From Methanolobus sp. WCC4 (GTDB lineage Archaea; Halobacteriota; Methanosarcinia; Methanosarcinales; Methanosarcinaceae), in contig NZ_CP150629.1 of NCBI RefSeq assembly GCF_038022665.1, forward strand, positions 62,001 through 126,000: a stretch of 64,000 nucleotides of DNA, read 5' to 3'. How positions within the stretch are numbered: position 1 is the stretch's first letter; the number at the start of each line of letters is the position of its first letter. A model generated the notes under the pieces. It saw nothing but the letters and a program-made list of their open reading frames with translations, was not told where the DNA came from and ran no database searches. The translations under genes were made by a program, and so were the position numbers. Shown here piece by piece: positions 1 through 64,000 of the stretch.

Positions 1-1145
1 CCGCGCTGTACCATATCCATGAAGTCAACATTGTGAAGCTCAGCAGCAGCACCTCTTGTTGGATACATCTGGACGTAGTTGGTAAAACGCTTTGTGAGAA
101 GGTCTACAAGCATTGTTGCAGTAAATCCGTCTTTCTGAAGAATGTGTGCTGCACCAACTGCAGTAGCACCTGTTGCAAGATTGAGTATTGAATTTGCGGA
201 CTTAAAGCCGTTCTTTAGTCCTGCTCTTAAGGTGTTATCAAGGACTTGGGATTCAGCCTCAATAATAGCCATTGTCATGTCATCTTTGCACATGTTGAAC
301 ATGGACTGGGAGATGTGGTGTGCGACATCACCGACACAGTAGGCAGGTACTGTAACAATGTTCCCATAATTCACATCATCATCCATAGCTGCTTTGACAG
401 TGGATTCCATCTTAGCCCTGTATTTGTTCATGTATTCACGTGTATCGAAGGATGTATGTCCAACTTCATCCATGAGCTTGGCCTGTGCATCTATCGGGTT
501 TGAATATACCATCTGCAGCATCTCAATCTCATCTTCAACTGCTTCAGCAGCGGTCTTTCCGGCTTCCAGGGAGGTCTGGAAAGCTGCACCGATACCGTAT
601 GAAGTGTTCATTCCCCATGATTTTGCAGAAAGGATGGCTTCCTTGTGGTCGTTGTTAATGTCAAGGTTTTTGAGTATCCTGTTGACCACATTGCTTGTGG
701 AACCAGGGGAGAATGCGAAGTCAACGACACATGTCGGGCCATAGAATCCGCCATATCTTCTGATAGCTTCTTTGCCAATCAGTTGTTCATGATCTGCAAT
801 TGCCTCTACAAACTTATCAACTGACACCTTGAATGCAGGATCTTCATCAAAGAGGATTTCGAGGATAGGTGGTGTCTGGTAATGCTCAACAAAAGGATCA
901 TCTTCCGGTCTTACAGTGTTTGTCTGCCCGTTCAGTATGTCGTAATGTGCATTGACAGAATTTATGTGAAGGTCGAAAACTGTCTGTGACTGGTTCTCTG
1001 CTGCTTCCATTTCGTTTACCGCATCGACATAAGGTTTAGCATCACTGATTTTAAAATCAGTTCCACGTTTTCCTTTTATTGTCTCTACATCTGCCCACTG
1101 AGCTGCAAGGGCTTCATTTACCATTTTAGTGTATAGTTCATCCAT
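1..1145 (-). CDS. Conserved methanogen protein, probably DUF2193 family (3' end cut by window)
   Basis: An open reading frame starts at an ATG at 1145 and runs off the left edge without a stop, giving at least 381 residues of a soluble, acidic protein. No signal peptide or membrane segment is visible. The N-terminus (MDELYTKMVNEALAAQ) and the blocks IRRYGGFYGPTCVVDF and NLATGATAVGAAHIL resemble the methanogen-specific family DUF2193 as I remember it; its biochemical role is unknown to me. There is no in-frame UAG in the visible part, so it is not a pyrrolysine methyltransferase. It is divergent from a bacterio-opsin-activator-type regulator, and the gap between them is rich in palindromes, which suggests control by that regulator. 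I am sure it is coding and less sure of the family. Confidence 0.6.
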   Translation of the reverse strand, partial: MDELYTKMVNEALAAQWADVETIKGKRGTDFKISDAKPYVDAVNEMEAAENQSQTVFDLHINSVNAHYDILNGQTNTVRPEDDPFVEHYQTPPILEILFDEDPAFKVSVDKFVEAIADHEQLIGKEAIRRYGGFYGPTCVVDFAFSPGSTSNVVNRILKNLDINNDHKEAILSAKSWGMNTSYGIGAAFQTSLEAGKTAAEAVEDEIEMLQMVYSNPIDAQAKLMDEVGHTSFDTREYMNKYRAKMESTVKAAMDDDVNYGNIVTVPAYCVGDVAHHISQSMFNMCKDDMTMAIIEAESQVLDNTLRAGLKNGFKSANSILNLATGATAVGAAHILQKDGFTATMLVDLLTKRFTNYVQMYPTRGAAAELHNVDFMDMVQR

Positions 1146-1253
1146 GCTAATCAATTGGATAGTAGACGCCGGATTGCATATAGTTGATTTAGGATATGCT
1201 CTACATTCTGTATGGGACATGAACAAAGAGAATTGTCATCTATACACCACATA

Positions 1254-1277
1254 TTCTATAGGACATGTCCTATAGAA
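1254..1277. promoter_or_regulatory. Perfect 24-bp palindrome, candidate operator
   Basis: TTCTATAGGACA is followed directly by its exact reverse complement, with no spacer. A related half-site, TATGGGACATG, lies at about 1211-1221. The site is in the divergent intergenic region, 109-132 bp upstream of the ATG at 1145 and 66-89 bp upstream of the regulator start. The perfect symmetry suits a dimeric DNA-binding protein. Confidence 0.6.
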
Positions 1278-1283
1278 CATAGT

Positions 1284-1315
1284 TATGAATTAAGTTCATA
1301 TTATGAAAATTCATA
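1284..1315. promoter_or_regulatory. Four TATGAA half-sites in two inverted pairs
   Basis: TATGAA (1284-1289) and TTCATA (1295-1300) are separated by 5 nt. TATGAA (1302-1307) and TTCATA (1310-1315) are separated by 2 nt. The array ends 27 bp before the regulator's start codon, a position where a bound protein would block its transcription. It is distinct in sequence from the 24-bp palindrome just upstream. Confidence 0.5.
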
Positions 1316-1342
1316 TCTTCATTAAAAAAGAGGTTTGTTAAT

Positions 1343-2006
1343 ATGCTTGAAGCTAAAATATCCGTGGAGCAACATCAATGTTCTCTTGCTACCGTTACAA
1401 AAGAAAAAGGCCTTGAGCTGGAGATTATGTCGCATATCCCTTTGTCTGAAGACCGAATCCTTTTCCTTGTACAGGAAAAGAAGCGTGAAAGTGCAACTCC
1501 TAGGTATCTGAAGGAGATTGAGGAGCATGAGTCCACGAAATCCTTTGAAGTTATTCAGATATCCCCTGAAAAAACCCTTTTCATGGCTACAATTGATGAT
1601 GCAAGTGCAATTCATGCTTTTGAAGAATCACATTGTTTTATAAAGCATCCTATCCTCATAAAGAACGGCAATAAATATTATACGATACTTGCCACTGACC
1701 TGAAAAGCCTGAACCGGGCCTATGGTGAGCTGAAAAAAATTAGGTAAGTGGTCAATAGATGAGGTCTACAATCTTGATAAGGAAACTTCCGGTGACAACC
1801 TTACCCCGATGCAAAGAAAGATATTGTTTACTGCAAAAGGCATGGGCTATTTTGATGATGGTCATACGGTTACAATTGAAGATATTGGTAAAGCGCTCGG
1901 AATCTCTAAGTCAACTGCTCACCATCATCTAAAAGAAGCAAAGAGAAAACTTGTGTCTAAGTATATTTTCGAGTATCAGGAAAATCAACTGAGAGAGGAT
2001 TTATGA
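1343..2006 (+). pseudogene. Bacterio-opsin-activator-type HTH regulator, split by a 1-nt frameshift
   Basis: The first ORF (1343-1747, 134 aa) is a ligand-sensing-like N-terminal domain. It ends in an early stop right after a run of seven A at 1733-1739. Skipping one A restores an unbroken frame reading LKKLGKWSIDEVYNL and then LTPMQRKILFTAKGMGYFDD, the typical entry to the HTH_10 domain, with recognition segment ISKSTAHHHLKEAKRKL, to the stop at 2006. The joined product would be about 220 aa, the size of the Msr-type regulators that control methyltransferase genes in Methanosarcina. It is divergent from the gene at 1-1145, its likely target. The break could be a real mutation, a sequencing error in the homopolymer, or recoding by slippage; the sequence alone cannot decide. 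Confidence 0.65.
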
Positions 2007-2022
2007 TTCAAAAAAATATGTT

Positions 2023-2240
2023 CTTTCTCTATTTTAGGCATTGTAAAAATCCTCACCCAAACGAAGCATATAATCTTAACATACCGGTCAAAATTGCGTA
2101 TTAGCGCCTTCAATTTCACTTCCATCACTTGATCTCTATACTTCCTTGTACAGAGTGCTCCCCTTTATATTATCAGTACTGAAAAACATCGTTCCAACAA
2201 GATTACGTCAGTGACCTTCTTCTTTGTCTTATCGTGTAAT
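2023..2240 (-). pseudogene. Transposase C-terminal remnant (IS4/IS5-like)
   Basis: Read on the minus strand, two frames together give a stretch ending in RKYRDQVMEVKLKALIRNFDR, which resembles the C-terminal end of DDE transposases in archaeal insertion sequences. It contains an in-frame stop, and no complete ORF or clear terminal repeats are visible. It fills most of the otherwise empty stretch 2007-2273. The family call is by resemblance only. Confidence 0.35.
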
Positions 2241-2273
2241 GGATAATTGGAAAATTTGTATGAATCAAAACTC

Positions 2274-2777
2274 TTACTCATCAGATATAATTTCCTCATT
2301 TATTTCTGCAATATTTTTTATTTCGTCAGAAGTCGTGCAGAGACTGTGAATAAATTTAATTGTATAAATCAAATCGAAAAAACATAGACCTAGAAATCCA
2401 TGGATTATGATTAATTTAATTGTTATGTTGTAAGTGTCACCAAATGGAACCGATACAAAGGGAATTAACATCAGCGAGAAAAAGATTATAAAAAATCCAA
2501 CCAACATTGAAAATGAAAAAATCGTTTCAAGATAATTTTTTTGATCAGAATACTTGATATTATCTTTATTGAAAGTATAAACTACCACCAGAACACTAAC
2601 GATTGCTACAAAACTCTGCGCTACTGAACTAAAAAACCAATACCCAACATCATTGGTTATTAAAGACCCATTAAGCAATCCACTATAAAATAAAAAGTAT
2701 CCTAAAAGCGCAAATAGCAGTACAGAAAATATCAATCTAGCGTAAATTCCATAAGAAATTTGATTATTGATTTTCAT
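2274..2777 (-). CDS. Hypothetical four-helix membrane protein
   Basis: This 167-aa, AT-rich gene encodes a protein with four hydrophobic segments at about residues 10-32, 45-67, 85-110 and 120-145, followed by a short acidic cytoplasmic tail. A GGGGGCT ribosome-binding site lies just upstream of the ATG. I recognise no family motif. It follows fae on the same strand but is separated from it by a terminator hairpin, so it is probably transcribed separately. Its low GC content and its position next to a transposase remnant suggest an acquired gene. Confidence 0.55.
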   Translation of the reverse strand: MKINNQISYGIYARLIFSVLLFALLGYFLFYSGLLNGSLITNDVGYWFFSSVAQSFVAIVSVLVVVYTFNKDNIKYSDQKNYLETIFSFSMLVGFFIIFFSLMLIPFVSVPFGDTYNITIKLIIIHGFLGLCFFDLIYTIKFIHSLCTTSDEIKNIAEINEEIISDE

Positions 2778-2847
2778 AGTAGCCCCCGAATTAGTAATTA
2801 GAAAATTAAGTTATGATCTTTTGATTAATCTCAAAAAGATAAACAAT

Positions 2848-2867
2848 CCTGCGATATTGCTCGCAGG
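2848..2867 (-). terminator. Terminator downstream of fae
   Basis: On the minus strand CCTGCGA and TCGCAGG form a 7-bp stem with a 6-nt loop. A U-rich tract (ATTGTTTATCTTTTTG) follows. It starts 10 nt after the fae stop codon. Confidence 0.65.
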
Positions 2868-2876
2868 AGATTTATT

Positions 2877-3380
2877 TTAAGCAAATGGATGCTCTGCAGA
2901 GTCCTTCTTTGCAAGTGCATCATCTACGGTAGGAGTGCCTTCGATAGCACGCTTTATTGCAAGCTTTGTTGCTTCGTAGTTGAACTCATATACCTTTTCT
3001 TTGTCTGTTGCGTCCCATTCAATGAACACTGAAACAATGATGAGGAGATTTTCTGCTTCTTCTTTTGGAATGACGCCGTCAGCTACACTGTCCATTACAG
3101 CTTTTGCGATAGATGCCTGAGCAGGTCCGAACATCATGGCTGCCTGGGATACGTTCTTGATTGTTACCTTGTTCACAAGAAGTGTTGCAGGTTTTGGTGC
3201 AAGGTTTGGTTCAAGCACTGCAAGCAATGGTGAATGACCCTTTCTTGGTGATGCAAGTGAAGTCATGAATGCGGTCTCAACTGCACTTCCCTTTGTACCG
3301 ATTACAAGATCGATATGAGCAACTTCTGGTCCTTCTCCTACTAACGCTTCGCCAATCATACTTTGTGTTATTTTTGCCAT
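2877..3380 (-). CDS. fae: Formaldehyde-activating enzyme
   Basis: The 167-aa product matches Fae over its whole length, from MAKITQSMIGEALVGEG through the HIDLVIGTKGSAVETAF block that forms the tetrahydromethanopterin/formaldehyde site, including the conserved His (H22). Fae condenses formaldehyde with H4MPT to methylene-H4MPT in the cytoplasm, feeding the C1 pathway or detoxifying formaldehyde. A GTGGAG ribosome-binding site precedes the ATG. The gene is divergent from an HxlR-type regulator, with repeated TTGTAG half-sites between them, so formaldehyde-responsive control is likely (inference). Length is normal for the family. Confidence 0.95.
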   Translation of the reverse strand: MAKITQSMIGEALVGEGPEVAHIDLVIGTKGSAVETAFMTSLASPRKGHSPLLAVLEPNLAPKPATLLVNKVTIKNVSQAAMMFGPAQASIAKAVMDSVADGVIPKEEAENLLIIVSVFIEWDATDKEKVYEFNYEATKLAIKRAIEGTPTVDDALAKKDSAEHPFA

Positions 3381-3411
3381 ATTTATTTCTCCACTTGAAC
3401 TTTGTAGAAAT

Positions 3412-3488
3412 GCCCATGTTGAATATTCAAATTTAGATAATTTAAAACATCCTTATTTTTTGTAGTAAATTTTAAAGGCTTTCTACAA
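3412..3488. promoter_or_regulatory. TTGTAG half-sites between fae and the HxlR regulator
   Basis: TTGTAGAAA (3412-3420) recurs as its exact inverse TTTCTACAA (3480-3488), and a variant TTGTAGTAA lies between them (3460-3468). A second inverted repeat, ATTAC-CAAAA-GTAAT, lies near 3513-3527, close to a TTTAAATAC TATA box for the regulator. HxlR proteins bind such sites as dimers; assigning these sites to the neighbouring protein is inference. Confidence 0.45.
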
Positions 3489-3564
3489 TGCTACATTACA
3501 CTCCCTAATTACCAAAAGTAATTTAAATACTTAAGCTAACCAATTAGTAACCAGGTGAGATATC

Positions 3565-3942
3565 ATGGGTCAACTGAAACACAGCCCTATAGATAAAGCA
3601 ATCAAAATAATAAGCAAAAAATGGACTCTTAACATTATCAGGGATATGTTCTGTGGAAGCACACACTTCAATGAATTTTTAAAGAATAATCCAAAACTCA
3701 GCAGCAAGGTTCTATCAGGAAAATTGCGTCAAATGGAACAAGATGAACTGATAGAAAAAGTAATTGTTTCCAAGACACCTTTAACAATAGAATATCACCT
3801 AACAAGTAAAGGTAGAAATTTGAACAAACTGCTTTATGAAATTTCAGGATTTGCTTATAAAGAATGTGTTGATGAATCTACTCCTGAATGTACAGAACAT
3901 AGCTATGAGCTAACCAAAGAAATATTGGGTATAAAGGATTGA
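3565..3942 (+). CDS. HxlR-family transcriptional regulator
   Basis: The 125-aa protein carries a winged-helix HxlR domain. The N-terminal KHSPIDKAIKIISKKWTLNI matches the family's 'C-P-I..al..i.gKWt..Il' signature but lacks the usual cysteine at its start. The recognition region LSSKVLSGKLRQMEQDELIEK and the wing YHLTSKGRNL are present. The ATG is preceded by AGGTGAGAT. It is divergent from fae. HxlR itself activates the formaldehyde-fixing hxlAB operon in Bacillus, so a role as formaldehyde-responsive regulator of fae is attractive but not proven. Confidence 0.85.
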   Translation: MGQLKHSPIDKAIKIISKKWTLNIIRDMFCGSTHFNEFLKNNPKLSSKVLSGKLRQMEQDELIEKVIVSKTPLTIEYHLTSKGRNLNKLLYEISGFAYKECVDESTPECTEHSYELTKEILGIKD

Positions 3943-3948
3943 AATAGT

Positions 3949-5009
3949 TCAAGTCAACAACTTCAGCATCATCTTCTTCAGTTTCTCTTCTACTAAAGCA
4001 TCGAGTACATCGCTGCCAATATCAGAACCCACTCCCACATTCCTATCTTGGGACTTTACAGAAGAAGTTTCATGACTTACAACACCATTCGCTTTAAGCA
4101 CTGCATCGTCCACATCACGGCCTGAGAGGTGCACATAGACCGCAGGCATATCTGACCCTTGGACCCATCCGAAATAGGCGTTCATTTGGGCTTCTGTGAG
4201 GAAATTTGCCATATATGTAGCACGGCTATGACGGAAGAGATGAGGGTGGATTTTTTTATAATTCCTGCTCTTTTTGCGGTCCTTTTGAGCATCATCCTCA
4301 TTGCACCATATCTAAGCTGTCCTTTAGTCTTGCTGAGAGAATTAACCCATAGGGGTGATTCGGGGTCATCCTTCTGTGGATGTACTGCTACCCACGCTTT
4401 AAGGTAATGTACACTAAAAACCGCTCTGACCCTACGAGGACCTGTCTTACCATTGACACTAAGTGAAGCGCCGATTGCATCAAATACAAGATGCTTGATC
4501 TTCAAGTTCCCAATCTCACCTATGCGCGCACCGATGTCCCATAGTAGCGCAATGATAGCTCGGTCTCGCTCACACGTTGCCTTATTGATCATTTGAAGGA
4601 CTTCAGCTTCATCAAGTATATCCTCCGGCAGCTTGCTATTGGTCTTCTTGATAGTAGTCTTAATCCAATTTGTAAGGTCCGGCTGTTCCTCTTTATAGAA
4701 CCATTTATAGAATTTTTTGATGCTAACCTTGTAGTCATGCTTGTACCATTGACTTTTTCCAGATGACTCTAGGTCACAGATGTAATTGTGCAAATCATCT
4801 TTAGTGACACGATCAAAGTCAATCTCCATCTGTAAGGCGATGGTCTTCAAAGTTGACACATATTTCAGTATACGATGTTCACTAAGCCCTTCGACAACAC
4901 AGGACTCAACAAACTTCAAAATAAGCTCTTTATTGACATCTGAAATAGATGACTTCTTCAATGATTCAATACGGTCTGCAACACTTACCTTATATAGCCC
5001 ATTTACCAT
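3949..5009 (-). pseudogene. Tyrosine recombinase (integrase), frameshifted at an A7 run
   Basis: The main ORF (4182-5009, 275 aa) has a SAM-like N-terminal core-binding domain and the first half of the catalytic domain with the box-I arginine (GARIGEIGNL). It then leaves frame at seven A (plus strand T7 near 4251-4257). One extra base, or a -1 shift, joins it to the ORF ending at 3949. That restores HPHLFRHSRATYM (box-II His-x-x-Arg-His) and YFGWVQGSDMPAVYVHLS with the tyrosine nucleophile. All catalytic residues therefore survive, split between frames, with about 350 aa in total. The A|AAA|AAA run is in phase for a -1 slip. The gene begins 109 bp from tRNA-Thr, the likely attachment site. 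Confidence 0.8.
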
Positions 5010-5058
5010 TTACCTGTTAATCCCCTTAAATGGGCTTTCAACACCATTGATCAGGGGT

Positions 5059-5104
5059 TCCACATCCGCTATGTAAGGGAATGCTTCCCATAAATAGATG
5101 TGGA
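5059..5104. repeat. Nested inverted repeat in the integrase leader
   Basis: TCCACATC (5059-5066) pairs with GATGTGGA (5097-5104), and inside it GGGAATGCTTCCC (5077-5089) is a second short palindrome. It lies between the integrase start and tRNA-Thr. It could be a leader structure, an operator, or an arm-type recombinase site. Confidence 0.4.
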
Positions 5105-5117
5105 GCGCATTCATGGT

Positions 5118-5191
5118 ATCTCGGTGGCTCAGCCCGGCAGAGCGAGTGATTTGTAATCACTAGGTCGCGTGTTCAAATCACGCCCGGGGCT
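5118..5191 (+). tRNA. tRNA-Thr (anticodon UGU), acceptor stem partly degenerate
   Basis: The cloverleaf reads as D stem GCTC/GAGC, anticodon stem AGTGA/TCACT with loop TTTGTAA (anticodon TGT), a 5-nt variable loop, and T stem GCGTG/CACGC with loop TTCAAAT. The 3' acceptor strand is CCGGGGC with discriminator T and no encoded CCA. The 5' strand ATCTCGG gives one A-C mismatch at 1:72 and two G-U pairs, where GCCCCGG would be expected. That is consistent with damage or replacement of the 5' end, or with a tRNA fragment left by integration. It sits between an integrase and a portal remnant, so it is probably the attachment site. Confidence 0.75.
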
Positions 5192-6227
5192 CATGACTCT
5201 AATTTTTTAAAACTAATACTTACATACAGCTTACTTTTGACGATTCCAAACTGTTCACATAACCAGACGAGAACTTTTTCGTTATAGATGGTCTGGCCGT
5301 CCTCCACTGCCCTGTTGGTGACGGTCATCTGCAGGCCTTCATTGTTCAGACCTCAGGAGGTAGACGTATCGCCCTGGAAAATCAATGAAACACCAAAACG
5401 CGAGGAGATCCTCTCAGGCTGTCCTGGTTGTTAGTGGGTATCATCACAATACCCGGGGGCCTTCCTCTCTCGTAATATGATCTTGTTCTTTTCTCAAGGA
5501 AGTGGTACGCCATGAGGTCGTCCAGCATCTTTAGAGCAGGCGGGAATCCGTACAGGATTGAAGGATAGAACTTTGCAGAATACAGGACCTCATCTTTGAG
5601 GTAGTACTGCTTATTCTCATTCGATGTGGTTTCGTAGTATGCCTGCTGCAGTACTGCACCGCAATAGCATTTGTGCCCAGCTACTCCCTTTTTGACATCG
5701 CGATGAGTAGGACAAATCCAGACATTGCCGCCCATGCGGCCATCTTTCTTGACCATCTTTTTTATGTCACGTGGGTCAATTGAAAGGATTTCTTTGACAT
5801 CTTCCAGAGCGATCTCGCCGAATCTGTCATAGTCATATGCTTTGACGAGGAGCAGGTATCCATTGTCAGCAACGTTCAGGTTGAACTCGAAGTCTGAAAG
5901 AACTTCCTTGAGAGACTGGCCATTGTAATTGGCTTTTTTGATGAACCTGTCAAGCTTCTCAATCTCGGTATAATCAATTTCATCAGTAGAATCCTCGTCT
6001 GCATTGTCCCAGCGAAACCCATTGCGGAACATTTCCTGCTTGAGTTTGAGAACAGAATCAGAAAAAACAGACACCTCATTTTCGAGGTAATAAGCAAGAC
6101 CCAACGACGGAGCAATGTTACCGGCTGCATATGATTCATGATGTCCGATTCCGGGGCGTGTCGTCGAAACCCGCTTCATAAGATAATTGGCAATCTTCTT
6201 GTCGATATACTGCTGGACACGTGACAT
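5191..6227 (-). pseudogene. Broken virus portal protein gene
   Basis: The ORF 5382-6227 (281 aa) matches the N-terminal two thirds of a phage/provirus portal protein. It includes a small cysteine cluster (CPTHRDVKKGVAGHKCYCGA) and the segment KDEVLYSAKFYPSILYGFPP, then goes out of frame. Other frames down to 5191 continue portal-like sequence (FGVSLIFQGDTSTS, then GLNNEGLQMTVTNRAVED), so at least two frame changes or a small deletion have occurred. The last codon abuts the 3' end of tRNA-Thr, so the broken gene marks one end of the integrated remnant. No capsid or terminase gene remains nearby. Confidence 0.7.
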
Positions 6228-6277
6228 AAAATGAAAAGAAGCACTGCATTAGCTTAAAAAGTTATGAGAAATATAGG

Positions 6278-6934
6278 TTATTTTCTATATTTCAGCAAAA
6301 TCAATAAGCATAGAACAAGCATTATTGAAGTGAATCCGGAGATGCTGCGAGAAGATTTATTTTCAGCTTGTGTACTTTTGTTTTCAAGAGCATCTACAGA
6401 AGTTGGTGGAAATTCTTCTTCTAGTATTTCTTCTTCGTGTTCCCATACAAACACAACTGGCACCTCATTGACACCTTCTTTTTCACATTGTCTGCTGATA
6501 ACTTCATATATTTCGTTTACAACTGTATTGTTTACTTTTTCAGGTGTATTAGACTCCATCCCTACTTTCAGATAACCATCTATGTTGCTCCCAAAACTTA
6601 TAATAGGCCCACCATTGACCAAAAAATACTCCAAGATTTCTGAATTACTACGAGTGCACTTGACAAGCAGATCTGTCCATTCTCTTTTTTCCACTTCACT
6701 AGTAATTACTGGCATAGTCCCACGGGCGGCTATAAAATTAGCTTCATTTTCAGCTTTTTCAAACATTTCAGGGCCATAATCTGGTAATGTATAGCTTGTA
6801 TTCATATAGGATTCACCATCATCAATTTCATGAATGTCTGATTTATTGCTGTCCGCATTAGAAGAAATAGAAAGTGATAACAAAACAAGTATAATTACTG
6901 TTAATATTTTGTGTATTCTACTATTTTGATTCAT
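6278..6934 (-). CDS. Membrane-anchored pro-domain-like protein, paralogue of the adjacent protease pro-region
   Basis: The 218-aa product has an N-terminal signal sequence (residues about 10-28), an extracytoplasmic domain (about 40-165), a low-complexity linker and a C-terminal transmembrane helix (about 195-214) ending in KYRK. The extracytoplasmic domain aligns with the N-terminal 170 residues of the protease at 7128-8213. Shared blocks include PDYGP, PVITSEVEKREW against PALKEDKEKVEW, and VPVVFxxxxEEE. It has no catalytic domain. In secreted trypsin-like proteases the pro-region is usually a foldase and inhibitor, so a role as membrane-held chaperone or immunity-like inhibitor is plausible but unproven. 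Confidence 0.7.
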   Translation of the reverse strand: MNQNSRIHKILTVIILVLLSLSISSNADSNKSDIHEIDDGESYMNTSYTLPDYGPEMFEKAENEANFIAARGTMPVITSEVEKREWTDLLVKCTRSNSEILEYFLVNGGPIISFGSNIDGYLKVGMESNTPEKVNNTVVNEIYEVISRQCEKEGVNEVPVVFVWEHEEEILEEEFPPTSVDALENKSTQAENKSSRSISGFTSIMLVLCLLILLKYRK

Positions 6935-7019
6935 AATACTAAAATCCTTTTTTCCTAGGTCCTAATTATAAGTACTATACGATTTATTAAAATATTTTTA
7001 TTAGCCAAATAATAAAAAC

Positions 7020-7107
7020 CAAATAATTTATATTTAGATCCTAACCTATTTTAATAATTCTCAAAACAACATTTTTTAGGCTAAAATGTTTTTATAAATT
7101 ATTTGGC
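7020..7107. repeat. 14-bp perfect inverted repeat flanking 60 bp of AT-rich DNA
   Basis: CCAAATAATTTATA (7020-7033) recurs inverted as TATAAATTATTTGG (7094-7107). It lies between the protease stop and the pro-domain protein's start, both on the minus strand. A further GCCAAATAAT copy at 7005-7014 overlaps the downstream gene's promoter area. It may be a transcript-end hairpin or a pair of operator sites. Confidence 0.5.
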
Positions 7108-7127
7108 CAAACTAACTCACCCTGTGT

Positions 7128-8213
7128 TTAATCGAGAGGTTCCACACCCAAATCTAATTCTATTCCACTGACTGGTGAAAAAAGGGTTCTTGTAGCAGTT
7201 ACTGCCCTTGTAATTCCCGCAATTTTAACTGCTGATCCATATTCTGTATACATTGGAGCACCACTATCTCCAGCTGCTGCAACAAAATTTACAGAGAACT
7301 GGTCTTGAAGAATCCCAAAAGTTTGTGAGTTTTGGTTAACATATCGGTCAATGACAGTACCTGACAAAATGGTTGATGTTTTTCCTGACATTATAACGGT
7401 TTCACCCACGTATGCATCACGATGGCCTGCTACATCAAGAGGATTATTGTCATTCATGTAGTATACGTCATCGAGGACATTAGTTGCTTCTACCCAAGCA
7501 GCATCTGCAAATACACAATTATAGTAGTCCACGTCTCCTACTTTCCGTCCTCCTTGATAAATATCCGCGCCAAGACCGCCTCCTGCAACTGCAGCATGCG
7601 CAGACATAACAAATCCTTTTGTGCCACTGCTGTCTTCTGCAGCAAAACATAAAGTAGAGGATGCCAGTCCAGGAGTGTATATTTCTAAGCCACCAATCAG
7701 ATTTGACCAATAAGAGATACGAGATACTTCAATTTCTTCTTCACCGTACCTGAAAACCACTGGAACATCAGACAACTTCATTTTGGTTGCACTTTCTTCT
7801 ATGATGGCATGCATTTTTTCAATTGTAGCATCGTCAATATCACTTTTTTTCTTTTCATCCAAATCTACAAATAGATATCCTTCATAGTTAATTCCGAAAC
7901 CTGTAACAAGTCCTCTATCATCTTTCATGTAAGATAACAACTCATCTTCTGAGTTTTCAATACAAGTTTCTAGTGTGCCTAACCACTCGACTTTTTCTTT
8001 GTCTTCTTTAAGTGCAGGCACACTTCCATATGTTTCTACTATTCTAGAGTTATCTTCTAGGGCCTTGTATGTATTCGGTCCGTAGTCAGGAAAGTTATAG
8101 TTAACTTCAATCAATTCATCTTGAGTTGAATCTGTAGATTCAGCCCCCGCAAATCCCACTAGCATGATCGAGATAACAAGCATACTAAGGAATAGTTTAA
8201 GTGTTTCTTTCAT
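7128..8213 (-). CDS. Secreted trypsin-like serine protease with N-terminal pro-domain
   Basis: The 361-aa protein has a signal peptide (residues 1-24), a pro-region (about 30-170) and a chymotrypsin-fold domain (about 175-361). The triad is visible as His in GFVMSAHAAV, Asp in FADAAWV and Ser in AAAGDSGAPMY. The fold resembles the streptogrisin/alpha-lytic group, and the two-domain layout suggests maturation by self-cleavage outside the cell. A GGAGTGAAGT ribosome-binding site precedes the ATG. A stand-alone, membrane-anchored copy of the pro-region is encoded just downstream. It sits inside the decayed integrated region, so it may be cargo. The substrate is unknown. Confidence 0.85.
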   Translation of the reverse strand: MKETLKLFLSMLVISIMLVGFAGAESTDSTQDELIEVNYNFPDYGPNTYKALEDNSRIVETYGSVPALKEDKEKVEWLGTLETCIENSEDELLSYMKDDRGLVTGFGINYEGYLFVDLDEKKKSDIDDATIEKMHAIIEESATKMKLSDVPVVFRYGEEEIEVSRISYWSNLIGGLEIYTPGLASSTLCFAAEDSSGTKGFVMSAHAAVAGGGLGADIYQGGRKVGDVDYYNCVFADAAWVEATNVLDDVYYMNDNNPLDVAGHRDAYVGETVIMSGKTSTILSGTVIDRYVNQNSQTFGILQDQFSVNFVAAAGDSGAPMYTEYGSAVKIAGITRAVTATRTLFSPVSGIELDLGVEPLD

Positions 8214-8364
8214 TTACTTCACTCCTAATGCTAAAGTTAATTTGACTTTAACATCTGCTTGTTTATACCCATGCAAAAAGAGTTTTCAAAGTACTTATAC
8301 TTTGTGCACTTTTAAAAATAATATACCTAAATTATATAATAACTTTTAGAGCATGTGCAATAAT

Positions 8365-8628
8365 TTACTTATATATGTCCTTCCGACCCTTCAAACCCAA
8401 TATCTCCCTCAAATTTCCTCTCACAATTGAGGACACTGTGCGAAAATTACAGCCAGTCTCTATGCATATCCGAGGCATCGATATACCATTTGCAAACATG
8501 ACGAGGATGGTATGCTCACCCTCTGGAATGTCAACATCAATCTTCACGCGGACTTTCTTATCGTTTCCATACTTCCACGCACGTTTCCTGACAGTGGTGT
8601 TTTCTTCATGCTCGCCAGTTCTCCTCAC
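8365..8628 (-). CDS. Small HTH-like, virus-type protein
   Basis: The 87-aa basic protein has a helix-turn-helix-like segment, GISMPRICIETGCNFRTVSSIVRG, of the kind found in phage small terminase subunits or repressors. The in-frame start is a GTG at 8628. An ATG at 8609 overlaps the upstream stop (ATGA) behind a GAGGAG sequence but is in another frame, so the 5' end may be frameshifted. It belongs to the virus-like remnant set on the minus strand. Confidence 0.45.
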   Translation of the reverse strand: MRRTGEHEENTTVRKRAWKYGNDKKVRVKIDVDIPEGEHTILVMFANGISMPRICIETGCNFRTVSSIVRGNLREILGLKGRKDIYK

Positions 8629-8860
8629 CTAAAGGTGTCAATACTCCACATCGGTTGCAGTTGAATACATACATCAGGTGACCATTGCCGCATTTGGGAC
8701 ATATCCAGGGCAACGGCATTATTTTTGTCAGTTCTGCATCTTTTGGGACATCAAGCAGGTTTTGTTTTCCCTGGTGTCGAGCTCCGTGTTTGGCAAGATT
8801 TCACCTCGAGGGATTTGTCTTCAAGAGTAGAACAAACCGGCTGCCCCACAAAAGGTAGCC
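8606..8860 (-). pseudogene. Zinc-ribbon small protein remnant
   Basis: On the minus strand, ending at 8606, is a reading frame with a four-cysteine zinc ribbon (CPKCGNGHLMYVFNCNRCG) preceded by KHGARHQGKQNLLDVPKD. No in-frame start with a ribosome-binding site is seen. Upstream, a different frame (STLEDKSLEVK) appears to continue the protein, so a 1-nt shift is likely near 8797. It overlaps the following HTH-like ORF. Confidence 0.4.
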
Positions 8861-8861
8861 C

Positions 8862-9086
8862 ATGTATCGAAGGATGGAGCCTCCACGTGTTGATTACATG
8901 ACCCAAGCCGTTGAAAATGCCGTGCTTACTATAAACGTTGAAAATTTAACTAAAACAATTGAGAAGTTAGAAAGTAAGATTTTATCAAAATGGGATGTTG
9001 CAATGATAGTATTTGCAATTTTGACTGCTTTGAGTATTGCTGCTGGTTTTGTCTTTAGCTTGTTGACACATCTCTCCCTGTCATGA
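8862..9086 (+). CDS. Small coiled-coil, single-helix membrane protein (holin-like in size)
   Basis: The 74-aa ORF has a predicted coiled coil (VENLTKTIEKLESKIL) followed by one transmembrane helix (DVAMIVFAILTALSIAAGFVFSLL). AAAGGTAG precedes the first ATG, and a second ATG at 8898 begins MTQAVEN. Size and layout resemble virus-encoded holin-like or spike-accessory proteins, but no family is recognised. An overlapping minus-strand ORF (8894-9151) has a good ribosome-binding site before a TTG start, so the coding strand is not certain. From 9152 to 9345 I see nothing. Confidence 0.45.
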   Translation: MYRRMEPPRVDYMTQAVENAVLTINVENLTKTIEKLESKILSKWDVAMIVFAILTALSIAAGFVFSLLTHLSLS

Positions 9087-9345
9087 GTGTAGTTGCATGC
9101 CTCTATCACTCCACCAACTTTGCCAACAATTCCCAAGATCAGACCCGACAAAATGCCTCCACAACTTTCTTATTCTATTTTTTCCATATACTGACATAGT
9201 AAGCGGTTAGGATTCACACTGGCTGGATAGAGCCCATCCTGGGACTTCATACTACTTTTATTCTTATTTAAGTCTTATATTAACATCCATAATTACATAT
9301 AGATTACTTTGTAACTATAAACAAACAAATTTCAGGTGCATAGTA

Positions 9346-9525
9346 TTGGATGTTAAAGAAATTATTCTGGTAATTGTAGTAATTCTGGCTGCTTTTGTCC
9401 TGTTGGATGCTTTTCTTGGCCTGATAGGAGCTTTTTATCATCTGGCTTTCAGCTTTGTGCATCTTATGGTTGTTTTTGTGGTGATCGTACTGGCAATCAT
9501 TACAGTTGTAAAATTACTGTTTTAG
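9346..9525 (+). CDS. Small two-helix membrane protein with TTG start
   Basis: This 59-aa ORF starts at TTG (9346), 7 nt after an AGGTG ribosome-binding site. Its product is almost wholly hydrophobic: a first helix, EIILVIVVILAAFVLLDAFL, a short turn with GLIGAFYHLAF, and a second helix, HLMVVFVVIVLAIITVVKLLF. The family is unknown. It lies between the virus-like remnants and the tatA-hydrogenase region and is transcribed toward the latter. Confidence 0.5.
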   Translation: MDVKEIILVIVVILAAFVLLDAFLGLIGAFYHLAFSFVHLMVVFVVIVLAIITVVKLLF

Positions 9526-9585
9526 AGAAACAAAACTGCAAATTTACCAGAAACCATATTTAACAATGTCAAATTTCAAAGTACA

Positions 9586-9754
9586 TACTGCAAGACCCGT
9601 AAACCATTAACATCGGAACCTGTAAGGGCTGTTAGCTTGGCGATAGCACCGGTGATGGGGGGACATCAGACCATAAACTATATTCAAGGAGGAAAATAAA
9701 TACATAAATGGTAAAGAGCTTCTCGCCTTGATAGAAGAGAATGTGAAGACTTGA
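9586..9754 (+). pseudogene. Decayed fragment related to the DUF3795 protein at 14755
   Basis: Pieces in different frames match the intact zinc-binding protein encoded at 14755-15096: YCKTRKP here against YCRTCKP there, and GTCKGC-stop-LGDSTG here against GSCKGCKLGYDTG there. A third piece, KELLALIEENVKT, ends at 9754. Frames are broken and no start is present, so this is a relic. Similarity was judged by eye over about 25 codons. Confidence 0.35.
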
Positions 9755-9822
9755 CCGGATTGAAAGCTAAACTACTCTCATAGGATTAGCAATTAAAATA
9801 ACGAACAAGGGAATGGTGGAAA

Positions 9823-10125
9823 ATGATAGGTGGACTGGGACCAAGCGAACTTCTAATCATATTTGCAGTACTGCTCTTACTCTTTGGTGCAAGCAAACTG
9901 CCTGAACTGGCACGTTCCATGGGAACTTCCATGGGCGAGTTCAAGAAAGCACAGAAAGAATCAGAACTATCATTGAAGGAGTTTGAGAACTCCATAAAAG
10001 ATGCAGAATCTGAGAGTGAAAAAGCATCCAGAATAGAGGAAACTGCCCTGAACCTTGGCATTGATACTAAGGATAAGAGCGAGGATGAACTCCTTGCTGA
10101 GATCAATGAAATGCTGAAAAAGTGA
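9823..10125 (+). CDS. tatA: Twin-arginine translocase subunit TatA/TatB-like
   Basis: The 100-aa protein begins with a short N-terminal transmembrane helix (PSELLIIFAVLLLLFGASKLPEL) containing the FG hinge, followed by an amphipathic helix (ARSMGTSMGEFKKAQ) and a charged cytoplasmic tail. This is the TatA family architecture. GGTGG precedes the ATG. It would form the pore that exports folded proteins with RR signal peptides. The next gene encodes a hydrogenase subunit with exactly such a signal, so it may be a dedicated TatA copy. No TatC is in the window. Confidence 0.9.
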   Translation: MIGGLGPSELLIIFAVLLLLFGASKLPELARSMGTSMGEFKKAQKESELSLKEFENSIKDAESESEKASRIEETALNLGIDTKDKSEDELLAEINEMLKK

Positions 10126-10143
10126 TCAACATACCCTTAGTAT

Positions 10144-10168
10144 CAGGAATATCCCCGGCATATTCCTG
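10144..10168. repeat. 9-bp stem inverted repeat between tatA and the hydrogenase
   Basis: CAGGAATAT (10144-10152) and ATATTCCTG (10160-10168) form a perfect stem with a 7-nt loop, 18 nt after the tatA stop codon. No T-run follows. It may be a transcript-end or processing hairpin, or an operator for the hydrogenase operon. Confidence 0.45.
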
Positions 10169-10289
10169 GCGAATACCAATGGCAGCTTTTCCTTAATTTG
10201 TTACCTCATATACTGTTCTCTGCCAGAATTTCTGGTTCAGACAAACATAATATACATGGGATCCAATTTATTATAGGGGTAATCAATTC

Positions 10290-11489
10290 GTGGGCGAATT
10301 AGAGAACACTGACTTTCTGAGTATGGACCGTCGAACGTTCCTCAAGGTAGTGGGTGCCATGGGAGCATCGACTTTCCTGGGACTACACCGTTCTGAGATA
10401 GTAAAAGCACTCGAACTATCAAATACAAGGGTCATATGGATACATGGAGCCGAATGTACCGGCTGTTCCGAATCCGTTCTGAATGGAAGGGACCCTGATA
10501 TTTTCCAGGCGATACAGAAACTAAGTGTTGATGTTGCCTACCATGAGATGCTGATCCAACAGCAGGGCATCTTTGTTGACGGTGAACTTGCATCCACATC
10601 CGAGCTGAATTCGGAGATAATGCTGGAGGAAGCTATCGAAGAAGGTGGCTACATACTTGTTGTCGAGGGTGCTATTGCCAACGGACCTGATGGCAGCGGT
10701 AAATACTGCATGTATGGTGATCATACTTTTAAGGAATTGTTCAGCAAAGCTGCAAGTAACGCAACCTTCATACTGGCCATAGGGATGTGTGCCACATACG
10801 GCGGTATAAATTCAGCGAACAGTAATATAGTCGATCTCACTGACTTCAGGGGAGTAGCGTTCCTTAGAAGGGACCCTTCAAAGGGAATGCTCACAGAGCT
10901 TGGTATTGACAGACCGGTTATAAATATAGCCGGATGTCCTGCTAATCCTGACTGGGTACTTCTGACACTTGCTGCCGTGATACTTGGAAAGATCGACATC
11001 AATGATCCAGATCCAATCCTGGATGAATTCAAGCGACCCCTTGTATTCTTCCCGGAAGACGTAACTCTGCACTGGAACTGCCCACGCAGAGGATATTATG
11101 ATATTGGACAATTCGACACTGAATTCTCAGGAGATGCATGTCTATGGAAGCTTGGTTGCAAAGGACCCTACACTCATTCAGATTGTGCTCTTCGAAAATG
11201 GAACGGTTCGGTGAACATGTGCACTCAGGCAGGTTCTCCATGTATTTCCTGCTGTGAACCCGGATTTTTCGATAATTCAACTCCTTTCTATAAAAATGCC
11301 CAAAGCGTCGCACCTTCTGGCGGTGAAACGGACAGATCGGTCACTTCCAATGAAAACAATGGGGCTGCCACCACAGGATCTGCAATTGGCCTGGGTGCCA
11401 CAGCAGGGGCTACGATAATCGGTTCTGCGGCTTATGCTGCCCGCAAGATCGCCAAAAATAATGATGATGAAAAGGAGATGGATCAATGA
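10290..11489 (+). CDS. [NiFe] hydrogenase small subunit, Tat-exported and membrane-anchored
   Basis: The 399-aa product has a twin-arginine signal (RRTFLKVVGAMG, residues about 15-26), the proximal-cluster motif ECTGCSES, later cysteines (NIAGCPANP, LWKLGCKGP, CALRKWN, CTQAGSPCISCCEPGF) for further FeS clusters, and a C-terminal transmembrane helix (GAIGLGATAGATIIGSAAYAA region). It therefore faces outside the cell, like VhtG/VhoG of Methanosarcina. The start is GTG at 10290 behind AGGGGTAA. It overlaps the large subunit by 4 nt (ATGA), indicating translational coupling. The family normally passes H2 electrons to a cytochrome b; none is encoded here. The gene symbol is left open because vht identity is not certain. 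Confidence 0.93.
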   Translation: MGELENTDFLSMDRRTFLKVVGAMGASTFLGLHRSEIVKALELSNTRVIWIHGAECTGCSESVLNGRDPDIFQAIQKLSVDVAYHEMLIQQQGIFVDGELASTSELNSEIMLEEAIEEGGYILVVEGAIANGPDGSGKYCMYGDHTFKELFSKAASNATFILAIGMCATYGGINSANSNIVDLTDFRGVAFLRRDPSKGMLTELGIDRPVINIAGCPANPDWVLLTLAAVILGKIDINDPDPILDEFKRPLVFFPEDVTLHWNCPRRGYYDIGQFDTEFSGDACLWKLGCKGPYTHSDCALRKWNGSVNMCTQAGSPCISCCEPGFFDNSTPFYKNAQSVAPSGGETDRSVTSNENNGAATTGSAIGLGATAGATIIGSAAYAARKIAKNNDDEKEMDQ

Positions 11490-13279
11490 CCAATGTCACA
11501 ATAGACCCATTGACACGTATTGAGGGTCATTTTCGTTTGTCCACTGAGGTAAATGAGAATGGGGTCATCACAGATGCACAGAGCTCAGGAATGCTCTTCA
11601 GAGGAATTGAGCGCATACTTGTGAACCGTGACCCGAGGGATGCAGCCCGTATCACGCAAAGGGTATGCGGTGTCTGCCCGACCGCTCATGCAATAACATC
11701 TGCAAATGCTCTGGAGGATCTTTTCGGAATTGCTGATCAGGTACCAAAGGATGCCCTTGTTACAAGGAATATTATGCAGTCCCTGAATATGATAGACAGC
11801 CATGCTACGCATACCTATGCACTCTGGCTGCCAGATCTGGTGAACCCTGCATACAGGGATGTCTTTGCAACTGCGGACAATATGGGAACTATGCTATGGA
11901 AGGAATTACTTCATCGTTTTGCCCCCTTAAGCTACAGGATAGACGGCATATCAATACCTCCGGGCCAGACATATGTGAATGCTATCAAGGAAAAGAGAAG
12001 ACTTCACGGATCTATAGCCCTCATTGCCGGAAAGATGCCACACCAGATGTCGACCATATTCGGAGGGGTCACCTATAAGCCGACGGTCGCAGATATTGGA
12101 AAACTCTCCTACTACTATTACCAGTTAATGGATTTTTTTGAGAGATATACGCTTGGTATGGACCACACCACATGGCTGGACAACACCTATAGGGCATCTT
12201 CACCCCAACGTGCGGTGGAATTCATGATAGAGCACCTTCAGGAGCTCACAGAGAGTTCAATAAGCTCCAACGACTTCTCATATTCTGCCGGGTGGGGCGA
12301 CACTGACCTGCTTGTTGTACTTGGTTCTGAGCTCATAGGCGAGGAGATCCTGGGCCTTCCTGTAAGTTTTAAACTTGACAGAACAGGAACCTACAGTGAT
12401 CCTGCGAATATAGGGTTCCTGTCCTATGGAGCATATTATGACGTGGAGAATGGAGATGGATATGATCCTCTGGAATTTGGTAAGAGCAGTTTCCTGAAAG
12501 CCGCTTTTATTACCGGTTCACTTGAACGTAAAACCTTCGACCATATGAAAGTGACTGAAGAAGTATCCCATTCATTCTATACAGGTGAAGGTGACCTTCA
12601 TCCCTTTGATGGGGACACAGAACCTGTGAGAAATGCTGATGAGATCGATTACCATGGTGACAGCCAGAGCAAGTACACGTGGATGAAGGCACCACGATAC
12701 GATGGTGTTCCATGTGAAGTAGGTCCCATTGCCCGCATGATAGCAATGCAAGAACCACTGACCACGGGCCTGATGAATACATTTTCAGATAATGGCTATT
12801 CTACTGTCAATACTTACATAAGGATGGTTGCAAGAGTGCAGGAGATGCTCATTCTTTTAGAGAGACTGATCCAATGGGTGACGTCCGACCTTGACCCGAG
12901 TGGACGATTCAGTGTTCCGATAGATATGAGCATGGCAAAGGATTCTCAGGGCGTCGGCCTCTGGGAAGGTGCCCGCGGTGCACTGGGTCACTGGATAAAG
13001 ACCGGTTCAGATTCAAAGGTCACAAAATACCAGATGGTTGTGCCTACCACATGGAATGCGTCCCCAAGGGACAGTAACGGAATACCCGGGCCCATAGAAC
13101 AGGCCCTTATAGGCACAAAGGTATCAGCGGCTGAAAATATGCTTGGGATCGACAACTCGAATCCCATAGGAATATTGCACACTTCAAGAGCATACGACCC
13201 ATGTATCGCATGTGCCGTGCATACTATTGACCTGAGACAGAAAGATGGCAAAGGCGAGCGAGTCTTCGATATCGTTTAA
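11486..13279 (+). CDS. [NiFe] hydrogenase large (catalytic) subunit
   Basis: The 597-aa protein has both nickel-binding motifs, RVCGVCPTAH near residue 61 and DPCIACAVH near the C-terminus, followed by an extension that the maturation protease would remove. It forms the H2-activating site and would be carried across the membrane with the small subunit, having no signal of its own. It is translationally coupled to the small subunit. Length is normal for group 1 uptake hydrogenases. No maturation protease or cytochrome b gene follows. Immediately convergent is a multihaem cytochrome c, which could be the electron partner. Confidence 0.95.
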   Translation: MTNVTIDPLTRIEGHFRLSTEVNENGVITDAQSSGMLFRGIERILVNRDPRDAARITQRVCGVCPTAHAITSANALEDLFGIADQVPKDALVTRNIMQSLNMIDSHATHTYALWLPDLVNPAYRDVFATADNMGTMLWKELLHRFAPLSYRIDGISIPPGQTYVNAIKEKRRLHGSIALIAGKMPHQMSTIFGGVTYKPTVADIGKLSYYYYQLMDFFERYTLGMDHTTWLDNTYRASSPQRAVEFMIEHLQELTESSISSNDFSYSAGWGDTDLLVVLGSELIGEEILGLPVSFKLDRTGTYSDPANIGFLSYGAYYDVENGDGYDPLEFGKSSFLKAAFITGSLERKTFDHMKVTEEVSHSFYTGEGDLHPFDGDTEPVRNADEIDYHGDSQSKYTWMKAPRYDGVPCEVGPIARMIAMQEPLTTGLMNTFSDNGYSTVNTYIRMVARVQEMLILLERLIQWVTSDLDPSGRFSVPIDMSMAKDSQGVGLWEGARGALGHWIKTGSDSKVTKYQMVVPTTWNASPRDSNGIPGPIEQALIGTKVSAAENMLGIDNSNPIGILHTSRAYDPCIACAVHTIDLRQKDGKGERVFDIV

Positions 13280-13314
13280 GGGATTGGGATTACCCACTCC
13301 GCAGGAGAGAGATA

Positions 13315-14541
13315 TTATTCCCTCCTCCTTCTCATGAACATCAGTGCCGAAATTGTTCCGGCCACAGCCAATATCGCTTCAAACCCTGGTTGTGCGGGTG
13401 TTGGCTGACGTTCTATTACTGAATTGAAAAGTATCCTGGAATTGTCCAGATATTCATAGGTCCTTTCCTTATTGTGTATCCCATAACTTCCATCCCCTTT
13501 TACCGCTTCCATATAGAATACGGCATTGTTGTAATCTGCCAGTACAGAATCATATTCGGACGTACCGTTGAACCTTTCCAGTGATTCGGTTGCGTTTGTT
13601 CTCAGAGCTTCAAGATTATCAAGTCTTTCAGCAACGATTCCCTGCTTTGCTTCAAGGACCGGTGTGAAGAATTCCTTATGACAATCATAGCAACCATTGG
13701 AAGAATCAGGACTGAACAACAGTTCCGGCTCAAAATCGAAGGTATGTCCCGTTATGGCAGCTTCCCCTGTAGTATCATTGAACTCACGGGTGGCCATATG
13801 ACAATCTGAGCAGCCTATGCTCACGGGATGAACGCCAGTATAATAGATGGAACCGTTATACATCTCCCAATTCGTATAGGACACTGAAATTGTCATACCA
13901 TCAGGTGATGCATCTTGCGAATTGTGGCAGTTCGCACACAGCAACACCTCGTCCTCTATCCGGCAACCTGCAGAGTGAGGGTCATGGCAGGCGACGCATG
14001 TTATACTCCATTCAGAAACATCAGATGCTTCAGGAACCTCAGCAAGGTTCAACCCGTAAACATCCTCATCGGCCAGATTTGGAATTGCACCGTCTGTGGA
14101 CTTGCATGACACACACGAATTATCCATTTCGAGAATGAACGGCTCTCCTATGTCAGCAGGTTCTGAATGGCTCATCGTATCAGTTATGTTGAAACCTTCT
14201 TTCCCGAACTCATCCCATTCCTCGATCACAGGATGACTGTCACCTCTGTGGCAGGTCCCACACACCTCAGCAGAGAGGCTCACTTCAGGCACATTACCAA
14301 AAGGACTACCAATGTGAACATCATAGCCCCCTGCTGGTGGAGCATGGCACGCCTCACATGTGATAGGCTCAATTGTTGTTTCTGCTTCTGACCCTGCATG
14401 TACAGATGCATTCCATATATCATACGTACCGGAATGACAGCTCTTACATTCCTCAGGTTGCCCTGCAACGGATATCATAGTTAAAATGAAAACCATACCC
14501 AGTGCCAAATAAGCATATTTCGTCAAATAACTCCCCCACAT
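13315..14541 (-). CDS. Octahaem c-type cytochrome with one CXXCK site and PGF-type C-terminal anchor
   Basis: The 408-aa product has an N-terminal signal sequence and eight haem-binding motifs in order: CKSCH, CEACH, CGTCH, CVSCK, CVACH, CANCH, CSDCH and CYDCH. The fourth has lysine instead of histidine, as at the catalytic haem of pentahaem NrfA and of octahaem nitrite reductases. A helical region follows, then a C-terminal PGF tripeptide with a hydrophobic helix and RRRRE, a PGF-CTERM sorting signal that tethers it to the outer face. It may be a nitrite/hydroxylamine reductase or an electron carrier. It is convergent with the hydrogenase, 35 nt apart. The enzymatic role is inference. Confidence 0.9.
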   Translation of the reverse strand: MWGSYLTKYAYLALGMVFILTMISVAGQPEECKSCHSGTYDIWNASVHAGSEAETTIEPITCEACHAPPAGGYDVHIGSPFGNVPEVSLSAEVCGTCHRGDSHPVIEEWDEFGKEGFNITDTMSHSEPADIGEPFILEMDNSCVSCKSTDGAIPNLADEDVYGLNLAEVPEASDVSEWSITCVACHDPHSAGCRIEDEVLLCANCHNSQDASPDGMTISVSYTNWEMYNGSIYYTGVHPVSIGCSDCHMATREFNDTTGEAAITGHTFDFEPELLFSPDSSNGCYDCHKEFFTPVLEAKQGIVAERLDNLEALRTNATESLERFNGTSEYDSVLADYNNAVFYMEAVKGDGSYGIHNKERTYEYLDNSRILFNSVIERQPTPAQPGFEAILAVAGTISALMFMRRRRE

Positions 14542-14754
14542 ATCCAGTTAATAATATTCTGGCCCAATTCTATTTAAGAAATTGCAACGGGAAGTACCCA
14601 TAATAACGATTTCCCGGAACAATTATATGAAACGTTGATGTGTGAAAAATACCTGAAGTCATTTACATGCTCATGACCCGTATGAAAACTAATCAATTCT
14701 TCGTTGACATTTATTAACAATAAAACCATCATTAACTGAACGTAGAGGAGATCC

Positions 14755-15096
14755 ATGCCCATCGATCATATTGGCTGCTGCGGTGCATATTGCAGAACCT
14801 GCAAACCATTCAACACCGGATCCTGCAAGGGATGCAAACTCGGCTATGACACCGGCGAGAGGAACATAACCAGAGCAAAATGCAAGATGAAAGTCTGCTG
14901 CATTGGAAAAGGTTTTGAGACCTGTGCCGACTGTCCTGAAATAGATCCATGTCCAACAATAAATGAGTTCTACGGCAAGAACGGACATAAATACAGAAAA
15001 TATCAGCAGGCAACTGAGTTCATCAGGGATAATGGATACGAAGAGTTTTTGAAGATCGCCGATAACTGGACCAATGCCTATGGGAAATACAAATAA
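14755..15096 (+). CDS. DUF3795 zinc-binding protein
   Basis: The 113-aa, cysteine-rich protein (CCGAYCRTC, GSCKGC, KCKMKVCC, CADCPEIDPC) matches the DUF3795 family of predicted zinc-binding proteins of anaerobes; its function is unknown. GAGGAG precedes the ATG. The start of the next gene overlaps its end. A decayed relative lies at 9586-9754, on the other side of the hydrogenase locus. The region 14542-14754 holds only promoter-like AT-rich DNA. Confidence 0.75.
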   Translation: MPIDHIGCCGAYCRTCKPFNTGSCKGCKLGYDTGERNITRAKCKMKVCCIGKGFETCADCPEIDPCPTINEFYGKNGHKYRKYQQATEFIRDNGYEEFLKIADNWTNAYGKYK

Positions 15097-15394
15097 CACT
15101 GCAACAGAAGAGTGTATCAAGCAACTTCGTGAGCTACTGCCAGAACTGGAAAGAAAGTTCGATGTTAGTTCTATTGCGATATTCACTCCTTATGTCAGAA
15201 ATGAACAAAACAAAAAAAGTGATATCTACTTGCTTGTAGAATACATTGAAATGCCCGGATTGCTTGGGTTCATTGAGCATGAGAAGTACCTTTCTGATAA
15301 ATTGGGAATTAAAGTTGAGCTTGTACTCAAAACTGCCCCGAAAACAAAAATTGGAAAAGACATGTTGAACGAGATAATACCTATAGAAGAATGA
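15074..15394 (+). CDS. Nucleotidyltransferase-fold protein with degenerate active site
   Basis: The 106-aa protein has the layout of a minimal (MNT) nucleotidyltransferase. The block VSSIAIFTPYVRNEQNKKSDIYLLVEY stands where functional members have GSRARGE...SDIDLLVEF. The GS pair is absent and the second catalytic aspartate is tyrosine, so catalysis is doubtful. The start at 15074 overlaps the previous gene by 23 nt; a second ATG is at 15080. MNT proteins often pair with HEPN proteins as antitoxins, but no HEPN gene adjoins it. The short length is typical. Confidence 0.65.
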   Translation: MPMGNTNNTATEECIKQLRELLPELERKFDVSSIAIFTPYVRNEQNKKSDIYLLVEYIEMPGLLGFIEHEKYLSDKLGIKVELVLKTAPKTKIGKDMLNEIIPIEE

Positions 15395-15474
15395 ATGCAT
15401 AACCACTGATAATTGATTCGTTCAAACTTTCCATCGGCAGACAAACTTAAATAACCCCACACTCACCTACCAGC

Positions 15475-15678
15475 ATGAACCCCGGAAGCTCCAGAAGTAA
15501 CATCAAACCAGGACTCAGTGTCGGAATAGTCCTGAAACAGGACCAGAGAAGTGGCAAGATCACCAGAGGTATTGTCAAAAGGATATTAACAAAATCATCA
15601 ACCCATCCTCACGGAATAAAGGTCCAGCTCGAAGATGGTCGTGTAGGGAGAGTAAAGGAAATTCACTCAGGTGAATGA
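15475..15678 (+). CDS. YwbE-family protein (DUF2196)
   Basis: The 67-aa basic protein reads GLSVGIVLKQDQRSGKITRG, then STHPHGIKVQLEDGRVGRVKEI, the signature of the small YwbE/DUF2196 family, whose function is unknown. A TATA-like CTTAAATAAC is about 28 bp before the ATG, so a short-leadered or leaderless transcript is likely. It stands alone. Confidence 0.85.
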   Translation: MNPGSSRSNIKPGLSVGIVLKQDQRSGKITRGIVKRILTKSSTHPHGIKVQLEDGRVGRVKEIHSGE

Positions 15679-15701
15679 ATTTTTTAGTTATTTATCTTTT
15701 T

Positions 15702-15890
15702 TCACTCATTCTTTGTATAGCATGCAAAACCCTTTTTGCAGCTCGTACATCTTGAACTGGACTTATATGTCGCCCCGAAATCTGCCGGCTTCCCGGAAGT
15801 GACCGAAACACACACAATACTCTGGCCCAGAGGTAGTGTTGCAAGAACAGGAGTTCCACACATAGGACATAACACATTTTCGATTTTCAT
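15702..15890 (-). CDS. Small four-cysteine zinc-ribbon protein
   Basis: The 62-aa protein has two CXXC pairs (LCPMCGTPV near residues 7-12 and RCTSCKKGF near 47-53) with a short beta-rich spacer. An AGAGGTATATAT sequence precedes the ATG. No family is recognised. It could be a metal-binding or nucleic-acid-binding adaptor. Confidence 0.6.
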   Translation of the reverse strand: MKIENVLCPMCGTPVLATLPLGQSIVCVSVTSGKPADFGATYKSSSRCTSCKKGFACYTKNE

Positions 15891-16038
15891 ATATATACCT
15901 CTCTAGCTAAGCTTACGAGATAGGTTATCAAAAAACAAGGATAAGGAAAAAGTATCCGGACAGATACAGATCAACATGGTCAGTCGTACTGCATCTGCCT
16001 CGTAGAATATATCAGAATTGAATTATGTCAAGATATAA

Positions 16039-16239
16039 TTAGTATCTCTTAGGTGGTCTGTGGTTCTGGAAGCATTCCCTGCAGTATACAGGTCTGTCAC
16101 CAGATGGCTTGAAAGGTACTTCAGTCTCCTGTTTGCAGTCAGAGCATGTTGCCTTGTGCATTTCTCTTGGACCGTTGTTTGACCTAAAGCCGCCGCCACC
16201 GCCGCCTCTACTGTTTCCGCCTCTGTTATTGAATCCCAT
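16039..16239 (-). CDS. RGG-rich CxxC zinc-ribbon protein
   Basis: The 66-aa protein has a glycine/arginine-rich N-terminus (NNRGGNSRGGGGGGF) and a zinc ribbon with CSDC and CREC pairs 17 residues apart, ending in RPPKRY. This is the common archaeal 'CxxC-x17-CxxC' small protein, thought to bind RNA. GGAG precedes the ATG. RGG tails usually mediate RNA contact. Its own transcript may have a long AT-rich leader, since the next 350 nt upstream hold no gene. Confidence 0.8.
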   Translation of the reverse strand: MGFNNRGGNSRGGGGGGFRSNNGPREMHKATCSDCKQETEVPFKPSGDRPVYCRECFQNHRPPKRY

Positions 16240-16589
16240 TTTATTTATCTCCTGATTTATTATTTAGTCCGTACAGCATAACCGAGACTGAGAATTATTG
16301 TATGAACAGTTTAATCCGTTCCAACCAAATCGCCCATTCCGATATGACTACTTCTTACTGTCAGCAATTGTTAAAAGAAGCACGCAAAAATAGAGTTATC
16401 CTTTATTAATCGTTGAGCAATCGAACTAGTGTGTAGAACAACCCCATTATATAAAAAACCGGTGCTATCAATTTAGACTGTTGACAGATTGTGAGTGTCC
16501 AACAAAAAACAAAATAAATCATGTAACATCCAGAAAAGAACAGTATATAAGTAAAGCTATTTCAGATCAAATAACAAGATAAAAATAGA
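16240..16589. other. Gene-free stretch between two minus-strand genes
   Basis: No ORF, tRNA or long repeat is seen. The DNA is AT-rich with possible promoter elements for the RGG protein. CheW ends at the right-hand border. Confidence 0.4.
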
Positions 16590-17102
16590 TCATGCGGGAG
16601 CAGCACCCGCATTTTCGATCTGGTTTAGCTGTAGTTTCTGCTCATCTGTGAATATCTTATCGATATCAAGCAATATAAGCAGTCTCTCGTCAACCTTCCC
16701 TACACCCTGTACATATCGTCCGGTAATTTCGGAAACCAGAATATCAGGTGCAGGCTCGATATTTTCACCAGGTATATTTAAGACCTCATTAACCGAGTCA
16801 ACGATCACTCCTGCGGTCAGGTCACCTATTTCCAATACCACTATGCGTGATTCATCATCCCTGTCCTCACGGATCATGCCGAACTTTGCTGCAAGGTCGA
16901 CGATCGGGATTATGCTTCCACGAAGGTTTATCACCCCTACCACATAATCCGGGATCTGCGGGATCTTAGTGATAGAAGGTATGCGAATGATCTCTTTTAC
17001 TTTATAGATCCCAATACCGAACTCTTCATTAGAAAGCTGGCATATGACCATCTGAAGCAGCTCTGTGGAAGAGCTGTTTTCCTTTGTATCCAATTCTGTC
17101 AT
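16590..17102 (-). CDS. cheW: Chemotaxis coupling protein CheW
   Basis: The 170-aa protein begins with a short acidic lead and then the CheW fold: QMVICQLSNEEFGIGIYKVKEIIRI, PDYVVGVINLRGSIIPIVDL, and SRIVVLEIGDLTAGVIVDSV. It links chemoreceptors to CheA. I place the start at the ATG at 17102, behind GGTGGGTG; an in-frame TTG at 17126 would overlap the receptor gene by 8 nt. It follows the receptor on the same strand, an operon pair. No CheA or CheY is in the window. Confidence 0.93.
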   Translation of the reverse strand: MTELDTKENSSSTELLQMVICQLSNEEFGIGIYKVKEIIRIPSITKIPQIPDYVVGVINLRGSIIPIVDLAAKFGMIREDRDDESRIVVLEIGDLTAGVIVDSVNEVLNIPGENIEPAPDILVSEITGRYVQGVGKVDERLLILLDIDKIFTDEQKLQLNQIENAGAAPA

Positions 17103-17118
17103 TATAACACCCACCGCA

Positions 17119-19782
17119 TCAAACAAATCTCATTTTTGAAGGACTTGCATATCTCCTTGTATGAGTGATATTCTGGTTGTCCAGACGGAATCTGGATACC
17201 ACGTCCTGCATACTGGTTGATACAGCAGCAAGTTCCTGGGATGATCTTGAAAGCTCCTGCATGGAGTCTGCCTGGGACTGGACAGAGTCAACTGCTTCCT
17301 GTGCCCCTGCAGCAGATTGCTCTGCAATGGCAGATACCTCTTCACTGGCAGATGTAACCTGTTCAATTGATGCGGACTGCTCTTCTGCAGCAGCAGCGAT
17401 CTCCTGGGACATTTGGACGATCATATCTCCTGCCTTAACAACCTCTTCGATGGCAGAAACAGAATTCTCAAGAGAAACTGCTCCGGTTTCAACTTCTTCG
17501 GTACCTCTTTTCATAGATGAGACCGCATTGTGTGTTCCTTCCTGCATCTGCTGTATGAGCTGTGCGATCTCCTTAGCAGCTTTACCGGAGTCCTCAGCGA
17601 GCTTTCTCACTTCGTCAGCCACCACAGCAAATCCGCGTCCGTGTTCGCCTGCCCTTGCAGCCTCAATGGCAGCATTCAGTGCAAGGAGGTTGGTCTGATC
17701 AGCGATCTTGGTAATAAGACTGACGATCTCACCTATCTGTTTGGATTTGTCATCAAGGTCCTGAATAACGTTTGAGGAGTCATCCACCGCAGATTTGATA
17801 CTGTTCATCTTTAAGCGTAGATCCTGGGACATCTTACCTAGATTCTGTATAAGATTGTTGGAATCTACAGCATTCTTTGCAGCTTGCTCGGAGTTTTTGG
17901 CCACTTCCTGGACAGTGCGACTCATGTCAGCCATTGATAGCGAAACCTCTTCGGTCTTGGAAGACTGTAGCTGCATGCCTCTGGATATCTCAGTAACATT
18001 GCTTGTCACCTGCTCGGATGTAGCTGCCAGTTCCTCAGTAGATGCAGACATTTCCTGTGCAGTTGAAGCGATAACTTCAGCATTCTCACGCATCACACCT
18101 ACAACATTCTGGAGCTCGTCACCCAGACCATTGAGAGTATCACTGAGTTGTTTGAACTCTCCCTTCGCATCTATTGTCACCCTTGTAGTAAGGTCGCCAT
18201 CGGCATACGAATTGATGACCCTTGCTGCCTCGTTCAGCGGACCTATGACAGCATCAAGAGTAGAATTAATTCCTGTCACGATCTTTCCGAAGTCACCTTT
18301 GTGCTTTGATGCATCTGCACGGACATGAAGCTGTCCTTCCACAGCCGCCTCTATCAATGTATCAGTATCAGCTATCAGGGATTTAAGGTTTGAACGGACC
18401 TGTTCTATGGTCTCATTGATGAAAGCCTTCTTACCAGGGAACTGTTCAAGTTCAGCATCAAAGTTACCCTCACCGAATTCCCTGACACATGCCATTGCCT
18501 TCTTCTTCACACTGATATGACCATTGACCATGTTGTTGACACCCTCTGCCATTTCATAGTAAGCACCTTCGAACCTGTCCAGTGGGATAAAAACATCAAT
18601 GTCACCCAAATCATGCTGTGCTGACATGTTGTTCATTTCCTGAATGAACTTCTTTACATTATCACGCACTCCTTCGATAACCTCATTCATGACAATCTTC
18701 TTACCAGGGAATTTTTCAAGCTCGGCATCGTAGTTACCTTTTCCAAATTCTCCCATACATTCAAGGCCTTTCAGTACACTGTCGATGTGACCTTTGACCA
18801 TATCGTTGACACCGATAGCCATATCACAATAAACACCCTCGAACTTGTCTGCTGGAATAAAAACATCAATATCGCCTGCATCATGCTGTGCTGACATATT
18901 GTTCATTTCCTCAATGAACATCTTTACACTGCCACGCACTCCTTCGATGACCTCGTTCATGATAATCTTCTTACCAGGGAACTGTTCAAGTTCAGCATCA
19001 TAGTTACCTTTGCCAAATTCTCCGACACATTCAAGGCCTTTCAGTATACTGTCGATGTGACCTTTGACCATATCATTGACACCGGTCGCCATCTCATAAT
19101 AAGCACCTTCGAATCTGTCCACAGGTATAAATACATCGATCTCGCCTGCTTCATGTTGTGCTGACATGTTGTTCATTTCATGGATGAAGCCCTTTACGTT
19201 ACCACGTAATTCCTCAATTGTCTCGTTTATGAAAGCCTTCTTACCAGGGAACTGTTCAAGTTCAGCATCAAAATTACCCTTGCTGAATTCTGCAACACAG
19301 GCCATTGCTTTCTTCTTCACGGAGATGTGGCCATTGACCATATCATTGACACCCCTGGCCATGTCAGCATAGACTCCATTGAACTTATCTTCCTGTATGA
19401 CAACATCAATATCACCCAGATCATGTTCTCTGCTCATTCGTGACATTTCACTCGTGAACATGTTGAGCTCATCTATAAGCTGGTTGATATTGTTCTTGAT
19501 CTCATTGAAGTCACCCTTATAATCATCAGTTATCTTTTCAGGTATGTCCCCTTTTGAGATCCTGTCAACATATTCTGCAGAAACATTCAATGGTGAGATC
19601 ACCGCGTCAAGGAGATCGTTGATACCTTCCAGGATCTCCCTGTCGGTTCCTTCATATCCATCAACCCGGGCACGGGCATCCAGTTTACCCTCGATTGCAG
19701 CCTCGACAAGTGTGAGTATCTCTTTTACGGCATTGGAATTGTCTTGCTTTGTGCCTGCAAGATCGTTTTTTTCATCTAACAT
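17119..19782 (-). CDS. Soluble methyl-accepting chemotaxis protein with tandem HAMP-like repeats
   Basis: The 887-aa receptor has no transmembrane segment. Residues about 15-85 resemble a HAMP unit. Then come four copies of a 90-residue unit ([30 protein letters not shown] plus [14 protein letters not shown]), each likely a pair of HAMP-like helices, then one more HAMP-like segment. The C-terminal signalling domain holds the hairpin tip [32 protein letters not shown]. It would signal through the adjacent CheW. Poly-HAMP receptors sense cytoplasmic or redox cues; the ligand is unknown. AAGGTGTATAT precedes the ATG. Confidence 0.93.
18400..19440 (-). repeat. Tandem 270-nt repeat inside the chemoreceptor gene
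   Basis: The plus-strand word TTACCAGGGA recurs at 18431, 18701, 18971 and 19241, exactly 270 nt apart each time, with long similar flanks. Each unit encodes 90 residues. The exact period shows expansion by duplication without indels. Confidence 0.8.
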
Positions 19783-20180
19783 ATATACACCTTGTTTTCC
19801 TAACTGTTGCGCAGTTTATAGTTCAGATTAACTTCCATATACCCAGATGCAAGAACTATAAAGCAAACTGAAATTTTACTACTGCACAGAGATCAATAAT
19901 TGTAGTAATCCTGTGTTCACGGCGTTAACCCGCGGAGTCGTATATACACAAAAATAATATATAAATATTAGTATACATAATATGTGACCCGTAGTCGACA
20001 CCATGCACAGCTATGAAGGCTGTTTACAAATACATTAACAGAATCCAAAAATCCTTACAAATACATTCAACTGAATATCATCTACAAAGCCCCTTTTAAA
20101 TCCAGGTCTATGAAAACATTACATTCTTTTGTGAACAAAGAATTAATACATCTATAGTACATAATTCAATTAGGGTCATT
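19783..20180. promoter_or_regulatory. Divergent promoter region, receptor / dioxygenase
   Basis: About 400 bp without a gene. An AT-rich core near 19950-19982 contains TATATAAATATTAGTATACATAA-like DNA that can serve as a TATA box for the minus-strand receptor. CATTATG with weak AT-rich DNA precedes the plus-strand gene. No long inverted repeat is seen. Confidence 0.4.
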
Positions 20181-20996
20181 ATGAGTGGAAAAATATCAGA
20201 TAACGGTAAAATGCCTGTATTATTCATCGGACATGGTTCACCAATGAACATCATACAGGACAACAGCTACACACAGAGCCTTTCCAGACTCGGTAAAGAG
20301 TTACCAGAACCTGAAGCAATAATGGTAGTCTCAGCCCACTGGATGACCGACGGGACATATGTTACCTGCAATGAAAAACCAAAGACCATATATGACTTCT
20401 ACGGTTTCCCCAGGGAACTATATGACATTGATTATCCAAGTCCCGGTTCACCTGACAAGGCGGAAATGGCATGCCAGATAGCACGCAAAGTGCCAGTGGA
20501 ATGCAGTAACCAGTGGGGACTGGACCATGCATCGTGGGCAGTGTTAAAACACATGTACCCTGAAGCCGACATCCCTGTCTTTGAGATGAGTATTGACTAC
20601 TCCTTCAACGAATGGCACCCAAAGATGATGCAGTATCACTATGACATGGCAACCGAACTCAGGGAGTTACGGGAACAGGGCGTGCTTATCATAGGAAGCG
20701 GGAATATCGTGCATAACCTGAGCCTCATCGACTTCATGAACGTTAACGCAAAACCCTATAAATGGGCTGTGGAATTCGATGAGAAGGTGAAGACCAACCT
20801 CCTGTCCGGTAACCACAGGGACCTTATCGAATACCTGAACATGGGTGAGACAGCAAAACTTGCTGTTCCAACACTGGACCATTATCTGCCCATGATATAT
20901 ACAATAGCATTACAGGAAAAAGGTGAGACTCTGGAATTCACCCATGAGGGCTTCCAGCATGCCTCTGTATCCATGAGATGCTTTAAGATAGAATAA
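20181..20996 (+). CDS. Extradiol ring-cleavage dioxygenase, LigB/YgiD (DODA) type
   Basis: The 271-aa protein has the class III extradiol dioxygenase signatures: FIGHGSPMN near the N-terminus (metal His), VSAHWMTDG, NQWGLDHASWAVLKHMYP (metal and acid-base His) and IIGSGNIVHNL. Bacterial YgiD opens catechols such as DOPA with O2; the role in a strict anaerobe is unclear and may be a different ring or O2-independent chemistry. Length is typical. It stands alone, ending at a hairpin shared with the convergent gene. Confidence 0.88.
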   Translation: MSGKISDNGKMPVLFIGHGSPMNIIQDNSYTQSLSRLGKELPEPEAIMVVSAHWMTDGTYVTCNEKPKTIYDFYGFPRELYDIDYPSPGSPDKAEMACQIARKVPVECSNQWGLDHASWAVLKHMYPEADIPVFEMSIDYSFNEWHPKMMQYHYDMATELRELREQGVLIIGSGNIVHNLSLIDFMNVNAKPYKWAVEFDEKVKTNLLSGNHRDLIEYLNMGETAKLAVPTLDHYLPMIYTIALQEKGETLEFTHEGFQHASVSMRCFKIE

Positions 20997-21003
20997 GAGG
21001 ATC

Positions 21004-21022
21004 TCAGCCGAAGAACGGCTGA
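21004..21022. terminator. Hairpin between convergent genes
   Basis: TCAGCCG and CGGCTGA form a 7-bp stem with loop AAGAA, 8 nt after the dioxygenase stop codon and 26 nt beyond the stop of the convergent gene. Read on the minus strand, a T-rich run precedes it. It could stop both transcripts. Confidence 0.5.
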
Positions 21023-21047
21023 AACTGTAAAAAGTAACTGAGTTGGA

Positions 21048-21515
21048 CTATTTCACCCTGTCACCATATATTTGTCTGAAATGGTCCTTCGGGTCAAAAT
21101 CTGTCTTGAATTTCAGTTTACCTGAATTGGACTGGATGTTGATCTCCCATATATTCTGGATCTGGTCATCATCTGAACTGCTCTTTTTCTTTACTTTGAT
21201 CGACTTTATGCCGGCATTGGGTATTGCAAAATTTGCCTCGTTCTCCGCCAGTGCTGCCTGTGCACTCATTGCAGCGTACCTTTCAGCATATCTGAAAGCA
21301 CCCTTCATCTGAGCTCCCCACTGCCCCATGAATCCTTTACCTTCAGCTTTTGCCTGATCACGGGATTCCTTGACAACCTGTTTCATAACATCATTCGTTA
21401 CCTTAGCGAATATTGTTGAATCGGGTGTTGCGACAAGTGTGAACGCATCGTAGGACAGACCCAACATCTTGCTTTTCTTCATATTCGGAACTATTCCGAT
21501 CACTTCGTCTTCCAT
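21048..21515 (-). CDS. Hypothetical cytoplasmic protein, PH-like
   Basis: The 155-aa protein starts at the ATG at 21515, directly behind a strong GAGGAGG ribosome-binding site; an upstream in-frame extension to 21641 lacks one. It begins MEDEVIGIVPNMKKSKMLGLS, has an alanine-rich helix (RYAERYAAMSAQAALAENEANFAIP) and a beta-rich end. Bacterial proteins of this layout carry a PH-like fold, but I do not recognise a named family. It is soluble, with no partner genes. Confidence 0.7.
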   Translation of the reverse strand: MEDEVIGIVPNMKKSKMLGLSYDAFTLVATPDSTIFAKVTNDVMKQVVKESRDQAKAEGKGFMGQWGAQMKGAFRYAERYAAMSAQAALAENEANFAIPNAGIKSIKVKKKSSSDDDQIQNIWEINIQSNSGKLKFKTDFDPKDHFRQIYGDRVK

Positions 21516-21676
21516 AGTAAACCTCCTCGTCATCCGATCAAAGGATACCACCATTACTATAATTTTAAATAACACTGGATGACTTTGTAGAAAACATACA
21601 CCAGTGTGTATATAAATATTGTTATATTGATCTGTGCTCAAAGGTATCTTAAAAAAGAAAAATATGTAAAAAGAAG

Positions 21677-23611
21677 TTACACAGGAATCTGTACTAAAGG
21701 CAGATGGAAATGGAAAGTGGTTCCAACATCCGGCTCGGATTCGAAACTGATCTCACCACCAAGTAACTCTACAAGGGATTTGGATATGGACATACCCAGA
21801 CCCGTTCCTTTGTACTTTCTGGTGGAATCATCACTGACCTGCCTGAAACGTCCGAAAACGCAATCGAACTTCTCCTCAGGGATACCTATGCCGGTATCTT
21901 TCACATAGAAATGGATACATTCACCGTTGACCGAGTAACCGAACTCGACTGAGCCCTCGTGTGTGAATTTCAGAGCGTTACCAATGATATTGTTGAAGAT
22001 CTGTCTTATCCTGTGCTCATCTGAGTAAAGGAATGAATCGATGTCATCAAGCCCTTTCACCACAACAAGGTCAACAGGCGGTTCTTTCATGTCAAACTGT
22101 ACCTTGAAGATGGAATAGAGATCATCAAGCATCTGGTTCACATTGAATGCTTCATTGTAGATCACCAGCTGATCAGCCTCTATTTTAGAGATGTCAAGGA
22201 TATCATCGATGATCAGCAACAATTGTTCACCACTCTTTTTGATAAGACTCGCGTAATGGACCTTTTTCTCATTGGAGAACGATGGAACCTGGATCATATC
22301 TGAAAAGCCGAGTATTCCATTTAGTGGTGTTCGAAGTTCATGACTGATGTTTGCAAGGAACCGGGATTTCAGGAGATCAGCTTCTTCAGCCTTCTCCTTT
22401 GCAGCGATAAGCTCTGCCTGGGTGTTCTTTAACATCCTGCGGTTGACCAGAAGCAAAGCAATGAGAATGAATTGGTAGAGAAGTGCTATGAATACGACGA
22501 GTATCTCGCTCTTATATAGTTCAACAAAAGAGACATCCTTTCCTACTATTATGCTACCTTCCGGAAGGGATCCCTCTGATATTGAGAAACGTTGCATCTG
22601 TTCCCAGTCGAACATATAATCATGGTATTGACTATCCATCACAGGAAGTTCAGCTGGATCCTCACCATCGAGCAAACGCAAAGCATATTCGCCGGCAAGT
22701 TTGCCTTCATTCTCAGCAGTGGTCAGTTTACCGCCTACAATACCCTGACCCAGATAGAATCCCCATACGGAGTAAACCGGAACTTCAGCAGCCTCCGCGA
22801 CAAGTTCCATAGATTCTACCATTTCGAGATCATTACCGTCCTTATCCCTGTTGAAAAGAAGCATGAAGATAACAGTGTCTTCAGAAGCCTCTGAGACGGT
22901 TTGCTGCATCTGCAAAATGGACATATCTTCCAGATATTCTATCTGGACCCTGTCCTCGTAAGGCTCTAACTCCTTCTTTGCCTGCTCCGTCGTTATCAGT
23001 GAAGTGTGAGTGTTATTGTCCCTTACAACAAGCAACCTTTTGGTATCAGGATGCAACTGCAATATAAGTTCCAGTGTGTCCGCAGGCTCGATATATTCGA
23101 CTATACCTGTGACCAGAGGGCGGCTCTCCCTCCATTCAGGGTCATAATCATTGGCACCACAGAAAACAACCGGAATATCCGGAGGGAATATGTCCATTCC
23201 CGCATCAGAGGTGATAAAGTCAATGGCATAGTTATCTGCACAGATTATCAGGTCGAAATTTTCATGACCTTTATACTTATGCCGGTAAGCATCTGCCAGC
23301 GAATCAATGTATTCCTGCTCAGGATGTCTTTTCGCATCCATATATTCAAAGTAGAATTCCGCATCGGAGTATTCAGTATCTTTGAAGGCATCAGCAATCC
23401 CCTTGCTTATCATGTTCGACCATTCGTAAGTGGGATAATAAGAATGAAATATCAGTATTTGTGGTGCCTGTGAACTATGCTCGTTGGCAGGATCATCGTT
23501 GGACTCTACAGCAAGTACCGAAGTAACAGGAGACAGAAAAGAAGTGACCAGAATAGCTAGTACAAGCAAATATCTGACATTATTCCATGATATTTTTCCT
23601 GATAAGTGCAT
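21677..23611 (-). CDS. Membrane sensor histidine kinase with periplasmic-binding-protein-like sensor
   Basis: I start this 644-aa protein at the ATG at 23611, behind AGGACAGGTCAGG; the open frame extends 30 codons further. It has a signal/TM helix (residues about 13-35), an extracytoplasmic domain resembling ABC-type substrate-binding proteins (QILIFHSYYPTYEWS, VVFCGANDYDP), a second TM helix (about 365-390), a short coiled coil, HisKA with FLANISHELRTPLNGILGF, and HATPase with GNALKFTHEG, DTGIGIPEEKF and GTGLGMSISKSLVE. It would sense an external ligand and autophosphorylate. No response regulator adjoins it. Confidence 0.92.
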   Translation of the reverse strand: MHLSGKISWNNVRYLLVLAILVTSFLSPVTSVLAVESNDDPANEHSSQAPQILIFHSYYPTYEWSNMISKGIADAFKDTEYSDAEFYFEYMDAKRHPEQEYIDSLADAYRHKYKGHENFDLIICADNYAIDFITSDAGMDIFPPDIPVVFCGANDYDPEWRESRPLVTGIVEYIEPADTLELILQLHPDTKRLLVVRDNNTHTSLITTEQAKKELEPYEDRVQIEYLEDMSILQMQQTVSEASEDTVIFMLLFNRDKDGNDLEMVESMELVAEAAEVPVYSVWGFYLGQGIVGGKLTTAENEGKLAGEYALRLLDGEDPAELPVMDSQYHDYMFDWEQMQRFSISEGSLPEGSIIVGKDVSFVELYKSEILVVFIALLYQFILIALLLVNRRMLKNTQAELIAAKEKAEEADLLKSRFLANISHELRTPLNGILGFSDMIQVPSFSNEKKVHYASLIKKSGEQLLLIIDDILDISKIEADQLVIYNEAFNVNQMLDDLYSIFKVQFDMKEPPVDLVVVKGLDDIDSFLYSDEHRIRQIFNNIIGNALKFTHEGSVEFGYSVNGECIHFYVKDTGIGIPEEKFDCVFGRFRQVSDDSTRKYKGTGLGMSISKSLVELLGGEISFESEPDVGTTFHFHLPLVQIPV

Positions 23612-23815
23612 CCTGACCTGTCCTTTATTACGTGTGTATAAATTGAGAAGTTGCTGCGGAGGAAATGTATAATAATGTGCATTATATATAACCGATGGCA
23701 TCTTACAGATCAGATAACTGTGTAGGAAGAAGAATTACTCATATTTTCAAATAATCCGGCAGCGACCACCCATTAACGAAAAACATATCATTGAAAAGGA
23801 ATTTGTGACTGGCAT

Positions 23816-24634
23816 ATGCACAACAGTAGAAAAAGTACAGATGAGATACTCCAGGAAACTCTCGTTGAGATGGAGAACATAGTCGTCCGAAAGAATGGAA
23901 GTATCATCCTTGATTCCATTGATTTCAAGATAAAGAGTGGTGAGAACATCGCCATAATAGGACCTAATGGCTCAGGGAAGTCCTCGATCATCAAGACAAT
24001 AATCGGAGACTACCGCCCAATTGCAGACACGCCAGGAATGGTTTTCAGAATTATGGAAAAGGACAGATGGGTAATCTCAGACCTCAAAAAGCTCATGGGA
24101 ATAGTTTCAGGAGAGCTACAGCTTGAATACATGCGGGATATATCAGTAGTAGAAGTGATTCTTTCCGGCTTTTTCAGCAGTATAGGCATCTACCCTAACC
24201 TGAAGATCGAACCTTATATGCTGCAAAGGACAGCAGATATCATTGATTTCCTTGAGATAAGACATCTTGCCAGTAAGAACATATCCCACCTTTCAACCGG
24301 TGAAGCAAGAAGAGTTCTCATCGGAAGGGCACTTGTCCATGACCCCATGATTCTTGTACTGGATGAACCAACGAACAGCCTTGACCTGAAAAGCAAGCAT
24401 GTGTTCAGAGAAACTGTGAGCAAGATAGCATCAACAGGGAAGAGTGTTATCCTCGTGACCCACGACCTTGAGGATATTGTCCCTGAGATCAACCGTGCGG
24501 TTCTCCTGAAGGACGGCAGAATCTTTGCAGACGGAGATATTGAGAATATACTTACTGCTGACAAACTGACGGAGTTATTTGGTATTCCGGTCGAGGTTGG
24601 TAAGGATAAGGGATATTATCATGCTTGGTGCTGA
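23816..24634 (+). CDS. ABC transporter ATPase, ModF/PhrA-like, no permease partner
   Basis: The 272-aa protein has Walker A GPNGSGKSS, the signature LSTGEARRVLIGRAL, Walker B ILVLDEPTNSLDL and the switch His in VTHDLEDI. It most resembles the stand-alone ATPases called ModF in molybdate or photorepair contexts. The annotated ATG lacks a clear ribosome-binding site; an internal start at MENIVVRKNG is possible. No membrane or binding-protein gene is adjacent, so the substrate is unknown. Confidence 0.85.
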   Translation: MHNSRKSTDEILQETLVEMENIVVRKNGSIILDSIDFKIKSGENIAIIGPNGSGKSSIIKTIIGDYRPIADTPGMVFRIMEKDRWVISDLKKLMGIVSGELQLEYMRDISVVEVILSGFFSSIGIYPNLKIEPYMLQRTADIIDFLEIRHLASKNISHLSTGEARRVLIGRALVHDPMILVLDEPTNSLDLKSKHVFRETVSKIASTGKSVILVTHDLEDIVPEINRAVLLKDGRIFADGDIENILTADKLTELFGIPVEVGKDKGYYHAWC

Positions 24635-24722
24635 AATAAAGATCAAAAATGATGAATGAAACTGTAAAATATACCTAACTATTCCAATATTAACAAATAA
24701 AAGGAAAAAGCCTCCATACTTG

Positions 24723-25313
24723 TTATTCATTATCCATAGAGATACCCTCAACTTGAGTATCTAGAATTTGCTTCATTAAAATATAAGAAAATTTAATGCC
24801 TTCATTTTCAGTTAAAATGTCTTTCAGATATATTTTTGAATCATCATATTTTTGAGGGAAATTGATACTCAAATAAGTCATTCGCTTTTTATCTTGTTCC
24901 CAAAAACGATATTTTACTTCTTTTTTCCCTTGAAACTCTGAAATAAATTTATCTATGAATTGATCTTCCCTGTGCCAATTAATTAGAGATTTCGTTACAT
25001 ATACATCATCCCATGTATCATAGAATGGAAAATGTGCAATTACATTCCTGATAAACTTGAACAATTTAGTTCCAATCACTGATTCCATTGGTGGACGAGA
25101 TTTTTCAATGTCTTGAATTACCCACTTTATTGGCACATAATTCAACAATTCGGTGTATACTGCAAATCCATCTTTTATTCTGGAATATCTATAATTTGCA
25201 TCTTTTTCAAAAAAAGAGTCATCTATTATTTCCGCAAAAAGATTATAAAACCGATTATATGCTAAATCTAAAAACTCTTTTTCTGCATGGTTTGGTCTTA
25301 ATTCTTCGGCCAT
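24723..25313 (-). CDS. Hypothetical protein with HEPN-like RNxxxH motif
   Basis: The 196-aa protein is AT-rich and unlike its neighbours in composition, suggesting transfer. It is predicted all-helical and cytoplasmic. The segment FKFIRNVIAHFPFYDTWDDV contains R-N-x3-H (RNVIAH), the Rx4-6H catalytic signature of HEPN ribonucleases with the usual polar residue after the arginine. No antitoxin (MNT) gene adjoins it. HEPN assignment from one motif is tentative. The flanking stretches to 24635 and 25544 hold nothing but promoter DNA. Confidence 0.6.
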   Translation of the reverse strand: MAEELRPNHAEKEFLDLAYNRFYNLFAEIIDDSFFEKDANYRYSRIKDGFAVYTELLNYVPIKWVIQDIEKSRPPMESVIGTKLFKFIRNVIAHFPFYDTWDDVYVTKSLINWHREDQFIDKFISEFQGKKEVKYRFWEQDKKRMTYLSINFPQKYDDSKIYLKDILTENEGIKFSYILMKQILDTQVEGISMDNE

Positions 25314-25544
25314 GTATATAAATAAATTTTGATGATGATATAACTCTTATGGTTTTTATTTTATTGCAATTCAATGAATATGTGGAAGATTATCATATTA
25401 GGTTTTAAGCTGGATAGCAAATTGTTCAAATCACCAAACCCGCACAATTCTCTTTTAGTATATGCATTCAAATATAATTGGCTCATATTCTAGCCCAAAA
25501 ATGAGATTACACTAATATATTACAACTTTTACACGGATGATACC

Positions 25545-26804
25545 ATGAGGGAATTTATCGACCAGCTCAGGAAGAACGGGAAACTTGTCGAGATCACAGA
25601 GCCTGTTTCAAAGGTGTTCGAAGCACCACGTATTGCAAAGAAGACACCCGGACCGGTGCTGTTCCATGACATTGATGGTAACAAGGCCATCATGAACGTG
25701 CTCGGTTCAAGGGATGAGCTTGCAACGATGTTCGGTGTGGACAAGGACAAGATCATCAAGAGGCTCTCAGAGGTTTCACCTGATGGCGAGGTCGTTGTTG
25801 TTAAGGAATCACCAACAATGGAAGTTATCGAGGATGATGTTGACCTGACAAAGCTCCCTATAATGACACACTTCGAGAAGGATGCAGGACCATACCTTAC
25901 AGCTGGAATTGTTGTTACAGAATACGATGGTGTCATGAATGCAGCTATCCACAGGCTTCTAGTCGTTGACAAGACAAGACTTGCAGCACGTCTTGTAGCT
26001 CCAAGGCACAGCTATGTCATGCATAAGAAGGCATCCGACAAAGGAGAAAAACTCCCTATCGCTATCGTGCTTGGTGCTGACCCTACAGTTACCTTCGCAT
26101 CGACCACACGTGTGCCTGCCGGAAAGGAATTCCACTATGCAGCAGCACTTCGTGGCAGACCTGTAGAACTCTTTGAATGCTCCAATGGCATCAAAGTGCC
26201 TCATGCAGAGATCGTCCTTGAAGGTTACATCAATCCGACCGAAAGAGTAGATGAAGGACCATTCGTAGACATCACCGGAACATACGACCTTGTGAGACAG
26301 GAACCTGTCATACACATCACAAGAATACTGCACCGCAAAGACCCGATCTATCACGGAATACTTCCTGCCGGTCCTGAACACCTGCTCATGATGGGAGTAC
26401 CATATGAGCCAAGGATATTCAATGCGGTCAGCGAAGTAACCACCGTGAAGAACGTAGTGCTCACAGAAGGTGGATGCTGTTATCTCCATGCTGTTGTGCA
26501 GATCGAGAAACAGACGGAAGGTGACGGAAAGAACGCTATCATGGCAGCCTTTGCAGCACACACAAGTCTGAAGCATGTGGTCGTAGTTGATGATGACATC
26601 GATATCTTTGACCTGCATGATGTTGAATTTGCCATTGCCACCAGAGTGAAGGGTGACATGGACGTTATGATAATACCAAATGTGAGAGGAAGTTCACTCG
26701 ATCCAAGAGGAGCGCCTGATGGAACCACCACCAAAATGGGAATCGATGCCACCAAGGTCCTGAAAGAAGCCCAGAACTTCGAACGTGCAAAGATGCCAGA
26801 GTGA
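25545..26804 (+). CDS. UbiD-family decarboxylase, probably trans-anhydromevalonate 5-phosphate decarboxylase
   Basis: The 419-aa protein is a full-length UbiD-type, prenyl-FMN-dependent decarboxylase: MREFIDQLRKNGKLVEIT, the Glu/Arg-bearing block EGYINPTERVDEGPFVDITGTY, and the C-terminal IPNVRGSSLDP. It is followed by both subunits of phosphomevalonate dehydratase, the arrangement of the archaeal modified mevalonate pathway, where this enzyme makes isopentenyl phosphate. A TATA-like CTAATATATTA lies upstream. Substrate assignment rests on this gene context. Confidence 0.9.
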   Translation: MREFIDQLRKNGKLVEITEPVSKVFEAPRIAKKTPGPVLFHDIDGNKAIMNVLGSRDELATMFGVDKDKIIKRLSEVSPDGEVVVVKESPTMEVIEDDVDLTKLPIMTHFEKDAGPYLTAGIVVTEYDGVMNAAIHRLLVVDKTRLAARLVAPRHSYVMHKKASDKGEKLPIAIVLGADPTVTFASTTRVPAGKEFHYAAALRGRPVELFECSNGIKVPHAEIVLEGYINPTERVDEGPFVDITGTYDLVRQEPVIHITRILHRKDPIYHGILPAGPEHLLMMGVPYEPRIFNAVSEVTTVKNVVLTEGGCCYLHAVVQIEKQTEGDGKNAIMAAFAAHTSLKHVVVVDDDIDIFDLHDVEFAIATRVKGDMDVMIIPNVRGSSLDPRGAPDGTTTKMGIDATKVLKEAQNFERAKMPE

Positions 26805-26832
26805 GAACTAAAGGAAGAGCGGCGGAACAAGA

Positions 26833-28017
26833 ATGTACCTCACACCTGAAGAAGAGAAGACACTGAATGGCGAATACGGAGAAAGTCTCCAGAAAGCCAT
26901 AGAGATCCTTGTTGCACTGGGAGATATCTACGGTGCGGACAAACTCATACCTGTAAAGAGCGCACAGATAGCCGGAGTATCATATAAGACGATTGGAGAT
27001 GCAGGACTTGAGTGGATATCCGACCTTGAAGGAAAAGTGAAGATCCCTTCCATTCTCAACCCTGCCGGTATGGACATCGTTCGCTGGGATGAGATGGGAA
27101 TCGACCCTGTTTTTGCAAAGAAGCAGCAAGAGATCATTGAGGCTTACGCCAAACTCGGCATCCAGACAAAATGCACCTGCACACCTTATTATCTTGAAGG
27201 ATTCGACGTTAAGCTGGATGACCACGTCGCATGGAGCGAGTCTTCGGCAGTATCCTATTGTAACTCTGTGATCGGTGCAAGGACAAACCGTGAAGGCGGA
27301 CCCTCTGCACTCTCTGCAGCACTTGTTGGAAAGACAGCGAACTACGGATACCACCTTGATGAGATGCGAGAACCAGTAATTGCCGTGGAAGTTGATTGCG
27401 AACTTTCAGGCTCCGACCTTGGTGCTCTCGGCTATAGTGTTGGCAAGACCATCGGAAGCAGGGTACCCATATTCTACATGAAGAACGAACCTTCAAAGAA
27501 CGAGATGAAATCCCTGGGAGCAGCACTTGCAGCATCCGGGGCTGTGGCACTCTATCATATAGATGGTGTAACACCTGAAGCCTCCAGAAAGACATTTACA
27601 AGACCAGATGAAGTGATCCCTGTTGAAAGGTCACAGATAGACGAGGTCTATGAAACTAATAAGGACATACTTTCCAGTGAGATAGTGACCGTGGGATGCC
27701 CTCACTGCTCACCTGAGGAACTGGAAGAGATCGCAGACCTTGTGGAAGGGAAGAAACTCAAAAAGGAGATGTGGGTATGCACAGCAAGGGAAGTTGCTGA
27801 AGGGCATCCCGACCTTGTTCAGAGGATCGAGAAGAGCGGCGCAAAGGTCGTGTGTGATACCTGCATGGTGGTCTCACCTGCAACTAACAAGTACGCATCC
27901 ATGACAGTGAACTCAGGAAAGGCTCTTGCATATGTGCCAAGCATGTGCAAGGTAGCTGCGAAGTATGCGAGCATTGAGGACTGCATCAAAGAGGCAGGTG
28001 TTATCGATGAGAATTAA
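26833..28017 (+). CDS. Phosphomevalonate dehydratase large subunit (aconitase X, DUF521)
   Basis: The 394-aa protein carries the aconitase-X catalytic domain: TKCTCTPYYLEG, WSESSAVSYCNSVIGARTNREGGPSAL, and the C-terminal CDTCMVVSP with FeS-ligand cysteines. With the small subunit it dehydrates mevalonate 5-phosphate to trans-anhydromevalonate 5-phosphate in the modified archaeal mevalonate pathway. Its last codons overlap the small-subunit start by 11 nt. It lies 29 nt after the UbiD gene, so the genes form one operon. Confidence 0.93.
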   Translation: MYLTPEEEKTLNGEYGESLQKAIEILVALGDIYGADKLIPVKSAQIAGVSYKTIGDAGLEWISDLEGKVKIPSILNPAGMDIVRWDEMGIDPVFAKKQQEIIEAYAKLGIQTKCTCTPYYLEGFDVKLDDHVAWSESSAVSYCNSVIGARTNREGGPSALSAALVGKTANYGYHLDEMREPVIAVEVDCELSGSDLGALGYSVGKTIGSRVPIFYMKNEPSKNEMKSLGAALAASGAVALYHIDGVTPEASRKTFTRPDEVIPVERSQIDEVYETNKDILSSEIVTVGCPHCSPEELEEIADLVEGKKLKKEMWVCTAREVAEGHPDLVQRIEKSGAKVVCDTCMVVSPATNKYASMTVNSGKALAYVPSMCKVAAKYASIEDCIKEAGVIDEN

Positions 28018-28414
28018 GTGCAGGACAATATCCAGAGGTATTGCCGAAGGAGAGGTCCTCCTCACCCGCGATGCTATCTCATTCCTCGGTAACGTTGACC
28101 CGGAGACAGGAGAGGTCGTGGAACCCCAGCATGAACTGTACGGACAGTCCATTGCCGGAAAGGTCCTTGTTTTCCCGCATGGAAAAGGTTCCACTGTTGG
28201 TTCCTATGTCATCTACCAGCTCTTCAAGAATGGTGTTGCACCCGCTGCAATGATCAATCTTGAATCAGAACCAATTGTGGCCGTTGGTGCGATCATATCC
28301 GAAGTACCACTTGTGGACAGGCTTGAGAAGGACCCCTATGAGATGCTGAAAAATGGCGATATGGTCATGGTCAACAGCACAGAGGCCTTTGTCGAGATAA
28401 AGAACAAGGAATAG
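28007..28414 (+). CDS. Phosphomevalonate dehydratase small subunit (DUF126)
   Basis: I start at the ATG at 28007 (MRIKCRTISRGIAEGEVLLT), because the DUF126 domain begins there and an AGGTG sits upstream; a longer frame begins at 27965. The 135-aa protein has the swivelling aconitase-like domain with ESEPIVAVGAII and the GKGSTVGSYVIYQL block that contacts the large subunit. The small subunit is needed for dehydratase activity. Confidence 0.93.
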   Translation: MRIKCRTISRGIAEGEVLLTRDAISFLGNVDPETGEVVEPQHELYGQSIAGKVLVFPHGKGSTVGSYVIYQLFKNGVAPAAMINLESEPIVAVGAIISEVPLVDRLEKDPYEMLKNGDMVMVNSTEAFVEIKNKE

Positions 28415-28422
28415 AGACAAAT

Positions 28423-29529
28423 ATGGATGTCTGTTTTCGCTGGAACAAGAAGAACACCTACAGTCTTGCAGCACTGGCTCCGCTTGTTCCGGGAGCCTTG
28501 AAGGTCAAAGCGCCCCATGACGGGATAATGATATATAGCTTTGCCACCCGGCAGGCCGGACCGATCTTCAGTGAAGTGAAGAAGGCAGATACAGATTCTA
28601 TTTTCATTGCAGGCGGCCCCCATCCATCCGGGGCACCTGAAGATACACTGGAACACTTCGACTATGTAGTGATAGGAGAGGGCGAGGAGACATTACCTGA
28701 ACTTATAGATGCCATCGTTGCAGGAAAGGATGTTTCCTGTGTGAAAGGTATCGCCTACAAGGACGAGAACGGGAACACAGTGATCACTGAAAAACGCGAC
28801 CCTGTTGACCTCGATAAGTATCCCTGCTTTGACCCCAACATCGTGATGTCGCCCCTTGAGATCAGCAGAGGATGTCCTTTCAGGTGCAGATACTGTCAGA
28901 CCCCACGCCTTTTTGGCAACAAGATGAGACATCGAAGTATAGATAATATAGTTCATTTTGCGAAATACTATCGTGACCTCAGGTTCACATCCTCAAATGC
29001 TCTTGCTTATGGAAGTGACGGAATTCATCCACGTCTGGACAAAGTGGAGAAGCTCCTGTCAGCACTGAAGGACACAGGTGCAAGGGATATCTTCTTCGGG
29101 ACATTCCCTTCAGAGGTCAGGCCCGAGTTCGTTACCGATGAGTCACTGGAACTTATCACCAAATACTGCACTAACACGAAAGTGAGCCTTGGAGCACAAT
29201 CAGGAAGCGACCGCATCCTTAGAGAGATACTCAGGGGACACACCGTAGATGATGTTGTCCGAAGCCTTGAACTCTGTTTTGACCACGGAATAACACCTAT
29301 GGTGGACTTCATGGTAGGATTCCCTGATGAAACAGAAGAGGAACAGGATATGAGCCTTGAGCTCATTCAGTGGATATGTAAAAAGGGCGGGAATGTACAT
29401 TCACATTACCTGACACCACTGCCGGGAACTCCTTTTGCCGATGTGGAAACATCACCTGTGAGCAAGCGTTACAAGAAAGTGATGGGGAAGCTTGCACTTA
29501 CTGGCCAGGCTACCGGTTCATGGGAATGA
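28423..29529 (+). CDS. B12-binding radical SAM protein, MJ_1487-type
   Basis: The 368-aa protein has an N-terminal B12-binding-like domain (IFIAGGPHPSGAPED, YVVIGEGEETLPELI) and a radical SAM core with CPFRCRYCQTPRLF (CX3CX2C). The end (FMVGFPDETEEEQ, HYLTPLPGTPF) is typical of the archaeal TIGR04013/MJ_1487 family, whose reaction is unknown. It directly follows the mevalonate genes by 9 nt, so it may be co-transcribed. A link to isoprenoid or lipid modification is inference from position. Confidence 0.88.
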   Translation: MDVCFRWNKKNTYSLAALAPLVPGALKVKAPHDGIMIYSFATRQAGPIFSEVKKADTDSIFIAGGPHPSGAPEDTLEHFDYVVIGEGEETLPELIDAIVAGKDVSCVKGIAYKDENGNTVITEKRDPVDLDKYPCFDPNIVMSPLEISRGCPFRCRYCQTPRLFGNKMRHRSIDNIVHFAKYYRDLRFTSSNALAYGSDGIHPRLDKVEKLLSALKDTGARDIFFGTFPSEVRPEFVTDESLELITKYCTNTKVSLGAQSGSDRILREILRGHTVDDVVRSLELCFDHGITPMVDFMVGFPDETEEEQDMSLELIQWICKKGGNVHSHYLTPLPGTPFADVETSPVSKRYKKVMGKLALTGQATGSWE

Positions 29530-29540
29530 ACAAACAATTA

Positions 29541-30707
29541 TCATTCATCATCATCCAGACCTGCATAGATATCCCCTGCCAGATGGATCGAGACAGCTAC
29601 CATGAAAGCTGTGATGCTTGAGGTTGCAAAGACCGCCCGAAGACTGAAATTGAAGAGCACCAGTGCGAGGATGAGAGGGGCTGCTGTCTGGCCCACGTAT
29701 TTCATGATATTATAGAGGGAAACGATACCTCCCATCATTTTCGGCGGGGCCACCTGGGTTATGAGTGTGTTGAGCGATGGCTGCACCATTCCAAAACCCA
29801 CTCCGAAGAGGAATATGAAGAGCATGTTCCACAGCAGGGTATTGGCGAAGATCGTGCCTGCAAGGGCAAGTCCTGTAACCATGAATCCTGTCCTGACGAG
29901 CTTTTGTTTGCCCCAGTGTTTTGCCAGTATCCTTGCCCTTGAAGCCACAAGTGCCATGGCTATTCCCTGGAACCCCAGTGCAAGACCTGCCTGCTTTGCA
30001 TCGAAACCGTAACCGTCCTTCAACAGGAAGGGGATGTAGATCACCATGGTGTATAACAGGAAGAAGATAGCGAAGGCAAGGAACATGGTGTATGATATCC
30101 TGAACTCCTTCAGGTTCCTTGCAAGATCCAGCGCACTGTGATTGCTTCTGCTCTCCGGCATGTTAGTCTCCGGCAGCACGAGGAGAGCAATGATGGCCAG
30201 AGGGACCGTGAGGCCGTAGAACAGGAAAGGGACATTCCATCCGTAGACTGCCATGAGGCCTCCGATAAGTGGTGCCGACACACCTCCGATACCGGTTGTC
30301 ATGCTCATCTTGCCCATGGCGTCCACCCTTCCAAGACCGCTGTACAGTTCACCGATCATGGTCATAACTATGGGGAACATGCCTGCAATGCCAATGCCCT
30401 GTATGAACCTGAGGATCAGCAGAGTTCTAAGGTCTGGAGCAAAGTAACAGGCAACACCGATAACTCCGTTGATGAGCAGACATGGAACAAGCACTGTCTT
30501 TCGACCAAGGCGGTCCATGACAGTACTCAGGAAGAACATGAAAAAAGCCGTGGAAAAAGTATAGACACCAAGTACAAGGCCCACTGCCTCACGGGAAGTG
30601 CTCAGGGGCTCCACCATAAAAGGCAATACCGGGGCTACCACAGCACCTGCAGACATTGCGAAGAATGCCACCAGCAAAAGGATCGGAAGTGTTAGTTTTC
30701 CTGACAT
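29541..30707 (-). CDS. MFS transporter, drug/proton antiporter type
   Basis: The 388-aa protein has twelve hydrophobic segments and the motif A region DRLGRKTVLVP between helices 2 and 3. It also has MSMTTGIGGVSAPLIGGLMA, typical of the DHA1 group. I start at the ATG at 30707 (MSGKLTLP). It is convergent with the radical SAM gene. The substrate cannot be read from the sequence. Confidence 0.88.
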   Translation of the reverse strand: MSGKLTLPILLLVAFFAMSAGAVVAPVLPFMVEPLSTSREAVGLVLGVYTFSTAFFMFFLSTVMDRLGRKTVLVPCLLINGVIGVACYFAPDLRTLLILRFIQGIGIAGMFPIVMTMIGELYSGLGRVDAMGKMSMTTGIGGVSAPLIGGLMAVYGWNVPFLFYGLTVPLAIIALLVLPETNMPESRSNHSALDLARNLKEFRISYTMFLAFAIFFLLYTMVIYIPFLLKDGYGFDAKQAGLALGFQGIAMALVASRARILAKHWGKQKLVRTGFMVTGLALAGTIFANTLLWNMLFIFLFGVGFGMVQPSLNTLITQVAPPKMMGGIVSLYNIMKYVGQTAAPLILALVLFNFSLRAVFATSSITAFMVAVSIHLAGDIYAGLDDDE

Positions 30708-30788
30708 TGTTCTACCCTGACACACGATGATCGATACACAATGGGATCTAAGTGAACCTATCCCATCTATATTATAAAGAATGGATAA

Positions 30789-31472
30789 TTACCGTTTATT
30801 CATTGTGCATTCCTCGAACTCACCGTTGAAGAAGACAAAGACCGTGATCTCCTCACCTTTGTTGAACTTGCGCATTTCCCTGTCGTACACACCCTGCACA
30901 TGCCTTAGCTTATTTTTACTGAAATGTTCCTGTGCTTTTTTGTAGAAAGCTATCAGTTGCTTAAGGTAGGCTGCTTCATAAGCCTTGATCTGAAGTGCGA
31001 TATCCTGTGCCTCTTCGTCACTGATATCCGTATGATAGCAACCATGCTGGTTCAGGCCGCTTATCTGCCTCCAGTCCACATTGCCGTCCTCATCCGGCTC
31101 CCGGTGAAGCATGTATGGATAGAGACCGCATATCATCGGTCTTTGCTCATAGATGGTGCATCTTTTGTCTTTCAGGAAGACGCAGGAACCATCCTCTTTT
31201 GCTTTGAGGGCATAACCGGAAACGTAGAATCGTCCGTGCTGGTCACATAGTTCATAATAAGGTGCCGGTTCCAGCACATCAGATGATATGGACTTCATCC
31301 TTGTGGCGTCCTCATTGAGAAGGAATACGTGGTCATTGAACTGACGGGTGCAGCAGCGTGCACAGAAGTCGCATTCAAAACCAACTTCCTTTATGACGGA
31401 AACCAGTTCATCCATCGGGTAGTCCTGCACACCTTCAAGCTCTTCAATTACCGTCCCAAGCTGTTTTTCCAT
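30789..31472 (-). CDS. YkgJ-family cysteine-cluster protein
   Basis: The protein of about 227 aa has FECDFCARCCTRQFNDHVFL, then DGSCVFLKDKRCTIYEQRPMICGLYP, the C-x2-C-x2-CC...C...C pattern of YkgJ (CxxCxxCC) proteins, predicted to bind Zn or FeS. The start is uncertain: an ATG at 31472, or an in-frame TTG at 31493 preceded by GAGGAG without spacing. It lies behind the MFS gene's promoter on the same strand. Function is unknown. Confidence 0.85.
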   Translation of the reverse strand: MEKQLGTVIEELEGVQDYPMDELVSVIKEVGFECDFCARCCTRQFNDHVFLLNEDATRMKSISSDVLEPAPYYELCDQHGRFYVSGYALKAKEDGSCVFLKDKRCTIYEQRPMICGLYPYMLHREPDEDGNVDWRQISGLNQHGCYHTDISDEEAQDIALQIKAYEAAYLKQLIAFYKKAQEHFSKNKLRHVQGVYDREMRKFNKGEEITVFVFFNGEFEECTMNKR

Positions 31473-31681
31473 TACTGATGTAACCGTGATCAACTCCTCT
31501 TTATTAGAGTGCCATGATCCTGCTTTCTAAAAGCAATTTTGGTCTGACCTCCCCGCAAGCTTTAATAATAAGCATTACGTCTAAAGGTAAACTCAACGAC
31601 TGGAACTAATACATCCAGGTTAAATATAAAACTAACAAACCAACTTAAAATTACACTAATAATTATCAAGAGGATTTTATC

Positions 31682-31855
31682 ATGGGTAAGACAGGCAGCA
31701 TTGAATGGGTAAAGGTAAAAGGACGCGGCGGAAGAACTATCAAAGTTCGCAAGTGTAAGGAAGGAAAGGCTCACCCGGGCCCTGCACAGAGATACACATC
31801 ATCTGGTGCTAAGAGAAGGTTCCTTAACAGGTCCGCAAAAGCACTCGTAAAGTGA
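31682..31855 (+). CDS. Small basic methanogen protein (DUF5350-like)
   Basis: This 57-aa ORF has an AAGAGG ribosome-binding site, a TTAAATATAAA promoter about 60 bp upstream, and a poly-T terminator after it. The product is very basic ([17 protein letters not shown], then [20 protein letters not shown]) and looks like a small ribosome- or nucleic-acid-binding protein. I recall it as DUF5350, found in methanogens; that name is from memory. Confidence 0.75.
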
Positions 31856-31906
31856 TCCAACTCACTTTACATTACTACTCCTTTTATTCATTTACAGTCG
31901 ATTGAC

Positions 31907-31916
31907 TCTTTTTTTT
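31907..31916 (+). terminator. Poly-T terminator after the small basic protein
   Basis: GACTCTTTTTTTT: eight T's in a row, about 50 nt after the stop codon, without a stem. This is the archaeal type of terminator. Confidence 0.5.
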
Positions 31917-31940
31917 AAATTTCGTATCAGTTTATTCTTT

Positions 31941-31980
31941 CTTTGTACAGAGTACGAAGGACCCGATACGTTTATATAGA
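31941..31980 (+). promoter_or_regulatory. Thermosome promoter with near-perfect palindrome
   Basis: CTTTGTAC-AGA-GTACGAAG (31941-31959, one mismatch in an 8-bp arm) lies 12 nt upstream of a TTTATATAGA TATA box (31971-31980). Position and symmetry suit a heat-shock regulator site. Confidence 0.5.
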
Positions 31981-32052
31981 ACTACAAACATTAAAAAACG
32001 ACTTGAGAATAAATGTTATTCTAATCTCATATACACAGGAGGATAGACAATT

Positions 32053-33705
32053 ATGGCAGGACAGATGGCCGGACAGCCAATTTTCATATTAAGAGAAGGA
32101 AGCCAGAGAACAAGAGGCAGAGAAGCACAGAGCAACAACATCATGGCTGCTAAAGCAGTCGCTGAAGCTGTAAGAACAACACTTGGTCCAAAAGGAATGG
32201 ACAAGATGCTTGTAGACAGTCTCGGAGATGTAGTTATCACAAACGATGGTGCAACCATCCTTAAAGAGATGGACATCGAGCACCCAGCAGCAAAGATGAT
32301 CGTGGAAGTATCAAAGACCCAGGACGATGAGGTCGGAGACGGAACAACCACAGCTGCTGTTATCGCTGGTGAACTCCTCAAGAAGGCAGAAGAACTTGTC
32401 GAGCAGGACGTACACCCAACAATTATCGCCTCCGGTTACAGAATGGCTTCCGAGAAAGCTGGTGAGATCATCCAGACACTCGCAAAGTCAGTCACCAAAG
32501 AGAACAGGGACGTACTCATCAACATCTCCGGAACAGCAATGACCGGAAAGGGTGCAGAAGCTACAAAGGAAGTCCTTGCAAACATAACAGTCGATGCTAT
32601 CACAAGCATTGTCGATGAAGACGGTAAGGTCGACATGGACAATATCAAGGTAGAGAAGAAGGTCGGAGCACGTATCGAGGAATCCGAGCTCATCGAAGGT
32701 ATGATCATCGACAAAGAGCGTGTACACACCAACATGCCAAAGAAGATCGAGAACGCAAAGATCGCACTCATCAACACAGCTATCGAACTCAAGGACACAG
32801 AGGTTGACGCTGAGATATCCATCACATCACCTGAGCAGCTCCAGTCCTTCCTTGACCAGGAAGAGAAGATGATCAAGGACCTTGTTGACAAAGTAGTTAA
32901 CAGCGGTGCAAACGTCGTATTCTGCCAGAAGGGAATCGATGACATGGCACAGCACTACCTTGCAAAGGCTGGTGTCTTCGCTATCAGGCGTGTAAAGAAG
33001 AGCGACATGCAGAAGCTCGCAAGAGCAACAGGTGCAAAGCTCATCACAAACGTTGACGAGATATCTGATGCTGACATGGGCAAGGCAGATCTTGTAGAAG
33101 AGAAGAAGATCGGCGGCGACCCAATGACCTTCGTAACAGGATGCGACAATCCAAAGGCAGTATCCATCCTCCTCCGTGGCGGAACAGAGCACGTTATCGA
33201 CAACATCGAGAGAGGCCTTAACGACTCCCTCAGAGTGGTCGGTGTAGCTATCGAGGACGAGAAACTCGTAGCTGGCGGCGGATCCCCTGAAGTAGAGGTT
33301 GCACTCAGACTCCAGGAATACGCAGCAACACTCAGCGGAAGAGAGCAGCTTGCAGTCAAGGCATTCGCAGAGGCTCTTGAAGTAGTTCCAAGGACCCTTG
33401 CAGAGAACGCAGGTCTTGACCCAATAGACATGCTCATGGAGCTCCGTGCACACCACGAGAAGGGCGTAAAGACAGCAGGTCTCAACGTCTACGAAGGAAA
33501 GGTCATCGACATGTGGGAAGCAGGCGTAGTAGAGCCACTCAGGGTAAAGACCCAGGCGATCAACGCAGCAGCAGAATCCGCAGTCATGATCCTCAGGATC
33601 GACGATATCATTGCATCCAGACAGGGACCAGAAGGACCAACCCCTGAACAGATGGTTCCAAACATGCCACCTGGAGGACTTCCAGGCATGGGTATGGATA
33701 TGTAA
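32053..33705 (+). CDS. Thermosome subunit (group II chaperonin)
   Basis: The 550-aa protein is a full-length group II chaperonin: [14 protein letters not shown] and [16 protein letters not shown] for ATP binding, the apical helix region, and DDIIASRQ with a Gly/Met-rich end ([10 protein letters not shown]). It refolds proteins in the cytoplasm as a double ring. Strong codon bias fits high expression. AGGAGG precedes the ATG and a candidate operator lies further upstream. A strong hairpin terminator follows. Confidence 0.97.
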
Positions 33706-33741
33706 GTATCCTGACGGAAACAAACACAACTATAAACTCAC

Positions 33742-33784
33742 TTGCGCAGGTTCATCTGAACTCTGCGCAAAACTGCTTTTTTTA
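33742..33784 (+). terminator. Strong terminator after the thermosome gene
   Basis: TTGCGCAG...CTGCGCAA forms the outer stem and GTTC/GAAC the inner stem around ATCT. ACTGC and seven T's follow. Confidence 0.75.
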
Positions 33785-33839
33785 AAATTAGATGATCGTT
33801 AATTGAATAACGATTCAAAATTAGAATTGAACCTGAGAC

Positions 33840-34952
33840 TCACTCTAGACACTTGAGTATATCTTCCGGGTCATAGGCAGGAGCAACATACCGGGTCCTC
33901 CCGCGCGTACCCTTACCGGAAAAATCAGCATCTATGAGCCTTGATACATGCATCTTCTCAATTATCTCATAGAAACGGGTATAGCCAAGTCCAGTTATCT
34001 CATGGAATGACTTGTAAAGGTCTCCGGCCTGAAGACTGCTGTCCTTTGCAACCATAGAAAGCAAGGTCTTCTCATGGTCTGAAAGGGACTTGATATTGCG
34101 ACACAGATGCAGAAGCCTTGATGCTTCATAGGCCTTGTCCACATCTTCAACAGAGATCTTCCTGCTTGCCCTCCTTTCAGCGTTGAGACCGGAGCGTTTC
34201 AGAAGATCGATACCGATACGCAGATCGCCCGTCCTGTCCACATAGGTGACAACCTTATCCAGTGCCTCATCGGACACCACGTCCTTGAAGAAAGCATGTT
34301 TCACACGATCGGCAATTATATCAGCGATCTCACCAAGCTCATATCTCGGGAAAGCTATCTCCTCTGGAAGGAAAACAGAACCTACCCGTGGATCGAAACT
34401 GTAAGGAATACCCACATCACTGATGATGGCTATCACGGATATCCTTGCTCCGGGATACTGCTCATGTGCCCTCAGAAGAGAGTACATCACCTCATCGGCA
34501 TGTCCTTCCGGGAAAAGATAATTGATATCATCAAGTGCTACCACAAGGGTCTTGTTCGAATCGATGAGGAACTTGATCACCTTCTCGAACATCCTCCTGA
34601 AGGAAACACCCGAAGAAGGCGGAGTTATGTGAGTGAGTTGTTCATATATCCGGGATACAACAGCGAATCTCGTAGATTCCATCTGGCAGTTGACCTTGAC
34701 AAGGACAACATTATCCGTGTATTCCTTCATCTCATTGAACACTTTCATGACAGCCGTGGTCTTTCCAGTTCCCGGAGGACCCTTTACAAGACAGTTCACA
34801 GGCCGCATGCCCCTGAGTGCCGGTTTTAAACTGAAACGCAGGGCCTGCATCTGGGATTCCCTGTGTGCGAAATACTCCGGCAGGTGGTCGAACTCAAGTA
34901 TCTCACCGTTGTTAAAAAGAGTCTCATCCCACAGAAGCATGTCATCGCCCAT
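33840..34952 (-). CDS. Orc1/Cdc6-type replication protein
   Basis: The 370-aa AAA+ protein has Walker A GPPGTGKTTAVMKV, Walker B LVVALDDINYLF, sensor residues around DRTGDLRIGIDLLKR, and a C-terminal winged helix (LGYTRFYEIIEKMHVSRLIDA). It would bind origin repeats and load MCM. It is a second-type, shorter Orc (often Cdc6-2). I see no origin-recognition-box repeats in the 180 bp upstream, only a 7-bp-arm palindrome, so an origin here is not supported. Confidence 0.9.
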   Translation of the reverse strand: MGDDMLLWDETLFNNGEILEFDHLPEYFAHRESQMQALRFSLKPALRGMRPVNCLVKGPPGTGKTTAVMKVFNEMKEYTDNVVLVKVNCQMESTRFAVVSRIYEQLTHITPPSSGVSFRRMFEKVIKFLIDSNKTLVVALDDINYLFPEGHADEVMYSLLRAHEQYPGARISVIAIISDVGIPYSFDPRVGSVFLPEEIAFPRYELGEIADIIADRVKHAFFKDVVSDEALDKVVTYVDRTGDLRIGIDLLKRSGLNAERRASRKISVEDVDKAYEASRLLHLCRNIKSLSDHEKTLLSMVAKDSSLQAGDLYKSFHEITGLGYTRFYEIIEKMHVSRLIDADFSGKGTRGRTRYVAPAYDPEDILKCLE

Positions 34953-35036
34953 TCTTAAACCCCTCTTTTGCTGCTTTTCACCAACTATAAGAACCTATGA
35001 TAATGAACACAGGGAAACAATATTGACTTCATTGAC

Positions 35037-35055
35037 TGCAAGTGCTCGACTTGCA
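35037..35055. repeat. TGCAAGT-GCTCG-ACTTGCA palindrome upstream of orc1
   Basis: Perfect 7-bp arms with a 5-nt spacer, 85 bp upstream of the orc1 start codon and 75 bp after the stop of the desulfurase gene. It could be the desulfurase transcript-end hairpin or an orc1 operator. Confidence 0.45.
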
Positions 35056-35129
35056 ACACTAATATAATTATCAGCGCATAATAACTTTTTGCTTTTGTCC
35101 CGCAATGTCACCAATACCCGGAGCGTACA

Positions 35130-36308
35130 TCAAACAAGTGATGTTATGTCTGAGACCGTACTCACCAGTGTCTCGACCTCATCTTCGGTATTGTACAATC
35201 CGAATGACGCCCTCACAGTACCATTGACACCCAGATGACCGATTCCCGGCATTGCACAATGATAGCCGCTCCTCACACAGATGCCACGGGTCTGGTCAAG
35301 TATCATGGCCACATCATGTGCGTTCATCCCTGTGACATTGAAAGACACGACCCCTGCCCGATTCTCCGGCCCATATACCTCCACGCCATCCATTTCAGCA
35401 AGACTGGATGCGGCTTCTTTTGCAAGGGAAGTCTCATGTTCTTCTATTTTGTCGACACCTATCTCCGTCACATATTCCACGGCACGGCCAAGACCGATCA
35501 CTCCGGGAATATTAGGAGTTCCCGCCTCGAACTTAGCAGGACTTGGTTCCATCCTGAAGTCCTCTGCAGTTACAGAACTTACCATTCCCCCGCCCAGGAA
35601 TGCAGGTTCGATTCCCTCTGGCTCTTTTATGTATAACACACCGGTGCCCTGCGGACCAAGCAGACCCTTGTGACCGGGACATACAAAGAAGTCCGGGTCA
35701 AGTGAACCTATATCGATAGGCAGGTTCCCTGCTGACTGGGACCCATCCACCAGTATCCTCACGCCATGCGCTCTGGCTATTGAAGCTATCTTTTCAATGT
35801 TCTGTATCGATCCAAAGACATTGGAAACATGGTTGACGGCTATTAGCCTCGTGTTCTCATTGATAGATGAACTGATATCATCAGGGTCAACCACTCCCTG
35901 AATATCAGGCGTGACAACTGTGACATCAACACCTACTTCCTTTAATCTCATCCATGGGAGCAGATTGGAATGATGTTCAACAAGTGTGACTATTACATGG
36001 TCCCCTTTCTTCCACGGGAAACCCCTTGAAACTATATTGATGCCCTCTGTTGCGTTCTTTGTGAAAATGGTATTCTCGACACCCATATTCAGGAACGATG
36101 CCACTATCTCCCTGGCATCCTCATAACGATTGGTCGTTTCCCTTGCAAGCCTGTGGGCACCCCTTCCATGATTGGCAGCGTACTTATAGAAATAATCAAG
36201 CATTGCAGATACAGCCTGCTTCGGAGTCTGCGTTGTGGCCGCATTGTCCAGATATATCACTTCACTCAATACCGGAAAGTCTTCCCTGACGGCAAGGACA
36301 TCATACAT
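35130..36308 (-). CDS. SufS-like cysteine desulfurase (class V aminotransferase)
   Basis: The 392-aa PLP enzyme reads YLDNAATTQTPKQAV, NATEGIN, HHSNLLPW, VDGSQSAGNL, FVCPGHKGLLGPQGTGVLY (lysine for PLP) and VRSGYHCAMPG (active-site Cys). It would release sulfur from cysteine for FeS clusters or for other thio-modifications. It sits 40 nt downstream of a 46-aa peptide gene on the same strand and about 1 kb from YcaO-TfuA, so it may supply sulfur to them (inference). Confidence 0.92.
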   Translation of the reverse strand: MYDVLAVREDFPVLSEVIYLDNAATTQTPKQAVSAMLDYFYKYAANHGRGAHRLARETTNRYEDAREIVASFLNMGVENTIFTKNATEGINIVSRGFPWKKGDHVIVTLVEHHSNLLPWMRLKEVGVDVTVVTPDIQGVVDPDDISSSINENTRLIAVNHVSNVFGSIQNIEKIASIARAHGVRILVDGSQSAGNLPIDIGSLDPDFFVCPGHKGLLGPQGTGVLYIKEPEGIEPAFLGGGMVSSVTAEDFRMEPSPAKFEAGTPNIPGVIGLGRAVEYVTEIGVDKIEEHETSLAKEAASSLAEMDGVEVYGPENRAGVVSFNVTGMNAHDVAMILDQTRGICVRSGYHCAMPGIGHLGVNGTVRASFGLYNTEDEVETLVSTVSDITSLV

Positions 36309-36343
36309 AGGAACCAGTATGTAAAGAAGATAAAAATAGTTTT

Positions 36344-36361
36344 GCAGGCTATTTTGCCTGC
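36344..36361 (-). terminator. Hairpin overlapping the stop of the 46-aa ORF, attenuator or terminator
   Basis: On the minus strand GCAGGC-AAAATA-GCCTGC is followed by AAAACTATTTTT. It lies between the small ORF and the desulfurase start, so it could attenuate the downstream gene. Confidence 0.55.
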
Positions 36362-36489
36362 ACTCCGCCTACCATGAAGCGATAAAGCTCCATTTCCTCA
36401 GCGTTGAGTTTGTCTGCCGACACTCCATCTACCACCGCATGGCAGCTTGTGAAGAAATCGACCTTTCTATTTTTGTTTAAGTTTCTCAT
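36349..36489 (-). CDS. Unannotated 46-aa peptide upstream of the cysteine desulfurase
   Basis: The ORF has a strong CAGGAGG ribosome-binding site 7 nt before ATG and an AT-rich promoter (TATTAATATGTT) further upstream. It encodes MRNLNKNRKVDFFTSCHAV..., a basic N-terminus, one Cys-His pair (residues 16-17) and an acidic helix-like end (KLNAEEMELYRFMVGG). It has no signal peptide or membrane segment. It reads into the hairpin before the desulfurase. A regulatory peptide, a leader, or a modification substrate are all possible; no family is recognised. Confidence 0.6.
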   Translation of the reverse strand: MRNLNKNRKVDFFTSCHAVVDGVSADKLNAEEMELYRFMVGGVQAK

Positions 36490-36664
36490 AATTTTGCCTC
36501 CTGTCTCTCTTTTACGTATTCATAGCCGTAAGAATAACATATTAATATCTACATTAAAAGAATATTAATCATTGCACCCCGACTAAACATATATGTATTC
36601 ATTAATGCAATATAAACATGTCGCCCATAAGAGCAGAAAAGGCAATAATAAAAAAGAAAAAGGA

Positions 36665-37174
36665 TCAGGAATTGACGAATATATAATCTGCTTCTGCATT
36701 TCCTTCATGACACCCTATGCAACCCTTTAGCTGACCCTCCGATCTGACAGTTCCATCCGGAGAGTAGGCTGCCCAGAACCAGTCATTGTTCTCCTGGTCG
36801 AAACCCTCTGCCTTATACATCAGGTAGACACCGGTCAGCTCTTCGTCAGAGTTGAAGCCTTCTTTTACAACAAATGTCTCATAAGGCATTATCTCACCGC
36901 CGACCTCGGCAGCTGAGAGTGCATTGTCCGAGACATAGATGGAAACATAGTCACCATGCACACCATTACCATCCATCATAGCCTCCTTTCCAGGCCAGAT
37001 ATTCCAATCCTTATAATTGTCATCTTCTGTTAGCATGGTGAAAAGAGCAGATGCATCTATTGCATCCTCTGCAACTGTATCACCTGCGGTAGTTTCTTCA
37101 TCGGTAACTGCATCAGTACAGCCTGAAATAGCGATAACGCACATCAGTACTAAAAACATAAGTTTCTTGATCAT
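36665..37174 (-). CDS. Cytochrome P460-like lipoprotein with one haem site
   Basis: The start is the ATG at 37174 (MIKKLMFLV) behind GGGGTT; the frame extends seven codons further. The 169-aa protein has a lipoprotein signal with lipobox AISGC, an acidic linker, and a domain with FVVKEGFNSDEELTGVYLMYKAEGFD, WFWAAYSPDG and a C-terminal CIGCH haem site. This fits the cytochrome P460 family, whose bacterial members oxidise hydroxylamine. It would lie outside the membrane. A T-rich terminator follows on the minus strand (about 36640-36662). Confidence 0.82.
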   Translation of the reverse strand: MIKKLMFLVLMCVIAISGCTDAVTDEETTAGDTVAEDAIDASALFTMLTEDDNYKDWNIWPGKEAMMDGNGVHGDYVSIYVSDNALSAAEVGGEIMPYETFVVKEGFNSDEELTGVYLMYKAEGFDQENNDWFWAAYSPDGTVRSEGQLKGCIGCHEGNAEADYIFVNS

Positions 37175-37272
37175 ATAGTAACCCCATAAAGACACTTACC
37201 ATCCACTATATAACAATAACCGGGAGAATGTTCCCTATATACATGACATCTTTGTCGTAAAAGATATAATAC

Positions 37273-38571
37273 ATGCAGGAGACTTTCACGATCATGCCAG
37301 AGATAAACATCGACAGATCACTCACATACATCGAAGGGACACAACGCGTCCTTGATGAAAAAAGCACCATGGAGAGAACTAAGGACAGGCTTGCGACCAT
37401 CGGAGTTACGAGGATCGCAAGTATCACAGACCTTGACAGGGTTGGCATACCTGTCTTTTCCAGCATAAGGCCAAGTGCGGCAGATGGTGCGATATCGGTC
37501 TACTCAGGAAAAGGTAACACTGAGACACAGGCAAGGATATCATCCATGATGGAGGCTTTCGAAAGGTGCCTTGCAGAAAGAAAGGGCACTAACAACGATG
37601 TGGAAGAGGACATCAAAGCCGAGCATCTGATCGAGAGTTACGATAACATCAGATATGAGTATCCTGCCATCGATCCACTTTCCCTGCTGATCGCAGAGGA
37701 CTATAGTCCACAATCATTAGTAGAATGGATCAGAGGATGGGACCTTATTAAGAACGAAGAGATAATGGTCCCTGCCAATGCAACCTACCACCCATATGAC
37801 CCTCCGGGAAGGACACAGAAACTCTTCAGGAGCAATACCAATGGACTTGCAGCCGGTAATACCATAGAGGAAGCAATATTCCACGGACTGCTCGAGGTCA
37901 TTGAAAGGGACGCATTGAGTATTGCCGAGTTCAACCGCAACCCCGGAAAAGAGTTGATCCTCACTGAGGCTGACGGAGAGAACTATGAGATCCTCCGCAA
38001 GTTGATTGACAATGGGGTCGAGGTCAAACTCTGGGTACTTACGCATGACACTGAGATAACAACAGTGGTTGCTGCCACCGATGACATAAGTCTCAGGGAT
38101 GCCGCCCTCCTTGTAATGGGAGCAGGATCACACCTTAAGCCCGAGATAGCTATCCGAAGGGCTCTCACAGAGGCTGCCCAGTCAAGGGTGGTACAGATAC
38201 ACGGTGCCCGTGAGGACACCGAGCGTGAGAGTTTTGTCAGGGACATCGGCTACGAAAGGATCAAGCGCATGAACAAGTACTGGTATGAGGAAGGGGAACA
38301 GGTATCTACCAGTGACCTGAAGGACCTCTCAAAGAACACTCCTGCCGAGAGCATAGATGCAGTACTGGAACAACTGAAAGGTGTGGCAGACTGTGCGGCA
38401 GTTGTAGACCTCTCAAGAGACAGTGTACCGGTGCCTGTTGTAAGGGTAGTCATACCTGCCTTTGAGCTATACACGCTCGACAGGGAACGTGTTGGCAAAA
38501 GGGCGAGATCAGGAAAGAGAAAGAAACTCGCTCCAAAGGACAGACCGTGGAGAACCGGACGCAGAAGATGA
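37273..38571 (+). CDS. YcaO-domain protein, thioamide-forming (McrA glycine type)
   Basis: The 432-aa protein has the YcaO ATP-binding fold: RISSMMEAFERCLAERKG, TNGLAAGNTIEEAIFHGLLEVIERDALS (acidic Mg/ATP residues) and RALTEAAQSRVVQIHG. In methanogens the YcaO-TfuA pair makes the thioglycine of methyl-CoM reductase. The annotated ATG (37273) or an ATG at 37306 within MPEINIDRSL may be the true start; the CAGGAG around 37276 favours the second. It overlaps tfuA by 4 nt. Confidence 0.92.
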   Translation: MQETFTIMPEINIDRSLTYIEGTQRVLDEKSTMERTKDRLATIGVTRIASITDLDRVGIPVFSSIRPSAADGAISVYSGKGNTETQARISSMMEAFERCLAERKGTNNDVEEDIKAEHLIESYDNIRYEYPAIDPLSLLIAEDYSPQSLVEWIRGWDLIKNEEIMVPANATYHPYDPPGRTQKLFRSNTNGLAAGNTIEEAIFHGLLEVIERDALSIAEFNRNPGKELILTEADGENYEILRKLIDNGVEVKLWVLTHDTEITTVVAATDDISLRDAALLVMGAGSHLKPEIAIRRALTEAAQSRVVQIHGAREDTERESFVRDIGYERIKRMNKYWYEEGEQVSTSDLKDLSKNTPAESIDAVLEQLKGVADCAAVVDLSRDSVPVPVVRVVIPAFELYTLDRERVGKRARSGKRKKLAPKDRPWRTGRRR

Positions 38572-39239
38572 GCGAAAAGAAGATACAAAGAAAAGTGCTG
38601 GTCTTTGCAGGCAGCAGCATAAACCACGAGGATGCTTCAGAGATCCTTGATGCCACATACTGGCCACCCATATCCAGAGGCGACCTTGACAGGGCCATGG
38701 AACAGGGTTACAATACCATAGGCATCATCGATGGCATTTTCTTCAGCCGGGCAGCCGTTGCCCATAAAGAGGTCATCAGGGCGATGAAGGAAGGGGCAAC
38801 CATTGTGGGAGGATGTAGTATGGGAGCACTCCGTGCATCCGAGCTCGATGTCCACGGAATGATAGGTGTCGGAAAGGTCTATGAATGGTACAGGGATGGC
38901 ATCATAGAGGATGACGATGAGGTGGCTGTGGCGACCAACCCGGATACATTCGAATCTGTATCAAGCCCCATGGTAAATATCCGGGAGACGCTCAAAGCAG
39001 CACATGAGGCAGGTATCATCTCGGAAGATGAATATACGGGCATAACCAGACTTGCAAAGAAGACACACTATTCCGAAAGAAGCTATTTCGGCATCACAAA
39101 GACGGCTTACAGAGAAGGCATCATATCAGAAGATAAGTCAAAAGAGCTACTCACGTTCTGCACTGAGAATGAGCGTGATGTAAAAAGAGAAGATGCGATC
39201 CTTGTCCTTAAAAAAATAAAGCAGATATTAGCTGAATGA
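38568..39239 (+). CDS. tfuA: TfuA-like protein, YcaO partner
   Basis: The 223-aa protein starts at the ATG overlapping the ycaO stop codon (ATGA), so the two are coupled. Motifs: VLVFAGSSINHEDA, IGIIDGIFFSRAAVAHKEVIRAM and GGCSMGALRASELDVHGM, characteristic of TfuA, which helps YcaO deliver sulfur or the substrate during thioamidation. It ends flush against the convergent metal-transport operon. Confidence 0.92.
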   Translation: MSEKKIQRKVLVFAGSSINHEDASEILDATYWPPISRGDLDRAMEQGYNTIGIIDGIFFSRAAVAHKEVIRAMKEGATIVGGCSMGALRASELDVHGMIGVGKVYEWYRDGIIEDDDEVAVATNPDTFESVSSPMVNIRETLKAAHEAGIISEDEYTGITRLAKKTHYSERSYFGITKTAYREGIISEDKSKELLTFCTENERDVKREDAILVLKKIKQILAE

Positions 39240-40055
39240 TCAGCTTGCTATTTTTGGCTTCAGTCCGTCATAAACGAAATGGAGCATGTACACTGTCGAC
39301 ATAACCAGGATTATCGTTGCACCGGATGGAGCATCGGCCAGGTATGACAGGAACAGACCTGAGATACTGAAGAATATACCGAAGAATGTCGCCAGATACA
39401 TCATCTTGCCGAAATTGTTGGTGTAATGCCTGCTGAGTGATGCAGGCATGGTAAGAAGTGCGATGATAAGGATGATACCTACCACTTTTATCAGCAGGAC
39501 GATCGTCAGTGCTATGAGACAGAGCAGAAGCAGGTAAAGCTTCTCAACTGAAAGGCCTGCAACTGTTGTGAACTGCTCATCAAAACAGAGTGCCATGAAC
39601 TGTTTATAATATGCATACACGATAAAGATAATAACAGCATCCAGTGCCAGCATGAGATATATATCCGACATCGGGACCGTCAGGATGTTACCGAACAGAT
39701 AGGTCATAAGATCAGGTGCATAGCCAGGGGTCCAGAATATAAGGATTATACCAATGGCCATTCCAAGGGACCAGAGTATACCTATGGCAGTGTCCTCGGC
39801 TACTTTGGACCTCTTGCTGACAAGACCCATTACGATCGCAGAGACGAGACTGAAAGGAATAAGACCGTATAAAGGATTTATACCCAGGTAGTACCCAAGA
39901 CCTATTCCACCGAATGAGGCATGTGTGATACCACCACTGATGAAAACTATCTTCTTGACGACAACATAGACGCCGATTATACCGCATGCGATACTTGCAA
40001 GGATAGCGGCAATAATGGCATTCCTCATAAAATCATACTGGAGTATCTCTAGCAT
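39240..40055 (-). CDS. Zinc/manganese ABC transporter permease (ZnuB-like)
   Basis: The 271-aa protein has 8-9 transmembrane helices beginning MLEILQYDFMRNAIIAAIL and the family block SGGITHASFGGIGLGYYLG. It starts at the ATG at 40055 behind GGTGAGG, 12 nt after the ATPase stop codon; a longer frame overlaps the ATPase gene. It is the last gene of the znu-type operon. Confidence 0.92.
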   Translation of the reverse strand: MLEILQYDFMRNAIIAAILASIACGIIGVYVVVKKIVFISGGITHASFGGIGLGYYLGINPLYGLIPFSLVSAIVMGLVSKRSKVAEDTAIGILWSLGMAIGIILIFWTPGYAPDLMTYLFGNILTVPMSDIYLMLALDAVIIFIVYAYYKQFMALCFDEQFTTVAGLSVEKLYLLLLCLIALTIVLLIKVVGIILIIALLTMPASLSRHYTNNFGKMMYLATFFGIFFSISGLFLSYLADAPSGATIILVMSTVYMLHFVYDGLKPKIAS

Positions 40056-40066
40056 AGTCCTCACCT

Positions 40067-40816
40067 TCAGTGTTCTTTCAATACCCTGTGTGGCACACCG
40101 TGAGCTATCAACTCTACAGGACACTGATATGATACTTCCAGATCATGCTGGCTCAATTCCTTGTCGTCATGATAATGGAAATTGCGGTTCAGACAACCGA
40201 CCTTATCCACATATACCGAGATAGCACTGATATCATGGGTCACCATCACGATAGCTATCTGGGATTTGAGTTTGTTAAGAAGCTCATAGAACTCCTTCTG
40301 CATTCTGGAATCTATCCCCGTGGACGGCTCATCAAGTATTAACATTTTCGGCTTTGTGACAAGTGACCGGGCAATGAAGACCCTCTGTTTCTGCCCACCT
40401 GATAGCTCCCCTATCTGACGGTCCTTGAACTCAAGCATTCCAACGGTTTCAAGGGCCTCATGGGCAGCCTTGCGATCATCATCATTATATCTTTGAAGCG
40501 GACCCTTGTGGCTCAGACGTCCCATGAGAACAACATCACAGACCGTAATTGGAAAATCAAGATTTGAGGAATGATACTGGGGAACATACCCCACGTACTT
40601 CCTCATGTCCTTAGGCTTGCCTCCCAGAAGTTTTACAGTGCCCCTGTCAGGCCTGATCAAACCAAGGATAACTTTCAGGAGAGTGCTCTTGCCTCCCCCG
40701 TTGGGACCGATGATAGCCAGGAAATCCTTATCCTTTACATTAAGGGTGACGGATTCCAGAACCCTGACACCATCATAGCTTACCCATATATCCTTAAGTT
40801 CGATCACATCTTCCAT
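40067..40816 (-). CDS. Zinc/manganese ABC transporter ATPase (ZnuC-like)
   Basis: The 249-aa ATPase starts at the ATG at 40816 (MEDVIELKDIWVSYDG), nearly touching the stop codon of the binding protein. It has Walker A GPNGGGKSTLLKVI, signature LSGGQKQRVFIARSL, Walker B LILDEPSTGID and His switch VTHDIS. It powers the permease encoded just downstream. Confidence 0.93.
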   Translation of the reverse strand: MEDVIELKDIWVSYDGVRVLESVTLNVKDKDFLAIIGPNGGGKSTLLKVILGLIRPDRGTVKLLGGKPKDMRKYVGYVPQYHSSNLDFPITVCDVVLMGRLSHKGPLQRYNDDDRKAAHEALETVGMLEFKDRQIGELSGGQKQRVFIARSLVTKPKMLILDEPSTGIDSRMQKEFYELLNKLKSQIAIVMVTHDISAISVYVDKVGCLNRNFHYHDDKELSQHDLEVSYQCPVELIAHGVPHRVLKEH

Positions 40817-40817
40817 T

Positions 40818-41792
40818 TCAAGCCAGCCCTTTTTCAAATGCTTCTGCTACCTTTGCAAGGTTATCTATATAATCCTTTGCAAGCGGATCGACCTCTACGA
40901 CCTCACCACCGATCTCGTTTGCTATGGTCTGCGCACTTACAGTACTAAAGCCCGACTGGACGAAAATGACCTTTATGCCTTTTTCGTTAGCTTCATCGAT
41001 AACATTCTGCATACCTTTAACGCTTGGTTCCTTACCTTCTATCTCAACTGCTACCTCTGTCAGCCCGTAATGATCTGCAAAATAACCCCATGCAGGATGA
41101 TAGACCATGAAACTGCTTCCCTCTTTGTCGGAAAGTGTGGCCTTTATGTCCTCATCCAGTGCATCAAGCTCTGCAAGATATGCATCCTTGTTCTCAAGAT
41201 AGACAGACTCGTTCTCCGGATCAAGCTCAACAAGCCCCTCATAGATAGTCTCAACCATTATCTTCACATTGGCAGGAGATGTCCAGATATGCGGATCAAG
41301 ACCATTTTCATGATCGTGGTCATGCTCTTCTGCCCCATCATCATGCACATCCCCGGATTCCTCTTCATGATGATCCCCATCAGTTTCCTCTTCATGGTCA
41401 TGGGCTTCCATTTCCTTTAGGGCGATACCTTCAGAGCAATCGATCACCATCATATCAGGATTCAGGTCAGCGATCTTGTCGATCATCATATCCTCTATGG
41501 TCAGACCCGAACCTACCATTGCATACATCTTTGCATCACTCAGATCCTTCAGCTGACCAGGGGTCGGCTCATAGGAATGAGGGTCGGCACCTGGAGGGAC
41601 CACTACGATAACTTCCACATTGTCCCCGGCGATCTTTTCCACGAATTCTGCCTGAGGAAGTACACTTACAGCCACCACCATATCAGTAGTATCGGATGAA
41701 ACACCAGACGTATCAGCCTCATCGACACAACCGGACATCAGAATAATGCCTATTATAAAGGTGAAAATTAAAACCATCATATTTCTATTCAT
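40818..41792 (-). CDS. Zinc/manganese-binding lipoprotein (ZnuA-like), His-rich loop
   Basis: The 324-aa protein has a lipobox (IILMSGC), cluster A-1 binding-protein blocks (VVVPPGADPHSYEPTPGQ, GLDPHIWTSPAN, YHPAWGYFADHYGL) with the metal histidines, and a long His/Asp/Glu-rich loop at about residues 133-168, typical of zinc rather than manganese binders. A candidate operator, CCAAA-CTA-TTTGG, lies upstream. Confidence 0.92.
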   Translation of the reverse strand: MNRNMMVLIFTFIIGIILMSGCVDEADTSGVSSDTTDMVVAVSVLPQAEFVEKIAGDNVEVIVVVPPGADPHSYEPTPGQLKDLSDAKMYAMVGSGLTIEDMMIDKIADLNPDMMVIDCSEGIALKEMEAHDHEEETDGDHHEEESGDVHDDGAEEHDHDHENGLDPHIWTSPANVKIMVETIYEGLVELDPENESVYLENKDAYLAELDALDEDIKATLSDKEGSSFMVYHPAWGYFADHYGLTEVAVEIEGKEPSVKGMQNVIDEANEKGIKVIFVQSGFSTVSAQTIANEIGGEVVEVDPLAKDYIDNLAKVAEAFEKGLA

Positions 41793-41822
41793 ATTATTAA
41801 CTCCACATTAGTTGTAATATAT

Positions 41823-41835
41823 CCAAACTATTTGG
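41823..41835. promoter_or_regulatory. CCAAA-CTA-TTTGG palindrome, candidate metal-regulator operator
   Basis: A 13-bp perfect palindrome, extended by partial symmetry (ATATCC/GGTATG), lies 31-43 bp upstream of the start of the metal-binding lipoprotein. DtxR/MntR-family proteins use such inverted repeats, and one is encoded directly upstream. Confidence 0.55.
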
Positions 41836-41875
41836 TATGACTCCAAATCAAAGATGAGAAATTAACAAATACCCC

Positions 41876-42298
41876 TTAAAGAGAACCACATGAGGAATGC
41901 CGGATCTTACCACAGACACCCACCGTAGGATGACCCATCGAACCACATATACGGTCGATGGCAGACTTCGAAACAAATGCCTCGAACCGGGATACTTCGC
42001 TGCAAGCCTCTTCAGAGGAAAGACCATAGTGACTCAGCATGAGGCTCAATATATTATGCCTATTCACAAAGAATTCAGCATACATCCTACCCATATCGGT
42101 CAGTCGGACACCCCTGTAAGGAACATGATCCACATAACCTGAACCCGCAAGGTCAGCAATGGTCTTTGTCGTTGTTGACGGGTCAACGTTCAGCTCAGTA
42201 GAGATGTCAGTGGTCTTTACAAGGTCCCCTTTCTTTAAGAGGAACTTCAGGTATTCTACCTTTTTTGGAGATAACTCCAATCCTGTGATCTCCTGCAT
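41876..42298 (-). CDS. DtxR/MntR-family metal-dependent regulator
   Basis: The 140-aa protein has a winged helix (KTTDISTELNVDPSTTTKTIADLAGSGYVDHV, RGVRLTDMGR) and a dimerisation/metal domain (VNRHNILSLMLSHYGLSSEEACSEVSRFEAFVSKSAIDRIC). It has no SH3-like extra domain. It sits upstream of and co-directional with the metal ABC operon and probably represses it when metal is sufficient. Confidence 0.88.
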   Translation of the reverse strand: MQEITGLELSPKKVEYLKFLLKKGDLVKTTDISTELNVDPSTTTKTIADLAGSGYVDHVPYRGVRLTDMGRMYAEFFVNRHNILSLMLSHYGLSSEEACSEVSRFEAFVSKSAIDRICGSMGHPTVGVCGKIRHSSCGSL

Positions 42299-42495
42299 AC
42301 TATTCCATAATCGACAGGAAGTATATATTTGTTTTGAATTTTACCCATTTTTAGCACTTATTTTTTGATATACCCCAAACATGAATGGTCCAGTGAACGT
42401 GACAAAGATAACACAAAAACCGATCAATATCCCATTGCACCCCAACTACGAAAAATAGATTAGTGAATTCAACTAAAATAGAGAAGGGGTTAAAA

Positions 42496-43920
42496 ATGAT
42501 CATACAGCAGATATTCACTGAGAAGGTAGCACACAGCTCCTACATACTGGCAGGAGACAGAAACTGTGCCATTATCGATCCCAGAAGGGACGTAGATATA
42601 TACCTGAAGATGGCCAGAGAACTGGGAGTCAGGATCACACACATACTTGAAACACACCTGCATGCAGATTTCATCTCAGGCCACCTGGACCTTGCAGAGA
42701 GGACAGGGGCTACGATCTACGCACCTGAGAAAGGTAATTGTGATTTTGAACACGTGCCATTAAAAGAAGGTGACATCTTTTCGATAGAAGACATTGAACT
42801 GCAGGTACTGGAAACTCCTGGCCATACCCCGGAACATATCTCATATGTGGTAGTTGACACTGCCAGAGGAAAAGAGCCCATAGCTCTTTTCTGCGGGGAC
42901 ACCATCTTTGTGGGAGATGTAGGAAGACCTGACCTCTTTCCCGGAAAAGCACAAGAACTTGCATCCAGACTCTACGATACACTACACGACAAGCTCATGG
43001 AGCTTCCGGACTTCTGCGAGATATATCCCGCACACGGTGCAGGTTCACTTTGCGGCAGAGCAATGGCATCCAAAAGAAGCAGCACCATTGGATACGAGAT
43101 CAATTACAACTATGCCCTTGAAATAAAGGACAGGGAGCAGTTCATAGGATCACTGACGAACAATATGCCCGAGGCACCTGACCATTTCAGCAGATGTTCG
43201 GACGTAAACCGTATAGGTCCTGAAAAGATGAAAGAACTACGTAACCCTGAACCCTTTAGTAATTCTGAATTCCGTGAGAGGATAGGAAAGGCGATCATAC
43301 TTGACGTACGAAGTTTCGAGAGCTTTGGCGGACAACATATACCCGGCGCCTACAACATAGACCTTAATTCAAACTTCCCCACATACTCAGGATGGTTATT
43401 GCCGCCGGAAAAGGACATACTCCTTGTTACCGATAATTATTTTCAGGCCCTTGATGCATGCATTCAGCTTCACCGCATAGGGATGGACAGGATTGCAGGC
43501 TACCTTGAAGAAGGAATGTACGGATGGGTGACCGAAGGACTGACGACAGGACATGTACCACAGATATCAGCGTCGGAACTCCATGAAAGGGTCACTGAAG
43601 AAAAAGAGCTGACCATAGTTGATGTCAGGGCAGTCTCCGAATATGAGGATTTCCACATCGAAGGAGCGGTGAATATACCAGTCCATGAACTAAGGGAAAG
43701 ACACGTCGAGCTTGACAGGGATGTTGATACAATACTCATATGCGGCTCCGGCCAGAGGTCCAGTATGGGATGCAGTATCCTGTTACAAAAAGGATTCTCA
43801 GATGTACGGAATGCCGCAGGAGGAATGACGGGATATGCAGCAGCAGGATATGGACCGGAATGTCCTAAGTGCGTACTCCCATGGGCACCTTTCAGAAATA
43901 TAGGATCAGACCTACCTTAA
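42496..43920 (+). CDS. MBL-fold hydrolase with two rhodanese domains (persulfide-type)
   Basis: The 474-aa protein starts at the ATG at 42496 behind GAAGGGG. The MBL domain has THLHADFISGH, CGDTIFVGDVGRPDLF and YPAHGAGS. Two rhodanese domains follow: the first lacks the cysteine (LLVTDN), and the second has the active loop LICGSGQRSS. Family members act on persulfides (ETHE1-like) and transfer sulfur. It is near the thioamide and desulfurase genes, but whether it acts with them is unknown. Confidence 0.88.
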   Translation: MIIQQIFTEKVAHSSYILAGDRNCAIIDPRRDVDIYLKMARELGVRITHILETHLHADFISGHLDLAERTGATIYAPEKGNCDFEHVPLKEGDIFSIEDIELQVLETPGHTPEHISYVVVDTARGKEPIALFCGDTIFVGDVGRPDLFPGKAQELASRLYDTLHDKLMELPDFCEIYPAHGAGSLCGRAMASKRSSTIGYEINYNYALEIKDREQFIGSLTNNMPEAPDHFSRCSDVNRIGPEKMKELRNPEPFSNSEFRERIGKAIILDVRSFESFGGQHIPGAYNIDLNSNFPTYSGWLLPPEKDILLVTDNYFQALDACIQLHRIGMDRIAGYLEEGMYGWVTEGLTTGHVPQISASELHERVTEEKELTIVDVRAVSEYEDFHIEGAVNIPVHELRERHVELDRDVDTILICGSGQRSSMGCSILLQKGFSDVRNAAGGMTGYAAAGYGPECPKCVLPWAPFRNIGSDLP

Positions 43921-43955
43921 AGGAAGAATATGCACATCACCGCTCTGCAATGATC

Positions 43956-44141
43956 TCATTCGAAAGGCATGCATTTGAAAGTGAAGATATCCTGCACCAT
44001 GCAGAAGAACGCTACGATCTCATCCATGGACATAAGTAGCAATATAAGTATCAGCAATACGATGATAAGTTCCGAATAATCCGGAAGTGAGTGCACCAGA
44101 TGTGCAAAGGTGCTCATGCTCCCGTTTGTAGAGTGGACCAT
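43956..44141 (-). CDS. Small single-helix membrane protein
   Basis: The 61-aa ORF is preceded by TAGGTGAAATT, a good ribosome-binding site. Its product has one strong transmembrane helix (ELIIVLLILILLLMSMDEIVAFF). No family is recognised. It is divergent from the surface-protein operon. Confidence 0.5.
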   Translation of the reverse strand: MVHSTNGSMSTFAHLVHSLPDYSELIIVLLILILLLMSMDEIVAFFCMVQDIFTFKCMPFE

Positions 44142-44407
44142 AATTTCACCTAATTAATAATTATAGTCAATCGAATAAAAACATAGCTACCAGCAATAAT
44201 AATTTTTTATTAAAATACTGAGTGTCAGTTGGATTCAAAAGAAGACTTTTTCTCAACATCATCCCCAGCCTGAGGCCTATTCAATAGATAGTAATTTTGT
44301 GCAAATGTTACTATAATACTATCCAATTATATAATATTATCACATATGTGAAGCTGGTATGATAAATTATTGATCCTTACAAGACAATCGAAAAAATCAC
44401 ATGCTGG
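44142..44407. promoter_or_regulatory. Divergent promoter region before the giant surface gene
   Basis: A 266-bp AT-rich stretch. A TATA box, TTATATAATATT (about 44327-44338), lies some 75 nt upstream of the first ATG, leaving a leader of roughly 45-50 nt. No long repeat is seen. Confidence 0.5.
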
Positions 44408-47400
44408 ATGTGGAATATTATGAATGACACAGGGAAATATTTTACTAAAAACGGCAGGACATTCATCCTGGCAATATTATTTCTTGTGATGATGTTGCTC
44501 ATTACCTCTATTGGTTCGGCGGCATCCATACAGAAATTCAGTATAGACTCGAAAGTATATGCCTCAGGCGAGGCGATAACCGTATCAGGAGAAATTCTGA
44601 ATGGAAACAGCTCAGGTGAGGTGGAAATAACCATCTGGCCCGAGGGAGATGAACTTACAGACATCTCCAACCAGTCTGCAAACAAGACGATCTATGCATC
44701 AGATGGAACATTTTCAACCACCATCAATGCACCCGTCGATGCAGAGGAATACACCATAGTTGCCGAGGATGTGGAATCCGGAGTATACTCACCTTATCTC
44801 TATCTGACAGTAGTGGGACAGAACGACCCACAGACAATAAAGATACTGTTCACCGAAGGAGAGGTCCTGAGCGTTTCCCTTTCTGATGCCCATGGTATTG
44901 CCGGTTCACTGAACAACAGTAAGACCGGAGGAAACCTGGTTCTCGGGAACACCACATACTACTTCCTTGTATCTGACGAGGATGTTGCCTATGTTGATGA
45001 TGACCCTACAATGGAACTGGGGTCGGACAGCAACGGAATAAGTGTGATAGGTAACCTGGTGCAAGGCTCAAAGGTCAAACTAAATGGCAATGCATACAGG
45101 ATCATACACATCAACAATGATACCGATGTTACCCTTGCCAGAACAGTTACACCATCATTCACCGGCGGGGAATCCGTGAATGTTACAGTTCTTGCATTGA
45201 ACTCTTCCAGTTCTCCTGTGGGAGCTGCGATAGAACTGGAATACTTCAAGGATGACGGTACCGAGATCTCAACAACTAATATTACTACGGACAGCACCGG
45301 AGTTAACACAAGTTCTATAAGCATTGCAAGTTCGGCAGGAACCTACCACCTTGTGGCAGATGATATCGGACATATCTCTTTTGTAGTGAACACCATGGAC
45401 CTCTTCGGAGATATACTGTCAACAGAGTACACACCGAAACACACCTTTGCACATGGCGAAGTAATGGTCCCGGTGGTCTATGCAAAGAACCTGTCTTCAG
45501 GCACACCACTTGCAGATGCGGACATTACTGCAACGATAACCAGCAAGAACAATGACTCGTACTCCAACACACTTACACTCGAGTACGACAGTAATATAAG
45601 TGCATACATAACCAGCTACACCATACCCATGAGTGCCGAGATCGACACATATTATGTGGAATATGAAGCAACGCTGGATAATGAAGTGCAGAAAGCATAT
45701 ACAAGTTACAATATCAAGGCATATGACCTGTTCCTGAAGGTCGTCTCCAAAGAAAGAGGAGAAGGCGACGGATTCGCACCTGGCGAAGAAGGATTTCTTG
45801 TGATAGCAGGAACAAATCTCAGCAACGGTCAGCCAATTGACCTTAACGAATTGACCTCATTCAACATCAGCAAATACAGCATGAACATTACGGACAGTGA
45901 CGGGGACGATGTAACTTCATCCTGGTCCATTATGAACGCCAGTACATTCTATACCTATGCATCTGTTCCAACTGACATCCAGGAAGAGGTAAAGCAGATG
46001 CTTGGAGAGGACTTTGCAGTGATCAACTTCACAACCCCATCAAGCAATGGGATATATGACGTTCATGCCCAGGTAGAACTGGAAAGCGAATGGACCTCTG
46101 TTTGGGAAAGCATTATCGTCCAGGACGTTTTCATTCACGGCGAACCTGTCAACAAGATGGGATGGTTCAGCCCGACAGTTGCACCGGATGCAGCCGCAAG
46201 GATAATGATAATGGCTTTCGATCCGTCGACCGGTTCTGAGATCACGGACATCAATGATGCAGGACTTGTAGAGGTATGGAGTGAAAGTGCACAGGATGTT
46301 GTCACTGAATATATGGAAGATCCTGTGGTAGAGACGATTGATGTTCCTTTCATGGGTACACAGACTGTACTCAAGTTCAATGTGACCGACAACAACCTTG
46401 GTTTCCACTACGTTAGGTTCTGGGCCAATGTAACTGTTGACGGAACTCCCCAGATAGTCATGGGAGATGCATGGTTCGACGAGAAACTATACAGCATCCG
46501 TGCAAAGCCGGCCTTCGACGACAATTCTAGCATGTTCAAAGTTTTCGGTTCAGAGGACGATATTGAACTTTCGGTACATGTTGAAGACCTCAGCGGCAAT
46601 GACGTATCAAGTGCCAGTATTAAAGTTGAAAGCGTGAGATACGGAATGACCGGAGAGACCGTACCTGTAGAAGAACAGACCAGCTCCGTGACAACAGACA
46701 GCAGCGGAGACGCAACACTGACCATTACTCCGGAGAACAGTCTCAAATCAGGTTTCTATTCCGTCAGGGTCAAGATGACAACCCAGGACGGTACCATTGA
46801 TTACGGAAACGGCTGGTTCGAAGTGAGCAATTTCATCTTCTATCCGTATTCCACTTCATGGGAAGTAGGCCTTAACCAGCCTGTGAACTTCAGCCTGAAT
46901 GCATTCGACAGCAGCTTTGGCGACAAGGAGGTAAATGTCACCCTCACAAAGATCATTTCCATGGGTGACTGGGACATGATGTCTCCACCTACCATCTACA
47001 GCACTACAGAAGTCGACATAGGAAGCATCAACGGAACAGGCTACTATGAATACCCCGGACTTGCAGACGGCGGAAACTATGAGTTCGTCTTCGAGGCCAC
47101 AGATGGAACATCAACAGAGGTCGGCAGGGCATGGGTACACGCAACCGCCTTTGTGGCATGGGTTGATTCCGGCTGGGAGTATGAATTCCCGACAAACGGA
47201 TTCATCAATGTCACTGTAAAGGCATCTGACGATGGAATGTGGGGCAGCAGTGCGCACAATGTCAGCAATGTGACCGTTGAAAAAGTCATGCAGGAAGGCA
47301 TGTGGATGACCAGCTACAAGACAAAGAGTGAGATGGCATCCATTACAACCACCGAAGCAGGTGCAAACCCTAACGAGATGGACATATCCATTAACACCAG

Positions 47401-50400
47401 CGGATGGGGACAGGGTGGCTACATGATGACACTCAAGGTAACTGACGATACCGGCAACGAGGTCTATACTGACTTCTGGTTCAAGCTTGAGCTTGCAAGT
47501 GTCAGTGTCACAAACCCGATGATGTTAACTGTAAATGCCGGAGAATATTATACCGCCGGGACATCCATCAATGCTTCAAGCGACATCAATGCCAACCAGG
47601 ACAACCTTGCAAGCATGGGTAACATCAGTGCAGGTAAGATAAGCGGCCCCATCATTGGAGAAGACTGGATCACACCGATCTCAGAAAGCTGGGATATGGG
47701 AATAGATTACCATGACCATGATCAGGTACCATACTTCTCACTGGTGGCAGTGGATTCCGTACGGAACACGGTCTATATCGAGTTTGAGAACCGTACGGAT
47801 GATTTCAACATCGCTGCAAACCTTTCTGACAGTACCAGTACCCAGGTGTTCAACGCCTCTGTCGGAGACAACTTCACCGACTACACCGGAAGGACCTGGA
47901 ACATCACAGATATTGCTACTGACGGTACGATCGAACTGGAAGGTGTCAACACCCTGAAGAACGGTCTTATTCTGAACGACAGCATCATGGCAATGAGCCA
48001 GTCAGGAAAGTTCCTGATAACCAGCTTCCGTGATGAGGAATGGCAGAACATCGATCTTGACGGCGATGATAACTACTTCGACGATAATTACATCGTACTC
48101 ATGGCAGACTCAATTACCACTGGCAGGTACGACAAGGTCCTTGTAAGTAACTCATCCAATTTCTCTGCAGGATACATCGATGCCAGCGCAGGAGAAGCCA
48201 TTGAATTCGGAGGAGCACCGATCTATCTGCTGAGCAATAAATACCAGTCCAATGCCTACAACCTGGAATTCAGCACATACAGCGAAGGATGGAACGGTAT
48301 GCACATGGGCACTTTCCAGAACGGATCAACCGTAAAGATCCCGTTCCTTGTGGAGAGTCCTTCAGGTGAAGCCCTTACAGGCAAGCTGGTGACTATCGAC
48401 TACCTGATAGATGAAAGCAAGCAGAGACAGACGCTTAGCGGAATCAATGCCACAACCGATGACAACGGTCTTGCAGTTGTTGAGATCAACACTTCTGAAG
48501 CAGGCATACCAACCGGTTCCTGGATGATACACTACAATGTAACCCTCGGAAGCGAGTATGCTGTTGCCAATGAGGAGATGTTCTGGGAACTGACCCGCTT
48601 TGAGCTGCGTAACTTCGTAGTCTCAGGAGCTCTTGGAACACCGGGCGAGATCGATCTGGTCAAGCTATACGACGACAACCCGGATGACGGTCTGCCAGGA
48701 AATGACATGTTGCTTGCCTATGGTGATGAGATCGAGTTCCAGCGTGGGATCTCCGCTCACTATTATGGAGTTGATGATACCTATGCACTCAACTGGCCGT
48801 TCAACAACTGGTACTACAACAGCAGCACCCAGGCATTCAACTATTCCGACGACTGGGGCAACACGATGCAACCGGGATCTGTCGGTGTCGGTGCCACAAT
48901 TAACTCAAGTGGCTCACGCATGCCTATCGACTATACAGTGGATTCTGTGAACAACATCGGAGACACCATTGTTCTCAACCTGAATGAACCAAATAGCTTC
49001 TACGGAGATATGTGGAACTTCACATTGTCAGCATCTGACGGCACAACTGCCACCATTGACATGTCATATGTGGGATGGCCGTGGACGGTTGCCGGGTCAG
49101 ATCCATGGTCCTCACCTATGCAAGAGAACTTTAACATAAACCAGAGTTTCTGGATAGGAGGATTTGATTTCGAGGTCACCACCATCAACACGGATAGCGT
49201 GATCCTGACACTCAGAAGCCCGTTGATAACCTCATCACTGGGACCGGTTTCCGCATTAACGGATGATGATACCAGTAACGGTGAGCTTGCCTCATACTCA
49301 GGAGCAGCCACAGAGGTCACATTCGGAGGCCAGGACTATTACCTCTTCGGATACAATGACCAGGCAGGAACCATGCATGAACTTCTGGATAACTCTTACC
49401 TTGAGACAAAGGACAGGGTACTTGTGGTCAATGCAAGCAACACAAGCCAGACAAACACTTACCGCATCGGCGAGACGATCGATGAGTTCGGTGGTTACTA
49501 TGTGGCATCGGTTGCCAACTGGGGCGGAAGATTCATCCTGCTGAACAGTAGCGTAACTCAGGTATATCCGATACCTGGATGGTCATCCGATGAGCCGGTC
49601 TTCTACGCAGGCAAGTTCAGCGATGAAGACGTTGGTGTTGATATGGCCACTGCAGGAGGAGGATTTGACGACGCGGAACTGCCAGGACTTGGAGAGATCA
49701 CATCCGATGACCGTTATCACATACTGTTGTTCGACGGACTGATGAATGGTGTCAGTTTCCCGACACAGGCAAAATATGATGACGATCCGGATCTGACAAA
49801 CCTGCGTGACTGGGAGAATTACATGAACACCAGTTCGATCTACGACATGTACGATATCGAAAGTGGAAGCAATGATGCTTTCATATGGAGCGAAATGGGC
49901 CCGGTCCAGTCCAATATGACCGAAGGTGAAGCATATGACATAGGCACCGGTAACATGGATAACTGGCCAATGTCATTCCCGAGCATCAACATCGATGATG
50001 CATCAGACACTGCCACCCTCAAGACCTTCGTATCAGCAATGGATGTGGATGTCAATGAAACCGTTACCATCTACGTGACAGCAAAGGACTTTGACGGAAC
50101 ACCAGTCAATGGTACTGCAACATTGCAGTCCCTGAAGATGAGCTTTGGAGGAACCTTCACATCCGGACCGGCTGAGGACATACCGGTTACATGGGATATG
50201 AGTTCAGCAATGATCAACACCACCCTTGTGAACGGAGAAGGTACACTTGAGATAGCACCATCTGACCTCTCAGAGATCGAATATGATTTCGGAGAGTTCA
50301 CGGCATTCGTGGACATCGAGAAGGATTCCGGTGGTGTCGAGACACTTAAGATGAATTTCTTCAGGTTCAACGAAGACATGATGGATATGTTCGAAGATGA

Positions 50401-50458
50401 AGGTCCTATGGGCTCAGAAGGTGACATGGGAGGAGATATGGAGGACGGATATATATGA
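44408..50458 (+). CDS. Giant secreted surface protein, no C-terminal anchor
   Basis: The 2016-aa product has a signal sequence (FILAILFLVMMLLITSIGSAAS) and many Ig/macroglobulin-like beta modules with 'DSTGVN'-type insert sequences. No C-terminal PGF motif or membrane helix is present; it ends in a Met/Asp/Glu-rich tail (MDMFEDEGPMGSEGDMGG). A second ATG at 44420 with GGATGTGG before it may be the real start. It overlaps the next gene by 4 nt, which encodes a PGF-anchored protein, so the two are probably a surface complex (inference). The large size suggests a cell-envelope scaffold. Confidence 0.85.
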   Translation: MWNIMNDTGKYFTKNGRTFILAILFLVMMLLITSIGSAASIQKFSIDSKVYASGEAITVSGEILNGNSSGEVEITIWPEGDELTDISNQSANKTIYASDGTFSTTINAPVDAEEYTIVAEDVESGVYSPYLYLTVVGQNDPQTIKILFTEGEVLSVSLSDAHGIAGSLNNSKTGGNLVLGNTTYYFLVSDEDVAYVDDDPTMELGSDSNGISVIGNLVQGSKVKLNGNAYRIIHINNDTDVTLARTVTPSFTGGESVNVTVLALNSSSSPVGAAIELEYFKDDGTEISTTNITTDSTGVNTSSISIASSAGTYHLVADDIGHISFVVNTMDLFGDILSTEYTPKHTFAHGEVMVPVVYAKNLSSGTPLADADITATITSKNNDSYSNTLTLEYDSNISAYITSYTIPMSAEIDTYYVEYEATLDNEVQKAYTSYNIKAYDLFLKVVSKERGEGDGFAPGEEGFLVIAGTNLSNGQPIDLNELTSFNISKYSMNITDSDGDDVTSSWSIMNASTFYTYASVPTDIQEEVKQMLGEDFAVINFTTPSSNGIYDVHAQVELESEWTSVWESIIVQDVFIHGEPVNKMGWFSPTVAPDAAARIMIMAFDPSTGSEITDINDAGLVEVWSESAQDVVTEYMEDPVVETIDVPFMGTQTVLKFNVTDNNLGFHYVRFWANVTVDGTPQIVMGDAWFDEKLYSIRAKPAFDDNSSMFKVFGSEDDIELSVHVEDLSGNDVSSASIKVESVRYGMTGETVPVEEQTSSVTTDSSGDATLTITPENSLKSGFYSVRVKMTTQDGTIDYGNGWFEVSNFIFYPYSTSWEVGLNQPVNFSLNAFDSSFGDKEVNVTLTKIISMGDWDMMSPPTIYSTTEVDIGSINGTGYYEYPGLADGGNYEFVFEATDGTSTEVGRAWVHATAFVAWVDSGWEYEFPTNGFINVTVKASDDGMWGSSAHNVSNVTVEKVMQEGMWMTSYKTKSEMASITTTEAGANPNEMDISINTSGWGQGGYMMTLKVTDDTGNEVYTDFWFKLELASVSVTNPMMLTVNAGEYYTAGTSINASSDINANQDNLASMGNISAGKISGPIIGEDWITPISESWDMGIDYHDHDQVPYFSLVAVDSVRNTVYIEFENRTDDFNIAANLSDSTSTQVFNASVGDNFTDYTGRTWNITDIATDGTIELEGVNTLKNGLILNDSIMAMSQSGKFLITSFRDEEWQNIDLDGDDNYFDDNYIVLMADSITTGRYDKVLVSNSSNFSAGYIDASAGEAIEFGGAPIYLLSNKYQSNAYNLEFSTYSEGWNGMHMGTFQNGSTVKIPFLVESPSGEALTGKLVTIDYLIDESKQRQTLSGINATTDDNGLAVVEINTSEAGIPTGSWMIHYNVTLGSEYAVANEEMFWELTRFELRNFVVSGALGTPGEIDLVKLYDDNPDDGLPGNDMLLAYGDEIEFQRGISAHYYGVDDTYALNWPFNNWYYNSSTQAFNYSDDWGNTMQPGSVGVGATINSSGSRMPIDYTVDSVNNIGDTIVLNLNEPNSFYGDMWNFTLSASDGTTATIDMSYVGWPWTVAGSDPWSSPMQENFNINQSFWIGGFDFEVTTINTDSVILTLRSPLITSSLGPVSALTDDDTSNGELASYSGAATEVTFGGQDYYLFGYNDQAGTMHELLDNSYLETKDRVLVVNASNTSQTNTYRIGETIDEFGGYYVASVANWGGRFILLNSSVTQVYPIPGWSSDEPVFYAGKFSDEDVGVDMATAGGGFDDAELPGLGEITSDDRYHILLFDGLMNGVSFPTQAKYDDDPDLTNLRDWENYMNTSSIYDMYDIESGSNDAFIWSEMGPVQSNMTEGEAYDIGTGNMDNWPMSFPSINIDDASDTATLKTFVSAMDVDVNETVTIYVTAKDFDGTPVNGTATLQSLKMSFGGTFTSGPAEDIPVTWDMSSAMINTTLVNGEGTLEIAPSDLSEIEYDFGEFTAFVDIEKDSGGVETLKMNFFRFNEDMMDMFEDEGPMGSEGDMGGDMEDGYI

Positions 50459-51903
50459 GAAAAATAGCCATTCTTTTACTGGCTATGCTGATCGCAGTGG
50501 GAACCATTCCTGCTGCCTCGGCTGTTGCCACCCTTACAGTAGGGAGCATTAGCTACGATAATACAATTGTAAAGGACGAGAGTATAACAGTGACATCCAG
50601 CATCACCGCAGCAAGTGTCTCAGGCACCCTGACTGTGGATGCGACACTGACAGATAACTCAGGAATGTTCTCGGTCCCAAGCCCGACACAGCAGGTGCAG
50701 TTCACTTCAGACGGGACGAAATCCGTTTCCTGGACCGTGACCGCTACTTCAACAGGTACTAACTCCGCACCTTTCACGATATCAGCTTCAGGAGATGACG
50801 GAAGCAGTACAGCAAAGACCGCATCCTCTGCACTGACCGTGAAGGACAGGCCTGTGCTGACCGTTTCTTCAAGTACGGACGTCTCATCGGTTTCTGCAGG
50901 TGACAATGTCGTCATCAGCTACCTTGTTTCCAACAGTGCCTCTGCAGGTGCTGCAGATGCCACCAACGTGAAAGTGGCACTTTCACTACCAGGCGGATGG
51001 AGCCTTACCAGTGGAAGCACGCCATATACCCTTGGAACCATTTCACCGGCAGCATCAAGTGCAGGATCGTGGACCGTAACGGCAGACAGTCCATCTTCAT
51101 CCAATACCTTTGAGCTTACCGTTACATCCACCGTACCCGGAGGAAGTGTAACCACAAGTTCCACAGTAACAGGTCCGTCTTCAAGCTCCAGCTCCAGTTC
51201 AAGCTCCGGCGGTGGCGGTGGCGGAGGAGGAGGTGGCGGTGCCTCCGGTGAAGAGTATGAGAATATAGCCCTGAAGAACGTTGAAAAGGTCTATGTCCAG
51301 AAAGATGTAAGGTCAGAGTATTATTTCTCAGATGAGGAGAACCCTATCAGCAAGATCGGATTCATGCCTGTTGTAAATGCAGGCTACACCGATGTGACTG
51401 TAGAGGTGCTTCATGATACATCCGCACTTGTAGATTCCAAAGCGAATGGGAAGGTATACAGGAACATGAACATCTGGGTCGGAAAAGGTGGATGGGCAAG
51501 CTCTGAGACCATATCCGATCCGAAGATATCCTTCAGTGTGGAGAGGTCATGGCTCAATGGGAATGGCATCGACCCCGCCAACATCAGGTTGATGAGATAC
51601 ACCACCCAGTGGGATGAACTCGACACCACACAGACCGATGAGGATGAAGAGTATGTACACTTCACAGCCAGTACACCCGGTTTCTCACCGTTTGCAATAA
51701 TAGCAGTAGGAGATGACTCTTCCGGAGTTGACTATGAAAACACCGGATCAGAGGAAACTGTGAGTGAAGTGGAAGAAGCATCTGATTCTGAGATCGAAGA
51801 TGAAGAGAGTTCATCAAAAGGAATACCAGGATTCGAAGCTCTGGTGCTTGTTGCAATGCTGGGAATGGTCTGTATCTTCAGCAGAAGGAAGGACAGGAAC
51901 TGA
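50455..51903 (+). CDS. PGF-anchored surface protein with PGF-pre-PGF domain
   Basis: The 482-aa protein has a signal peptide, two Ig-like repeats (TLTVGSISYDNTIV, TVSSSTDVSSVSAGD), a Ser then Gly linker (about residues 240-265), a PGF-pre-PGF domain (NVEKVYVQKDVRSEYYFSDE) and a C-terminal PGF-helix-Arg signal (PGFEALVLVAMLGM, RRKDRN). It is translationally coupled to the giant surface gene. The anchored protein may hold the unanchored one on the cell wall. Confidence 0.9.
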   Translation: MRKIAILLLAMLIAVGTIPAASAVATLTVGSISYDNTIVKDESITVTSSITAASVSGTLTVDATLTDNSGMFSVPSPTQQVQFTSDGTKSVSWTVTATSTGTNSAPFTISASGDDGSSTAKTASSALTVKDRPVLTVSSSTDVSSVSAGDNVVISYLVSNSASAGAADATNVKVALSLPGGWSLTSGSTPYTLGTISPAASSAGSWTVTADSPSSSNTFELTVTSTVPGGSVTTSSTVTGPSSSSSSSSSSGGGGGGGGGGGASGEEYENIALKNVEKVYVQKDVRSEYYFSDEENPISKIGFMPVVNAGYTDVTVEVLHDTSALVDSKANGKVYRNMNIWVGKGGWASSETISDPKISFSVERSWLNGNGIDPANIRLMRYTTQWDELDTTQTDEDEEYVHFTASTPGFSPFAIIAVGDDSSGVDYENTGSEETVSEVEEASDSEIEDEESSSKGIPGFEALVLVAMLGMVCIFSRRKDRN

Positions 51904-51917
51904 CAGATAACAGGTGA

Positions 51918-51956
51918 ATAGTAGCACCTTTAGAAGTGCTACTATCTTTTTCTTTT
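51918..51956 (+). terminator. Strong intrinsic terminator of the surface operon
   Basis: ATAGTAGCAC and GTGCTACTAT form a 10-bp perfect stem with an 8-nt loop. CTTTTTCTTTTTT follows. It lies 15 nt after the stop codon and also faces the convergent gene's end. Confidence 0.85.
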
Positions 51957-52832
51957 TTAATTGACCTGGTCTTCCAGTGTTGACACTATAATCGACCAGA
52001 TAGACCTTATTTCCTGAGAGAATTTATTATCACAATACTCAACAACGGTCTTTCCAACCATCATTGATCCAACAGGACTCCTGTCATATGGAAGTTTGCC
52101 TATGACAGAGATACAATTGTTTTTACAATAATCGTATATCTCCTGAGAAAGTTCCAAATTAAGGTCATGTTTGTTGATGCAAACAACAACAGGTATCCTG
52201 AAATGTTGTGCCACACTGATCACCCGTTCAAGATCATGCCTCCCGGATATCGTTGGCTCCGTGACAACAAGAACAAGGTCCACACCAGTTACTGAGGCTA
52301 TCACAGAACAGCCGGTACCCGGAGGACCATCAATAAGAATAAGGTCCTTGCCCATCTCCTCTGCAAGCTCTGAAGCCCTGCGCCTTACATTCGATACGAG
52401 CTTACCACTTGCCTCTTCACCAATTCCCAGCTTTGCATGGACCAGCGGGCCAAAGCGTGTGACTGAACAGTAGTATTCTCCGGCCTTTTTCTCAATCATG
52501 GAAATGGCATTCTCAGGGCAAACATGCCCACAGACCGCACATCCTTCACACCTGTAAGGGTCAACGACATTGAACCTGCCAATTGCATCGAATCTGCAGG
52601 ATGAAACACATTCACCGCAATCGATACATTTCTCCTTGTTGATGCTTGCAACCTTAAGGCCATAGAAGTCATGTACCTCAAGAACATCCGGCTGAAGGAT
52701 CAAATGCATATCAGCAGCATCGACATCGCAGTCTGCTATAACTACACTCTCAGAAAGTGCAGCAAAAGAGGAAGTGATGGTCGTCTTTCCGGTCCCACCT
52801 TTCCCACTGATGACAGTGATCTGTTTTACCAT
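51957..52832 (-). CDS. MinD-type ATPase with inserted ferredoxin domain (second of pair)
   Basis: The 291-aa protein has a deviant Walker A (SGKGGTGKTTIT), an inserted 2x[4Fe-4S] ferredoxin (CIDCGECVSSCRFDAIG, CEGCAVCGHVCPENAI), and GPPGTGCSVIASV with switch residues. It is COG1149-type, 45% or so similar to the upstream twin by eye. Such pairs are part of the ORP cluster of sulfate reducers. It is separated from the upstream gene by no spacer, so it is co-translated. The role is unproven here. Confidence 0.87.
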   Translation of the reverse strand: MVKQITVISGKGGTGKTTITSSFAALSESVVIADCDVDAADMHLILQPDVLEVHDFYGLKVASINKEKCIDCGECVSSCRFDAIGRFNVVDPYRCEGCAVCGHVCPENAISMIEKKAGEYYCSVTRFGPLVHAKLGIGEEASGKLVSNVRRRASELAEEMGKDLILIDGPPGTGCSVIASVTGVDLVLVVTEPTISGRHDLERVISVAQHFRIPVVVCINKHDLNLELSQEIYDYCKNNCISVIGKLPYDRSPVGSMMVGKTVVEYCDNKFSQEIRSIWSIIVSTLEDQVN

Positions 52833-53687
52833 TCAGACACCACTTTCGGAAGAGATACATCCACATATGTTTCGATACATATCACGAAAATTACTGCCCC
52901 ATTCAGGCATTTCCTTTACAAAAGGAATCCCTTTTGAGTAGAGTACGGCAATATCCCGCCCAAACGGAATTTTCAGGAGGATGGGAATGTTCTCTGCATG
53001 ACAATATTCCTCCACAGCATCATCACCAATACCATGCCTGTTTATAACCACCCCGAAAGGAATGCCTATCTGCCTCACAACATCCACTGCAAGAACAAGG
53101 TCATTAAGACCAAAAGGCGTTGGTTCGGTTACAAGTACACAATAATCCATGTCAGCAACGGCTGCTATGACAGGACATGCAGTCCCCGGAGGAGAGTCAA
53201 TTATCACAACCGTACTGTCATCGATATGTTCCTGCAACTGCCTTATGACAGGAGATGCCATTGGTTCACTGATATTAAGGATGCCATGAAGTAGTTCAAT
53301 ATTAAAACTATCATCGATTCCCTTTTCAATAGTACCTATTGAACGTACCTTTTCCAGAATAGCACCCTCGCAACAAATAAGAGAACACCCACCACAGCCG
53401 TGGCAAAGTTTAGGGAATAGCATTATACTTTTGGAGAGGCTGGCTATCGCATTGAACTGGCAGATATCTGCACATCTGCCACAGAGAGTACATTTGTGCT
53501 GATCGATCACAGGATATGGCAAAAACACGTCTTCCTGCTTTTCCATATCAAAACCAAGGAAAAGATTGCAATTAGGTTCTTCAACATCGCAATCCAGCAG
53601 CTGAGCACTTCCGAGCGCAAGGGCAAGGTTGACGGCAACAGTCGTTTTGCCGGTACCACCCTTTCCGCTTGCGATAGCTATTCTCAT
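52833..53687 (-). CDS. MinD-type ATPase with inserted ferredoxin domain (first of pair)
   Basis: The 284-aa protein has ASGKGGTGKTTVAVNL, ferredoxin cysteines (CTLCGRCADICQFNAIA, CHGCGGCSLICCEGAI) and DSPPGTACPVIAAV. It is twin to the next gene. The pair could form an asymmetric ATPase loading a cofactor or FeS cluster. It follows two NifX-like proteins on the same strand. Confidence 0.87.
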   Translation of the reverse strand: MRIAIASGKGGTGKTTVAVNLALALGSAQLLDCDVEEPNCNLFLGFDMEKQEDVFLPYPVIDQHKCTLCGRCADICQFNAIASLSKSIMLFPKLCHGCGGCSLICCEGAILEKVRSIGTIEKGIDDSFNIELLHGILNISEPMASPVIRQLQEHIDDSTVVIIDSPPGTACPVIAAVADMDYCVLVTEPTPFGLNDLVLAVDVVRQIGIPFGVVINRHGIGDDAVEEYCHAENIPILLKIPFGRDIAVLYSKGIPFVKEMPEWGSNFRDMYRNICGCISSESGV

Positions 53688-53708
53688 ACAATTACACCTT
53701 AGAGATGC

Positions 53709-54095
53709 TCAGTGACAATGTCCGTCATGGTCATGGTCATGACCGTGGCCGGCACATGAGTTATCCTGTGTTGCCTTTGAAAGGGCATTGGACTCCCATG
53801 CAGCAATAGCATCCTGTATGGTCCCTGTTGCACCGATATACACAGCGATACCGTATTGCTCGAACATCGTGACAGCCTTTCTTCCAAGACCACCACAGAG
53901 CATTATATCGACTGCTTCCTTTGCCATTATTTCAGGAGGCAGACCTGTTCCGCCATTGTGCTCACTTGTGTTAGAGATGACAGAAGATTCCTTTGTCTCT
54001 GTGTCATACAATGTGTAATAAGGCACCTTTCCAAAATGCTGTCCAACCGTCTCTTCGATTCCTTTCTGTCCCATTGCTGGTATACATAGTTTCAT
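53709..54095 (-). CDS. NifX/ORP-like protein with His-rich tail
   Basis: The 128-aa protein has the dinitrogenase FeMo-cofactor-type fold: GQHFGKVPYYTLYDTET, VDIMLCGGLGRKAVTMFEQYGIAVYIG. It ends in CAGHGHDHDHDGHCH, a metal-binding tail. COG1433 proteins include ORP, which holds a Mo-Cu sulfide cluster in Desulfovibrio. Metal and role here are inference. Confidence 0.85.
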   Translation of the reverse strand: MKLCIPAMGQKGIEETVGQHFGKVPYYTLYDTETKESSVISNTSEHNGGTGLPPEIMAKEAVDIMLCGGLGRKAVTMFEQYGIAVYIGATGTIQDAIAAWESNALSKATQDNSCAGHGHDHDHDGHCH

Positions 54096-54156
54096 ACTTC
54101 ACGCCTCTGATATTTTAATAATTGATATTGTTCCCGGAATGTTCAGGATGAGGACC

Positions 54157-54519
54157 TTACATTCCCGGTTTTCCCGGCGAGTTTGCCTCTTTTATTGTCT
54201 CCAACGAATTTGAGCCGTAGGCATCCACAGCCTCCTTGACAGAGCCAGTAGAGCAGACCCTTACCTCAATATTTTCTGCCGATAGCAAAGAGAATGCATT
54301 GGGGCCTAAACTACCGGTGATCAACACATCTATCCCTTCGCTGATGACCTGCTGTGCAGCCTGCACACCCGCTCCACCTGAAGCGGATACCTGTTCATTT
54401 TTTAGCGATAGCTGATCCATAGTTTCAGGGTCGACCATAACAAAATACCCGCACCTTCCAAAATGAGGATCAACAGGTGCATCCAGACCGACATCTTTTG
54501 ATGTAACACATATTTTCAC
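54157..54519 (-). CDS. NifX/ORP-like protein
   Basis: The 120-aa protein belongs to the same COG1433 family as its downstream neighbour: VDPHFGRCGYFVMVDPETM, VLITGSLGPNAFSLLSAENIEVRV. It has no His tail. Its length is close to that of Desulfovibrio ORP (about 118 aa, from memory). It heads the four-gene minus-strand operon. Confidence 0.85.
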   Translation of the reverse strand: MKICVTSKDVGLDAPVDPHFGRCGYFVMVDPETMDQLSLKNEQVSASGGAGVQAAQQVISEGIDVLITGSLGPNAFSLLSAENIEVRVCSTGSVKEAVDAYGSNSLETIKEANSPGKPGM

Positions 54520-54676
54520 GGAAATTCACCCATATGAGCAATAAATTATAATCCCACATATGAGGCAAAATATAAAAGCTTAACTGACAAGAACAGATAC
54601 CTGGTCAACTCATAAAAATTCAAAAATTAAAACAGACCAGCCCGTATATATACGAACAGAACCAAATTGGCATTGA

Positions 54677-55474
54677 ATGTTGACTGTTTTTGAAGCAATT
54701 GTACTGGGAATCGTTCAGGGTATCGCAGAATGGCTTCCTATAAGCAGCGAGGGGATGACCACCCTTGTAATGCTGAACGTCTTTGACAGGAGCCTTGCAG
54801 ATGCGTTGCCGATAGCCATTTGGCTGCACACAGGAACCCTACTCTCGGCTGTTGTCTATTTCAGAAAGGACCTCAAAGACATACTTACCGAGATACCCGA
54901 TTATCTGAAAAACAGGGACATTAGTGAGAAAAAGAACAGCATAATAACGTTCCTGCTCATCACGACAGCGATCACAGGAGCAATAGGACTGCCACTGATC
55001 CTGTTCGCTACCGGAGCTGAGGATTTCTCCGGGAAACTTGCAACCGCAGTCATCGGATTCCTCCTGATCATTACCGGCCTTCTGCAGATATCCGCTGCAA
55101 AAAGGACCAAGAAGAGAGATGAACCTGTTATAACCGATTCTGTCATCGCAGGAATAGCACAGGGATTTGCTGCACTTCCGGGAATCAGCAGGTCAGGAAT
55201 AACCGTTTCCACCCTGCTCCTGAGAGACATCGAAGCATCACAGGCACTCAGGCTGAGCTTCCTTATGAGCATACCTGCAGTCCTTGCAGCAGATGTCGGC
55301 ATGGGTGCAATGGGACTTCTGAGCTTTGATATGAACTCCATGCTGGGTCTCTTCTTTGCATTCCTCTTCGGGATACTCACCATAGACCTGTTCATCAAAG
55401 CGGCTAAAAGGTTCGATTTCTCTAAGTTCTGCATCGCGCTGGGAGTGATCAGCATCCTGGCATATTTTGTATGA
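54677..55474 (+). CDS. UppP/BacA-type polyprenyl diphosphatase
   Basis: The 265-aa, eight-helix protein has GIVQGIAEWLPISSEG (first catalytic block, normally E-x4-PISSSGH) and PGISRSGITVSTLLL (second block). It would dephosphorylate polyprenyl diphosphate on the membrane to recycle the lipid carrier for glycosylation. It stands alone between two cofactor-related clusters. Confidence 0.85.
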   Translation: MLTVFEAIVLGIVQGIAEWLPISSEGMTTLVMLNVFDRSLADALPIAIWLHTGTLLSAVVYFRKDLKDILTEIPDYLKNRDISEKKNSIITFLLITTAITGAIGLPLILFATGAEDFSGKLATAVIGFLLIITGLLQISAAKRTKKRDEPVITDSVIAGIAQGFAALPGISRSGITVSTLLLRDIEASQALRLSFLMSIPAVLAADVGMGAMGLLSFDMNSMLGLFFAFLFGILTIDLFIKAAKRFDFSKFCIALGVISILAYFV

Positions 55475-55580
55475 GCCTTTGCTTAAAGCCTCCAATCCTC
55501 TTATTTGCCACAAAAGAGAATAAATACATAAGCTTTTCTGGAAATGTATAAATAAAACATCACGCAATGAGTGCATAACA

Positions 55581-55886
55581 ATGGCATGCAGAGGAAGACC
55601 CAGATCACCCAGAAGAGTTGAATGCTCACCGGAGGTACTCTATTTCAAACCCAGAGGAGTACCACTCAAAGAGCTTGATACCGTATCCCTTGCTATAGAG
55701 GAGCTTGAAGCCCTGAGGCTGGCAGACCTTGAAGGAATGCAGCAGGAAGAAGCGGCTATCAGCATGGGAATATCAAGAAGGGCTTTCTGGCAGGACCTTC
55801 AGAATGCAAGGAAGAAAGTGGCTTCAGCACTTATCGAAGGCAAGGCCATAGAGATCGTTGGCAAAGACCCTGATGCTACTGAATGA
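55581..55886 (+). CDS. UPF0251/DUF134 DNA-binding protein
   Basis: The 101-aa protein reads [45 protein letters not shown] and [29 protein letters not shown], with a sigma-like HTH. It matches UPF0251/DUF134. Members sit next to Mrp and ORP-type genes in anaerobes and may regulate them. It lies 98 nt before the Mrp gene on the same strand. Confidence 0.88.
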
Positions 55887-55983
55887 TTCCCGGAACATCG
55901 CCTTGCAGGCCATTTTGAATTACATTACTTAATTGCATTACTTACGTATTACATCAATTCCAAGATCATAAAGGAGATATTAT

Positions 55984-56817
55984 ATGGCACAGAACATCCA
56001 GAGTCCTGAGGACCTTTTAAAGAAAGCAGAGGAACCAAAGCTCATCAGGAACATGAGAGCTATCCAGAAGAAGATAATGGTGATGAGCGGTAAAGGCGGA
56101 GTAGGCAAGAGTACAGTTGCAGCTAACCTTGCAGCGAGACTTGCAGAACGTGGACACAAGGTAGGTCTTCTGGATGCCGATATACACGGACCAAGCATCC
56201 CGAAGATGTTCGGGATCGAGGACGAAAGGCCAACTGTGGATGAGAATGGTATCGTGCCTATCAGCGTCACCGAGAACCTATCTGTGATGTCAGTTGCACT
56301 TCTCCTTGAGGATAAGGACGCTCCGGTGATCTGGAGAGGACCTGCAAAGATGGCCGCCATCAAGCAGTTCCTTGAGGATGTCTCATGGGGCAAACTGGAA
56401 TATCTCATTGTGGACCTGCCACCTGGAACCGGTGATGAGCCACTGAGCATTGCACAGCTTATCGAGAAGATGGAAGGCGCAGTAGTTGTTACAACACCAC
56501 AGGATGTAGCACTTGTAAGTGTCAGGAAATCCATCAAATTCGCAGAGATACTTAAGGTACCTGTGATAGGCATCGTGGAGAACATGAGCGGAATAGTCTG
56601 CCCTCACTGTGATGAGACAATAGACATCTTCGGCAAGGGCGGCGTGGAGAAAGCAGCAGCCGACTTCAATGTCCCTGTGATCGGGGAACTCCCAATGGAC
56701 CCTAAGGTCGCAGAGATCGAAGACAGCGGAAAGGTCCACACTGACATCAATGAAGAGATGCTCTGGGGCAAGGGCTTCGCAAAGATCGTCGATTCTGTTG
56801 AGAGTTTTAAGAAGTGA
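55984..56817 (+). CDS. Mrp/NBP35-type FeS-cluster carrier ATPase
   Basis: The 277-aa protein reads MRAIQKKIMVMSGKGGVGKSTVAANLA (deviant Walker A), DADIHGPSIPKMFG, DLPPGTGDEPLSIAQL and the CxxC pair IVCPHCDETIDIFG, which holds a bridging [4Fe-4S]. It would transfer FeS clusters to apoproteins. GGAGAT precedes the ATG. Confidence 0.93.
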   Translation: MAQNIQSPEDLLKKAEEPKLIRNMRAIQKKIMVMSGKGGVGKSTVAANLAARLAERGHKVGLLDADIHGPSIPKMFGIEDERPTVDENGIVPISVTENLSVMSVALLLEDKDAPVIWRGPAKMAAIKQFLEDVSWGKLEYLIVDLPPGTGDEPLSIAQLIEKMEGAVVVTTPQDVALVSVRKSIKFAEILKVPVIGIVENMSGIVCPHCDETIDIFGKGGVEKAAADFNVPVIGELPMDPKVAEIEDSGKVHTDINEEMLWGKGFAKIVDSVESFKK

Positions 56818-56839
56818 GTTTCAGGACTTACTCCTTTCA

Positions 56840-56870
56840 GGAAGAAGAACTCTTCCAGCCTCTTTTTTTT
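56840..56870 (+). terminator. Terminator after the Mrp gene
   Basis: GGAAGA and TCTTCC form a 6-bp stem with loop AGAAC. CAGCC and eight T's follow. Confidence 0.65.
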
Positions 56871-56973
56871 AATTGATTCCCGGGAAACTTTAACAGAATT
56901 GTGTCTGTATCCAGGATATTATTTCTTTTCTGTATCGATCAGTCTAATATACTAAAAAAACAGACATTTCTAT

Positions 56974-58785
56974 ATGGAAGTGGGAAGCCATAGGGAAGTG
57001 GACAGGCTTGACTTCAGGAACCCGACAGAACTTGTCGATGATGTCCTCCTGAACGATAGCTGGCTGCTCAAAGAGAACTCCAACACACGCCTGAGTCCAT
57101 CAGTCATTGACCTGCATATTGCGGCACAGGTCAAGAAGCAGTATGCCCTCAGGAAACTATATTCAAAGGAAAGCGCATGGGCTCATCTGGAAGGATTGAT
57201 CCATATCCATGACCTTCACAGCCCGTTCACACCATATTGCAATGGTATCGATGCCAGGATCTTCCTGAAGGACGGGCTTCGTTTCCCGGATACGGTCAGT
57301 CTCCCGGCAAAACGTTTTGAATCGGCCCTTTACCATGCCATGTCCTTCATGGTACATTCACAACAATTCTTCGCAGGAGCACAGGCGATCGATATGCTCA
57401 ACTGGATGCTTGCTCCCCACCTTCATTTCGATGATATCGATGAGGAACAGCTCAGGCAGATAATACAGGGATTCATGTTCCAGATGAACCAGTCCAACCG
57501 CATCGGCGCCCAGAGTGCTTTCACTAACATAGGACTGAGGATAACATGTCCGCCACTTATCGCAGACCAGAAGGCCATCTTTGGAGGAAAGGAACTTGAT
57601 GAGACCTACAGCCACTTCGAAGATGAGGCAAGGAGGATCTACAGGGTCATGATGGAAGTTGCCGGAGATGGTGACGGACAGGGATGCCCCTTTACCTTCC
57701 CGCTGATAACAACAGCAATATCCAATGACCTTGACTTCAGTGACCCTTTGTGGAAGCTCACCATGCAGGCAACCGCATCAACCGGAGCACCTTATTTCCT
57801 GAACCTCAGAGCAGATTACCTCTCTGACGAGACCGTGCACGCCATGTGCTGCCGTCTCTTTGCCAGACATACCGGCGGGATCTGGAATGCAGGAGGCATG
57901 GGGAACGGTTCCAACAAAGTCGTTTCCATTAACCTTCCTGGAGTCTCACTTCGTTCAAGAGATATGGACGAGTTCTTCGATGAACTTGACAATACAATGG
58001 ACATCGCCAGGCAGACCCTGCTTGACGGGAACGGGATCATCAAAAAAGCATTGTATCAGTGGAAGATACTACCGTGGCTCCTCATGGTCACAGACGATGG
58101 CATACCCTATTACGACTTCTTCAAACGTCACCTCACATTTGGCGTGGTGGGACTTAATGAATGCCTTATGAACCTCACCGGAGAGACACTACTGGAACAA
58201 AAAGAGAACGGACTCAGGATCATACGCCATATGGCAAAGAGACTCGAGCGATACTCAAAAGAAGACAACATTGAGTACACACTGGAACAGACGCCTGCTG
58301 AGAGCACAGCCCACCGCTTTGCCCTGCTGGACCGTGCAAAATATGGAGAAGGTGCGAACATCCAGGGAAGCGATGATGCTCCTTACTACACGAACTCCAC
58401 TCATGTACCTTACAGAAGTGACACATCCCTTGTCAATCGTATAGAAATTGAGTCCGATTTCCATCCTTACTTCACAGGTGGAACCATCTCCCACATATGG
58501 ATGGGAGAGAGCTATCCGGAACCAGTGGGACTTTCTGACCTGATCGAACGGATTACGAGGACGAAACTTGCATATTTCTGTTTCTCACCTGATTTCTCCA
58601 TATGTGAGAACGGACATAGTTCCAGAGGAAGTCAGGAAATATGTCCGCATTGCCAGAGGGAGATAGTTGACCATATCTCAAGGGTCACAGGATACTACGG
58701 ACATGTGAACAACTGGAACCCTGGTAAGATAAAGGAATATGAAGAACGGCACCGATACAGACTGGATAGCATTTCAGAAAGATAG
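56974..58785 (+). CDS. nrdD: Anaerobic ribonucleoside-triphosphate reductase (class III), no ATP-cone
   Basis: The 603-aa protein lacks the N-terminal ATP-cone and starts at the catalytic domain (LSPSVIDLHIAAQVKKQYALRKLYS). It has GGIWNAGGMGNGSNKVVSINLPG, the zinc site ICENGH...CPHCQ and the glycyl-radical region RVTGYYGHVNNWNPGK. It reduces NTPs to dNTPs without O2. NrdG activase is not in the window. A TATA-like CTAATATACTA lies about 30 bp upstream of the ATG. Confidence 0.92.
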   Translation: MEVGSHREVDRLDFRNPTELVDDVLLNDSWLLKENSNTRLSPSVIDLHIAAQVKKQYALRKLYSKESAWAHLEGLIHIHDLHSPFTPYCNGIDARIFLKDGLRFPDTVSLPAKRFESALYHAMSFMVHSQQFFAGAQAIDMLNWMLAPHLHFDDIDEEQLRQIIQGFMFQMNQSNRIGAQSAFTNIGLRITCPPLIADQKAIFGGKELDETYSHFEDEARRIYRVMMEVAGDGDGQGCPFTFPLITTAISNDLDFSDPLWKLTMQATASTGAPYFLNLRADYLSDETVHAMCCRLFARHTGGIWNAGGMGNGSNKVVSINLPGVSLRSRDMDEFFDELDNTMDIARQTLLDGNGIIKKALYQWKILPWLLMVTDDGIPYYDFFKRHLTFGVVGLNECLMNLTGETLLEQKENGLRIIRHMAKRLERYSKEDNIEYTLEQTPAESTAHRFALLDRAKYGEGANIQGSDDAPYYTNSTHVPYRSDTSLVNRIEIESDFHPYFTGGTISHIWMGESYPEPVGLSDLIERITRTKLAYFCFSPDFSICENGHSSRGSQEICPHCQREIVDHISRVTGYYGHVNNWNPGKIKEYEERHRYRLDSISER

Positions 58786-58811
58786 ATAAGCGTCCGGACC
58801 ATCAGAACATT

Positions 58812-59516
58812 ATGCATTTTAACAGTGAAGCATCGTTCAAGTGGCTCTATTCACAGCAGATATCGAAGGTTAAGGACCTTGCACGTATAGTGCAGGCAAG
58901 CCACCTATGGGATGAGGAAAACGAATACAGGGAGAAGCTAATAGGCCTGAGGAACGATGGGTCCTGGAACTGTGACCTGAGAGATACCTCGCGTGCAGCC
59001 TCGGTCCTTGCACTTACAGGCATCATATTTCCCGAAGTGAAGGAATGGCTGCTCTCTAAAAAGACCGGCAGTTCATGGAACGATGATGTCTATGACAGCA
59101 CATATGCACTGATGGCACTTGCGGATATGGGTCATCATGACCCTGAAGGATGCCGGTGGCTTATTGATAACTACGGACCGAAATGGGAACATCCCGGAAC
59201 CACGGCACTTATCATAACCGCGCTTATCAAGCAGTCAGGGTGCAGGGAAGAGAATGAGAACGGCTATGCAGGTTTTATCGATGAACGTGCAAAGTGGATA
59301 ATATCACAAAAAGAACATGATGCTGCATGGAAGACACTTGCCACAAGCAACCTTGTCATCCAGTCACTTATCCTTGCAGGATCTAAAAATGTGACAGAGG
59401 ACTCTTTTAACTGGATATTGTCAAACATGAACGACAATGGTTCATGGGGAAAAGATGGCGGTGATATCAATACCACATCATTGTCCCTTATCACCATTCA
59501 TGAGTACATGAAATGA
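58812..59516 (+). CDS. Prenyltransferase/squalene-cyclase-fold repeat protein
   Basis: The 234-aa protein has several alpha-alpha repeats with QW-like endings (RNDGSWNCDLRDTSRAASVLAL, SSWNDDVYDSTYALMALADMG, DNGSWGKDGGDINTTSLSL). No DxDD or DxxD catalytic motif of cyclases is seen, so enzyme activity is uncertain. It follows nrdD by 26 nt, but no functional link is clear. Confidence 0.75.
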   Translation: MHFNSEASFKWLYSQQISKVKDLARIVQASHLWDEENEYREKLIGLRNDGSWNCDLRDTSRAASVLALTGIIFPEVKEWLLSKKTGSSWNDDVYDSTYALMALADMGHHDPEGCRWLIDNYGPKWEHPGTTALIITALIKQSGCREENENGYAGFIDERAKWIISQKEHDAAWKTLATSNLVIQSLILAGSKNVTEDSFNWILSNMNDNGSWGKDGGDINTTSLSLITIHEYMK

Positions 59517-59532
59517 AAAATCGGGATCAGAT

Positions 59533-61524
59533 TCATTTCGCAGGCAAAAGGATGTGAATGCTCGTTCCCCTTCCTTCCTTGCTCTCTGCCCATATGTCGC
59601 CACTGTGGGCCTCTATTATCTTTTTGCATATGTACAGACCAAGACCGTTACCACCGTATTTGCGTGTTGATGAACCGTCTACCTGATAGAATCTATCGAA
59701 TATATGAGAGAGATTATCCTCTGAGATACCTATCCCATTGTCAGCCACTTTGATATGGATCTTATCATCATCCTGCAATTTGGCAGATATTTTAAGTATC
59801 CCATCTTTGTGCATGAATTTTATAGCATTATCGATGATGTGTATGAATACCTCTTCAAGATAGTCAAGATCACCATTGATCAGAGGAATATCCTTTGCGA
59901 TAGATAGTTCTACTTTATGTCCTTTACTTGTGATCTCAGGGGACCTGTCATGTACAGCAGAATCTATCATTTCCGATACCCTGAGCGGAACAAAGCTATA
60001 CTCTACATTTCCTCCTTCAGTGATACTGACATAGATGAGAGAATCTATCAGACGCCTGAGCCTTTCGGAACTTAGCATCATCTTTTCAGCTGCATTCTTC
60101 TGTTTATCTGTGAGCTCACCCAGTGCACCTTCATACATCAGTTCACTGTATCCTTTTAGAGGGATCAGCGGCGTTTTCAGCTCGTGCCTCAGGTTGGAAA
60201 TGAACTCATCCTTCATCCTGTCAAGGGATTTTAGTTCCTCGTTGGCTTTTGCCAGATCCTCTGCATACTGATTGAGGGCTTTCTCTGCGGCCTTGCGCTC
60301 TGTGAAATCCTCCACAACACAAACACCACCCATGAATTTACCTTCATCTGAGATCACAGGACTGAACTCTGCCTTGATAGGGATTGCCTTATCAGAGAAC
60401 GGTGAATGGAAATCATCCTCATATCTTGCAGGTATCCCCGCAAGTACCTGCTGAACAGCCTTCTTTATGGAATTATCGTCTTCGAAGGACTCCAGCATAT
60501 TAAAACCAATGACCTGGGAAATAACATCCTCTACAGGTACATCAAGGATCTTCACAAGATTCTCATTGCACTGGGTTATGACACCATTCTCATCAAAATG
60601 GAAGATACCCAGAGGTGATTTTTCGAACATCATACGATATTTGTTCTTTGCAATGCTCGTAAGCCTCTCCCTCATCTTCCTCTTGGAGATGTCATTGATG
60701 ATAGCTCCATGGAAGATGTTGCCTTTCATCCTCGTGGTCGTGACTGCAATTTCAATAGGTAATTCCGTGCCATCTTTTCGCAGACCTGTCAACTCTACTA
60801 TTTTGCCGACAATAGGAGACTTTCCTATAGAGACTATCTCATCCCAGCCCTCGTGGGCTTTACGATAGCGTTTGGGCATTATAAGAGTGATATGCTGACC
60901 TATCATTTCATCCCGGGAGTAACCAAATATGTTACTTGCATGTTCATTCCAGAAAGTGATCATTCCTTTGTAGTCGGAAAGGACAAGGGCGTAGGGAATA
61001 GAATAAAGATGATCATAGAGCATTTCGAATTCCAGCAGCAACTCATCTTCCTGCTGTTTTCTTCCATGGATATCCATACAGGATAGAAGAAGTGCATTGT
61101 CTGAGGACATAGTGTCGTTCAAAATACCTGTTTGTAATAAGAAGATCCTTTGTTCCCCATCAACACCCATAAGAGGCAATTCAAACTTATCCTCATCAGA
61201 GCAGGGATCAGATAGGACCGAAGTGAAAAAAGACCTTGCTCTTTTTCTTTGATCCTCAGGTACGTGTAACTCGATAAGGTCATCCTGTGATATATCAGCT
61301 TCACTGAGACCCAGATAACTTCTACCGCTTTTATTTGCAAACAGCATAAGACCATCTTTGTCAATGATGAACACCGGATGGTCCAGAAGGTCAAAAGAGA
61401 CGTTGAAAGCCTCTATCTCAGAAAAAGGGATGGATCTTACAGAGAGATGAACTGGTTCATCTGTATCAGAAGAGTGTCCACTATCGACATCTTCCCGAAC
61501 AGGTTCTTCTTTTTTAATTTCCAT
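59533..61524 (-). CDS. Cytoplasmic PAS-domain sensor histidine kinase
   Basis: The 663-aa protein has no membrane helix. Three PAS domains lie at about 40-165, 170-285 and 295-415, then a coiled coil, HisKA with EFISNLRHELKTPLIPL, and HATPase with DNAIKFM, DNGIGISEDNL and GNGLGLYICKKIIEAH. It would sense small molecules or redox inside the cell. An AAGGTGTATAG precedes the ATG. No response regulator adjoins it. Confidence 0.92.
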   Translation of the reverse strand: MEIKKEEPVREDVDSGHSSDTDEPVHLSVRSIPFSEIEAFNVSFDLLDHPVFIIDKDGLMLFANKSGRSYLGLSEADISQDDLIELHVPEDQRKRARSFFTSVLSDPCSDEDKFELPLMGVDGEQRIFLLQTGILNDTMSSDNALLLSCMDIHGRKQQEDELLLEFEMLYDHLYSIPYALVLSDYKGMITFWNEHASNIFGYSRDEMIGQHITLIMPKRYRKAHEGWDEIVSIGKSPIVGKIVELTGLRKDGTELPIEIAVTTTRMKGNIFHGAIINDISKRKMRERLTSIAKNKYRMMFEKSPLGIFHFDENGVITQCNENLVKILDVPVEDVISQVIGFNMLESFEDDNSIKKAVQQVLAGIPARYEDDFHSPFSDKAIPIKAEFSPVISDEGKFMGGVCVVEDFTERKAAEKALNQYAEDLAKANEELKSLDRMKDEFISNLRHELKTPLIPLKGYSELMYEGALGELTDKQKNAAEKMMLSSERLRRLIDSLIYVSITEGGNVEYSFVPLRVSEMIDSAVHDRSPEITSKGHKVELSIAKDIPLINGDLDYLEEVFIHIIDNAIKFMHKDGILKISAKLQDDDKIHIKVADNGIGISEDNLSHIFDRFYQVDGSSTRKYGGNGLGLYICKKIIEAHSGDIWAESKEGRGTSIHILLPAK

Positions 61525-61785
61525 CTATACACCTTGTATCCTGCAAACACACTGTAGTGAGCTACACTGCAAAGCCCAGATGCATATAATTGTATAGATA
61601 GGATAATATATAATAGTTAGTATTCGCATTTGTTCTATTTATATATAAAAATATGGTTTTGAACAGATCACACAATTACAGCAGATAAACAGGAATAATT
61701 ATAAGAAGAATATAAGGATATTTTCCGGCTTTTCAGTAGCATTTATAATAATAAAGAACAATTGGAATAGAAATGGTGACCTTAG
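61525..61785. promoter_or_regulatory. Divergent promoter region, kinase / bactofilin
   Basis: A 261-bp AT-rich stretch with TTTATATATAAAAATATGG near 61638-61656 and a short TGTAG-TGAG-CTACA inverted repeat near 61553-61566. The kinase leader (ACACCTTGTA on the plus strand) resembles the receptor leader at about 19790. No gene is seen. Confidence 0.4.
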
Positions 61786-62217
61786 ATGAGTGAAAGCCCG
61801 ATAAAGTATCATGAGGATTCTAATACCTACATTGCCAGCAAAAAAGCCTATTTCGAAAAGAGCGTTATCATCGATGGCAATTTCATGGTTGGTGCAGGAT
61901 CTAATTTCTGGAAGGACCTTAATGTAAAAGGCGTTCTTGAGCTTGGGAAAGGAACATTCGTCAAAGGGAACATCACCGCTGATAAGGCTATAATCGGTGC
62001 AAGGTCAGAGATAAGTGGTAGTATAGAGGTTGCAGGTGACCTGAAGATATTCGACTCCGTGAAGATAGAGGGCTCCGCCATTGCAGGAGAGGAGATGCTT
62101 GTACGCCCTGACTGTGATATCGGTTTTGCAAAGGCCAGCAGAACAATGGAACTGGTCGGAAAGACCAGTATCAGGGAAATAGAATCAGGTACAAAGGTAA
62201 TTGTGCGTTCGGAATGA
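61786..62217 (+). CDS. Bactofilin-like polymer-forming protein
   Basis: The 143-aa protein forms a beta-helix of short repeats (VIIDGNFMVGAG, LNVKGVLELGKGTFVKGNITAD, SGSIEVAGDLKIFDSVKIEGSAIAGEEM). It belongs to the bactofilin/DUF583 family, which polymerises into filaments. It may have a cytoskeletal or envelope role. It stands alone. Confidence 0.85.
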   Translation: MSESPIKYHEDSNTYIASKKAYFEKSVIIDGNFMVGAGSNFWKDLNVKGVLELGKGTFVKGNITADKAIIGARSEISGSIEVAGDLKIFDSVKIEGSAIAGEEMLVRPDCDIGFAKASRTMELVGKTSIREIESGTKVIVRSE

Positions 62218-62260
62218 ACGCATTTGTCCCATTCAACTGCTTTTAAAATCCCATTAAAGC

Positions 62261-63019
62261 TCACTTATTCTGTTCCATGGCAAGGGATCTAAGGATCCTG
62301 TCACGGAGAGTGTTGGCTTCAAGACTTGTCCTCTCACGAGGTCTTGGCAGGTCCACATCGATAATCTCTTTTATCTTACCGGGACGTGCACTCATCATGA
62401 CTATCCTGTCTGCAAGGAATACAGCCTCATCGACACTATGCGTCACGAAAAGAATGGTAATGTTGTTCTTTTCCCATATCTCAAGCAATTCCCGCTGAAG
62501 GACATTACGTGTCTGCGCATCCAGTGCGCCAAAAGGTTCGTCCATGAGCAGAACTGAAGGTTCGTTTGCAAGGGCCCTTGCTATAGCCACCCTTTGCTTC
62601 ATACCGCCGGATAGTTCATACGGGTAACTGTTCCTGAACTGCTGAAGACCTACCATCTCCAGATACTTTTCAGCATCATCGATCGCATCCTTCTTTTTAA
62701 TTCCACTCATCCGGGGGCCGAATATGATGTTCTCCATCACGGTCTTCCAGGGGAAGAGAGAATATTCCTGGAACACCATACCCCTGTCAGGACCTGGAGC
62801 ATCTATTTTCCTGCCATCCAGATATACCTCACCTTCATCAGGTTTATCCAGACCGGATATGATCCGTAGCAGGGTGGTCTTTCCACAGCCAGAGGGACCA
62901 AGGAAACAAACGAATTCCCCGTCATCGACCTTCATACTCACATTATCCAGTGCAAGTGTGGAAGTGTCATGGTCCTTCGTGAACCTGCGAGTGATATTGC
63001 TTACTTTTACCTGACCCAT
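62261..63019 (-). CDS. ABC transporter ATPase, nitrate/sulfonate/taurine type
   Basis: The 252-aa protein starts at the ATG overlapping the permease stop codon (TGATG). It has Walker A GPSGCGKTTLLRI, YELSGGMKQRVAIARALAN, LLMDEPFGALD and VTHSVDEAVFLADRI, typical of SsuB/TauB/NrtD. It powers the neighbouring permease. The substrate is unknown. Confidence 0.93.
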   Translation of the reverse strand: MGQVKVSNITRRFTKDHDTSTLALDNVSMKVDDGEFVCFLGPSGCGKTTLLRIISGLDKPDEGEVYLDGRKIDAPGPDRGMVFQEYSLFPWKTVMENIIFGPRMSGIKKKDAIDDAEKYLEMVGLQQFRNSYPYELSGGMKQRVAIARALANEPSVLLMDEPFGALDAQTRNVLQRELLEIWEKNNITILFVTHSVDEAVFLADRIVMMSARPGKIKEIIDVDLPRPRERTSLEANTLRDRILRSLAMEQNK

Positions 63020-63846
63020 CAGATCACAACCCCTTTGCGCCATTTAAGGAGCTTACCATCGATATAATACCTCAGTGCCCTGTCAATGAAGAGTCCGAGG
63101 AAACCGAGTAGTAACATATACACCAGTACGAGGTCCATGTTGTGTAGATAGTAGTGATGCCATATCTTGTATCCAAGACCATTCCTGCTCACACCGAACA
63201 TCTCTGCAGCCACAAGGCACATCCACCCGACACCCATGGCTATCCTGATGCCTGCAGCTATCGAGGGAAGAGCATATGGAAGAGCTACATACCGAATAAG
63301 CTCACGGTCAGTATTACAACCAAGGACCTTCGCAGCTTCAACATAGACACGCGAAACGCTCTTGAAACCTGTGAAAGTGTTTATAATTATAGGGAAGACA
63401 GCACCGATAAATATCAGAAAACCTGCTGCCAGCGGGTTCAGGCCTATCCAGATGATAGCAAAAGGTATCCACGCAAGCGGTGGGATAGGACGTACTATCT
63501 CGATAAGCGGATCAACTATGCGGTCGATGGTCCTGAACCATCCCATTATCATTCCTACAGGAATACCCACTGCCAGAGCAGAGAGCATACCTATCCAGAA
63601 ATGCATGAGACTGTAGATAAGGTCCACCAACAAAACCGGTAGCTGATAATCAAGGTCCAGAAGGTCCAGTTTTGCATCTTTTGAGATAATATCCATGAAT
63701 GCAAAGGTGACATCCGTAAAACTCGGAAGGAAGAACTTGTTCTGTACTACATATACAGCAATGAGCTGCCAGAGAATTATCGCAGAACATATAGAGAGGA
63801 TCTCTACACTTTTACCACTGAGTTTCTGAAGATGTTTTTTTACCAT
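63019..63846 (-). CDS. ABC transporter permease, nitrate/sulfonate/taurine type
   Basis: The 275-aa protein starts at the ATG at 63846 behind GGAGGACCC. It has six helices and the EAA loop (YVEAAKVLGCNTDRELIRYVALPYALPSIAAGIRIAMG). It pairs with the ATPase that follows. The N-terminus begins in the membrane. Confidence 0.92.
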   Translation of the reverse strand: MVKKHLQKLSGKSVEILSICSAIILWQLIAVYVVQNKFFLPSFTDVTFAFMDIISKDAKLDLLDLDYQLPVLLVDLIYSLMHFWIGMLSALAVGIPVGMIMGWFRTIDRIVDPLIEIVRPIPPLAWIPFAIIWIGLNPLAAGFLIFIGAVFPIIINTFTGFKSVSRVYVEAAKVLGCNTDRELIRYVALPYALPSIAAGIRIAMGVGWMCLVAAEMFGVSRNGLGYKIWHHYYLHNMDLVLVYMLLLGFLGLFIDRALRYYIDGKLLKWRKGVVI

Positions 63847-63936
63847 GGGTCCTCCGGTCATCGAAGATAAGAACTCCTGACAGACTATAGAAACAACTCT
63901 TATTATTTAAATTTAGTATCAAAAAAGAGAAGATGA

Positions 63937-64000
63937 TCATTGATCAAGAGCTTCATAGAAGCTCAGATCGAATATATCATCCTCTGTAAGTTCGCTCTCA
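63937..64000 (-). CDS. C-terminal end of a protein upstream of the ABC permease, probably the substrate-binding protein (cut by window)
   Basis: Only the last 20 codons are present (ESELTEDDIFDLSFYEALDQ then stop). The position upstream of the ABC permease and ATPase on the same strand suits the periplasmic binding protein of this transporter. The family cannot be confirmed from 20 residues. Confidence 0.5.
   Translation of the reverse strand, partial: ESELTEDDIFDLSFYEALDQ

Follow-up and report, generated by a model that had tools for sequence, protein, structure and literature searches.

The window analysed here is a stretch of 64,000 nucleotides from Methanolobus sp. WCC4 (NZ_CP150629.1, positions 62,001 to 126,000). 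On its reverse strand lie two neighbouring genes, the upstream of which encodes a secreted serine protease zymogen and the downstream a shorter protein that carries a second copy of the protease's pro-domain ahead of a predicted surface anchor. The features of the two genes, and of the viral remains around them, are collected in Table 1.

Table 1. Features of the protease/pro-domain cassette and its surroundings (positions in the window)
Feature	Position	Strand	Basis
Tyrosine integrase ORF	4182..5009	-	adjoins tRNA-Thr (5118-5192, +)
Truncated, frame-disrupted portal gene (ORF 5382-6227) with upstream bases	5243..6266	-	79% nucleotide identity to IMG/VR contig L245
Cargo segment between two virus-matching blocks	6267..8388	-	DNA comparison with viral contigs
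Stand-alone pro-domain protein with predicted anchor (partner), 218 aa	6278..6934	-	ORF, BLASTP, HMM, AF2
PGF-CTERM-like C-terminal sorting signal of partner, ISGFTSIMLVLCLLILLKYRK	6281..6343	-	alignment of homologues
Pro-domain of partner, aa 44-168	6431..6805	-	HMM match, predicted structure
AT-rich spacer with inverted repeats, protease to partner, 193 bp	6935..7127	-	
Secreted alpha-lytic-type serine protease zymogen, 361 aa	7128..8213	-	ORF, phmmer, alignment, AF2, Foldseek
Catalytic domain of protease	7131..7709	-	invariant columns, alignment of 30 homologues
Cis pro-domain and activation linker of protease	7710..8111	-	HMM match (aa 35-160), linker comparison, AF2 pLDDT about 79-97
Small viral HTH/zinc-ribbon genes, forming the second flank of the slot in related viruses	8389..8795	-	

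The protease zymogen

The 361-residue protein is a divergent alpha-lytic-type (S1E) serine protease with an intact triad. It comprises a signal peptide (approximately residues 1-24), a pro-domain (approximately residues 35-168) and a catalytic domain (residues 169-361), and its relationship to alpha-lytic protease can be seen both in sequence (phmmer, E=1.7e-6) and in its AlphaFold model (pLDDT 84), which superposes on alpha-lytic protease across 181 residues (VIA Z about 21, rmsd 1.9-2.0) and matches 1gba in Foldseek with E=5e-14 and a TM of 0.82. The triad residues H206, D237 and S317 (codons at 7596-7598, 7503-7505 and 7263-7265) are invariant across the 30 aligned homologues, and the GDSG motif is also present. 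Immediately before the mature N-terminus the cis pro-domain ends in an activation linker with the motif SR[I/T/S]S-x-W, which mostly reads SR[TS]S-x-W among the cis copies.

With alpha-lytic protease and the streptogrisins (MEROPS S1E) the protein shares its catalytic fold, its triad, an N-terminal pro-domain ending before the mature N-terminus and its nature as a secreted zymogen. It differs from them in that its pro-domain is a single lobe of about 125 residues which found no Pfam match up to an E of 0.1 (PF02983 being the family sought) and matches the solved alpha-lytic pro-regions 3pro/4pro only weakly, at a Z of about 4.5 tied with unrelated folds, and in that a second gene repeats this pro-domain with an anchor. 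Residues 76-361 of the model also align with plant NARROW LEAF 1 (Z 21.9, 264 residues, rmsd 4.0), an alignment which spans part of the pro-domain and all of the catalytic domain.

The partner and its predicted anchor

An earlier note on this DNA had proposed that the 218-residue protein repeats the pro-region of the adjacent protease and lacks its catalytic domain, and both points hold. BLASTP confines the similarity of the two proteins to signal peptide and pro-region, where 43 of 169 residues are identical (25%, E=2e-22), and the chymotrypsin-fold catalytic domain with its triad is present in the longer protein alone, so that the shorter one is, by homology, of the kind expected for a propeptide-like inhibitor. 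Its domain is predicted by AF2 to run beta-alpha-beta-beta-alpha-beta, the same order of elements as in the cis pro-domain, with a core pLDDT over 95. A fold search of the stand-alone domain against the PDB and viral models gave no clear relative, a profile search of the PDB with the partner alignment gave no match, and Pfam, NCBIfam, PHROGs and PADLOC offered nothing useful for naming either protein. An alpha-lytic protease prodomain-like protein from Desulfovibrio piger (PDB 4hlb) resembles the partner in being a separate protein of this type, and its structure has been solved, but the structural match to it is weak (Z 4.8, 77 residues).

The same note took the protein to end in a membrane helix. 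The hydrophobic C-terminal segment is real, but its surroundings have the layout of a PGF-CTERM-like sorting signal rather than that of a plain helix: an SGF motif (PGF in most homologues) is followed by the hydrophobic segment and a basic end, and the G and F of the motif are nearly invariant among 34 homologues. Of the 59 copies adjacent to a protease, 40 carry PGF and another 10 a variant of it. A signal peptide, a PGF-like motif, a hydrophobic stretch and a basic end are all features of PGF-CTERM surface proteins processed by archaeosortase A, an enzyme that is encoded in the window's own genome (TIGR04125, E=6.9e-79). The window copy departs from these proteins in its SGF and in having no domain match to the NCBIfam PGF-CTERM model, which leaves its processing uncertain. 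A title cited in PMC8875312 reports that permuting this motif blocks processing in Haloferax, and the helix of the window copy may therefore simply stay in the membrane. Judged by its layout, the C-terminal helix is a putative archaeosortase sorting signal of the PGF-CTERM-like type, through which the partner would be anchored and might be processed. Partners lack the SR[TS]S cleavage linker of the cis copies, and in some of them only about 10 residues separate the last strand of the domain from the anchor.

As regards the spacer between the genes, its first part, next to the stop codon of the protease, has a more stable predicted fold than mononucleotide shuffles of it (mean z -2.1 over 37 spacers, the window's and 36 homologous ones) and a T-run is frequent there, which together hint at a partial terminator. 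TATA-like boxes before the partner are no commoner than in shuffled sequences (26 observed, 26.2 expected).

Distribution and pairing across the Methanosarcinaceae

Of 112 Methanosarcinaceae genomes, 70 have relatives of the pro-domain and 36 have the catalytic domain; Methanolobus, Methanococcoides, Methanohalophilus and Methanosarcina are among the genera represented. Pro-domain proteins are also found in 35 genomes in which the catalytic-domain search returned no protease relative, at least 12 of these genomes consisting of one or two contigs. We compared about 140 loci, classing their ORFs by profiles of the two domains. The first loci were chosen by pro-domain similarity and contained 62 single-domain, 68 tandem-domain, 35 pro-plus-protease and 4 protease-only ORFs, the last being mostly fragments of interrupted genes; a second set was added through the catalytic-domain search. 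Over the whole locus set, 53 family proteases cover at least 150 model positions, and 46 of these are directly followed, on the same strand and after a gap of 35-700 bp, by a pro-domain-only gene. Since the catalytic-domain search supplied the second set, this count does not rest on pro-domain selection alone. The two-gene system suspected from this one locus is thus a recurrent arrangement in the family; the opposite pattern, in which short homologues would be found only far from proteases, was not seen, and many orphan copies exist as well. The pairing and the E value of the alignment rule out chance similarity between the two proteins. That a two-gene cassette of protease and anchored pro-domain is conserved across several genera and protease subfamilies is strongly supported.

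Seven proteases depart from this arrangement. Three are solitary Methanosarcina-type enzymes (L047, L182 and L183), one runs off its contig (L192), one is a second protease that follows the partner genes (L196), and two belong to the split loci of a single genome, G059, in which a protease without a cis pro-domain is directly preceded by an anchored pro-domain gene (L186, 5602-7339; L187, 4175-6500). In L187 the protease is complete, its own signal peptide leading into the mature start and its triad being present; in L186 the signal peptide is frame-shifted. Intact partnered proteases, that of the window included, retain their cis pro-domain. Outside the family a partner was detectable for only 3 of 14 proteases, and these partners lack an anchor. 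Relatives from beyond the Methanosarcinaceae were covered as a sample.

The loci contain several further arrangements. Pro-domains are fused to HEAT repeats (L036, L065, L109, L125 and L042) or to a cohesin domain (L004) ahead of a PGF-CTERM-like tail, and in L125 and L042 the HEAT-fused protein lies directly downstream of a protease. A membrane-anchored HTH regulator beside a 140-residue secreted protein recurs next to cassettes in several genomes (L078:8468-9642, L107, L117, L130, L131 and L083).

Age and co-divergence of the two copies

When 263 pro-domains were placed in a tree and each was compared with its nearest neighbour from a different locus, 55 of 59 cis copies were found next to another cis copy and nearly all stand-alone copies next to another stand-alone copy. 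The stand-alone copies form separate lineages of long standing, and a recent local duplication of the pro-region is ruled out, as they group together and not with the neighbour's cis copy. Across 39 cassettes the distances of protease and partner domain correlate with r=0.79, a value which re-pairing of partners within the same genome (r 0.48+/-0.09) reached in none of 1000 trials, although genes that are linked will co-diverge whether or not their products touch. Comparison of the window with M. psychrotolerans gives a dN/dS of 0.26 for the protease and of 0.12 for the partner domain, so the latter is under strong purifying selection.

The viral setting

The portal gene directly downstream of the partner is that of an HVTV/HCTV-like tailed archaeal virus and has relatives in seven IMG/VR contigs. 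DNA comparison places the cassette exactly between the portal block and the HTH/zinc-ribbon block (Table 1), both of which match these contigs, and the mobile region suspected from the sequence is accordingly a degraded tailed provirus with the cassette between two of its pieces. In four related contigs (L246-L248 and L251) the two flanks adjoin and the slot is empty. In L245 it holds (3573-7411) an 874-residue helicase-like protein, matching the PADLOC candidate defence family PDC-S28 with E=3e-121, and a 267-residue protein, and in L249/L250 a 962-residue beta-helix surface protein (L249:4747-7635). The slot beside the portal gene is thus variable in its cargo, and in the decayed tailed provirus of the window it is filled by the cassette. 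The same junction of cassette and portal gene occurs in M. psychrotolerans, flanked by transposases, so that two Methanolobus genomes carry the pair as present or former viral cargo. The other cassette-bearing genomes contained no relative of the window portal gene, the scanned viral contigs no relatives of protease or partner and no cassette, and the window no duplicate of the tRNA-Thr end. Genes for an HxlR regulator (83% identical) and Fae lie near cassettes both here (2877-3942) and in L066 (10399-11426); those of the window sit beyond the integrase and tRNA-Thr.

Discussion

We have described a conserved pair of genes in which a secreted protease is followed by a second copy of its pro-domain with a predicted anchor. 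The reading we favour, and to which we give an even chance, is that the partner is an inhibitor, serving as self-protection where it accompanies the protease and as orphan immunity elsewhere. The upstream gene would then supply an alpha-lytic-type protease that relies on its own cis pro-domain for folding and is set free after self-cleavage at the SR[TS]S-x-W linker. From the downstream gene would come one or two further pro-domain copies that have neither the cleavage site nor a catalytic domain; a signal peptide would export them and the PGF-CTERM-type anchor would keep them on the cell surface. There the anchored pro-domain would bind mature protease near the producer and keep it inactive, so sparing the producer's S-layer and membrane proteins, and orphan copies would protect protease-free species against their neighbours' enzymes.

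Several observations favour inhibition. Intact proteases with a partner still have their pro-domain in cis and so do not depend on the partner alone for folding, and the absence of the cleavage linker from partners points the same way. The 35 protease-free genomes with pro-domain proteins are also more easily understood if the protein is an inhibitor, as a foldase with no client would be idle and an inhibitor directed at neighbours would not. In its gene layout the system resembles toxin and immunity pairs, with a pro-domain gene directly beside the protease and orphans in genomes that have none, and the same slot of a related virus carries a candidate defence protein. The archaeal subtilase pernisine is inhibited tightly and selectively by its cognate propeptide (PMC10580911), and as with pernisine and the propeptide-like inhibitors, a pro-domain is here expected to act as a separate chain on its cognate protease. 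The present case differs from these in its protease family and in having a dedicated, surface-anchored gene beside the protease, often with tandem domains. In haloarchaea the pro-part of halocin C8, HalI, serves as the producer's immunity protein. Our proposal likewise makes an archaeal pro-part the producer's immunity, although halocin C8 is a peptide made from one precursor gene and the system described here consists of a protease and two genes.

Other observations count against inhibition. The alpha-lytic pro-region has a substrate-like C-terminal tail, and where only some 10 residues separate domain and anchor such a tail may not reach the active site. The HEAT- and cohesin-fused orphan copies may mean a more general binding role, and the three solitary Methanosarcina-type proteases, like most of those outside the family, have no partner. 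In addition, the split loci of G059 suggest that the anchored form has foldase activity there.

This last arrangement brings us to the alternative that the partner is a tethered foldase, a steric chaperone acting in trans to fold the protease at the membrane as Lif does for lipases. We regard this as a minority possibility for the family as a whole. The partner is predicted to be anchored and is encoded beside its client, alpha-lytic pro-regions and Lif have been grouped together as steric chaperones (PMC3352829), and in G059 the anchored pro-domain accompanies proteases with no pro-domain in cis, that of L187 being otherwise complete. The anchored form may thus fold its client in at least the G059 lineage, whose split loci are a natural trans-foldase candidate and resemble the arrangement of Lif/LipH, a membrane-tethered steric chaperone encoded next to its secreted client. 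The anchor of Lif/LipH is N-terminal, whereas here it is C-terminal and the client usually retains its own pro-domain, and we know of no sequence relation between the two. Only the G059 proteases lack a cis pro-domain, however, and a folding role also sits poorly with the protease-free genomes and with the related proteases outside the family that mostly manage without a partner. From the gene arrangements, inhibition for self-protection appears to fit most cassettes better than folding, and a tethered trans-foldase would fit that of G059.

It is unlikely, in our view, that the anchored pro-domain instead holds mature protease on the producer's surface, active or latent, with no protective purpose. 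An unanchored secreted protease beside an anchored cognate pro-domain would suit such display, as would the surface proteins that join pro-domains to cohesin or HEAT modules, but the orphan copies would be left unexplained and pro-domains of the alpha-lytic type normally cover the active site. We think it very improbable that the stand-alone copies are general extracellular modules functionally unlinked to their neighbours, their adjacency being left over from an old duplication. Such a protease is missing from about half of the genomes that have the pro-domain, and the domain is found fused to unrelated modules, but the pairing spans several genera and subfamilies, the pairs co-diverge within genomes, and purifying selection is strong.

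Returning to inhibition as the favoured role, it is tempting, if distinctly more speculative, to go further and see in the cassette a partly virus-borne protease and immunity system. The protease would be the weapon and a surface-anchored second copy of its own pro-domain the immunity protein; tailed viruses of Methanolobus would load the pair into a portal-side slot open to defence genes as well, and orphan copies would be kept by non-producers as protection from their neighbours.

How archaea compete, and how they survive the enzymes they themselves secrete, is poorly understood. The cassette offers a common and testable pairing of protease and putative anchored antagonist in well-studied methanogens, and its natural variants (single, tandem, orphan and split) allow the part that a pro-domain plays in folding to be told apart from its part in inhibition. 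Its place in a viral cargo slot points to conflict between strains.

Follow-up and report, generated by a model that had tools for sequence, protein, structure and literature searches.

A Predicted Octahaem Surface Cytochrome with a Lysine in Its Fourth Haem Motif

The window analysed here, a stretch of 64,000 nucleotides from contig NZ_CP150629.1 of Methanolobus sp. WCC4, carries on its reverse strand the gene of a multihaem c cytochrome, hereafter P0001. The features of the gene and its product, with the evidence for each in parentheses, are the following:

13315..14541 (-), open reading frame of the octahaem surface cytochrome P0001, 408 aa (ORF list)
14467..14535 (-), hydrophobic N-terminal helix, residues 3–25, signal peptide or anchor (AF2 helix and sequence)
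14434..14448 (-), haem motif 1, CKSCH, equivalent to OcwA haem 1 (sequence and profile alignment)
14374..14397 (-), site of a deletion of about 30 residues that removed the haem-2 segment, residues 49–56, AGSEAETT (alignment with nonahaem sisters)
14344..14358 (-), haem motif 2, CEACH, equivalent to OcwA haem 3 (sequence and profile alignment)
14248..14262 (-), haem motif 3, CGTCH, equivalent to OcwA haem 4 (sequence and profile alignment)
14173..14175 (-), M123, at the position of the catalytic Arg of NrfA/ONR (RGH), no Arg (alignment)
14101..14115 (-), haem motif 4, CVSCK, residues 143–147, followed by STD (alignment with NrfA haem 1 and ONR haem 4)
13984..13998 (-), haem motif 5, CVACH, followed by DPH (sequence and profile alignment)
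13924..13938 (-), haem motif 6, CANCH (sequence and profile alignment)
13915..13917 (-), Q209, at the position of the catalytic Tyr of NrfA/ONR (CxQCHVEY), no Tyr (alignment)
13876..13878 (-), Y222, at the position of the catalytic His of NrfA and of OcwA His381 (alignment)
13798..13812 (-), haem motif 7, CSDCH, followed by M (sequence and profile alignment)
13678..13692 (-), haem motif 8, CYDCH (sequence and profile alignment)
13411..13668 (-), C-terminal three-helix bundle of the NrfA/OcwA superfamily, residues 292–377 (AF2, block pLDDT mostly 90–98)
13324..13392 (-), predicted PGF-CTERM archaeosortase anchor, residues 384–406 (PF18204 above cut-off and ArtA in the genome)

The 408-residue translation contains the eight motifs in the order listed, from CKSCH to CYDCH, and bears out the initial annotation, which had described eight haem motifs with a lysine in the fourth alone. 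The C-terminus combines a PGF sequence, a hydrophobic stretch and a basic tail, and archaeosortase A, ArtA, was identified in the genome (E 6.9e-79, 265 bits). The Pfam model PF18204 scores 25.0 bits against a cut-off of 18.8, and the stricter TIGR04126 model 16.7, under its cut-off of 24.5. From this anchor and the presence of ArtA, P0001 is predicted to lie at the cell surface. The gene evolves under constraint, since dN/dS is 0.24 in the comparison with Methanolobus profundi and 0.12–0.14 with the next species. A second protein of the window (50455–51903, ORF list only) ends in a PGF-CTERM-like anchor, GIPGFEALVLVAMLGMVCIFSRRK.

Relationship to OcwA and Other Multihaem Cytochromes

In profile searches against PDB sequences, the best match was OcwA of Thermincola potens (6i5b, 6e-67), followed by OmhA, the undecahaem S-layer cytochrome of Carboxydothermus ferrireducens (6qvm, 4e-55), octahaem nitrite reductases (ONRs; 2e-26 for 8rv0 and 4e-21) and NrfA (2j7a, 1e-19). 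Structure prediction and comparison with NrfA and ONR, the check proposed in the initial annotation, placed the predicted fold in their superfamily. With the AF2 model used (pLDDT 76.6, pTM 0.79), which superseded a weaker one made from 34 sequences (pLDDT 68.7, pTM 0.64), strong Foldseek matches (E up to 0.001) were limited to OcwA, OmhA, ONR and NrfA; by E-value the leading match was OcwA (4e-8), by TM-score 8rv0, the ONR from Trichlorobacter ammonificans (0.64). Pfam PF02335 matches residues 224–367 above cut-off, and the C-terminal three-helix bundle is typical of the NrfA/HAO/OcwA superfamily.

Homology to OcwA extends over the full length of P0001, as judged by profile, Foldseek and tree, and the two proteins share motif order, the three-helix bundle and a surface location, predicted in the case of P0001, in addition to the best E-values in both searches. 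They differ in that OcwA has CxxCH at its haem 5 whereas the archaeal family has CxxCK, and in that P0001 has neither the beta domain nor haem 2 of OcwA, carries a PGF-CTERM anchor and has Tyr222 in place of His381. OmhA resembles P0001 as a surface cytochrome for extracellular electron transfer, but it has eleven haems, with CxxCH everywhere in the aligned part.

In a tree from which the motif region was left out, the archaeal proteins form one clade (100/100) among OcwA-like bacterial proteins, and NrfA and ONR form a separate branch (100/100). Placement among the OcwA-like proteins is weak in this tree, two alternatives (p-AU 0.25 and 0.26) not being rejected; one of these, at p-AU 0.25, is a single origin of CxxCK shared with NrfA and ONR. 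Inclusion of the motif columns gives a branch (support 80) that has every CxxCH OcwA-like row on the same side. The closest relatives of P0001 are OcwA-type nonahaem surface cytochromes. Two published surveys touch on such proteins: a 2021 tree of OmhA/OcwA relatives has methanogen proteins within a cluster with 9–16 haems (PMC7829351), and a 2015 survey sorts archaeal multihaem cytochromes into 34 clusters, one of which models on ONR without sequence similarity (PMC4429474).

Conservation of the CxxCK Motif

Lys147 is a lysine in all 27 aligned orthologues, which come from five genera of Methanosarcinaceae and include those of Methanolobus profundi and Methanococcoides vulcani, and the surrounding block is kept as CxxCK[SA]T[DE]G. 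The motif also occurs in a distant relative from another family (L151, CASCKTTDG). Given the lysine in 27/27 orthologues and in this distant relative, CxxCK at motif 4 is not a chance substitution. A paralogue, L097, also keeps the lysine. No relatives of P0001 were found in the plasmid records searched.

In the bacterial nine-haem relatives in which the equivalent motif could be identified, it is CxxCH (e.g., CVRCHVAQ) in all but one. The exception, a Chloroflexi nine-haem protein (L019, 317–1843) whose gene adjoins a second octahaem gene, has CMTCKAPA at the equivalent haem and is possibly a bacterial OcwA-type protein with CxxCK; its branch in the tree is long. In the open-licence literature, neither an OcwA-type protein nor a methanogen was found described as having a CxxCK haem, and the search yielded no experimental data on any member of the archaeal CxxCK family.

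Haem 4 and Its Distal Side

Motif 4 aligns with haem 4 of ONR and haem 1 of NrfA, and so occupies the position of the catalytic lysine haem, as first proposed from the sequence. The residues that follow the lysine are alike too: P0001 has CVSCKSTD, two NrfA proteins from a Bacteroidetes/Ignavibacteriales-type genome (L157, L158) have CWSCKSTD, and the ONR of Geomonas (L183) has CMQCKTSD. Pentahaem NrfA matches the C-terminal five haems of P0001, with CxxCK as the first haem of this core, where the lysine would be the proximal ligand; P0001 differs in having three additional N-terminal haems, in not keeping the catalytic triad and in lacking the insert between NrfA haems 3 and 4. OcwA-type proteins have CxxCH at the NrfA-equivalent haem, and the archaeal orthologues, with CxxCK in 27/27, are hence a variant of that type.

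A count of conserved histidines bears on the coordination of this haem. In the octahaem forms, seven CxxCH motifs are accompanied by exactly seven other conserved His (14/14 sequences), and in the nonahaem forms eight CxxCH motifs by eight. The eighth His of the nonahaem proteins lies within DEHHPxIEEW, which matches HH281/282 of OcwA in our own mapping from the alignment; in OcwA these residues sit above the open haem 2 without ligating it (PMC6703420), so that no His is left for the lysine haem in the nonahaem forms. Nonahaem archaeal orthologues resemble OcwA in the His pair over its open haems. EIHHPNWEM in L076 aligns with OcwA EVHHPHKEM, whose HH380/381 overlies haem 5, the NrfA-equivalent haem, which is five-coordinate with a His as its proximal ligand (PMC6703420). 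Because the conserved His suffice for one distal ligand per CxxCH haem only, haem 4 of P0001 likely has an open distal site, and we infer that it would be five-coordinate and high-spin.

Most of the residues that surround the catalytic haem in nitrite reductases have not been retained. The definition of ONR comprises, besides seven CxxCH motifs and one CxxCK, an active-site Tyr, Arg and Cys (PMC5433712). P0001 has the motifs, with CxxCK as the fourth, and it lacks these residues: Met123 and Gln209 replace Arg and Tyr, and there is no VEYNC segment. None of the second-sphere Arg, Tyr and His of NrfA is found in P0001, where Tyr222 takes the place of His; this His is present in 21 of the 27 orthologues, Tyr in the other six, and Gly in the paralogues L098/L099, which have no CxxCK haem. 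Residue 222 thus comes and goes with haem 4, a pattern that a residue facing this haem should show. To judge from these alignments, P0001 would combine the proximal side of a nitrite reductase with a distal side of OcwA type.

The same residue could be read otherwise. If P0001 were purely an electron conduit, haem 4 would be six-coordinate, by Lys/Tyr in P0001 and Lys/His in its sisters, and the lysine would only tune its potential. Tyr222 could in principle be a ligand of haem 4: position 222 holds nothing but His or Tyr, either of which can be a ligand, and it is lost with the haem; the surface anchor and the many haems would suit a conduit, and conduits of MmcA type are known in the same archaeal family (PMC11024163). 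However, neither NrfA nor OcwA uses the aligned residue as a ligand (PMC12285233, PMC6703420), the exchange of His and Tyr among close relatives fits a residue of the pocket better than an axial ligand, and the lysine is invariant where CxxCH would suffice. We consider a pure conduit unlikely, and a haem 4 open on its distal side is the reading retained below.

Loss of Haem 2 and the Octahaem Count

Nine haems are found in most close orthologues from Methanolobus and in those of the genera g8 and g11, and P0001 and its M. profundi orthologue are nested within this nonahaem clade (99/96 and 100/97). At the deletion site, where L072 reads HAESLKAAGGSVLNIEECTECHLESSIKETWGREDIETTIEPIT, P0001 reads HAGSEAETTIEPIT; the loss of haem 2 is clean, HAES..CTECH..ETTIEP having become HAGSEAETTIEP in both P0001 and the M. 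profundi protein. Across the tree, haem 2 switched between present and absent at least four times, against a single loss of the lysine haem. In the proposal of the OcwA authors, nonahaem ancestors gave rise to octahaem enzymes by losing haem 2 (HAO) or haem 5 (MccA) (PMC6703420), and both losses are present in this one archaeal family, that of haem 2 in P0001 and that of the lysine haem in L098/L099.

The latter loss was seen in Methanolobus paralogues (L098, L099, L153, L155, L156), in which the entire CxxCK haem segment is deleted and an additional motif is found near the C-terminal end; with OcwA haem 5 gone, they exemplify the MccA-like result. A decaying copy of the gene was seen in genome G076 (L081), with TAG in place of a conserved Trp, the first Cys of CxxCK changed to TGA and the second to Phe.

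The octahaem count that P0001 shares with ONR is accordingly a recent parallel and not an inheritance, because P0001 is nested among nonahaem sisters. This bears on the initial annotation, which had read P0001 as a small, surface-anchored ONR. A genuine ONR, that is, a six-electron nitrite-to-ammonia enzyme of reduced size tethered to the surface of a methanogen, would account for the eight motifs in the order of the ONR haems with CxxCK as the fourth, for the CK[ST]xD context, which is that of ONR (TvNiR, Geobacter, Trichlorobacter) and in its CKSTD form that of NrfA, and for the TM-score to 8rv0. Against it, P0001 has neither the catalytic Arg nor the catalytic Tyr and carries Tyr222 in place of His, the long NrfA/ONR insert between haems 6 and 7 (ONR numbering) is deleted, and in NrfA mutation of any one of Arg, His or Tyr strongly slows the first steps of nitrite reduction (PMC12498419). 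Moreover, the tree test rejects a clade shared with ONR (p-AU 0.0014), nine haems are present in sister orthologues, and identity to ONR in the structural alignment is about 15%, below the 40% that delimits the ONR clade. P0001 is also about 100 residues shorter than ONR, and the remark that 408 residues are few for that family was well founded. ONRs are hexamers with a calcium site that reduce nitrite to ammonia at high rate. Membership of P0001 in this group was rejected on the catalytic residues and the tree, and we regard an ONR function as very unlikely; the relationship to OcwA is the one followed here.

In-Frame TAG Codons in Relatives

An in-frame TAG occurs at one aligned position in three orthologues of genus g11 (L088, L089, L093) and three Methanolobus paralogues (L097, L099, L154), 11 residues before the OcwA-haem-3 motif and about 15 after haem 2. 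The reading frame is intact beyond it in five of the six, L154 being apparently truncated further on, and other paralogues have Met at this position. Since pyrrolysyl-tRNA synthetase is encoded in every genome tested, these codons are candidate sites of pyrrolysine in multihaem cytochromes, a combination for which no paper was found in the open-licence literature.

Attachment of Haem to the CxxCK Motif

CxxCK requires a special lyase in Escherichia coli and W. succinogenes, and S. oneidensis matures CxxCK NrfA without NrfEFG, apparently by the general CcmF (PMC12285233). No dedicated NrfE-like CxxCK haem lyase was found in the Methanolobus genomes searched, which encode at most two PF01578 proteins, one of CcmC size and one short and CcmF-like, whether or not the gene is present; the general archaeal machinery would therefore have to serve CxxCK. 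This small complement could mean that archaeal Ccm is unable to process the motif, which would make P0001 a heptahaem protein with a relic lysine, but the CxxCKxT block is kept between species whose synonymous sites are near saturation and haem loss in L098/L099 removed the whole segment, which argues that the motif is under selection, so that we find a haem-free motif 4 most improbable and presume that haem is attached there.

Genomic Surroundings and Possible Partners

Near TatA (9823–10125), the window also encodes the small and large subunits of a Tat-exported [NiFe] hydrogenase (10290–13279); no cytochrome b subunit gene was seen beside them, and a second copy of the large subunit is found elsewhere in the genome. 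P0001 could be imagined as the electron acceptor or donor of this hydrogenase, given that the two are convergent neighbours, 35 bases apart, both in the window and in M. profundi, and that the hydrogenase has a Tat-like signal and no cytochrome b subunit alongside; however, the adjacency is confined to these two among the loci compared, and G025, G030, G033, G043 and G046 have the cytochrome without such a hydrogenase. With the neighbourhood not conserved, a functional pairing was rejected, and we give it hardly any credence.

The loci compared showed nothing that would tie the gene to nitrogen metabolism, and the neighbours vary between genera; in genus g8 they include succinate dehydrogenase/fumarate reductase-like and fumarase-like genes. 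The genome of P0001 further carries genes for Rnf and an accompanying MmcA-like multihaem protein. Two octahaem PGF-anchored cytochromes lie near each other in it (L126, 14361–15683 on the forward and 9323–10696 on the reverse strand), one of them OTR-like and the other like the N-terminal half of OcwA. Rnf/MmcA-like, OTR-like and other surface octahaem cytochromes are plausible partners of P0001. OTR and MmcA of Methanosarcinales are multihaem c cytochromes of the same organisms, and OTR also has a lysine-ligated haem, its lysine lying outside the motif and serving haem 2. The OTR-like protein of this genome differs in matching P0001 weakly (E 0.003, 24% identity).

Proposed Function and Implications

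P0001 is probably an OcwA-like oxidoreductase, anchored to the cell surface by archaeosortase and equipped with a lysine haem of NrfA style, and it may be capable of slow reduction of small ligands. We infer the following route of electrons and possible catalysis. Electrons would come from the membrane, through methanophenazine, Rnf/MmcA or another surface cytochrome, and seven bis-His haems would form an electron wire, from which they would pass at the surface to acceptors or partners outside the cell, or they would travel inward along the same path. Haem 4, at the position of the NrfA/ONR catalytic haem and with the same proximal lysine, would have a simpler distal pocket, with only the His or Tyr at 222. 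Nitrite, hydroxylamine or NO may bind there and be slowly reduced, as nitrite and hydroxylamine are by OcwA, which reduces nitrite with a kcat of 1 per min and both reduces and oxidises hydroxylamine (PMC6703420). Such chemistry at haem 4 would be a detoxifying side activity and not nitrite respiration; respiration of nitrite via P0001 is unlikely, and detoxification or another substrate is more plausible.

A wider scenario, offered tentatively and in our view somewhat doubtful as a whole, is that Methanosarcinaceae and at least one distant archaeon possess nonahaem OcwA-type surface reductases with an NrfA-style catalytic lysine haem, from which both octahaem plans were independently derived, one by loss of haem 2 (ONR/HAO-like, P0001) and the other by loss of the lysine haem (MccA-like, L098/L099), and that the lysine haem serves methanogens as a functional active site at their surface, its substrate being a nitrogen oxide or some other small molecule.

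The presence of losses of haem 2 and of haem 5 within one archaeal lineage makes the octahaem-origin idea of the OcwA authors testable with close relatives. If haem 4 is truly lysine-ligated and open, obligate methanogens would expose at the cell surface a kind of active site that is otherwise known from enzymes converting nitrite to ammonia, which would bear on their encounters with nitrite, NO and hydroxylamine and on their exchange of electrons with minerals and partners.
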